Positions 1-29,606 of a DNA stretch of 29,606 nucleotides are shown here, one piece after another. This DNA is from a virus. Below the pieces are notes generated by a model. It ran no database searches. It was not told the DNA's origin and saw only the letters and a program-made list of their open reading frames with translations. The DNA lies in IMG/VR virus record IMGVR_UViG_3300039191_000376, positions 1 through 29,606 of that record, one strand, 5' to 3'. Positions within the stretch are counted from its first letter, which is position 1, and every line of letters starts with the position of its first letter. A program made the translations under genes and the position numbers.

Positions 1-319
1 CTTTTACCGTAATTACTTTATTACCCATACCCCTCTGTTTACCACCTTCATAAGCACTTTTTTTATCGTGGCAAGCCTTACACATTGTTTGAAGGTTGGT
101 TCTATCTGTCTTGTGGCCGCCCTCGGTGATAGGCTTGATGTGATCTACTACATTGCCCGGTGTTACTATATCATCCCTTTTGCACTGCACGCAGTCAGGA
201 TATTCTTGAAGGAATGCTGCACGTATCTTGCGCCATGCTCTACTGTTGTAGAACTTAGAGTTATCTTTAGTGCGCTGGTGTGCTACTCGTGGTGTTATCC
301 AAGGTCTGTTTACTGCCAT
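1..319 (-). CDS. HNH endonuclease, 3' end cut by the window edge
   Basis: I translated this by hand from the ATG at 319-317, one base after the DnaB stop. It reads 106 codons to the edge. Visible motifs are a YNSRAWRKIR start of the HNH fold, CxxC at residues 43-46, DH at 59-60, N75 and CxxCH at 80-84, which is a zinc-stabilised HNH (bba-metal) nuclease. Phage HNH proteins of about 110 residues beside the terminase genes assist cos cleavage by TerS/TerL in HK97-like phages (family knowledge). Joined to the right edge of the window, the frame continues for four more whole residues and stops at 29595-29593, giving 110 aa, 22 nt before TerS. This supports circular closure and a cos-type packaging role (inference). 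Confidence 0.9.
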   Translation of the reverse strand, partial: MAVNRPWITPRVAHQRTKDNSKFYNSRAWRKIRAAFLQEYPDCVQCKRDDIVTPGNVVDHIKPITEGGHKTDRTNLQTMCKACHDKKSAYEGGKQRGMGNKVITVK

Positions 320-320
320 A

Positions 321-1820
321 TTAATAAGGTAAATCATCATTATTAATTCCAAAGGCTTCATCGGTCCCCTTTGCATGTTGTGATATGTCTTGATGTGATT
401 GCTCAATGTAGGCGTGGTTATAGAATTTAGTTTTGTCTCCTTTCCAATAAATTAATACAGTGCCTGTACCACCTGCTCTAAATTTAGAAAATATGAATTC
501 CGTGTTGCAGTTCTCAGCGACCATGTCCAGATCATCATCTGTATCTATCCCATATACCTCTGGACGATAAAGGAATGCAACTATGTCACTATCCTGCTCT
601 ATTGCTCCCGACTCTCTTAGATCAGAAAGTAATGGCCTCTTTGCACCACCTCTATCCTCTACCTTACGCGATAACTGTGCAGGAACAATTACTGGTATCA
701 TTAACTCTTTTGCTAGTAATTTGATCTTACGTGTAATCCTAGACAACTCCTGCTCACGCATGGATCCTTTGTAACTTCTATCACCTATGAGTTGTAGGTA
801 ATCGATAAATAATATGCCAATGTTATTATCTCTTTTCCATTTGCGAGCTGTTGCAATGATGTCAGTGATATCACTCACTTGATCATTGAAGTGGCAGTTG
901 TACTTCTTCATTCTATCAGTCACCTCTCGCAGCTGCACAAAGTAGCTCTCCTTCTCAAATCCTTTTGTTAATAGTTGTGATAGATGGAAGTGACTATCTA
1001 CAGCCACTGCTCTACCTACTAACTCTACAGTGTTCATCTCAAGACTGATGAATCCAGTAGCAACCTTTTGCTTTGATGCGCCTACCATGTTACCAACTAA
1101 TAAAGAAGTCTTACCCATTCCTGGTCTTGCTCCTATGGTTACATAGCTGCCAGGTTGCCATCCACTTGTAAACTTATCCACCTTAGTAAGGCCACAAGTC
1201 ACACCGGTAATAGCACCTTCATCTTGCTTACTTAAGAACTCTACGCGCTGCTCTACTTTATCAAGAGCCTCACTCATTGTCATTTGACGAACGCCACTCA
1301 TCATTAAATCTTGAATAGCACTTAATTCATTAGAACTTTCTGCAAGTAGTTCAATTACATCTGTGTCATCATCATATGCCCTACCAATTAGATTACTGGC
1401 CATCTTAATCACTTGACGACCTATATACTTTTGCATTAGTATCCTGCTGTGAAAGTGCGTGTGTGCAGTGCTACTAACTAATTGAGTCAACTCAACTATG
1501 TAATGCATTCCACCAGATACCTCTAGCTTACCATTAAATCTTAACTGCTCGCATACAGTAAGTAAATCAACAGGTTTCATATCTATTGCCAGCATTGTTA
1601 TTGCTTCGTATATCGCCTGATGCTGCTTTGAATAAAAAACATCCTGAGTAGATAAAAGAGTTGTAATATCACTGACTACATCTGTATCAATCATTAATGC
1701 GCCTAGAACTACCTGCTCAAGATCTAACGCTTGTGGTGGCAGCTGACCTGTTTCCAGCTTTATTAATTTTGAATTACTATTTGCTTTATTAAAAGCTTTA
1801 TTCTCTAAAGCATCCATCAT
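321..1820 (-). CDS. dnaB: Replicative DNA helicase, DnaB family
   Basis: 499 aa, close to bacterial DnaB length. The N-terminal all-helical domain begins near residue 28 (PPQALDLEQVVLGALM). The RecA-like domain has Walker A GARPGMGKTS at 230-239, Walker B with D340 in ILFIDYLQL, and the conserved LLSDLRESGAIEQDSD stretch near 397-412. It should be the hexameric fork helicase for phage DNA. Its start overlaps the upstream replication protein by four bases (ATGA), and the HNH gene follows after one base, so all three are probably cotranslated. The neighbouring winged-helix protein is the likely initiator or loader that brings it to the phage origin (inference). Confidence 0.96.
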   Translation of the reverse strand: MMDALENKAFNKANSNSKLIKLETGQLPPQALDLEQVVLGALMIDTDVVSDITTLLSTQDVFYSKQHQAIYEAITMLAIDMKPVDLLTVCEQLRFNGKLEVSGGMHYIVELTQLVSSTAHTHFHSRILMQKYIGRQVIKMASNLIGRAYDDDTDVIELLAESSNELSAIQDLMMSGVRQMTMSEALDKVEQRVEFLSKQDEGAITGVTCGLTKVDKFTSGWQPGSYVTIGARPGMGKTSLLVGNMVGASKQKVATGFISLEMNTVELVGRAVAVDSHFHLSQLLTKGFEKESYFVQLREVTDRMKKYNCHFNDQVSDITDIIATARKWKRDNNIGILFIDYLQLIGDRSYKGSMREQELSRITRKIKLLAKELMIPVIVPAQLSRKVEDRGGAKRPLLSDLRESGAIEQDSDIVAFLYRPEVYGIDTDDDLDMVAENCNTEFIFSKFRAGGTGTVLIYWKGDKTKFYNHAYIEQSHQDISQHAKGTDEAFGINNDDLPY

Positions 1821-2563
1821 AATGTCATTAATTTTCTAGCAGTTTGCTTTTCGATAGCTGCATCATTGCTAGGTTTCCAATTATTAATTAATCCCAGTAA
1901 ACGTCCATATAGCTTCTTACCATCGTAATCAATGCCTTCTTTTAACACTGCCGCATCAAAATGATCAGTTACTTTCTTTTCTTGCTGCTTTACATACTTG
2001 GGAGCTTTCATCCATGCACTTTCCCACATGGATGGAAAGTTTGATTTTAAATGTTTACTTGCAAGATCTGGAACAGCAGTTTCTGTTTTTACAATTTCAG
2101 GGTTGTTTACTTCCATATTTTTTAAAGTAAAATTTTCTGTGTTTGCATATAGTTTATTATCTGTGTTTATAATATGTTCCTTATATGAGCTGTCAGGATT
2201 GACAACTGCACTTGTCAATTCTGACAAATGCAGCTTACCGTTTGGTAATTTGCAATATTGATCAGTAGGACAGTACCACTTTGTTCTATCTCTACTATCA
2301 CCATTATACTCACCTTCAAGTAAATAACCACCTTGAACTAACTTATTCAAGCAGGTTCTTATTTGCCTAGTAGATAACCATTCAAAGATGTCTGTCCATG
2401 CAGTAACAGAGTTATAGGTCCAGTACCTTCCTTCATGTAAATTCCTATCATTTGCAGCATTCTTAAACACCCAAAACTGTATGTTTGATAACATGATTGC
2501 AGCATCACTGCCTACACATTTTGCCACCTCTACATCAAAATTCATTTTCACTACACTAGACAT
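1817..2563 (-). CDS. Phage replication initiation protein, winged-helix N-terminus
   Basis: 248 aa. The N-terminal 100 residues follow the pattern of phage replication proteins of the O/DnaD-like class: an alanine-rich helix (DAAIMLSNIQFWVFKN), an aromatic RYWTYNSVTAW strand, then a recognition-helix region (WLSTRQIRTCLNKLVQGGYLLEG). The middle (about 130-170) looks disordered. The C-terminal 70 residues are helical and basic, and could contact DnaB. Its position directly upstream of the helicase, with a 4-base overlap, supports an initiator/helicase-loader role. The exact family is not certain. A phage origin is often inside such a gene, but I did not see clear iterons here. Confidence 0.7.
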   Translation of the reverse strand: MSSVVKMNFDVEVAKCVGSDAAIMLSNIQFWVFKNAANDRNLHEGRYWTYNSVTAWTDIFEWLSTRQIRTCLNKLVQGGYLLEGEYNGDSRDRTKWYCPTDQYCKLPNGKLHLSELTSAVVNPDSSYKEHIINTDNKLYANTENFTLKNMEVNNPEIVKTETAVPDLASKHLKSNFPSMWESAWMKAPKYVKQQEKKVTDHFDAAVLKEGIDYDGKKLYGRLLGLINNWKPSNDAAIEKQTARKLMTL

Positions 2564-2924
2564 GGAATGATGCTTTTTTATGGTTACTAATGATGAGATC
2601 TAATTGACGACCAAAAGAAGTATTGTGCTGGCGTTCTATATCTAGAATGATCTTATTGCGCAGGATTGGTCCATATTCTACTGCTGCCTCATCTGCACAG
2701 TCGTACACGCAAAAAGAAGTAGATGACATCAATACATAAGCATACACATACTTTGCATCACATATCGCTTCTATATCAGTCATTGTGAATGGATCTTCTC
2801 CATACATCTTTGCAATACTTACTTGAGTGGCGTTAGGTATCACCTTGATCTTTTTAGCCTGGTTCAATGTCTCAGCACAAACATGATCGTACTTAGGGAC
2901 TTCTTGTATATAGAGATAGCTCAT
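2556..2924 (-). CDS. Unknown early protein, 122 aa
   Basis: I do not recognise this protein. The frame is open back to 2966, but the ATG at 2924 (protein beginning MSYLYIQEVPKYD) is preferred because it lies 11 bases after the stop of the small Cys gene at 2936-3094, whereas the longer start would overlap it. The product has a mixed helix/strand pattern, several cysteines in the middle (FCVYDCADE) and no membrane segment. It overlaps the replication protein by 8 bases. Its place in the replication operon suggests an early role, nothing more specific. Confidence 0.75.
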   Translation of the reverse strand: MSYLYIQEVPKYDHVCAETLNQAKKIKVIPNATQVSIAKMYGEDPFTMTDIEAICDAKYVYAYVLMSSTSFCVYDCADEAAVEYGPILRNKIILDIERQHNTSFGRQLDLIISNHKKASFHV

Positions 2925-2935
2925 AATTAGTTGGT

Positions 2936-3094
2936 TTAAGAGATTACTGGAGACTGCGCTCCACATTTAATGCATTCATCTACAAATGGACCTGCATCGA
3001 GTATGCATTCACCTGGTCGGCAAGTCTTGCGAGATAGTTCTAATCTATTCATGACTTGTCTAACCACTCGGCAGTGTTGTTTACTAGGATTCAT
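2936..3094 (-). CDS. Small Cys-containing early protein, 52 aa
   Basis: Found by reading the gap between two larger genes. The ATG at 3094-3092 lies inside the end of the upstream gene (11-base overlap, ATGAATCCTAG), and the stop TAA is at 2938-2936. The product starts MNPSKQHCRVVRQVMN and holds cysteines at 8, 25, 30, 44 and 47, the last two as CIKC, so a small zinc ribbon or knuckle is possible. The tight overlap upstream and 11-base gap downstream match the packing of the rest of the operon. No function is recognised. Confidence 0.72.
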   Translation of the reverse strand: MNPSKQHCRVVRQVMNRLELSRKTCRPGECILDAGPFVDECIKCGAQSPVIS

Positions 3095-3401
3095 CTCGCA
3101 GTTGTTTTATAGTGCTAGTGAACACCTTAGTTATTCCATTTACTTCTTTAACTACCTGATCAAAGTCACTGCGCTTTTTAAGAGCAGTGATAAGACCAGT
3201 CCTACTGCTGTAACCTAGTAGTTTATTATCGATGATCTCCTTGTAGGATAACCACCTTTTTTTAAGTACACGTTTCTGATCTCTCAGCAAGATTTCTCGC
3301 TCCAGTTGCTCGTCACTCATTACTAGTTCACGCCTTGTAATTACAAGGCCATGAGACTGCAGGTGCGTCATCAGATCATTTATGTGTACATATCCATCCA
3401 T
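3084..3401 (-). CDS. Small phage protein, possible HTH DNA-binding
   Basis: 105 aa. The first 25 residues (VHINDLMTHLQSHGLVITRREL) resemble a short helix-turn-helix or MerR/excisionase-like start. A basic segment RDQKRVLKKRWLSYKEI follows at about 41-58, and a region that could be a second helical DNA-contact unit (GYSSRTGLITALKK) comes after that. The domain order is reminiscent of small early proteins in Bacteroidota phages, but I cannot name a family with confidence. It starts with a TAATG overlap on the upstream membrane-protein gene. Confidence 0.7.
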   Translation of the reverse strand: MDGYVHINDLMTHLQSHGLVITRRELVMSDEQLEREILLRDQKRVLKKRWLSYKEIIDNKLLGYSSRTGLITALKKRSDFDQVVKEVNGITKVFTSTIKQLRDES

Positions 3402-3598
3402 TAATCTAGATCGTTGATGTCATCATTAAGCCTTCTATCTTCTTGCACTACTCTACCTATGAGAATAAGAATGAACAAAGCTGCAGCTCCTAATAAGCAG
3501 GCGCCTATTATCTCATGACCGCTTTCAATTAAGTAAGCACCATATAAAATGAATGCTACTATTACGATAGTGACTAGTATTTCAATATTTACTTTCAT
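3401..3598 (-). CDS. Small inner-membrane protein, two TM segments
   Basis: 65 aa. Two hydrophobic segments are plain: about residues 5-24 (IEILVTIVIVAFILYGAYLI) and 28-48 (HEIIGACLLGAAALFILILI). A short charged tail follows (QEDRRLNDDINDLD). It begins in an ATGA overlap with the gene before it. A small two-TM protein in an early operon could affect host membrane processes or superinfection. A holin role is less likely because the lysis genes are elsewhere (7812-9941). No family recognised. Confidence 0.75.
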   Translation of the reverse strand: MKVNIEILVTIVIVAFILYGAYLIESGHEIIGACLLGAAALFILILIGRVVQEDRRLNDDINDLD

Positions 3599-3783
3599 GC
3601 AAATGGATTTAATGGTAGAGACTGTTCTATCTCCTTGAGTTTATTTTGATATATAGCCAGTAGCTTATCAGTTTCTTCATCAGTCCACAAATTGCTATTG
3701 ATCAAATGATCTATTCTAGCATTGAGCGATGTGCGCTCATTAACAAGCAGCACGACTTTCTGGATTTTATTAGTATTTTCCAT
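3595..3783 (-). CDS. Small coiled-coil protein, unknown function
   Basis: 62 aa from the ATG at 3783 (MENTNKIQKVVLLVNERTSL). The frame is open to an ATG at 3813, but the shorter form overlaps the upstream gene by only 14 bases, in keeping with the rest of the operon. The product is helical and highly charged, with a leucine-rich heptad-like section (LLAIYQNKLKEIEQSL). It ends in an ATGA overlap with the membrane-protein gene. Function not recognised. Confidence 0.68.
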   Translation of the reverse strand: MENTNKIQKVVLLVNERTSLNARIDHLINSNLWTDEETDKLLAIYQNKLKEIEQSLPLNPFA

Positions 3784-4096
3784 CTTTCGCGAGATTTTGA
3801 GCTTTATAGTCATTGATATTTAGATCGATGTATAGATCCATTTCATTATAAATGCGATGACCAGCTGCTGCCATGTGGCTAGATTTCAATTTTGCTGCTT
3901 TAATAAGTCCTATTACTAGCCCATGGTTATTTTCAGTAACATTTCTATGTCCATTAAGAAGTGACCGGACTAAATCCATAGAAAACTCTAATTGTAGAGC
4001 GACTTCAAGTCTTGATTTAGGATCTAAAGCCAGCTTGATATCGCTTGCCAGTTCTGGATCAAGAGCGCATCCTGTTTTTATAAATTTTGAAGCCAT
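3770..4096 (-). CDS. First gene of the early operon, possible regulator
   Basis: 108 aa. This is the first leftward gene after the divergent control region, where Cro- or activator-type proteins usually sit. The middle (LDPKSRLEVALQLEFSMDLVRSLLNGHRNVTENN, about residues 25-58) reads like a helix-turn-helix: helix, turn, then a helix with SMDLVRSLLNG followed by a basic NGHR. By position and shape it could be the lytic-side repressor or an activator of the early operon. The family is not certain. The 5' UTR from the proposed promoter at 4173-4206 would be about 75 nt. Confidence 0.65.
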   Translation of the reverse strand: MASKFIKTGCALDPELASDIKLALDPKSRLEVALQLEFSMDLVRSLLNGHRNVTENNHGLVIGLIKAAKLKSSHMAAAGHRIYNEMDLYIDLNINDYKAQNLAKDGKY

Positions 4097-4259
4097 AGGA
4101 CTGTGTTAAATATTGATTAAGATTTATGTGGCACGAAACTTGTTTTTTTACTTTTACGTACTAAACACACTACAAATATATACCAATACATACCAATTTA
4201 TGCAAATATATTACAATAAATTAATTTATATTTGTTAAAACACTTAATTTCAGAATGTT
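4097..4259. promoter_or_regulatory. Divergent lysis/lysogeny control region
   Basis: 163 bases, very AT-rich, between the leftward early operon and the rightward repressor gene. On the minus strand TATATTTG (4180-4173) fits the Bacteroidota -7 element TAnnTTTG, with TTTG (4206-4203) 22 bases upstream. A second TATATTTG lies at 4210-4203. On the plus strand TATATTTG at 4227-4234 is 25 bases before the repressor start, but has no clear -33 element. Direct repeats TACCAAT at 4181-4187 and 4191-4197 (10-base period), and a repeated CAAATATA (4173, 4203), are candidate operators (inference). Confidence 0.65.
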
Positions 4260-4685
4260 ATGGAAGAGCAAGAAATCAGAAAATGGCTAGAAGAAAAGAA
4301 CTACACTGCATACGAGATTGAGAAAGAGGTCTCTTTATCACTGCAAGGAATACATAATTTTTTAAAAGGCAATAGAAAACCTCAAAGAAAAACTTTGATT
4401 AAGTTAGAAGAATTTGTAATAAAAAAGATGCAACTTTATACTAATAATGATCAAATAAATCAGCATGTATTAAATGAACCTGATCCATTATATAAAGAGG
4501 TTTCAAATAAGGAAATCTATGATCTAATTGAAAGCTTAGGAATTTCATTAGGGAATAACGCAAAGGCCGTCTCAAGGGTTTTGAACAGTACTTTTAAAAA
4601 CACTAAAGAAATATTAAAAGTAAGTAATGAGATAAAATGGAAAATTATTGATGATGCAAGCAAAGAGCTTAGTGAGACTAATTAA
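4260..4685 (+). CDS. CI-like repressor, HTH plus helical C-terminus
   Basis: 141 aa. The N-terminal 55 residues fit an XRE-type helix-turn-helix: WLEEKNYTAYEIEKEVSLSLQGIHNFLKGNRKPQRKTLIKLEEFV, where the SLQGIHNFLKG stretch is the recognition helix. The C-terminal 60 residues are helical and could form an oligomerisation coil. There is no S24/LexA peptidase domain, so RecA-stimulated self-cleavage is not expected and induction would use another route. It is the first gene of the only rightward operon and opposes the early operon, the classical arrangement for a lysogeny repressor (inference from context). Confidence 0.78.
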   Translation: MEEQEIRKWLEEKNYTAYEIEKEVSLSLQGIHNFLKGNRKPQRKTLIKLEEFVIKKMQLYTNNDQINQHVLNEPDPLYKEVSNKEIYDLIESLGISLGNNAKAVSRVLNSTFKNTKEILKVSNEIKWKIIDDASKELSETN

Positions 4686-4726
4686 AAAAGATTACTTTTA
4701 ATGCATCAAAAAGATAAAATCTTTAA

Positions 4727-5083
4727 ATGGGAATATTTTCAAAACAAAGTTTTTTAGGACAAGAAGGACCTTTTACCGAGAACTATAAGTTTTATGTTGA
4801 TTCTAAAAAAAAACTTAAAATAAAACTAGAAGATCACCCAGATTTATCACATAACGGGGCACTAATTAAAGCTTATTGCCGTAACGAAAATGGTAATTTC
4901 TACATAGGAAAACGTTCAGATTACAACTTATCCCTAATACTAGATGATAACCGGTACAAGAAAAACAGATCATTTATTAAAATAACTGAAGATGTAATAA
5001 TTATATCTGTTACTTTTGAAATGCATAAAAAATATAAAAAAAAATTAAAACGATTTATCTTTTATTATTATTGCCTTTTTTAG
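4727..5083 (+). CDS. Lysogeny-module protein, first frame of a split locus
   Basis: 118 aa as read. Residues 1-98 look like a soluble beta-rich domain that I do not recognise. From M99 the text is MHKKYKKK followed by an out-of-frame tail that ends at TAG 5081-5083. That tail is probably not the native end: just after an A9 tract (5036-5044) the -1 frame continues as IKTIYLLLLLPFLVLSQ, a clear hydrophobic signal or anchor segment leading into the next gene. So this and the following frame may be one gene broken by a homopolymer indel, one gene read by -1 slippage, or two genes where M99 (ATG 5021) starts the second. Confidence 0.6.
   Translation: MGIFSKQSFLGQEGPFTENYKFYVDSKKKLKIKLEDHPDLSHNGALIKAYCRNENGNFYIGKRSDYNLSLILDDNRYKKNRSFIKITEDVIIISVTFEMHKKYKKKLKRFIFYYYCLF
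5036..5044 (+). other. A9 tract at the junction of two frames
   Basis: Nine consecutive A on the coding strand. Upstream codons AAA AAA AAA are in the frame of the gene starting at 4727. A shift to the -1 frame here (next codon ATT at 5044) joins it to the secreted protein ending at 5526. The run could be slippery for the ribosome, phase-variable in replication, or a sequencing/assembly error. Confidence 0.7.
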
Positions 5084-5526
5084 TTTTATCACAAAATAAT
5101 TTTGCATCAAATTCTAATAAACTATCCTGGCAAAATGTTTATGAAACAAGTTTAAGCTCCGCTGATTTTTTTAACAGTGTAAAGACAAAAAAGAATTTTA
5201 TAGACTGCAATTATGACGGCGATATTTTATATGGAACAACACCTTTTATTGATATTATAAAAGATCATTCAGGAATGGTAATATTTGCCAGATATGACAT
5301 CCAACTTACTTATAAAATAGAATTTAAAGTAGATAAGTATCGTGTCACTATAACAGATTTAGTATGGGATTCTACAGATTTTAATGATACCACTAATTTT
5401 GAAGAATTACTTTTAAAAAAAAGAGATGGAACTATAAGAGGCGCAAATAAATATCAAAAATATTTGAAAGCCTTAGATCTTGAACTTACAAAAATCTTCA
5501 CCTATAAAACACCCGATGGCTGGTAA
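5071..5526 (+). CDS. Secreted DUF4468-like protein, start uncertain
   Basis: The TTG at 5071 gives 151 aa, but this cuts a signal peptide. In frame upstream the codons read KTIYLLLLLPFLVLSQNN, and the only ATG that gives a normal n-region (MHKKYKKK) is at 5021 in the other frame, across the A9 tract. The mature part (W20; YDIQLTYKIEFKVDKYRVTI near 74-93) resembles the DUF4468 fold common in secreted Bacteroidota proteins, by pattern only. It should be exported or membrane-anchored. Expressed with the repressor in lysogens, it is a candidate for lysogenic conversion or superinfection exclusion (inference). Confidence 0.62.
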   Translation: MPFLVLSQNNFASNSNKLSWQNVYETSLSSADFFNSVKTKKNFIDCNYDGDILYGTTPFIDIIKDHSGMVIFARYDIQLTYKIEFKVDKYRVTITDLVWDSTDFNDTTNFEELLLKKRDGTIRGANKYQKYLKALDLELTKIFTYKTPDGW

Positions 5527-5532
5527 TTATAT

Positions 5533-5548
5533 CGTTTTCGCGAAATCG
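5533..5548. repeat. Degenerate copy of the CGCTTTCGCGAAAGCG palindrome
   Basis: CGTTTTCGCGAAATCG, palindromic except for one T-T mismatch. It fills the 27-base gap between the converging ends of the rightward operon and the integrase gene, so it could form a bidirectional stem-loop at the 3' end of both messages. There is no strong T-run, so it is not called a terminator. Confidence 0.7.
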
Positions 5549-5553
5549 GAATT

Positions 5554-6750
5554 CTATATTTTAATAACTTTTAACTGCGCCTTATCTCTCATTTTCTCAG
5601 GATAAGCTTCTTTGTAGTAATTGTCCACATCATTGCGCCTGTGCCCCATAAGCTCTCGCAGTAAATCACCATCGACCCCTTTATCCTTTGCGGTACTTGC
5701 AAAGGTATGGCGGGCACATTTCATAGAAATAGCAGCACCGGTGACATCTGTAATATTTTCCATTTTGGCGGCCTTTCTTAGATCACGCCTGGCATTATCG
5801 CGCCAGGTACGGTAACCATCCACATCTTTGCGCCAGGGAAAAAGGTAGTTGCCATTCTTATTTCCATAATCCCTTATATATTGCTCCAATCTAGCAGTGA
5901 CTTTTAAATCCATGTCACTACCTCTTATTTTTGATCTTTCTAAATAAAGACGTCCCTTTATCACTTGCGATTTTTTAAGGAAATACAGGTCCGTTAGATC
6001 GCAACCGCCTAATTCAAACAAAACCATAAAGGTATCTCTGGCACGCTTCTTAATTCCGCTGAGTTCCAATGTATCCAATTTTTTCATTGAATCGGCATCA
6101 AGTCTCTTTTTACGCGCTTCAAAGGATCTTGTGCTCACTTTGTGCAATGGCTGTTTAAAAGCATTAGAATCAGGAAGGTCATGGTCTACTATCATTTTAA
6201 AGTAAAGCGTCTTTATGCGCGACAGGTATCCCACTGCTGTGGATTCCTGTAGCAGCTCATCTTCTAGCAGCTGATCTTGCAACTGTCGCACCCACCACTT
6301 GGTCACATTGCTGTATGGAATCACTTTGTAATATTGTTTTAATTTTACCAGTACCGTGTAATATCTTTTGACATGGCCAGCCATGCGATTGCGCTCTATA
6401 AGTTCCCCTTTGCGCTCATAATTGTCTTGTATCAGTTGCTTTTTTTTAATATAACTTTCTAACCATTCTATTAATTCTGGATCTTTGTCCTGCTCTACTA
6501 ATAGGTAATTCATAGCCCTATTGACATCATTAATGCGCTCCAGTTTTATTTTATAAGCTTTGATTAATATCTCATTCATGTAAGGATATAAAGAGGTAAA
6601 CTGTGGATGTGCACTGGTAATCATTTGCGCTTCTTCATTCCACTGTGCAGGAGTAGCCTCACAAATTTTAACTTGTTTTCTATTTTGTAAGTGCCCTATG
6701 TGAAGCACCACGGCCTTTTTATTCTTCACATATTTGAATTTTATCTTCAT
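5554..6750 (-). CDS. int: Tyrosine recombinase, phage integrase
   Basis: 398 aa, with the arm-binding / SAM-like core-binding / catalytic layout of Bacteroidota integrases. Catalytic-domain residues seen: K274 (RSKIRG), the box II region K344-x-x-R347-H348 (KCARHTFAS), H370 (LMGH) and nucleophile Y379 (NYYKEAY). The usual first arginine (GLRxxEL) appears as D251 in GGCDLTDL, and the first box II histidine is K344. Loss of Arg I is known for IntDOT of CTnDOT, so activity is still likely. The gene lies directly beside attP and reads away from it. Upstream it has three AGGTTGCA repeats, likely its own arm sites, which may also autoregulate it (inference). Confidence 0.95.
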   Translation of the reverse strand: MKIKFKYVKNKKAVVLHIGHLQNRKQVKICEATPAQWNEEAQMITSAHPQFTSLYPYMNEILIKAYKIKLERINDVNRAMNYLLVEQDKDPELIEWLESYIKKKQLIQDNYERKGELIERNRMAGHVKRYYTVLVKLKQYYKVIPYSNVTKWWVRQLQDQLLEDELLQESTAVGYLSRIKTLYFKMIVDHDLPDSNAFKQPLHKVSTRSFEARKKRLDADSMKKLDTLELSGIKKRARDTFMVLFELGGCDLTDLYFLKKSQVIKGRLYLERSKIRGSDMDLKVTARLEQYIRDYGNKNGNYLFPWRKDVDGYRTWRDNARRDLRKAAKMENITDVTGAAISMKCARHTFASTAKDKGVDGDLLRELMGHRRNDVDNYYKEAYPEKMRDKAQLKVIKI

Positions 6751-6754
6751 GATT

Positions 6755-6785
6755 AGGTTGCATTAAGGTTGCACAAAGGTTGCAT
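6755..6785 (+). other. attP left-arm integrase sites, three direct repeats
   Basis: AGGTTGCA occurs at 6755, 6766 and 6777, an exact 11-base period, about one helical turn. It lies between the int start codon and the tRNA-derived core. Further out, TATAGTTATATA-type direct and inverted repeats (about 6787-6832) may bind accessory factors. Arm-type sites in tandem at one-turn spacing fit the N-terminal arm-binding domain of this integrase class (inference). Confidence 0.72.
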
Positions 6786-6859
6786 TTATAGTTATATAAT
6801 AGTTATATAAAGATATGTATATATAACTATTTACACCTAATAAAAGCAGCTAAAACAAG

Positions 6860-6887
6860 AAAACCACCTACGTAAGTAAGTGGTTTT
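6860..6887 (-). terminator. Terminator-like hairpin 3' of the tRNA fragment
   Basis: AAAACCAC, 12-base loop, GTGGTTTT: an 8-bp stem with T-runs on both strands. On the minus strand it lies 19 bases beyond the tRNA 3' end, where a tRNA gene normally has its terminator. After integration the phage would therefore supply both the 3' half of the tRNA and a terminator (inference). Confidence 0.6.
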
Positions 6888-6905
6888 ATGCTAATTAGAT
6901 TGATG

Positions 6906-6947
6906 TGAGCCCGACAGGATTCGAACCTGTGACCGCCTCCTTAGAAG
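6906..6947 (-). other. attP: attP core: 3' half of tRNA-Arg(UCU)
   Basis: Read on the minus strand: anticodon loop CTTCTAA (6947-6941, anticodon UCU), anticodon 3' stem GGAGG, variable loop CGGTC, T-arm ACAGG-TTCGAAT-CCTGT (6930-6914), acceptor 3' strand CGGGCTC and discriminator A (6906). Upstream of the anticodon loop there is no D-arm or 5' acceptor strand, so this is not a tRNA gene. Integration into the anticodon loop of a host tRNA-Arg gene with restoration of its 3' half is the standard logic of tRNA-targeting integrases. Confidence 0.88.
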
Positions 6948-7011
6948 AAAGAAGTTATATTTTTGCGTAGCCTATGCTATAGTGTAGATGCAAAAAAAAG
7001 ACATCAATAAA

Positions 7012-7031
7012 AGTTGCATTTTATTTGCATT
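7012..7031 (+). other. attP right-arm repeats
   Basis: AGTTGCATT (7012-7020) and ATTTGCATT (7023-7031) repeat at the same 11-base period as the left arm and share its TTGCA/TTGCAT core. A related inverted site, AGATGCAAA, lies at 6986-6994. Having arm repeats on both sides of the core is the hallmark of attP. attL and attR each keep only one phage arm. Confidence 0.65.
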
Positions 7032-7307
7032 TTAATTAAAACCAACATTAGTAATATCATTATCATCCAGCTCTTTTGGTATTAAATAAGGCCTTAATTC
7101 CAGTGCGCCACAAATGCGGTAATAGTTAATTAGTGACATGTCTACCTTACCACTCCAGTAATCAGAAAGCATCGATTGCGATACTCCAGACTTCTTAGCA
7201 AGCCAGTACCTAGTGTGGCCATCTTCATCAAGACATTCTTGCCAGTACTTGATAGTTATTTTTTGAGACTGTTTTGCAGCTGCTAGATAATTTGTATTTT
7301 TACCCAT
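7032..7307 (-). CDS. XRE-family HTH regulator beside attP
   Basis: 91 aa. A helix-turn-helix spans about 33-67: TRYWLAKKSGVSQSMLSDYWSGKVDMSLINYYRICGAL, typical of XRE regulators (WLAKKSGVSQSMLSDYWSGK). It sits on the opposite side of attP from int. Nineteen bases before its start is a perfect 9-bp inverted repeat (7326-7350), a good candidate for its own operator. It could regulate int/excision or the small gene upstream. A directionality-factor role is possible but cannot be shown from sequence. Confidence 0.85.
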   Translation of the reverse strand: MGKNTNYLAAAKQSQKITIKYWQECLDEDGHTRYWLAKKSGVSQSMLSDYWSGKVDMSLINYYRICGALELRPYLIPKELDDNDITNVGFN

Positions 7308-7325
7308 GAAATGTGATTTTAAATT

Positions 7326-7350
7326 GCGTTTTATTTAGACGATAAAACGC
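7326..7350. promoter_or_regulatory. Perfect inverted repeat, likely operator
   Basis: GCGTTTTAT - 7 bases - ATAAAACGC, 19-43 bases upstream of the HTH gene start. Its right half overlaps the left stem of the terminator at 7344-7373, so the two hairpins cannot form together in RNA. As DNA it has the dyad form of an XRE operator. Confidence 0.6.
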
Positions 7351-7373
7351 CAGTGTTGTAGCACTGGCGTTTT
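7344..7373 (-). terminator. Strong intrinsic terminator after the 91-aa gene
   Basis: AAAACGCCAGTG, 6-base loop, CACTGGCGTTTT: a perfect 12-bp stem flanked by T-rich sequence on the minus strand. It starts four bases after the stop of the gene at 7377-7652 and separates it from the HTH gene. Confidence 0.88.
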
Positions 7374-7376
7374 TGA

Positions 7377-7652
7377 TTAGTTAATTAAAGAAGCTTTTTG
7401 ACCACCACCAGCGTTATAAATTTCGATTGCTTTTGCATGACTAAATGTTCTAATTTCAAAACTTTTATAATGAGCAGCTACTTGCTGTAATTCTTTATTT
7501 GTAGTCATCACTGTAATTTCTTTTTTAACAGAATTTTTACTTAACGGATTTAAAGCATCCATTCTTCTTTGTGAAATTCTTGTTCTTAACTGACTAAGAG
7601 TTACTATTTCGTTACCAGTGTTTTGATTCCAGATGTTGATTTGATTTTTCAT
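7377..7652 (-). CDS. Small unknown protein with its own promoter
   Basis: 91 aa from the ATG at 7652 (MKNQINIWNQNTGNEI). The frame is open to 7703, but that start would lie inside the well-formed promoter (7691-7720), so the inner ATG is chosen. It carries a basic SQLRTRISQRRM stretch and no membrane segment. With a private promoter and a private terminator it is a single-gene unit at the attP end of the map, the classic layout of a moron expressed from the prophage. Function unknown; defence or exclusion is only a guess from context. Confidence 0.78.
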   Translation of the reverse strand: MKNQINIWNQNTGNEIVTLSQLRTRISQRRMDALNPLSKNSVKKEITVMTTNKELQQVAAHYKSFEIRTFSHAKAIEIYNAGGGQKASLIN

Positions 7653-7690
7653 AATGCTTGATTTAAATGTTATTGTTTTAATTAGATATC

Positions 7691-7720
7691 CAAATATACG
7701 CATTACTTAGATATATCAAA
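7691..7720 (-). promoter_or_regulatory. Consensus Bacteroidota promoter
   Basis: On the minus strand TTTG (7720-7717), 18 bases, then TATATTTG (7698-7691), matching the TTTG / TAnnTTTG pattern known for Bacteroidota sigma-ABfr. It lies 38 bases before the ATG at 7652. Confidence 0.78.
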
Positions 7721-7760
7721 CTATATAAAGCAAACTTTAACACTTTTATTTTTAAACCAT

Positions 7761-7787
7761 AAAAAAACCACCTGTTTAAAGGTAGTT
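7761..7787 (-). terminator. Intrinsic terminator of the late operon
   Basis: On the minus strand AACTACCT, loop TTAAAC, AGGTGGTT, then TTTTT: an 8-bp stem with one G-U/A-C type mismatch and a 7-T run. It is 24 bases past the stop of the last lysis gene. Confidence 0.82.
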
Positions 7788-7811
7788 CTTAAATAATAAT
7801 ATAAGGAGTAG

Positions 7812-8378
7812 TTATGCAGTTTGCTTCTTCTTCCTATAATTCCAAAAATAAAAAATAACACCCGCAACTAGAACTATTGCTATTACAATTAAGGACCATG
7901 CCAGGCTGCTCCATCCGTTAGGTTTTTCACTTTCGACTGCGAGCAGTTTTTTTTCAGATTCAAGACGCAGCCGTTCCTGTTTATTTTGCTCCAAGTCTAT
8001 CAATGACTTGTCAATGAATGACTGTTTTTCAGATTGTTTATTTTCAAGATCTTCTTTACTTTCTTTATTTGTTGTCTTGATTTCTTTAAAGTTGTTGAAT
8101 GTCGTTGTCTTAACGCCTTCTTTAACGCTTTCTTCTATGCTTGCTGGCTTTGTAGTGTCAGATACTTTACCTTCAAACGTGGCGCTTATATCGCTTTTAA
8201 TTTCAGTCGTTTCAGATTGCCGGACAGTCTCTTTCTCCATGTCTTTTTTTACGGACACTTTTACATCACTTTCCACGGACACTTCTGTTTTAACTTTTGA
8301 AACATCTAGTGCCTTTTTTCTGGTGCCACATCCTAAGATTAGGAAAACGGCAAATAATAAGATTATTTTTTTCATCAT
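7812..8378 (-). CDS. Probable unimolecular spanin (lipoprotein with C-terminal TM)
   Basis: 188 aa. N-terminal lipoprotein signal MMKKIILLFAVFLILGC with lipobox cysteine C17 and no inner-membrane-retention Asp at +2. Residues 20-150 are charged and helical, with a Glu/Lys/Gln-rich coil near 98-145. A single TM is at about 158-180, followed by a positive cytosolic tail RKKKQTA. A protein anchored in the outer membrane by lipid and in the inner membrane by a C-terminal TM is the architecture of u-spanins (T1 gp11 type), which fuse the two membranes in the last step of lysis. It directly follows the amidase (no gap) and ends the operon before a terminator. Function inferred from topology and place. 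Confidence 0.72.
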   Translation of the reverse strand: MMKKIILLFAVFLILGCGTRKKALDVSKVKTEVSVESDVKVSVKKDMEKETVRQSETTEIKSDISATFEGKVSDTTKPASIEESVKEGVKTTTFNNFKEIKTTNKESKEDLENKQSEKQSFIDKSLIDLEQNKQERLRLESEKKLLAVESEKPNGWSSLAWSLIVIAIVLVAGVIFYFWNYRKKKQTA

Positions 8379-8900
8379 TTATTCTTGTATTTTTAAAAGC
8401 CATTCTTTTATAACGCACGCATATTCCTGCACATCTTTAAAATTCAGAGACTCGCCATTATCTCCAAAAAACGGCTCCAGAATAATAGCGTCACAAGGCA
8501 TTAAAGAAAGGAATCCAAAACCACGACCACCTTTTGTAACTGTCTTTTCACCTCTATTTTTTACCTTATATTTTTTACTTATAATTTCATTAAATACCTT
8601 TCCATATCCTAAAGATCTGGCGTTTCCTTGATATGTAACCGTTTCAGTTCCATTTGCAGTTCCATTAAAGGAATTAAAATGCAGCTCCACAATCAAATCA
8701 TAATCACAAGGCTTTACCATTTCTTGTAAAGCTTGCATCTGGGCAGTGTAACCTCTGGCGTTTGGACGCTTGTAAATATCAGCGACCATAGAAAGGCTTG
8801 CTGCAACTTCACAGTGATAAATGTATTCGCTCACGCCTAAATATTTGGAGAAAGCGCCTGGCGACTTGGAGTCGTGTCCGATAACTATTGCTATATTCAT
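8379..8900 (-). CDS. Endolysin, N-acetylmuramoyl-L-alanine amidase (Amidase_3)
   Basis: 173 aa, single catalytic domain. Zinc ligands fit H9 (IVIGHDSKSPGA), E31 (HCEVA) and H74 (ELHFNSFNG). The catalytic glutamate fits E142 (AIILEPFFGDN). It cuts the amide bond between muramic acid and L-alanine in peptidoglycan. There is no signal peptide or SAR anchor, so it should need a holin to leave the cytosol. Its stop directly abuts the predicted spanin start, and the candidate holin gene lies 34 bases upstream. Confidence 0.92.
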   Translation of the reverse strand: MNIAIVIGHDSKSPGAFSKYLGVSEYIYHCEVAASLSMVADIYKRPNARGYTAQMQALQEMVKPCDYDLIVELHFNSFNGTANGTETVTYQGNARSLGYGKVFNEIISKKYKVKNRGEKTVTKGGRGFGFLSLMPCDAIILEPFFGDNGESLNFKDVQEYACVIKEWLLKIQE

Positions 8901-8934
8901 CTGCTTTTATTTAATGATTAGTATTTTGATAGGT

Positions 8935-9273
8935 TTAAGTGTCGCTTTGTTTTCGCTCCTCTTCAAACAAGCTCAGCAAATTCAATGTCTCAATATCCCC
9001 CGCATTCATTTTTCTAAGTAGGGGCAATACCGCGCTCATCGTTATTTTAATGCGCTGCAAATCATTCTTTATCACTCGCAGCTCCATTTCATTACTCTTA
9101 TTCCTTTCCTTTTCTATCTCCAGTTTCTTCATGATTTCTTCGAGCTTAATTTCCCGACCCATGCGCCATTCCTTAAGTGAGTCAGCTATCCATTTGAAAG
9201 ATGTAATGATTGCCGCCACTCCACCTAGCACTCCTATTAAAATACTGTTGTCTGAGCTTATCATTTCTTTCAT
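8935..9273 (-). CDS. Small membrane protein, candidate holin
   Basis: 112 aa from the ATG at 9273. The frame is open to 9330, but the longer form would overlap the previous gene by 25 bases and translate the palindrome, so the inner ATG is preferred. One hydrophobic segment near residues 10-28 (SILIGVLGGVAAIITSFKW) is followed by a long charged coiled coil (about 38-85). Position directly before the amidase makes a holin or holin-partner role plausible. One TM plus a coiled coil is not diagnostic. Alternatively it is a structural or tail-associated membrane protein. Confidence 0.68.
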   Translation of the reverse strand: MKEMISSDNSILIGVLGGVAAIITSFKWIADSLKEWRMGREIKLEEIMKKLEIEKERNKSNEMELRVIKNDLQRIKITMSAVLPLLRKMNAGDIETLNLLSLFEEERKQSDT

Positions 9274-9286
9274 TTTGTTGTAGTTA

Positions 9287-9302
9287 CGCTTTCGCGAAAG
9301 CG
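9287..9302. repeat. CGCTTTCGCGAAAGCG palindrome, intergenic
   Basis: Perfect 16-bp palindrome in the 32-base gap between the genes at 9306-9941 and 8935-9273. It is followed on the plus strand by GATTT, as at 12366. Confidence 0.85.
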
Positions 9303-9305
9303 GAT

Positions 9306-9941
9306 TTAAAACAGTTTTATAACCATCCATAACAGTGGATGCGATAGAATGATGGCAAGTAATACAACTGCTATTGCACCATATTTGTACAGCGGTAAAT
9401 AGCTAATGACATGCCCATAGGCATAAGAGTCTATCTGTATAATAGTAGCAAGACGCGGCCTCTCGCTTGATATTCTTCTTTCTTTGGACCATAAATATCT
9501 TAATGGCCTTACTATTCTTAATAAACTCACTCGCTTGTCATGATGCACTCTAGGATCGCCTAGTTGCATCATCACTTTAGAAAGTAATACATCAGCCAAC
9601 TTTAAATTTTTCAAGGTGTAGGTGTAATTTATCGCGTCCAAATAGTCGTGCAATACACCAGAGATATCATAATAAAAATCACCTACTTTATGCAGCTCTA
9701 CGTCACCGCTCGCGCCGTCATATTGCTCCGGGTGTTTACTAAAATATATAAAGGCATCATTCATTAACCTGATGATAAAGCCTTCCATTCCAGCAGTAAC
9801 CATTTTATCTATAAGAAGTTTTTTATGCTCCTCCAGTGTAGCAGAATCGAGATGTGCAAACGGCTGCTTTCTCCAGGCATCTTTATTGGTAAAACCACCT
9901 ATAGAGATCTTGGACGCTATGTATTTTAGGATCGATATCAT
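9306..9941 (-). CDS. DUF1353-like phage protein with C-terminal TM
   Basis: 211 aa. The central part (GDFYYDISGVLHDYLDAINYT, then LADVLLSKVMMQLGDPR, about residues 87-130) resembles the DUF1353 family found in many phages, where a conserved VLHDYLY motif is followed by a helix of the AD.IFL.AM..LG type. The C-terminus has one strong TM (about 188-209, YGAIAVVLLAIILSHPLLWMVI). DUF1353 proteins have no settled function, and a link to lysis or host-membrane interaction is plausible here because of the neighbours. It overlaps the upstream gene by four bases. Confidence 0.68.
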   Translation of the reverse strand: MISILKYIASKISIGGFTNKDAWRKQPFAHLDSATLEEHKKLLIDKMVTAGMEGFIIRLMNDAFIYFSKHPEQYDGASGDVELHKVGDFYYDISGVLHDYLDAINYTYTLKNLKLADVLLSKVMMQLGDPRVHHDKRVSLLRIVRPLRYLWSKERRISSERPRLATIIQIDSYAYGHVISYLPLYKYGAIAVVLLAIILSHPLLWMVIKLF

Positions 9942-10450
9942 GGGGCTATTATTAATTTTCCAGAACCCAGTTCAAAAGTGTTGTAACTTTCAGCGTCTGC
10001 AATAGCTATAATGCCTATACAATAAATAAGCCTATCAAAAAACCCAGTAATCTCTACAGGTACATTAGGCATCGCAGCACTTATTAAAGCATTCATTTGA
10101 GCGGCACTCATTGCCATATTATATTTAACCATTTGATGAGATTTGACTACTTCTTTTTCATAAGGCTCCCCTATCGGTGTGATCATGTCATCGTCATAGT
10201 CTTGTGTCGTTTCAATGACTGCATAATGCTGTCGGTAAGTGATTACCCCGCGAAAACCATCTTCTAAAGGCTTATCCCACGCGATCTCGATAGTCGCAAA
10301 GCGGTCATCATTTGTATCTGCTACCTTTATAGGCATGGGATTATTTAAAAAGCGTTCTCCGGGTTTATTAAATCGTCCAGCCTGTGCGATCCACTGGCTG
10401 TAGCTTATTGGTTCTGTAGTTTTTATTTTAATTTGTGCCATGATTTTCAT
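9938..10450 (-). CDS. Unknown tail-region protein
   Basis: 170 aa, no recognised family. It starts in an ATGA overlap with the LamG gene (a second ATG nine bases on gives MAQIKIKTTEP). It has a YSQWIAQAGRF stretch and a central beta-rich half with aromatic residues. The last 50 residues include a mildly hydrophobic stretch (FDRLIYCIGIIAIADAE). It lies between the receptor-binding-type genes and the lysis genes, so an accessory tail or assembly protein is likely. Confidence 0.68.
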   Translation of the reverse strand: MKIMAQIKIKTTEPISYSQWIAQAGRFNKPGERFLNNPMPIKVADTNDDRFATIEIAWDKPLEDGFRGVITYRQHYAVIETTQDYDDDMITPIGEPYEKEVVKSHQMVKYNMAMSAAQMNALISAAMPNVPVEITGFFDRLIYCIGIIAIADAESYNTFELGSGKLIIAP

Positions 10451-11208
10451 ATTAGTTCTAAATTATTAAGTCCTTTTTGATACATTGACTCGATTTGTTC
10501 AGGTGTCAATTCTGCGTTCCAAAAACCTAAACAATCCATATTTCCTTTATAAGAAAATTTGCTATATAATTTCGTAAATCCAGCGACTCCAATGGTTATA
10601 TCTTGGGGATATGTTTTCATTATAGTAAAAGAATTAGCGTTTATAACTGAAGTTGTGGCTGCCTCATTAACATAAATATTAATTCCTAGATTTCCATCAT
10701 ATGTGGCTGTTACCATTTGCCAAGTGTTAAGGTTATAAGCTGCAGTATTAAAAGCCGTTAAGAATCTTAAAGCTCCTCCTGTTGATCTTTCATCGTTAAA
10801 AATTAAAAATCTATAACCATCAGTAGGATCGTAAGAAACTTGAAACTCAGCGCTATAAGCTTGCTCTCTTTTAGTTATAAAAAAATCATATGAGTTTTCG
10901 GATGTTGGATAAATCCAAAATGAAATACTAAAAGCTCTGTCAGTAGTGCCATTTCCAAAATCAAAATCAGCTGAATAGGGTATAGTAGCATAACTAGGGG
11001 TGGCTGTTGGATCTCCAGTTCCGCTATCAAATTTAGCTGAATGTGTCCCAGCTCTTTTAGGGCTGGTTTGAAAAGCTACATTTGTACCGCTTGCATTATT
11101 TGCAGTCCTTTGATCTAAAAAATTATTATCAAAACGATAGTAACTAAAAAGCTTATCTAAAGGAATAATTTCAGCACTCGCTGCACTTGCAGGCATACAA
11201 CTAAACAT
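10447..11208 (-). CDS. LamG / concanavalin A-like tail adhesin
   Basis: About 253 aa. The ATG at 11208 is preferred over a TTG at 11223 because it overlaps the previous stop by 8 bases only. A LamG-type jelly-roll covers most of the chain: LFSYYRFDNNFLDQ near the start, then SAKFDSG, FSISFWIYPT, WQMVTATYDG, INIYVN and YKGNMDCLGFWNAELTPEQIESMYQKG, which are the typical strand signatures in order. Phage LamG proteins at the end of the tail module bind host surface glycans, so this is the best candidate for a receptor-binding or surface-adhesion subunit (inference from fold and location). Confidence 0.85.
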   Translation of the reverse strand: MFSCMPASAASAEIIPLDKLFSYYRFDNNFLDQRTANNASGTNVAFQTSPKRAGTHSAKFDSGTGDPTATPSYATIPYSADFDFGNGTTDRAFSISFWIYPTSENSYDFFITKREQAYSAEFQVSYDPTDGYRFLIFNDERSTGGALRFLTAFNTAAYNLNTWQMVTATYDGNLGINIYVNEAATTSVINANSFTIMKTYPQDITIGVAGFTKLYSKFSYKGNMDCLGFWNAELTPEQIESMYQKGLNNLELI

Positions 11209-11650
11209 AATCGATGGCTCCAAAAATTCTATACACCATTCTCAATGTCCCTATATCAAAACCTATATAACGCACCACACAACCACCCTTTGAGGGCTCG
11301 TCGCTTGCTTTTCTTAATGTGATGGTACCGTCTGCAGTGACGTGATTTTTAACCGTCACCTTTGTATCATCGTAAGCAAAAGTTACCGCACAAGTACCGT
11401 CAATAAAATGATCGCTGGTAAAGCCGCTTTTCATTAAATTAGGATCATCTTCTAGCGTTACTACAATAGCGTTACTACCCGTGTAAGAAATAGCCGCAAG
11501 GTGCAAGCTTTCTTGTAAGGTGTAAGAAGCTCCTATGGTGCTGTTTAGGATGCGGGGTTTTAAAGCCTCTAGGAATTTAAAATTGTCATCCAACTCTGCA
11601 AGTGTTAACTTACTTCCCTTTACTAATCTAAGTGTTAATGCTAAACTCAT
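11201..11650 (-). CDS. Tail fibre-type protein
   Basis: 149 aa. The N-terminus SLALTLRLVKGSKLTLAELDDNFKFLE matches a motif common at the start of phage tail fibre proteins (VKGSxLTxxELDxNF), thought to attach fibres to the tail tip. The rest is beta-rich with a short repeat-like DGTCAVTFAYDDTKVTVKN section and no collagen repeats. It starts in an ATGA overlap with a 39-aa gene and is followed by the LamG protein, so the pair may form one adhesion unit. Confidence 0.75.
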   Translation of the reverse strand: MSLALTLRLVKGSKLTLAELDDNFKFLEALKPRILNSTIGASYTLQESLHLAAISYTGSNAIVVTLEDDPNLMKSGFTSDHFIDGTCAVTFAYDDTKVTVKNHVTADGTITLRKASDEPSKGGCVVRYIGFDIGTLRMVYRIFGAIDYV

Positions 11651-11766
11651 TCTACGTAGTCATTTTGTACGTAGCCTGCCGCTACATAGTTGTTAAAATC
11701 ATCGGTGTCCAGACCATACTGCTGCACTTTAAATCCTATAAAATGTATGGTATTATCTATTGCCAT
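11647..11766 (-). CDS. Tiny tail-module protein, 39 aa
   Basis: Found by reading the gap. The ATG at 11766-11764 shares its A with the upstream stop (TAATG), and the stop TGA at 11649-11647 overlaps the fibre gene start (ATGA). The product starts MAIDNTIHFIGFKVQQYG and ends VAAGYVQNDYVE. Double translational coupling and the absence of any other explanation for the 115-base gap support it as a real gene. Small proteins at this place are often tail fibre accessory factors, but no family is recognised. Confidence 0.75.
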   Translation of the reverse strand: MAIDNTIHFIGFKVQQYGLDTDDFNNYVAAGYVQNDYVE

Positions 11767-12350
11767 TAGCTTCTTATGGTGTTGATATCATAACTGTGAT
11801 TTATGATATAGGTTTGTGTTTCTCCTGGTGGTCGCACACATTGCAATAAATAAGGCGTGTCGTTGCTTATGGTAAAGCTCTGTCCATTACCACTTACAGT
11901 GATGCCTTTATCTGCTAGGTCGCTTACCTCAGTGGTATCAAGTGCAACTCCTTCTTTAAGCGTGAGCGGTAATTCTAGGCGATCTGCTTTTCCATTTAGC
12001 CAGGCTATTTGAAATACTGCTATAAGGACATCATTTTCATCTATTGCAGTACCTGTGCTAGGTATTCCTGTACGGTCATAACCGGTCATCGTGTGTGTTG
12101 TGCCATCAAATGCCACATGAAAAACCAGTGCTGGATCTTCATTAAGATAGGTGGTATAATCAATAGCTTCTTTCATCGCTGTTTTATAAGCTGTAGGAAT
12201 GTCTCCATATACCGCAAGTTGTGGCGTTGCATTTATATAGGAATTAACAACCTCAATTTGCAGCACATCACCACCCGCAGCTGCAGCATCTAGATACACC
12301 TGGTCTATCCTTACATGATTTGTAATCGTTGCTATTTTAATATTTGCCAT
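11766..12350 (-). CDS. Unknown tail protein
   Basis: 194 aa, not recognised. It is beta-rich and acidic, with an AAAAGGD segment near residues 22-28, a WLNGKADRLELPLTLKEG segment near 117-135, and a C-terminal half with ISNDTPYLLQCVRPPGE. No membrane or signal segment. It follows the tail-tip gene after a 47-base gap that carries a copy of the palindrome, and precedes the fibre genes, so it may be a tail-tip, baseplate-like or fibre-linker subunit (inference). Confidence 0.72.
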   Translation of the reverse strand: MANIKIATITNHVRIDQVYLDAAAAGGDVLQIEVVNSYINATPQLAVYGDIPTAYKTAMKEAIDYTTYLNEDPALVFHVAFDGTTHTMTGYDRTGIPSTGTAIDENDVLIAVFQIAWLNGKADRLELPLTLKEGVALDTTEVSDLADKGITVSGNGQSFTISNDTPYLLQCVRPPGETQTYIINHSYDINTIRS

Positions 12351-12365
12351 TATTGTTATTTATTT

Positions 12366-12381
12366 TGCTTTTGCGAAAGCG
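12366..12381. repeat. Near-perfect copy of the TTTCGCGAAA palindrome
   Basis: TGCTTTTGCGAAAGCG, with one C to T change from the consensus core, leaving a G-T wobble. It lies in the intergenic gap 12351-12397, followed by GGATTT as in the copy at 9287. Confidence 0.75.
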
Positions 12382-12397
12382 GGATTTCTAAATAAAC

Positions 12398-14737
12398 CTA
12401 TTCATTATAACTAGTCAATACCAGATCATCATGCAATGACTGCACAAGCGTTGTGGTGCTCATACCGGTATCAAGTTGCAAAGTCAAATCAGTGATTATA
12501 AAATTCTTAATTCCTTTGATATCAAATCGCTTTAAGGACCAAGGATCTAGCAAACCAAAAACACTGCTGTCTATTTTAACCAATACTGCAGGAGTAGTAT
12601 CATGTACCATTTGAGCACGCACCTCTGCATATCTCGCTCCTTCATACTCCACTGGTGCATCTACCCTGCTCCACAATTCTCTGAATATTCTAGGCACTGG
12701 CACTGGTGGCACTAATGCATAAATAAAAAGTTGATCTTTTATAAGTGTGCCGAATACTGTATAATACAGGAACGCGGTACCATCCACAAATTCTAGATAT
12801 ACATAGAACTTACCTTGACCACTTCTAAACATTTGAAAGTTAAAGGCGCCTTGATAGATGCTAGGATATACGGTCTTTATTTCTTCATAAGTAGTACTGC
12901 CATTTTTAATACCATAGATGGTGTCTCCATTAGTAATAGCATCCTGCAGTGCTGTATAAGTGGCACTACTTACTTCTATATAATCAATCGCATTGTAAGG
13001 TGGCACCCAGCCATCAAATAATGCTGTCTTTGCAAGTGCCTGGTACTCGGTGTAGTTTTCATTGTTAGTATCTACACTATTCAAAGTAAAGTGACTATCA
13101 CTCAAGTCATTTACATTATCACCATGAGTCAGATCAATATCATATTGAGTGGTCCAGTCTATATTCCTAGTCACATCTGTAACCTGCTCCTCATCTGCAG
13201 TGTACTTGATACTCAATTGTGAGCATCCTACTGCATAGGCTTTAATATTATTTTGCGGATTCCCTAGTGCATATATGCGCACTTGTAAAAGGCCGCCCGG
13301 TGTAGGCAATTGCATTTCCTTAAGAGATAACTTGCCCACTATACGCTTAGGATCTTCTGCATCATTTACTGCAGTACCTTCATAGCTTATCTCTAATAGA
13401 TATCCTTCTCTATCTACATACCCTGGTAAGTTGCTTATCATGGTCACACCATCATAAAGGATCTCATAGTTAAAATTCTGATTCCCATAGTCAGCTTCAT
13501 CTAGTGCTGGAAATGGTCCTGAGTTATCTATAAAATTAAATATTCCCACCATGGTAATATCTACATCGATAAAATCAGGATCGCTTTTTAAATAAATAGG
13601 CTCTTGCAACTCCATATAATATCCAGCATTATCTACTGGAGTAATGGAGTAATATTCTAGTGCAACAAATTCACCGCTGCTTATAATATTAGAACGCCTA
13701 TCAGCTTCTGCAACACCTATTGCTGCATTGCTCCCTATATAATTCCCATAGCTTAATGGCAGTCTCCTTCTTCCTAATACTTCACGACCTACTTGCAGTC
13801 CAGCGGCACTAGTTACCCAATGCACTACAGGTGGTGGATTTTGCCACTGTGCAAGATCTTCATAAGGCTGGCTTATAATGTCCTCTGGCAGTACATCTTC
13901 TCGCTCATCCACATCCCACTCAGCTGTTACTAATTGGAATGGTGGTAATAGGCTTATTTGTGGAGTGGCCTCTAGTTGTATGGTCACAGGCTCGATAAGC
14001 ATATCCACTCTACCATCTGGCTCACCAGCCGCACTGTATTTATAATAGTTGATACTAGGTGTCACGCCATCAGGTAACCTGTAGCGGTTGTGACCTGTTA
14101 TGTACCATTGATCTTGATAGACAAATAGAGAGCAGCCTAGTGTCTCCAGTAGTGCATCTATTATCTTATAACAGTCATCCAGCTTATCGCTGTTGCTCTT
14201 ATAAGTAGCCATATCTATATAGATCTTATTCCAGTCATCTTCTATATCTGGACTGTCATTTTTTAAGGATGGTGCAAATAGTATAGGCAGGTTTAAATTA
14301 GTTAATGCCAGGCATCTTTGCAGCACAGTGATCACACTATGCCTCTGGCTATAAAAGGCAGTAGGTAAGTATTTCCCCTTAAGCCTAGCAAGTCCATCTG
14401 TAGCCGTAAAATTTACATAGAGCAGCTTATGCTCATAAGGTTCTTCATATTGCTCAGGCAGTATAAAACCTCTCCAGATAACAAGGTCACTCTCATTAGT
14501 AAGAATCACCTCATAATTAGTCTCATTACCGGTAAACAAATGCTGGAATGCAAGATCACTTGCATCATTTACTTCCATAGAGAAATTCAACTCACTAGCC
14601 ATCATGTACTGGCCGCGATCATCACTACCATTATACTTTAACTGTAGCGATCCACGCTCTGCAAACTCCTCATTAATAGGCATGCTATTCTCTTGAGAGT
14701 TGACTATGGACAGTGTTAAGGATTGAGCTGGTATCAT
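12398..14737 (-). CDS. Tail tip / tail-associated hub protein
   Basis: 779 aa. It follows the tape measure with a 4-base overlap, the usual position of distal-tail and tail-associated proteins. The first 130 residues (MIPAQSLTLSIVNSQEN, a middle with FTGNETNYEVILTNESDLVIWRGFILPEQYEEPYEHKLLYVNFTATDGLA) fit a hub-like beta domain common in Bacteroidota siphophages. The later parts are beta-rich and probably form further tip domains. No peptidase or lysozyme motif is apparent. It probably closes the tail tube and carries the fibres. Family assignment is by context and pattern. Confidence 0.78.
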   Translation of the reverse strand: MIPAQSLTLSIVNSQENSMPINEEFAERGSLQLKYNGSDDRGQYMMASELNFSMEVNDASDLAFQHLFTGNETNYEVILTNESDLVIWRGFILPEQYEEPYEHKLLYVNFTATDGLARLKGKYLPTAFYSQRHSVITVLQRCLALTNLNLPILFAPSLKNDSPDIEDDWNKIYIDMATYKSNSDKLDDCYKIIDALLETLGCSLFVYQDQWYITGHNRYRLPDGVTPSINYYKYSAAGEPDGRVDMLIEPVTIQLEATPQISLLPPFQLVTAEWDVDEREDVLPEDIISQPYEDLAQWQNPPPVVHWVTSAAGLQVGREVLGRRRLPLSYGNYIGSNAAIGVAEADRRSNIISSGEFVALEYYSITPVDNAGYYMELQEPIYLKSDPDFIDVDITMVGIFNFIDNSGPFPALDEADYGNQNFNYEILYDGVTMISNLPGYVDREGYLLEISYEGTAVNDAEDPKRIVGKLSLKEMQLPTPGGLLQVRIYALGNPQNNIKAYAVGCSQLSIKYTADEEQVTDVTRNIDWTTQYDIDLTHGDNVNDLSDSHFTLNSVDTNNENYTEYQALAKTALFDGWVPPYNAIDYIEVSSATYTALQDAITNGDTIYGIKNGSTTYEEIKTVYPSIYQGAFNFQMFRSGQGKFYVYLEFVDGTAFLYYTVFGTLIKDQLFIYALVPPVPVPRIFRELWSRVDAPVEYEGARYAEVRAQMVHDTTPAVLVKIDSSVFGLLDPWSLKRFDIKGIKNFIITDLTLQLDTGMSTTTLVQSLHDDLVLTSYNE

Positions 14738-17076
14738 GTGGTCCTGGTGTCTCTTTTTTCTTGACGTCTTATCACTCTGACAAGATCATTACCACGCAAT
14801 ACAAATTCTCCTTCTATTACAGAAGTGCCACCACCGGTATCATTAAGCATGGCTTTTAATTTAGAAAGCGGTGCAATAACTTCTGGATTATTTTTTGCTC
14901 CAGCATATTCTCCTACCAGTGCATTCACTGGACCAGATACTATACCACCATTTGCAAATGGAGTGGCACCGCCACCTGCTCCAGAACCGATTCCAGCAAC
15001 TACAGATTTTATAATTGTACCTAAAGCAATTAATGCAACACCTGCAATTATACTTGGTGTTCCCACAAATGCTGCTAAAGATTTTTGCATAGCTTCTACA
15101 GTAGTACCTAATCCTATTGCAGCTTTTCCTAATGATACCAATACGTTACCTATAACAGTACTCATTAATTGAAACAAGCCTTGTAAAAAGTTACCGCCTT
15201 GAGCAGTATTTGCTATCAACTGACCAAATCCACTTGCGAAACTCTCAACAACATTTTCCATGATAGGGGTGATTGCTTCTTGAAATTCAAAAGCTCTCTC
15301 TTTCATTCTCAATAGATCTTCGTCAAACTGATCTACTGCCTCTGGCGGTATCAATTGAACGTCTGCACCTGGTTTAAATTCTGGAGCTTGAATCTGTATT
15401 CCAGTTACATTGAATTTTTTTGCTGTAGTTTCTAAATCCTCTACTGACTGAGTAACTTCTTCAACTTTTGGAGCTACAGGCTTAAGTGATTCTACTACAC
15501 CTTGATTACTGCTTATAAACTTAAGCAATTGATCTTGTAGCTTTTTAAGCTCACTAGTCTCTTTTGCAGCGTTGTCACTAATTACTTTTGCTCTTTTTCC
15601 TAAAGAACCGGTTAAAAAATCCAGAGCTACTCCACTAGTAGGATCTTGTCCAGATACTACCCTATCATAAGCTCCTGTAAACACTTTGGCAAGACCACTT
15701 CCGGCACTTGCATAAGTGTCTGTAAGTGTAGGCTGGATATTATCGGCTTGCTTAAGCTGTACATCTAAAAGTCTTTTTTGTACATCCACCAGCTTTTCTT
15801 CTGCAGCTTGTACTTTTGCTTTTTGAAGTAAGGCCTGTGTGAGCTTTTTTGTGGCTGTTGTTATGTCGTTAGTAGTGGATTTTTCAATACTTAAGTTCTT
15901 AAAATAAGCAGGATATTGTTCTTGTAACTTCTTTAAAGCTGTGGAGCGTTCTTCTTTACTTACTTTTTCATTGATTGCTGTTAAAACTAACTTGTCAATA
16001 GCAACTTTTTCTTTTGCAATGTTACCAGTTGCCGCTTTTGTAATATCATTGAACTCCATTGCAGCATCTGTGTACTCTCTAAAAACACCACTGGCTGCAG
16101 CAATAGCCACACTTAATGCAGTAATCGCTATGACTGCAAGTCCTATAGGATTAGAAGCAATCACTAAGGATAAGGCCTTAAAAGCCGCTATCAGTCCAGG
16201 GATTACTGTCGTAGCTAGAAGTCCTATTGCTATTAATAAAGGACCTATAGCTGCAAGAAGTGCTGCCACAATAACAATGATTCTTTTTGTGCTATTATCC
16301 AGATCTTTAAACCTATCAACTACACCTTTGATGTAATCGATAAATGGGATTAATGCCTCAGTTATAATTTTACCAAAATCCTCAGTCAGATCTCCTATAG
16401 AATTAGACAATTGTTTGAATGGTCCTAGTCCAGCCTTTGCAGCTGCCTCTGCAGCACCACCATATTGCTTTTCTAATTCATCTAATATGATAGTCTGTGC
16501 CTCTGCAAGTCTGCCACTTTTTGTGAGTGCGCTTATTACTTTCTTTTGATCTGTACTAAACTGAATACCAGATCTAGATAATGCACTCAAGTTTGCCACA
16601 GGATCATTAAGCGCTTTACCTAATTGAATAGAAGCACTTTTTAAATCTCCATCAAGACGAGTTGCAAGATCCAGAGCAGCTAATTGCGTGCGATCAAATT
16701 GATTGCCTGCAATATTTGTGAATGTTAGTAATTGAGCAGTGACATCTTTTAGAATTTCTTCATCACCAAATAAAGAATTGCCTTGTAGTGAACTTGCTAA
16801 CTTTTGAAGTTCTTCACTTGTTTTGCCAGCTGTGCCACCTGTAGATTTAAGACCAGCCTCTACTTGTGCAATGGCTTTTGCTTGCTTGTCAAATGCTATA
16901 ACACTGGCTGCACCTAATGCTATGATGGGAGCTGTAAGTCCTACACTAAGATTTTTACCTACCTTAGTCATCTTCTTACCTACCTTCTCCACTTGCCTAG
17001 TGGCATTTTGCATCTGGGTAGAAAACTGCTTTAAATCAGCAGCGAATTTTACATTAATTTGTGCTAAACTGGCCAT
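14734..17076 (-). CDS. Tail tape measure protein
   Basis: 780 aa. The N-terminus (MASLAQINVKFAADLKQFSTQMQNATRQVEKVGKKMTKVGKNL, helical and Ala/Lys/Gln-rich) is typical. Long amphipathic helices follow, with hydrophobic segments near 270-330 (IIVIVAALLAAIGPLLIAIGLLATTVIPG) and 630-710, and a C-terminal GNDLVRVIRRQEKR basic tail. It sets tail length and may help DNA entry. At about 0.15 nm per residue the tail would be near 115-120 nm. It lies right after the frameshifted chaperones, the invariant order in long-tailed phages. Confidence 0.95.
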   Translation of the reverse strand: MASLAQINVKFAADLKQFSTQMQNATRQVEKVGKKMTKVGKNLSVGLTAPIIALGAASVIAFDKQAKAIAQVEAGLKSTGGTAGKTSEELQKLASSLQGNSLFGDEEILKDVTAQLLTFTNIAGNQFDRTQLAALDLATRLDGDLKSASIQLGKALNDPVANLSALSRSGIQFSTDQKKVISALTKSGRLAEAQTIILDELEKQYGGAAEAAAKAGLGPFKQLSNSIGDLTEDFGKIITEALIPFIDYIKGVVDRFKDLDNSTKRIIVIVAALLAAIGPLLIAIGLLATTVIPGLIAAFKALSLVIASNPIGLAVIAITALSVAIAAASGVFREYTDAAMEFNDITKAATGNIAKEKVAIDKLVLTAINEKVSKEERSTALKKLQEQYPAYFKNLSIEKSTTNDITTATKKLTQALLQKAKVQAAEEKLVDVQKRLLDVQLKQADNIQPTLTDTYASAGSGLAKVFTGAYDRVVSGQDPTSGVALDFLTGSLGKRAKVISDNAAKETSELKKLQDQLLKFISSNQGVVESLKPVAPKVEEVTQSVEDLETTAKKFNVTGIQIQAPEFKPGADVQLIPPEAVDQFDEDLLRMKERAFEFQEAITPIMENVVESFASGFGQLIANTAQGGNFLQGLFQLMSTVIGNVLVSLGKAAIGLGTTVEAMQKSLAAFVGTPSIIAGVALIALGTIIKSVVAGIGSGAGGGATPFANGGIVSGPVNALVGEYAGAKNNPEVIAPLSKLKAMLNDTGGGTSVIEGEFVLRGNDLVRVIRRQEKRDTRTT

Positions 17077-17079
17077 GAC

Positions 17080-17457
17080 TTATATTGTTTTCATAGGACC
17101 TACTTTGTCCCAAAGTTTTATTGCTTCTTCATTTTGCTGCTCCAGATCTTGCTCTGGTTCCTGCTGTTTTTTTTCATCCCAAGGAAATTGGAAGATGTCG
17201 GCAAGCTTTAATTTACCGTATTTTTTTGCATCGTGGTGCGGTAAGATGCTGTACATAGCCAGCAATCTTGTTTGCTCCATTGTTGCTTTATGATTCTCGC
17301 TTTCGCGAAAGCGTACTCCTTTTAAATAGTTCAAAAACTGTCGAGGAGTGTGCTCATAAAAGAGATGCAGTGGCAAGGCTATCTCACCACATATCTCCTC
17401 TAGTTTATCCCAGGTTAGCGTTTCTTCTTTGGTGGAGCTTTCTTCACTGGAATCTTC
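17080..17457 (-). CDS. Tail assembly chaperone extension (T part of G-T), made by -1 frameshift
   Basis: As a separate frame it begins only with TTG at 17376, with no good start. It is open back to 17457, where it meets an A AAA AAG slippery site in the preceding gene. Read from there it gives KKEDSSEESSTKEETLTWD and then LPLHLFYEHTPRQFLNYLKG, so a 240-aa fusion G-T would be produced. The second part is helical, with FYEHTPRQFLNYLKG near its front, which resembles the T domain that contacts the tape measure. A copy of the palindrome at 17298-17313 is translated inside it (FRESEN). The frameshift is established for this position in many long-tailed phages. Here it is deduced from the sequence. 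Confidence 0.82.
   Translation of the reverse strand, partial: EDSSEESSTKEETLTWDKLEEICGEIALPLHLFYEHTPRQFLNYLKGVRFRESENHKATMEQTRLLAMYSILPHHDAKKYGKLKLADIFQFPWDEKKQQEPEQDLEQQNEEAIKLWDKVGPMKTI
17298..17313. repeat. CGCTTTCGCGAAAGCG palindrome inside a coding sequence
   Basis: Perfect copy within the chaperone extension, translated without breaking the frame (residues RFRESEN). Confidence 0.85.
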
Positions 17458-17801
17458 TTTTTTTTTGCAGGCTCATTATTAGGCAGTGATGCAGCAAATT
17501 CTTGCATGATCAAAGCCATCTTATCTGGCGCGTGCATTAAGGCATTAACAACATCATCTGTTGTAAGATCCACATCACTATCTTGTGATCTGATTCCTGC
17601 AAGAGTGATCTCGCCTAGCATGTCCATCGACTCGAAGCCGAGCTTCCCATTTACGAGATCGCCCAGCTTGCCGAGACGTGAAAACACTTCTTGAAGATCA
17701 TCACATTCCCAAGTCTTACCTAATATCCTTAAGGCTCCATATCCAAATGCTACTGGATAACTGCCTTCTTTAATCACTATTTTCATCGTCCCGGATTCCA
17801 T
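17415..17801 (-). CDS. Tail assembly chaperone (G part)
   Basis: 128 aa (or 123 from a second ATG at 17786). It lies between the major tail protein and the tape measure. Helical and acidic centre (DDLQEVFSRLGKLGDLV; LTTDDVVNALMHAPDKMALIMQEF), ending in a Lys-rich tail AKKKKIPVKKAPPKKKR. The basic end is the translation of the slippery run: in the -1 frame the same bases encode acidic residues (EDSSEESS), so the two products have very different linkers. It binds the tape measure during tail assembly (family knowledge). Confidence 0.85.
   Translation of the reverse strand: MESGTMKIVIKEGSYPVAFGYGALRILGKTWECDDLQEVFSRLGKLGDLVNGKLGFESMDMLGEITLAGIRSQDSDVDLTTDDVVNALMHAPDKMALIMQEFAASLPNNEPAKKKKIPVKKAPPKKKR
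17457..17466 (-). other. Programmed -1 frameshift site, A AAA AAG
   Basis: On the minus strand nine A then G: GCA AAA AAA AAG in the zero frame. It contains the heptamer A AAA AAG (17463-17457), the strongest E. coli -1 slippery sequence, 40 bases before the zero-frame stop. The -1 frame is then open for 126 codons to 17080. Confidence 0.85.
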
Positions 17802-17806
17802 AGTGA

Positions 17807-18229
17807 TTAGGCTATTGTTGTTTTCTCAATCACTCCACTACCAGTAACTGCATAAGTAGATGTGGCATCTTCTTCATTAGGAAGTGAGATTTCTAGAGCG
17901 GTCAAGATGCACTTACCACTATACTTGAAAAGACCAGTAGTGTCTTTAGGAACAAATTCCCAATCAATCAAGGTGTCAGTGTCATCATTGTAGATTTCAA
18001 AAAGACCTGCAAAGGCTTCTGAATCTGTGACACCAGGTGGTAATTCTAGAACTCCCAACTGCTCACCACTTGCGCTCCAGGACTTGATCCCTTTTGCCAC
18101 CTCAGTGCCGTTAGTGTCTTTTGTTGCACGCTCCTTGAGAGCCCTTGCCAATGATAGCGAGGAACTTGTGCTGTGAAAAATTGTTTTGCCATCGAGGGTG
18201 AACCTCGCGCTTCCGGATATAACAGACAT
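17807..18229 (-). CDS. Major tail tube protein
   Basis: 140 aa. It fits the TP901-1/phi13-type major tail protein: MSVISGSARFTLDGKTI start, then SLSLARALKERATKDTNGTEVAKG, SWSASGEQLG, a middle LFEIYNDDTDTLIDWEFVPKD and a strand-rich end SGKCILTALEISLPNEEDATSTYAVTGSG. This subunit stacks as hexamer rings around the tape measure to form the tail tube. It is followed by the chaperone genes after a five-base gap, which matches the standard order. Confidence 0.9.
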   Translation of the reverse strand: MSVISGSARFTLDGKTIFHSTSSSLSLARALKERATKDTNGTEVAKGIKSWSASGEQLGVLELPPGVTDSEAFAGLFEIYNDDTDTLIDWEFVPKDTTGLFKYSGKCILTALEISLPNEEDATSTYAVTGSGVIEKTTIA

Positions 18230-18231
18230 AA

Positions 18232-18594
18232 TTAACTTATTTTAAAATTATAATTGGTAGTCACCACGCAGCTGTCCATCTCGTTTACAAAAGAGGAATC
18301 GCTGCCAGCGAATCTAAATGTGTCTTGATTTTTTTCAAAGTACTCCTGCAGCAAATCTGCTCCTTGAGTAACTTGATCGTAATTTTTTCCAACGATATCA
18401 AAGGATATGTTATAGGCTCGCAGCCTGTCCTTTGTTGGTTTACTTAGTTGGGAAAGCGTATAATTACAAAAAGGCTGCACCGCTTTTGCATCTCCTACCA
18501 GCGGGAAAAAAGCTGTAAAGAAACCATTAACTGCTGTAGTAGCATTCATTGCTACCAGCACTCCATGTACATATTCACTATCCTGTTTAAGCAT
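18232..18594 (-). CDS. Tail completion / terminator protein
   Basis: 120 aa. Helix-strand pattern with TLSQLSKPTKDRLRAYNISFDIVGKNYDQVTQGADLLQEYF near residues 46-86, like DUF3168-type proteins (tail terminators, gpU-like) that cap the tube at the head-proximal end. It sits two bases before the major tail protein and overlaps the gp10-like gene by 8 bases, the expected place in HK97-type maps. The family is not read with full certainty from sequence alone. Confidence 0.75.
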   Translation of the reverse strand: MLKQDSEYVHGVLVAMNATTAVNGFFTAFFPLVGDAKAVQPFCNYTLSQLSKPTKDRLRAYNISFDIVGKNYDQVTQGADLLQEYFEKNQDTFRFAGSDSSFVNEMDSCVVTTNYNFKIS

Positions 18595-19054
18595 TGCTTA
18601 ATTTATTTATTTGTTTTTGCAGGTATTTTGCGACTCCTTTTTCTGCATCTGCAGTTACCTGACCTCTAGTTTTTGAATAAGCTCTAGTCATAAATTGATT
18701 AGGCTTGATTCCATTCTTTGTACCACCATGTACAAATGCGGCATAAAAGCCCATATTCTTTCCCTTTACTCGAGGTCCTACATAAATGGTAGGTATGCTT
18801 TTACTTTTACCTGTTATGTTCCCTATACTTTTTCTAAGATTACCAGGATTTATAATCATTCTGGTTCTTCTACCACTTATGAGGTGCGGTTTTTTTGAAA
18901 CTGGTGCCTCACTACGTGCAGCATTTACTGTGGCTTTACTTACCTGTCTTAAAACTTTAAGAATTTCATTGCGTTTTAATCGATCATTTCTTAACCTTTT
19001 TAATTGCTGGCTCAATTCTTTAAAGCCTGTTATTTCTGTCAGATTCTTACTCAT
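18587..19054 (-). CDS. HK97 gp10-like tail completion protein
   Basis: 155 aa. Basic and helical start (GFKELSQQLKRLRNDRLKRNEILKVLRQVSKATVNAARSEAPVSKKPHLISGRRTRM), then GNLRKSIGNI, TIYVGPRVKGKNMGFYAAFVHGGTKNG and a C-terminal region FMTRAYSKTRGQV. The order NLRxSI ... VGPRxxxxGFYAxFVHxGT is the signature of the HK97-gp10_like family, which sits at the head-tail junction and is needed for tail completion. Neighbours on both sides agree. Confidence 0.9.
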   Translation of the reverse strand: MSKNLTEITGFKELSQQLKRLRNDRLKRNEILKVLRQVSKATVNAARSEAPVSKKPHLISGRRTRMIINPGNLRKSIGNITGKSKSIPTIYVGPRVKGKNMGFYAAFVHGGTKNGIKPNQFMTRAYSKTRGQVTADAEKGVAKYLQKQINKLSNA

Positions 19055-19376
19055 AAACAGTTGCCGTTAACTTTAGAAATTTATTTCTATCCATCTCTGC
19101 CGTGTGGTACACTCTATAATTCACACCGTTATCTGTAATGGTTAACTCATTTCTTTGCGCCCATACATCTTTGCGGTATCTTATCAAGTACTCTCGAGTG
19201 TTGGTGTGCAACAGTTTTTCTTCTTGCTCCATTGTGCCACTCTTATCCATGTACTTAGCACTTACCACACCTATTTCCACCAGGACATTATTAACCGCAC
19301 CAGTGCTACTAGTAGTCTCATCATTATAACTGAGTGTTATCCTGCGGTTAAATTGGCCTATAAATGTGCGTTCCAT
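19047..19376 (-). CDS. Head-tail adaptor (SPP1 gp16-like stopper)
   Basis: 109 aa. The small beta-barrel pattern FNRRITLSYNDETTSSTGAVNNVLVEIGVVSAKYMDKSG, then EYLIRYRKDVWAQRNELTITDNGVNYRVYHTAEMDRNKFLKLTATVYE, fits the phage head-tail joining family (Phage_H_T_join). It seals the portal channel and docks the tail. It overlaps the gp10-like gene by 8 bases and follows the gp6-like connector closely. Confidence 0.88.
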   Translation of the reverse strand: MERTFIGQFNRRITLSYNDETTSSTGAVNNVLVEIGVVSAKYMDKSGTMEQEEKLLHTNTREYLIRYRKDVWAQRNELTITDNGVNYRVYHTAEMDRNKFLKLTATVYE

Positions 19377-19378
19377 TT

Positions 19379-19927
19379 TTAATATTTATAAGGTCTTAAT
19401 TTTATGTTTACAGATCTATCTGTGCCTGGCATAGGCTTATCTTCCCGATAGGTATCTGAATCTGAGATGAGCAATTTAACGGCTTGCTTTACATCTTTGG
19501 GCACCGTAGGCGTTCCTACTGCTGCGGTAATTACTACAGCGGCTGGCTGATCCTTTTCGATTTCTGGAAGATTTACTTTTATGGTCACATGTACGTCATG
19601 AGTTTCTTGGTAAGCAAATAGTACATAATCACTTTCTGGTAAGGTTTGCTCTTGACCTGCAGTATCTTTGTACTTTATGCTAGTAATAGAGTTGACTGGC
19701 CATACCGGTAAGGTCATCTTCTTTTCAAATTTCTCGTAAGAAGCTACCATTACTCTACTACCAAAAACAACTGCACACATATTTTCCACTTGATCAATAG
19801 CACTACCTCGATAATCTTCTATCAGATCATTATCAAAGTCTTGATCTGCATCTATACGCAATTGCTTCTTTGCCATTGCTATGGTGCAATAACTGTCTGC
19901 TACTAGTGGTGTGATGGTGTAGTTCAT
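19379..19927 (-). CDS. Head-tail connector, gp6/gp15-like
   Basis: 182 aa. Helical adaptor fold with AMAKKQLRIDADQDFDNDLIEDYRGSAIDQVENMC at about 18-52, the LRID..DFD.L...IxxA pattern of HK97 gp6/SPP1 gp15-like DNA-packaging adaptors. A longer-than-usual strand insert is in the middle (KYKDTAGQEQTLPES...). The helical VPKDVKQAVKLLISDSDTYRE end completes the domain. A ring of 12 would sit under the portal. Position between the capsid and stopper genes agrees. Confidence 0.85.
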   Translation of the reverse strand: MNYTITPLVADSYCTIAMAKKQLRIDADQDFDNDLIEDYRGSAIDQVENMCAVVFGSRVMVASYEKFEKKMTLPVWPVNSITSIKYKDTAGQEQTLPESDYVLFAYQETHDVHVTIKVNLPEIEKDQPAAVVITAAVGTPTVPKDVKQAVKLLISDSDTYREDKPMPGTDRSVNIKLRPYKY

Positions 19928-19937
19928 GATGCTGGTT

Positions 19938-20279
19938 TTAATCTTCGTTTTTGATTCCTAGTTTCTTTTGTAGGCTAGAAATTGTATCACCTTCACTGAC
20001 AAGGCTTGCAAATTTTAAAACAACCAATTCATATGCTTGCTTTGTTTCCATTTCTACTTCTTGACCTACTTTATAAGGCAAGTTGAACTTGCCGCAAATT
20101 GGTTCTTCAATCTTGACTAGAGTTTTATCCTGGTTGGAATAAGCTGCTTTTTTATCTTTAGCAACTTTTGCATTTTCCTTTGATGTTGCTACTTGAGCAG
20201 CCATTGCAGTAGGAATTTTATTTTTTAACAGAACTACCTTCTTCTTGGCAGCTGCTGTAGTTGTATTTTTATTTGCCAT
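19938..20279 (-). CDS. Small Lys/Ala-rich structural-region protein
   Basis: 113 aa from the ATG at 20279 (MANKNTTTAAAKKK). The frame is open to 20318, but that start lies inside a strong hairpin (20308-20342). The first 55 residues are Ala/Lys-rich and basic, like an unfolded tail. The last 60 form a small domain (CGKFNLPYKVGQEVEMETKQAYELVVLKFASLV). Directly after the major capsid gene it could be a head decoration, a capsid-DNA binding or a neck protein. No family recognised. Confidence 0.7.
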   Translation of the reverse strand: MANKNTTTAAAKKKVVLLKNKIPTAMAAQVATSKENAKVAKDKKAAYSNQDKTLVKIEEPICGKFNLPYKVGQEVEMETKQAYELVVLKFASLVSEGDTISSLQKKLGIKNED

Positions 20280-20307
20280 TGTTATAGTTTTAAGTATGAT
20301 TGATTGT

Positions 20308-20342
20308 GGTAAGGACATGCACAGTCATGAGATGTCCTTACC
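20308..20342 (-). other. Perfect 11-bp stem-loop after the capsid gene
   Basis: GGTAAGGACAT - 13 bases - ATGTCCTTACC, between the capsid stop (20361) and the next start (20279). There is no T-run on the minus strand, so it is more likely an mRNA stability or processing element, or an attenuator that limits downstream expression, than a full terminator (inference). Confidence 0.72.
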
Positions 20343-20360
20343 TAACCAACCAAATAAATA

Positions 20361-21668
20361 TTAAACTCCAGTGATAAAGCTGTTTGCTGCAAAAGCATTA
20401 GGCTTAGGAATTGCTACACCTGCAAACATTTCTGGGATAATTCTTACAGACCCTGCACCAGCTAAGGAATAAGGATCTACAACTAAGGACATAGCCCCGA
20501 ACTGACCCACAAACAACTGAGAGAAGTCTCCAAAGATTAATGGATATACATCTGTACCACCAGCATCTAATGTTGGGACCAAGTTGGTACTTGCATATTT
20601 ATAACCTTGAAATTCTTCATTGCTATTTAACAAAAACAATCCAGAGCCGGCATCCAATTTAATGGTGCGTAAAGCTGCCTTTACTTTAGGATGCATTAAC
20701 CAACCACGACTCACATCTGACACATCATCTGTATCAATCAATGCTTCTAGCTCAGCAATCAGAGCATAAGTAGCTGCAGTAGCTGCAGTAGAACTACCGG
20801 TGCTGATTCCTGTTGTGTTCAAAATACCTGTAGGCGCATTAGTACCTGGTCCATTAATGGCAGCAGAATTCAAAATTCTGGAAGCTCCTTGCATTAATAA
20901 ATTTCTAATCAATTGCTCCACACCTATGGATGATTGATTTATCAAAGTGTTGGTAATCTCCACTACTGTACTGGCACGTTTCTGAACCAAACTAGGACCA
21001 ACAAATTTTTGCTTTTGCTTTGCAGCTTCAGCACCTTCGGCCAACCACGCAAAATCAAAATTATTTGCATTAGGCATAGGAATACTTCCACCAGTTAATC
21101 CTGTCAATAATGTCGCTCCTAATTCTTCTAGGAACAATTTAGGCGTAAAAGGATCCTGCACACGTGGCGCTTGATTCTGTACCAACTGGCCACCATATTC
21201 CCCACTATCTAAAGTAACAGACTGCTGGTCTGCACGAGTAGCCATAGGAATAACGATCACAGCATTATCATTAGTTGTGATACCAGCAAGACGATTTTGC
21301 TCACGACCTATTTCGTCCAGTTCTTTTGTAGCTCCCTCTAGTGGCGCTCCTTTTTTTGCATTACGTATAGCACCGAGGATGCTTGCACGCGCATGGATGT
21401 TTGACTTCTCTGCCTCTTCACCTTTAGGCTTTGTGCCACCAGGTACAGATACTCCTTGAGAAGATGCAGCACGAGCTTGCGCTTCTACTACTTCCTGCTC
21501 CAAATCAATAGAGCTTTGAAATGCTTCTATCTCTGTTGTGAGTGCTCTAAATTGTGTTGTTTCATCTTCTGTGAAATCACGATTTGCTGTGTTTCTTGTG
21601 TCGATGAGTGCTTTTTGTGCTGCTATCTTTGCTGCACGATCTGCTTTAAGCTGTGTTAACTTGTTCAT
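20361..21668 (-). CDS. Major capsid protein, HK97 fold
   Basis: 435 aa. The N-terminal about 100 residues are a helical delta/scaffold domain (KADRAAKIAAQKALIDTRN, DFTEDETTQFRALTTEIEAFQSSID), expected to be removed by the prohead protease. The mature part has the HK97 features: QSVTLDSGEYGGQLV, FLEELGATLLTGLTGGSIPMP, AWLAEGAEAAKQKQKFVG, LINQSSIGVEQLIRNLLMQGASRILNSAAINGPG and a C-terminal VRIIPEMFAGVAIPKPNAF. It follows portal and protease in the standard order. The exact cleavage site cannot be fixed by eye. Confidence 0.95.
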   Translation of the reverse strand: MNKLTQLKADRAAKIAAQKALIDTRNTANRDFTEDETTQFRALTTEIEAFQSSIDLEQEVVEAQARAASSQGVSVPGGTKPKGEEAEKSNIHARASILGAIRNAKKGAPLEGATKELDEIGREQNRLAGITTNDNAVIVIPMATRADQQSVTLDSGEYGGQLVQNQAPRVQDPFTPKLFLEELGATLLTGLTGGSIPMPNANNFDFAWLAEGAEAAKQKQKFVGPSLVQKRASTVVEITNTLINQSSIGVEQLIRNLLMQGASRILNSAAINGPGTNAPTGILNTTGISTGSSTAATAATYALIAELEALIDTDDVSDVSRGWLMHPKVKAALRTIKLDAGSGLFLLNSNEEFQGYKYASTNLVPTLDAGGTDVYPLIFGDFSQLFVGQFGAMSLVVDPYSLAGAGSVRIIPEMFAGVAIPKPNAFAANSFITGV

Positions 21669-21669
21669 G

Positions 21670-22290
21670 TTACTGATTATTTAAATTATACATATACTCA
21701 GCTTGAAACTCATCGAGCTTTGCTGTGTCTCTTTGTTGTCCAGACTCGTTGCCTGGTACGTTATTATCTTTTATTTTTGCTTTCGCGAAAGCGGTATCAT
21801 TAAAATCTGCATTTCTCTTTAAGGCATCTGGATTAGAGCCCACTGGAGTGATGGACCATTCTAGTAACTCCATACGCGTGAAGTAAATGTTTTCTGGATT
21901 TTCCCCTTCTTCAAAAACACCACGTCTGTACTCGTGAATGTCTGCACCGATGGATGCCATACGTAAAGTGCCGTTATCTAGCTGGCGCTTTACCTTGTCA
22001 GCAATTTCGTTTCCTTCTTCTAGATTTAAAGTGGCTACTAGATTGGTACCTTCTACACGCACCTGACTAGTGCCTATGGTTGTATCTGGATTATCTGAAA
22101 AAGAGCGATGATTGTACAGCACAACAGGGTTGCGCTGGTAACGTTCTAAATCCCATCCTGCACTTAAGAAAACGGTGCCATAAGTATCTGGGGTCTCGCT
22201 AGAGATTACAAATTCATAGCTGCGATTTGTAGGATCTGCTTCACCTGGTGCACGTAATTGTGCCGTTCTAGTTATGATATTATTTTCCAT
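21670..22290 (-). CDS. Prohead protease, HK97 family (S78)
   Basis: 206 aa. Features of the family: YEFVISSETPDTYGTVF near the start, PVVLYNHRS with H61 as the likely catalytic histidine, LRMASIGA with S113 as the likely nucleophile, and MELLEWSITPVGSNPDA near 140-156. It removes the capsid delta domain. The palindrome at 21778-21793 is translated near residues 166-172 (TAFAKAK) in what looks like a linker after the catalytic domain, so the repeat was tolerated there. The start overlaps portal by 11 bases. Confidence 0.93.
   Translation of the reverse strand: MENNIITRTAQLRAPGEADPTNRSYEFVISSETPDTYGTVFLSAGWDLERYQRNPVVLYNHRSFSDNPDTTIGTSQVRVEGTNLVATLNLEEGNEIADKVKRQLDNGTLRMASIGADIHEYRRGVFEEGENPENIYFTRMELLEWSITPVGSNPDALKRNADFNDTAFAKAKIKDNNVPGNESGQQRDTAKLDEFQAEYMYNLNNQ
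21778..21793. repeat. TGCTTTCGCGAAAGCG palindrome copy inside the protease gene
   Basis: One outer base differs from the CGCTTTCGCGAAAGCG consensus. It is in frame, encoding Ala/Lys residues in a probable linker after the catalytic domain. Confidence 0.82.
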
Positions 22291-23497
22291 CTTTTGATTC
22301 TATTATAGCGTCTATTTGTGCTAGTGTTTGTGCATTAACCGGAGTGAGTAAATTATCATGGCCATCTATGCGTGGTAAATTTTCTAGTTTACGCACTTCA
22401 TTTTGGGACATGTAACCGCTAAAAATTGCTTTGGTATAATAATCTGCACGCGACTTGATGTCTGCACGCAGAATAGCATTGTTTTGAAATCTTGTAAAGC
22501 GATCTTGTTTTTCGCTATCGGTAAAAAGCTTGCGATCACACTCACTTTCTATTTTTAACTGCCATGGCATCGCACAATCTTGCTGGTGCTCGATGCCTAA
22601 ATATTCCAAAGAAGAATAATTTGCATTTGCCATGTCTTTTAATTTGTGTGGTGCAATGTTTAAGAATCGTGCAACCTCTACTACACCATTTTTTATAGTG
22701 CCTAAGTACTCCAGCTCTGCAGGAGTAAGTGTGATTCTTTTATATTTCATGCCATCGTCAAGGACCGCAGTGCGGTGCTTCTTAGTAGAAGTCATGTGAT
22801 CATTAAACGCATTAGATATTAATGGCTTATTATCCTTATTTATATTTTTATCTGTTTCTAAAACGCCAGACGTAATGGCTTTATTTTCATAAGAACTCGC
22901 AGCAAACTCTTGTGCATTTATAGAGATGCCTAATGTTTGTGCCATGAAGTTTACCACAGAAATACCCCGCAATCCATTATCTGAGTACCCCATGACATGC
23001 AGCATATCACTACCTGGTATCATGTTTACAAATCCTTTTATGGAATAATAAAGCTGGTTTTCATATTTCTTAATATCAGAAACATCATAGTAATCTATAT
23101 AGGATAATTCTACTGGAGTGCCCGCATTATTGCGCAAAATGTATGCAAAGCCATCGCCTTTATGAATGGCGCTTTGCACGAGCATTTTTCTAAATGTGAA
23201 TGAGGTCATGAGCGGTGATGGCTCTTTACCTATGAGTCTAGCAACTGGATGGCTGCTGTCTGTTTCTACACCTTCTCCTGTGGCGCGATATACTTTAAAT
23301 GGGGTCTTTGCAATGTCGTTAGATATCTGGTCCACGGCGTTGTAATAGGCACTTACAGTAAGTGCTCTAGAAGAATTAACCTGATTTACATTGGATATGC
23401 CGTTAGCTCTAAACAAAGAGCCGAAGAACTCACTACTAGTAATAGAAGTGGCTGCTCGGCTTTGAGATTGAAAATTAAAGGCTTGTGCTAAAATCAT
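22280..23497 (-). CDS. Portal protein, HK97 family
   Basis: 405 aa, typical length. Motifs in order: SAYYNAVDQISNDIAKTPFKVYR near 49-71, HPVARLIGKEPSPLMTSFTFRKMLVQSAIHKGDGFAYILRN, ISVVNFMAQTLGISINAQEFAASSYENKAITSGVLET, MKYKRITLTPAELEYLGTIKNGVVEVARFLNIAPHKL and DIKSRADYYTKAIFSGYMSQNEVRKLENLP. This is the Phage_portal signature. The 12-subunit ring at one vertex packages and releases DNA. It is unusual that it does not follow TerL directly: about 3.9 kb of other genes lie between. Confidence 0.95.
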   Translation of the reverse strand: MILAQAFNFQSQSRAATSITSSEFFGSLFRANGISNVNQVNSSRALTVSAYYNAVDQISNDIAKTPFKVYRATGEGVETDSSHPVARLIGKEPSPLMTSFTFRKMLVQSAIHKGDGFAYILRNNAGTPVELSYIDYYDVSDIKKYENQLYYSIKGFVNMIPGSDMLHVMGYSDNGLRGISVVNFMAQTLGISINAQEFAASSYENKAITSGVLETDKNINKDNKPLISNAFNDHMTSTKKHRTAVLDDGMKYKRITLTPAELEYLGTIKNGVVEVARFLNIAPHKLKDMANANYSSLEYLGIEHQQDCAMPWQLKIESECDRKLFTDSEKQDRFTRFQNNAILRADIKSRADYYTKAIFSGYMSQNEVRKLENLPRIDGHDNLLTPVNAQTLAQIDAIIESKDGK

Positions 23498-23628
23498 GTA
23501 ACTCTATAAAAACTTATTATGAGTTACAAAGATGGTAGCGGTTTAATTGTTTTTTATGGTCACTTTGATCATTTGATTTATTATTGTGAATCTTTTATTT
23601 CTGGTTTATTTTTTATTAATTTTTGATG

Positions 23629-23653
23629 AAAAAAATATCGTTAATAACGATAT
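23629..23653 (-). terminator. Intrinsic terminator between the insert and portal
   Basis: On the minus strand ATATCGTTATTAACGATAT (near-perfect palindrome) followed by TTTTTTT, 18 bases after the stop at 23671. The 131 bases from here to the portal start contain no gene. Portal therefore probably needs its own promoter or antitermination. I see only a weak CATCTTTG near 23530. Confidence 0.8.
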
Positions 23654-23670
23654 ACGGTTGTTAGTAGTAA

Positions 23671-24003
23671 TTAGAACTGTAGATCATTAGGTGTAAATTC
23701 CACCGTAAAATTGCATCCATCGTTTATATATCTAATCATACCTAATTGAACGCCATTATAAGCAAGTATATATTTACTACTGTCATTTATATGAAAGGCT
23801 CTCATAACTTTTGGAGCGTCTTTTAATTCCAATGGCTTACCTGTGTACTGTTCAATAACCTGTTTAATGCAATTTTCCTCGCATTTTAATTGTTGCTGTC
23901 TTATTTCATCCATCAAAGAATAACTACTACTAAGACCGTCTATACTTAATGCTTTTACAGTTTCTTCCGATAGTTCCAGTTTGTTTATTTCAAATTTTTC
24001 CAT
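23671..24003 (-). CDS. Unknown accessory protein, 110 aa
   Basis: Not recognised. A helical first half (LSEETVKALSIDGLSSSYSLMDEIRQQQLKCEENCIKQVIEQYTG) holds two cysteines four residues apart. A beta-like second half follows (KYILAYNGVQLGMIRYINDGCNFTVEFTPND). No TM or signal. It is the last gene of the insert before a strong terminator. The base composition is AT-rich compared with the structural genes, fitting a moron-type cargo gene (inference). Confidence 0.7.
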   Translation of the reverse strand: MEKFEINKLELSEETVKALSIDGLSSSYSLMDEIRQQQLKCEENCIKQVIEQYTGKPLELKDAPKVMRAFHINDSSKYILAYNGVQLGMIRYINDGCNFTVEFTPNDLQF

Positions 24004-24060
24004 ATTCTAAATTAGTTTAATTTTTGCACGCACTAAGCATAGACAAAATGTTAGAGAACA

Positions 24061-24258
24061 TTATACTGCCTTACATTTATTACATTGCTGTTTACATATT
24101 TGGTGGTCATAATCTTCACACGCATTTGCTACACATTTATCGTGGCAGTAAAACGGTTCAATAACACCAAATAAAATTAATAAAAGCCTTTGTGCTTCAT
24201 TTTCTTCTATTGCTCCTATTCGCAACTTTTCGCTAATATCTAAAATCTGTTTTCTCAT
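24061..24258 (-). CDS. Small Cys-rich protein, 65 aa
   Basis: Not recognised. A helical N-terminus (ILDISEKLRIGAIEENEAQRLLLILFGVIEPF) is followed by a Cys/His-rich end: CHDKCVANACEDYDHQICKQQCNKCKAV, seven cysteines and two histidines in 28 residues, suggesting one or two zinc sites. The pattern of a short helix ending in a CxxxC...CxxxCxxC tail is seen in many small Bacteroidota phage proteins, but I cannot name one. It is preceded by a 225-base non-coding spacer with element A. Confidence 0.68.
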   Translation of the reverse strand: MRKQILDISEKLRIGAIEENEAQRLLLILFGVIEPFYCHDKCVANACEDYDHQICKQQCNKCKAV

Positions 24259-24483
24259 ATCTTTTACTAATCTTATTCATCACGTTATATACAAGTGTGG
24301 CTTAATTAGCGTTTACTTACAGGGTATTGGCTTTGCTCGATTTTACTCTATTACAGATACGCTAATCACCTCACTTTAGGTTATACTAATATTCTTTAGG
24401 CAATCGTCATCGCTTACTTAAATTGGTAGGTCAAAACTACCCGCCACACTATATTTATAACACTGTATAACAGTAATAACTTC
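24259..24483. other. Non-coding spacer with nested inverted repeats
   Basis: 225 bases without a credible gene on either strand. Outer imperfect inverted repeats: CGTTATATACAAGTGTGGC (24283-24301) against GCCACACTATATTTATAAC (24443-24461). Inner perfect pair TTAGCGT (24306-24312) and ACGCTAA (24359-24365). A small hairpin GGTAGGTC...CTACC lies at about 24426-24442. Element A (24312-24364), shared with the spacer near 25.0 kb, lies within. Possible readings are a structured RNA, a cassette recombination site, or an unfamiliar small mobile element. Confidence 0.5.
24312..24364 (-). repeat. Conserved non-coding element, copy A
   Basis: Plus-strand blocks TTTACTTAC, 4 bases, TATTGG, 7 bases, CGATTTTA, 11 bases, ATACGCTA. 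The same blocks recur at 24991-25042 with spacings 4, 6 and 11. The variable bases between blocks differ, so the blocks appear to be selected. Confidence 0.65.
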
Positions 24484-24633
24484 TTACTGTTTTTTTGGTT
24501 TCAAGTGGCTGGGCGGTTTTATTATATATGTTCTAGGTGTTTTGTCAAAAGTCATATAAATACCTAATGCTAAAAATCCTAATCCAAAAACAACGCCAAC
24601 AATCACTATTCCTAATATGCTTAATTCATTCAT
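24484..24633 (-). CDS. Small single-TM protein, 49 aa
   Basis: Read by hand in the gap: ATG 24633-24631, stop TAA 24486-24484, with an AT-rich GTAAAATT just before the start as is usual in Bacteroidota. The product starts MNELSILGIVIVGVVFGLGF. One TM covers about residues 5-28, then a short basic tail rich in Pro and Lys (KPPSHLKPKKQ). Nothing else explains this hydrophobic open frame. Function unknown. A small inner-membrane protein in a moron-like island could be an exclusion or host-modifying factor (speculative). Confidence 0.65.
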   Translation of the reverse strand: MNELSILGIVIVGVVFGLGFLALGIYMTFDKTPRTYIIKPPSHLKPKKQ

Positions 24634-24679
24634 AATTTTACGTTACTACTGTCATACAATTCCATTGGCAGTAATTAAA

Positions 24680-24919
24680 CTAATCGCATATTAATTTGCT
24701 TGTATTACTTATAAATCCACTAATAGTGTTATTTTCAAAATCTACAGAATCAACATCTATACTATCTGAAAGTTTTTGAAACCAAACAGAATTAATAGGC
24801 TTAAATTTTATATAGTGTCTATTTAAAGAAGCAGGTTCTAATTTTAGAATTTTACCTATATATCTGTTTTCAAAAAAAGAATAGACTTTATTTTGAAAAT
24901 CACTTTTATTTTTTATCAT
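24680..24919 (-). CDS. Unknown accessory protein, 79 aa
   Basis: Starts at the ATG at 24919 (MIKNKSDFQNKVYSFFENRY). The frame is open to a GTG at 24946. Charged and mixed in structure (GKILKLEPASLNRHYIKFKPINSVWFQKL; SVDFENNTISGFISNTSKLICD). No domain recognised. It lies between the two conserved non-coding elements, with the 49-aa TM gene 46 bases downstream, so the two genes may form one cassette. Confidence 0.6.
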   Translation of the reverse strand: MIKNKSDFQNKVYSFFENRYIGKILKLEPASLNRHYIKFKPINSVWFQKLSDSIDVDSVDFENNTISGFISNTSKLICD

Positions 24920-24990
24920 TTCATTAAAATTAACTACTACCAACACTATATAAAAATAATAGCTAAGGCAGTGTTTTTCGCTACTATTTT

Positions 24991-25042
24991 TTTATTTACC
25001 TGCTATTGGTTTAACCGATTTTAGGTGTCCATTTATACGCTA
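24991..25042 (-). repeat. Conserved non-coding element, copy B
   Basis: Plus-strand blocks TTTATTTAC, 4 bases, TATTGG, 6 bases, CGATTTTA, 11 bases, ATACGCTA, homologous to copy A and in the same orientation, inside the 196-base gap 24920-25115. It is flanked by an exact direct repeat CGCTACTATT at 24979-24988 and 25038-25047. The gap has no gene that I can support. Confidence 0.65.
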
Positions 25043-25115
25043 CTATTCTTATAATTTAACGCTATGCAAAATCTTACAGTAGTGCTATTAACGTCATCCA
25101 GTCCTCGCCTAATTA

Positions 25116-25397
25116 TTAAGAGTTAAATTTTTCTATTCTCCATCCTACTATGCTATTATAGTAAGATATTTTACCTTGATCATTAGTCCATTCACGACCT
25201 CTTACATTAAAACTCACACTTACATTATCTGCGATTTTATATAGATCTATGAGATCTACATTATCCTGGTGCAATTCTATTAGAATGTGCTGTGGGTATT
25301 GCTCTACTGTAGAAATAACTACTTCACGTTTTTGAAAGCCGTTTGCTCCAAAGGACGCTGTATCTCCTATTTGTTTTACTGATCCTGTGATTTTCAT
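25116..25397 (-). CDS. DUF3127 protein, OB-fold ssDNA-binding type
   Basis: 93 aa, whole-length match by pattern to DUF3127: MKITGSVKQIGDTASFGANGFQKREVVIST near the start, EQYPQHILIELHQD, NVSVSFNVRGREWTN and YYNSIVGWRIEKF at the end. The GFxKREVVxxTxEQYPQ and NxRGREW motifs are the family's hallmark. These small Bacteroidota proteins are thought to be OB-fold ssDNA-binding or recombination factors. A DNA-metabolism gene between terminase and portal is out of place, so this stretch may be transcribed early despite its map position. Confidence 0.88.
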   Translation of the reverse strand: MKITGSVKQIGDTASFGANGFQKREVVISTVEQYPQHILIELHQDNVDLIDLYKIADNVSVSFNVRGREWTNDQGKISYYNSIVGWRIEKFNS

Positions 25398-25400
25398 AAA

Positions 25401-25748
25401 TTATTGATTTAATACTTTGTTAATTGTTTTTTCTATTTCTTGAGGATTCTTTTTATAGGCCATTTGCATGTTTGCTAGTAGTAGCGTATCTGTGAAGGAG
25501 CCTTTAATCATTTGCTCCATGTAGGTTATGATATTACTGGATATCTGATGAGTGACATTGCTTTCTACAGATTCCATCTTATCAAATTCTTTGCGCTCTA
25601 TCTTTTGCAGTTGTATAAGTGCAGGCCTTAAAGTTTCTTTGAGCTTGCTCTTGTAGTAACCTGTGTGCTTTACTTGCTCATTGTGATGCAGTGCCAGGTA
25701 ACTATATACAATACTGGCTGTGACTTTTTCTAGGTCTGGATCTTGCAT
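25401..25748 (-). CDS. Unknown phage protein, all-helical, 115 aa
   Basis: Helical, with KVTASIVYSYLALHHNEQVKHTGYYKSKLKETLRPALIQLQKIERKEFDKM in the first half and IITYMEQMIKGSFTDTLLLANMQMAYKKNPQEIEKTINKVLNQ in the second. No domain recognised. It lies three bases before the DUF3127 gene, so the two are likely cotranslated and may work together in DNA metabolism (inference only from pairing). Confidence 0.72.
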   Translation of the reverse strand: MQDPDLEKVTASIVYSYLALHHNEQVKHTGYYKSKLKETLRPALIQLQKIERKEFDKMESVESNVTHQISSNIITYMEQMIKGSFTDTLLLANMQMAYKKNPQEIEKTINKVLNQ

Positions 25749-25757
25749 GGTTGTTTT

Positions 25758-25958
25758 TTAATCTTCAATTTTATTTACATTAATTAAATTTCTTACTGCT
25801 ATAAACATTCCTAAAATCAGAAATGAAATGGTAAGTGTTGCCACTAGCAACTGTCGCAGCCAGTGCGCAGCGATCCATGACCAGTCCAATAGTAAGGTAA
25901 GGCCAGCACATATAAGGATGGTGGCAACCAATACCAGCAATGCGTTTATTAAATTCAT
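25758..25958 (-). CDS. Small membrane protein, two TM segments
   Basis: 66 aa. TM segments at about 4-24 (INALLVLVATILICAGLTLLL) and 36-56 (RQLLVATLTISFLILGMFIA), with a tryptophan-rich turn (DWSWIAAHWL) between. It starts in an ATGA overlap with the upstream gene. A second open frame across the same bases (25780-25992) is out of phase with this hydrophobic pattern and is not accepted. Function unknown. Its hydrophobic profile resembles that of the early two-TM protein at 3401-3598, without clear sequence identity. Confidence 0.7.
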   Translation of the reverse strand: MNLINALLVLVATILICAGLTLLLDWSWIAAHWLRQLLVATLTISFLILGMFIAVRNLINVNKIED

Positions 25959-26383
25959 AATGCATTATTTCTATTGTTAAATAGCTCTTCAAATCCTTTC
26001 TCTTTTAATGCACGTATAGCATCCAGCCTGTCATTATATCCAATTTTTACCGCAAAATTGTCCATCTCAATCAGGATTTCTCTAGGTGTTTTTTTTATGG
26101 ATACTGACTTTGATTCTTGAAGCTTTGCAGTATTAGCACTTATGGAAATAGCATTTACCGCTTTGTTAATAGGGTTGGTTTTTTCTATAGCTGGTAAAAT
26201 ATCTGATGGTACCATTCCTATTTTTTCAGATAGTTTTAAGGCATCCAGCTGCGTTTTTGCATTATTGATGATTGTGGATGCAGTTGCATTCAGCACTCGT
26301 GCTCTATCGAGATCCATTGATTTGTCTTTTACTTTATTAAAGACTTCAAAAAGGCTTTCATTTAATTGGGTGAGGTTGCTCAT
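25955..26383 (-). CDS. Conserved-looking phage protein, DNA-interaction possible
   Basis: 142 aa. The N-terminal 50 residues (LFEVFNKVKDKSMDLDRARVLNATASTIINNAKTQLDALKLSEKIG) follow a pattern I associate with small proteins in Bacteroidota and proteobacterial prophages (DxxRAxAxxxxAxxIINTAKxQxxxLK), of unknown function. A linker follows, then a helical C-terminus (KTPREILIEMDNFAVKIGYNDRLDAIRALKEKGFEELFN). It could be a regulator or DNA-binding factor. It has no membrane segment. Confidence 0.68.
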   Translation of the reverse strand: MSNLTQLNESLFEVFNKVKDKSMDLDRARVLNATASTIINNAKTQLDALKLSEKIGMVPSDILPAIEKTNPINKAVNAISISANTAKLQESKSVSIKKTPREILIEMDNFAVKIGYNDRLDAIRALKEKGFEELFNNRNNAL

Positions 26384-26386
26384 GAT

Positions 26387-27169
26387 TTATAGTTTTGACT
26401 GTGAATTTATTTTGCGTTCTAATTTTTTAATTAGGAATTGTGATTTTGCTATCTCTGGTCCATGTCGGTGAATTGTATTGCGCAGCATATTTTCAGATTT
26501 GGTTATTTTTTCTAAATTACCTGGTGAGCAATCTAGTGTGTTGCCATTTTTAAAAGTTACTATCTCATTATCTTCTACCGGTCCTATTTCTTTTCGGTAC
26601 ACATAGCGCTGGAGCAGGTCCCAATTTCCTTTTGATATTCTTATATAGGTGTATACCGCACCGCTTTTATCTGATCTTTGCCTGGTCACTCCATCGGTTA
26701 ATGTGTTGTAAGGCTGGTTGCCTTTTTTGAATTGGTTGTTTTTAAAGTTTTTTAATTGATCTGTTGACATCCATTCTGCAGCAGGAATTCCTTTATTTTT
26801 TGGAATATGTCCTTTTTTAAAATGGTTGTTTCGCTTTCGCGAAAGCGCAATTTCTTTAGGCACTTCTAGGCCTAATCTTTTAAGCCTATTAAACGTTCCA
26901 AAACCACTGCGATTTAATTGCATCGCCATTCTTTTTATAGGAATTTTAAGGTAATTATCTATCAGATATTGGTCATCTTTTTTTGTGAATTTAGTTCTGA
27001 GAGCAGCCTTGCGAGATTTAAAATCTTTAGTAAGTGTTGCAGGAATAACAATTCCTAGAACTTTATACCTAGCACGCACATAGGTAGGTGACTTTTTTAT
27101 CACCTTTGCAATATCATTTGCAGATATTTTTAGGTAATTATCTTTTATGTAGGTGTCGTGTGAGTGCAT
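26387..27169 (-). CDS. Free-standing HNH homing endonuclease-like protein
   Basis: 260 aa. Two copies of an HTH/NUMOD-type unit are at about 5-43 and 66-104 (DTYIKDNYLKISANDIAKVIKK; DQYLIDNYLKIPIKRMAMQLNR), then a twice-repeated FKKG-x-x-P motif (117-122, 147-153). A C-terminal HNH_3-like part follows (LLQRYVYRKEIGPVEDNEIVTFKNGNTLD, SPGNLEKITKSENMLRN). The first His of the nuclease motif seems replaced by Q187, so catalysis may be lost. A palindrome copy (26832-26847) is translated between the HTH pair and the FKKG motifs (LSRKRN). It sits next to terL, a common target region for homing nucleases. It may now be a DNA-binding protein (inference). Confidence 0.8.
   Translation of the reverse strand: MHSHDTYIKDNYLKISANDIAKVIKKSPTYVRARYKVLGIVIPATLTKDFKSRKAALRTKFTKKDDQYLIDNYLKIPIKRMAMQLNRSGFGTFNRLKRLGLEVPKEIALSRKRNNHFKKGHIPKNKGIPAAEWMSTDQLKNFKNNQFKKGNQPYNTLTDGVTRQRSDKSGAVYTYIRISKGNWDLLQRYVYRKEIGPVEDNEIVTFKNGNTLDCSPGNLEKITKSENMLRNTIHRHGPEIAKSQFLIKKLERKINSQSKL
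26832..26847. repeat. CGCTTTCGCGAAAGCG palindrome inside the homing-nuclease gene
   Basis: Perfect copy, translated in frame at about residues 108-113 (LSRKRN), in the linker between the HTH repeats and the FKKG motifs. Confidence 0.85.
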
Positions 27170-27173
27170 TTAT

Positions 27174-27413
27174 TTATTTATTTGACTGTTTTCTTTTTAA
27201 ATACCTGCTTAAATGTGATCTAAAAGCATCGTAAGAAATATATTTTTCTTCTCCAAAATGCTCCAGCGATTCTTCATTTACAGAAAGGAATGCCTCTTCA
27301 TTAGTTCTACTGCTAGGCAATGATTCAAAGTAGGCCTGAAAGAATCCTGTATCTGTTCCTAACTGGCAGGCACGTTTATAATCTTGATAGGTGTGGTGGT
27401 TTAAATCGCTCAT
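27174..27413 (-). CDS. Small unknown protein after TerL, 79 aa
   Basis: Starts one base after the TerL stop (TAAAATG). Charged and acidic first half (YQDYKRACQLGTDTGFFQAYFESLPSSRTNEEAFLSVNEESLEHFGEE) and a basic end (SHLSRYLKRKQSNK). No domain recognised. The tight coupling to terL suggests a packaging or early-structural accessory role, but nothing in the sequence decides it. Confidence 0.68.
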   Translation of the reverse strand: MSDLNHHTYQDYKRACQLGTDTGFFQAYFESLPSSRTNEEAFLSVNEESLEHFGEEKYISYDAFRSHLSRYLKRKQSNK

Positions 27414-27414
27414 T

Positions 27415-29124
27415 TTAAAAGACTATATTTTCAACGTTATTATAAGTACTATCATTATTATCTTCTAGCGGTGTCATGGTGCCGCCTATGCCCATTACTA
27501 TGGTTATCAGTCCATCAATACGCCTTGTGGATCTAGACTTATCAAGCCTTAAATTTTCATTAGGATCCTTTATCGCAACCAGACCACCTATTTGCCATCG
27601 TAGTAATGGATTGCCACCATGACGTAATTTGCCATTAACAACCAGTATTTCAAATTGTTTTGTTGGAACTGTATAGTTGGTAAAATTTTGAGTAAACTCT
27701 CTTACGTTTAAGCCAGCATTAATCATGTTATGCTTTATGGAATTTGCATTCCACCGGTCTAATTCGATTGCTTCTGCATTAAAATATGCATACCATTCAC
27801 GTGCGTATTTTTCGACTATTGCATAATCTACAGATGCTCCTGGTGTTGCAATTAAAAGACCTTGCTCAACAAATGATTGATATGGCACAGCATCTTCTTT
27901 TGATCTAGCAGCAACGGTTGCTTGTGGACAAAAATGTATGGTTTTTGTGTGAACCACTCCGTTACTATCTGGATGAGAAACTGCACTAAGCGCTGTTAAA
28001 TCTTTTACAGATGATAAATCTAGAGCCAGCACGCAACCGTTATCTATAATGTCCTGATCATTTACTTTTTCCTTATTACTATCATGCATCCAAATGTTAT
28101 CTTCTAGGTAAGTTTCTAAAGAATTAACCCACATATTAAGGTGCTTTGTTTTGAAATTTTTAACTTTGCTAGGCTGGTTTTTTGCTTTTACAAATTCAGA
28201 TCTTATATTTTTTATGGCTAAACCTTGCCCTAGTAATGGATTTGCTTTGTACCAGTTTTTTTCATCTTCCCAATCATCATCTGGATCCAAATCATGTATC
28301 ATTATAAAAGTGTTATTGTCTTTTTTAATACCTCTTAAAATATCTTTGCAAACTGTTTCATACTCAAAACATACAGAACCTATTGCAGCTCCTGCAGTTG
28401 TGATGTGGTAAGTAACAGGCTGCGCACGCATGACACTAGATGATTCTAAGTTTTCCTTTACAGTATCATCTTTGTGGGCGTGATATTCATCAATTATAGA
28501 AAGATGTGCTGATATTCCATCTTGGGTTTTGGAGTCTTTAGAAAGGGCCATCATTATAGATCCCAATTTTGGAAACTCTATTTCGGTCTGCTTACACAAA
28601 AAACCTAGCTTTTTTAAGATTGGATTTGCTCTATTATGCATCACAAAATCACGAGCTTGCTTCCAGCATATTTTTGCCTGTTCTTGCCTAGTTGCACCTA
28701 CATATACTTGGCTAGAAGATTCATTTTCAAAGCTCATCATGAAAAGTGCTAGGCCAGCCATTTCTGCAGTCTTACCATTTTTCTTTGCGCGCTTATCATA
28801 GATGGTTGAAATGCGCCTTAAATGTGTTTTTTTATTTTTCCATGCAAAGACATTGTACAAGCAAAATTGCTGGAACGGTGCCAAAATAAAAGGCTGGCCT
28901 GCTAGTTTTCCCTGGGTGTGATTTATGCATTCTTCAAAAAAGTTTATAATCATCATGCCAGATTGGTGATCCAAATAATAGCCATCTTGATCTGCATCTT
29001 TTATCCATTGAAAAAAACGAGCAGCTGTAAGCTTCATCATTTCTCCAGTAGGTAATTTACCTGACTGAATAGATAAGGCATACTGATAAGGTGTGCTGTT
29101 TTTTATAATGGACTTTATTCTCAT
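27415..29124 (-). CDS. terL: Terminase large subunit, HK97-like
   Basis: 569 aa. ATPase domain: Walker A-like KRAKKNGKT at 111-119 and Walker B SIIDEYHAH with D212/E213. The motor-to-nuclease region includes DWEDEKNWYKANP. RNase H-like nuclease domain: D369 and D375 (LALDLSSVKDLTAL) as metal ligands, with RRIDG near the C-terminus as the likely third acidic site. It drives DNA into the prohead and cuts concatemers. Its start overlaps terS by four bases (ATGA). HNH, P27-type TerS and this TerL class together fit cos packaging (inference). Confidence 0.96.
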   Translation of the reverse strand: MRIKSIIKNSTPYQYALSIQSGKLPTGEMMKLTAARFFQWIKDADQDGYYLDHQSGMMIINFFEECINHTQGKLAGQPFILAPFQQFCLYNVFAWKNKKTHLRRISTIYDKRAKKNGKTAEMAGLALFMMSFENESSSQVYVGATRQEQAKICWKQARDFVMHNRANPILKKLGFLCKQTEIEFPKLGSIMMALSKDSKTQDGISAHLSIIDEYHAHKDDTVKENLESSSVMRAQPVTYHITTAGAAIGSVCFEYETVCKDILRGIKKDNNTFIMIHDLDPDDDWEDEKNWYKANPLLGQGLAIKNIRSEFVKAKNQPSKVKNFKTKHLNMWVNSLETYLEDNIWMHDSNKEKVNDQDIIDNGCVLALDLSSVKDLTALSAVSHPDSNGVVHTKTIHFCPQATVAARSKEDAVPYQSFVEQGLLIATPGASVDYAIVEKYAREWYAYFNAEAIELDRWNANSIKHNMINAGLNVREFTQNFTNYTVPTKQFEILVVNGKLRHGGNPLLRWQIGGLVAIKDPNENLRLDKSRSTRRIDGLITIVMGIGGTMTPLEDNNDSTYNNVENIVF

Positions 29125-29570
29125 GAAGTTTTTGTAAGCTTGTTAAACACCTGGTCGAACATGTCAAGTTGTGTTGATGGTTCTAGGTTTAATTCTTTTT
29201 CAGATTTAGGATCTAAACCAAATTGCTTTAAGCATTGCATGATGTTTTTAATTGCTGCATTTTTTAAGGTAACTTCTACACTAATATTTTTTGCTCCAGT
29301 GCCAAACATTTGTATATATCCGGAGCCAGCTTTTTTACGATTTGCAGCAGCTATTGCCTTATTTGCAAATTGAAATTGTGCCAATTCCGTGCATAATACG
29401 CCTAATCCCACAAGATGAATTGCTTTTAAAACCTCTGCATCAATCAATGCTTGTGCAGATTTTTTCCAATGCACTTTTGCATCTGTTGCTAAGTAAACTG
29501 GGCATGCCGGTACTTTTTTAATTAGCTGATTTTTAGGCAGCGCCTTGACATTGTTTTTTATTGCTTTCAT
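29121..29570 (-). CDS. terS: Terminase small subunit, P27 family
   Basis: 149 aa. Pattern of the P27 family: basic start (KNNVKALPKNQLIKKVPACPVYLATDAKVHWKKSAQALIDAEVLKAIHLVGLGVLCTELAQFQFANKAI), a middle SGYIQMFGTGAKNISVEVTLKNAAIKNIMQCLKQFGLDPKSEKEL, and a short acidic end. The helical N-terminal half would bind the packaging site near its own gene. The next gene upstream in a circular map is the HNH nuclease across the window ends, 22 bases away, with a G-run between. Confidence 0.92.
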   Translation of the reverse strand: MKAIKNNVKALPKNQLIKKVPACPVYLATDAKVHWKKSAQALIDAEVLKAIHLVGLGVLCTELAQFQFANKAIAAANRKKAGSGYIQMFGTGAKNISVEVTLKNAAIKNIMQCLKQFGLDPKSEKELNLEPSTQLDMFDQVFNKLTKTS

Positions 29571-29592
29571 ATCTTATCGTTAAGGTCCCCCC
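29571..29592 (-). other. G-run between HNH and TerS, candidate cos / TerS site
   Basis: On the minus strand GGGGGGACCTTAACGATAAGAT separates the HNH stop from the TerS ATG. A G/C run in an AT-rich genome, exactly at the position where cos lies in many HNH-TerS phages, makes it a candidate packaging site. It could equally act as a ribosome-binding region for terS. Confidence 0.35.
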
Positions 29593-29606
29593 TCAGTTAT
29601 TTATTG
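29593..29606 (-). CDS. Probable last codons of the HNH gene from the left edge
   Basis: If position 1 is joined to 29606, the one-base remainder at position 1 plus 29606-29605 gives GCA, then ATA AAT AAC and TGA (29595-29593). The HNH protein would end ...VKAINN at 110 aa. This is only valid if the molecule is circular or terminally joined. Confidence 0.7.

Follow-up and report, generated by a model that had tools for sequence, protein, structure and literature searches.

Evidence for an integron-like cassette array in a flavobacterial phage

Introduction

What are two short non-coding elements, built of the same blocks in the same order, doing among the small genes of a virus? The question is raised by a virus record of 29,606 bases (below, the window, i.e., the whole stretch of DNA that was analysed), whose structural and island genes are on the minus strand; the order at the island is portal, four small unknown ORFs, a DUF3127 ssb-like gene, HNH endonuclease and terminase. 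The genes for the portal protein (22280–23497, minus strand) and for the DUF3127 single-strand DNA-binding-like protein (25116–25397, minus strand) are fixed genes on the opposite sides of the island. Since a capsid protein, a DnaB helicase and a phage-type integrase (5554–6750) are also encoded, the virus is probably a temperate phage. A preliminary description of the locus offered two readings of the elements, called A and B: a regulatory RNA leader or a cassette recombination site.

Virulent phages, one of them a Polaribacter phage, have been reported to carry clusters of attC sites, and IntI1 recombined one of the two sites tested from the Polaribacter phage in E. coli (Qi et al. 2023, PMC9892861). 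None of the eleven attC covariance models of PMC8352920 is for Bacteroidota. Here, we argue that the island is an integron-like cassette array in a flavobacterial phage, with B as an attC-like recombination site and A as a mobile cassette that has no gene. We put the probability of this reading at roughly 0.8, on the grounds of what can be read from sequence: the sites themselves, their covarying arms, the matching ends of cassettes, swaps resolved to a single base and the linkage of host arrays to one kind of recombinase.

Results

Both non-coding copies were found as described, at 24312–24364 (A) and 24991–25042 (B). The spaced 22-base pattern TATTGG-N6/7-CGATTTTA-N10/12-ATACGCTA had two matches in the window (24325–24364 and 25004–25042) vs. 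none for the reversed-control pattern. Across the whole viral collection, its matches were limited to two near-identical phages (L003 and L004), and a looser pattern added L010 and L011, contigs in which just the A type was present. The nested inverted repeats ascribed to copy A were confirmed (plus-strand z −4.25, with none of 200 shuffles folding equally well), and so was the direct repeat CGCTACTATT in copy B, one occurrence of which makes up the left arm of an attC-like site. As for the four blocks, they turned out to be just the loop portion of a larger structure.

A simple scan for AAC/GTT palindromes was too noisy in AT-rich DNA (1–4 hits per 1.7 kb control), and a covariance model was therefore used instead. 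Sites were collected from bacterial and viral sequence with the arm pattern TTGTATATG-N78/106-TATATACGGTGTT, which matched at least 119 bacterial genome stretches (among the matches listed, nearly all from Bacteroidota and mostly from Flavobacteriaceae) and, besides these, 23 viral stretches; nearly all were 115–119 nt long. The sites form a family whose arms covary strongly and whose span from AAC to GTT is about 121–125 nt. The model, R1, was built on an alignment of 35 diverse sites, from which the window and the homolog of B in Tenacibaculum phage JQ were left out. AAC and GTT are invariant across the 35 sites, 95.3% of the cells in the arms are paired, and 11 of the 14 pairs of the long helix have changed on both sides. 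The arm covariation score was 0.433, as compared to 0.122 for shuffled versions and no more than 0.126 for slid ones; because the sites were collected with the arm pattern, the conservation of the pattern letters partly reflects how the sites were chosen, while the covariation at the other arm positions does not. The sites thus have the make-up of attC, i.e., AAC and GTT cores enclosing an imperfect palindrome that is conserved in pairing and not in sequence. The preliminary description had let its proposal stand or fall with further copies and with compensatory changes between them: more copies do exist, in bacterial genomes and in viruses, and compensatory changes are many in the arms of the family. 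Sites of the family are present in 102 of 120 sampled Flavobacteriaceae genomes, as well as in many phages.

Beside R1 matches of about 131 nt, a second size class with sites of about 195–210 nt was seen in the Flavicella marina array (L169) and in other hosts. The largest viral array in our material, with more than 20 attC-like sites in 14.6 kb, is in L147, a part of a 93-kb IMG/VR contig. One site lies on a 727-kb contig (L105, CALSPC010000003.1) of a MAG titled Rhodobacteraceae, by transfer or mis-binning.

When the window was searched with R1 without filters, three sites were obtained, all on the minus strand and all within the island, the next best match in the 29.6 kb reaching 13.6 bits. 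Element B corresponds to the site at 24938–25067 (54.2 bits, E 1.6e-9), with its blocks at 24991–25042 in the loop; we conclude that B is an attC-like site as judged by its match to the family model. The second site (24159–24290, 42.2 bits, E 6.3e-7) overlaps the start of the ORF at 24061–24258 (minus strand, 65 aa), for which no known family was found, and the third (23928–24056, 50.2 bits, E 1.2e-8) overlaps the start of the ORF at 23671–24003 (minus strand, 110 aa), the cassette gene adjoining the boundary in the window phage. The left core of B is GCG, not AAC, so that this site may be degenerate, and the right core of the site at 23928–24056 is CTT, not GTT; with one degenerate core each, both may be inactive. 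Having three R1-called sites within 1.2 kb and no integron integrase, the island has the composition of a CALIN (at least two attC sites within 4 kb, without an integron integrase). The only tyrosine recombinase in the window, a distant phage integrase, was considered as the cassette enzyme and rejected, with an identity of 24% confined to 62 residues. Since two more attC-like sites and a boundary site share the island with the elements first noted, its limits should be widened to 23638–25067.

The arms and length of B agree with those of its homolog in phage JQ, where the loop between these arms is different. The JQ site is part of an array in which palindromes with AAC...GTT cores separate small genes and methyltransferases, and the JQ loop module is also present in the insert of L004. 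Therefore, the loops of sites appear to be replaced.

Element A is a cassette without a gene (24284–24461, 178 bp, no strand assigned) that moves as a unit. It has a GTT core on the 24461 side and an AAC core on the 24284 side, its ends are complementary, and the blocks at 24312–24364 sit within an inner hairpin. All 178 bp recur in L010 (7 differences) and 165 bp in L011 (7 differences), one pair among these differences being compensatory (T84–A91 to G–C). The neighbour genes are different in L010 and L011, and the similarity stops at the cores. Other short gene-less cassettes adjoin the boundary in L003 and L008. The view of A and B as homologous elements has thus to be divided: they do have the same loop module, but they are not the same kind of unit, B being a full attC-like site and A a gene-less cassette.

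Among the other cassettes of the island, that of the small ORF at 24680–24946 (minus strand, 88 aa with a GTG start) has the complementary ends GTTGGTAGTAGTTAAT and TTAATTACTGCCAAT; family searches with this ORF gave no confident family. The segment comprising the 49-aa ORF at 24484–24633 (minus strand) and its flanks (24457–24646) is 76% identical at the DNA level to positions 15500–15694 of Winogradskyella phage Peternella_1 (L013). Peternella_1 is a Mu-like phage, and the segment it has in common with the window may itself be a long attC-like site.

The polarity of genes relative to attC differs between hosts and phages. In the hosts (L016–L134), flanking ORFs are on the strand opposite to attC in 243 cases vs. 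21 on the same strand, and the recombinase gene is co-oriented with the cassette genes; on the viral contigs (L135–L155), 31 flanking ORFs are on the same strand as attC vs. 5 on the opposite one. The viral pattern holds in the window, JQ, phi19:3, Peternella_1, P12002L and L009. It is thus wrong to suppose that genes and attC point the same way in all arrays. The direction of phage transcription may select for same-strand cassettes.

These data bear on the other proposal for the elements, namely, that A and B are transcribed regulatory leaders controlling the small genes behind them. A does fold better than shuffles, it precedes small genes, and it has one compensatory pair between phages. 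However, B alone folds no better than chance, the covariation is located in the attC arms, the flanking genes in hosts are on the other strand, and A precedes unrelated genes and moves with the cores as its limits. Moreover, an Rfam search of the window at the gathering score gave no matches, and a relaxed one gave a single chance match. We regard RNA leaders as very unlikely. Of the two readings offered initially, the cassette recombination site is strongly supported; the RNA leader is not, nor is it needed.

The exchange of cassettes could be followed between related phages. With about 99% identity to the window, L003 and L004 nevertheless have 1,457 extra bases at the GTT core at 23660–23662 (no strand assigned), as seen from the alignment of these near-identical phages. 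The junction in the window reads ...ATATACGGTT-GTT-AGTAG, and those in L003 read ...ATATACGGTT-GTT-GTAAAC...AAACC-GTT-AGTAG, such that only GTT is common to the junctions. The extra block of L003/L004 (9530–10666 of L004, minus strand) holds three small ORFs and one gene-less cassette.

The GTT core belongs to a boundary site of 25 bases, TCGTTAATAACGATATACGGTTGTT (23638–23662, plus strand), which adjoins the portal gene and is identical in ten phage contigs, window included, representing two backbones. Seven different cassette starts follow it among these ten contigs, and the cassettes diverge between phages from the last base of the boundary site onward. A stretch of 1,500 bases on the phage side is 98.3% identical among L003/L004, L204 (the contig of L008) and the window; comparison of their cassette sides revealed no similarity. 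From its position, which is similar to that of attI, we infer that the boundary site is attI-like. In L009, where the portal is 100% identical in the best segment, no cassettes lie between ssb and portal, and the array is elsewhere. The comparison of related phages thus bore out the suggestion that genes might be swapped between them: small genes are exchanged at exactly these sites.

Furthermore, the ends of the cassettes match. Across 20 cassettes, all but one from hosts, the ten bases following GTT paired with the ten preceding AAC in the same cassette at 9.25 of 10 positions on average. The two halves of one integrated site, which are the ends of different cassettes, were paired at 5.36 of 10 (39 sites), and shuffled ends at 5.55 of 10, with a maximum of 6.95 in 2,000. 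Such complementarity of a cassette's own ends is expected if the cassette circularises by joining them and inserts at the core. The units therefore have both marks of gene cassettes, moving with a crossover at the core and carrying complementary ends of their own.

Could the same picture result from mosaic exchange, i.e., from homologous or illegitimate recombination in which the conserved arms provide short homologies and no site-specific recombinase takes part? Phage genomes are mosaic, and the conserved arms and the boundary site could indeed act as homologies. However, the cassette side shares only GTT at the exchange point and the similarity ends there, while complementary ends within a cassette fit circular cassettes and not illegitimate exchange. 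We therefore hold mosaic exchange to be the least probable of the explanations considered, and prefer cassette recombination at the cores.

To find a candidate enzyme in hosts, the integron-integrase profile TIGR02249 was searched in 28 array-bearing genomes. Tyrosine recombinases matched it in all 28, always below the cut-off, and no IntI over the cut-off was found in any of them; the sub-cut-off matches say little, because integron-free control genomes match below the cut-off too. The recombinases beside the arrays are proteins of about 390 aa (mostly about 375–415 residues), with about 95–100 extra N-terminal residues followed by the SAM_4 and Phage_integrase domains. Their best NCBIfam family is NF040815, and their alignment falls into two subgroups, 33–34% and 47–52% identical to the first sequence. 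Xer enzymes (XerC/XerD/XerA) are the closest solved relatives by sequence, with 222 bits for the XerC-like 4a8e and 216 bits for XerA 5hxy, leaving the N-terminal extension uncovered. A HARP domain in this extension was considered and is not claimed (18.4 bits, weak and below the cut-off, in one of 11 proteins, L157 residues 21–52). The IntI profiles and VchIntIA match the host recombinase in two pieces, skipping the region of the IntI additional domain; the host candidates miss positions ~181–237 of the TIGR02249 profile. They thus lack the IntI-specific additional domain of a canonical integron integrase.

A profile of the array-linked recombinases found strong matches in 85 of the 120 Flavobacteriaceae genomes, where the presence of sites and a strong recombinase match are not always paired, in either direction. 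For 20 recombinase loci, up to 4 kb behind the gene was taken. Sites were contained in 17 of these loci, and all 48 sites were downstream of the recombinase and on the opposite strand to it; the orientation outweighs the frequency as evidence, because the loci were partly picked for sites seen on the same contig. In 14 of the 20 loci, an attI-like motif, ATATAACNAGTT, comes shortly behind the stop codon of the recombinase, with a similar one in the earlier loci, so that most of the 20 have, as canonical integrons do, an attI-like site beside the recombinase gene. The linkage between recombinase and arrays is positional, and from it we infer a role of the recombinase as the cassette enzyme.

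According to another explanation, the island is an ordinary CALIN of plain attC sites served by the canonical IntI of another integron, with the ~390-aa recombinase as a bystander. Some phage CALINs, including that of a Polaribacter phage, do have sites on which IntI1 is active (PMC9892861), and the core, arms and cassette ends all obey integron rules. On the other hand, none of the 28 array-bearing genomes has a recombinase above the IntI cut-off, and the arrays are consistently attached to the ~390-aa recombinase, with an attI-like motif. The ordinary CALIN thus seems to us unlikely.

Discussion

The integron-like reading of the island suggests the following mechanism. One strand of each site would form a long, imperfect hairpin; strands would then be exchanged at the AAC/GTT core by a tyrosine recombinase, presumably one that the host supplies. 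Circular cassettes would thereby be excised from the array or inserted into it, the insertion occurring preferentially, and probably in the main, at the conserved boundary site beside the portal gene. The phage might benefit from exchangeable accessory genes such as methyltransferases. As the recombinase has no additional domain, which is treated as defining integron integrases (PMC9668308), we speak of an integron-like function and not of a canonical integron.

The nearest counterparts are the phage CALINs, exemplified by P12002L, a phage of marine Flavobacteriaceae that also has an integrase-less attC-like cluster with small genes. In P12002L, a methyltransferase gene lies between sites that share the arm sequences, and these are likely the two tested in PMC9892861. 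R1 did not detect the short sites of P12002L, and therefore the link to the experimentally tested sites is one of arm similarity only. In contrast to those CALINs, we have here mostly the long ~123-nt site, differences by whole cassettes between near-identical phages, a common boundary site and a gene-less mobile cassette; in addition, gene polarity is shown to be reversed, and we propose a host recombinase.

Sedentary chromosomal integrons are alike in having a cassette array with complementary ends, an AAC/GTT core, a covarying imperfect palindrome and an attI-like site beside a tyrosine recombinase gene; they differ from the system considered here in that its recombinase lacks the IntI additional domain and has ~95–100 extra N-terminal residues. 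In Treponema integrons (PMC3607928), the recombinase gene is also co-oriented with the cassette genes, but Treponema has a true IntI. As for the Xer relatives of the host recombinase, the likeness is one of sequence. Xer enzymes work at dif-like sites and are not known to serve cassette arrays.

On balance, we lean slightly towards the view that marine Flavobacteriia have an integron lineage of their own, with an Xer/XerA-like recombinase that has no IntI additional domain and bears an extra N-terminal domain, a conserved attC of ~123 nt and an attI placed after the recombinase gene, while their phages would carry integrase-less arrays with a capture boundary site and reversed attC polarity. 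A search of the open-access literature (subscription journals and preprints being outside its scope) brought up no earlier description of the flavobacterial system, and this integron-like gene-capture system, which is very common in the probable marine hosts, appears to be new to description there. The presence of the site family in 102 of 120 Flavobacteriaceae genomes contrasts with the IntegronFinder 2.0 survey, where a complete integron in Bacteroidetes proper was named only for Salinibacter (PMC9024848). Should the enzyme be the linked recombinase, cassette capture would not require the IntI additional domain, and abundant marine bacteria would have a large unrecognised pool of mobile genes. 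Moreover, phage arrays that differ by whole cassettes between near-identical phages provide a direct route to study the gain of small accessory genes.

The window has, besides, a repeated palindrome that as far as seen is outside the cassette system: GCTTTCGCGAAAGCG occurs at 9284–9313, 12363–12392, 17297–17324, 21775–21804 and 26829–26858.
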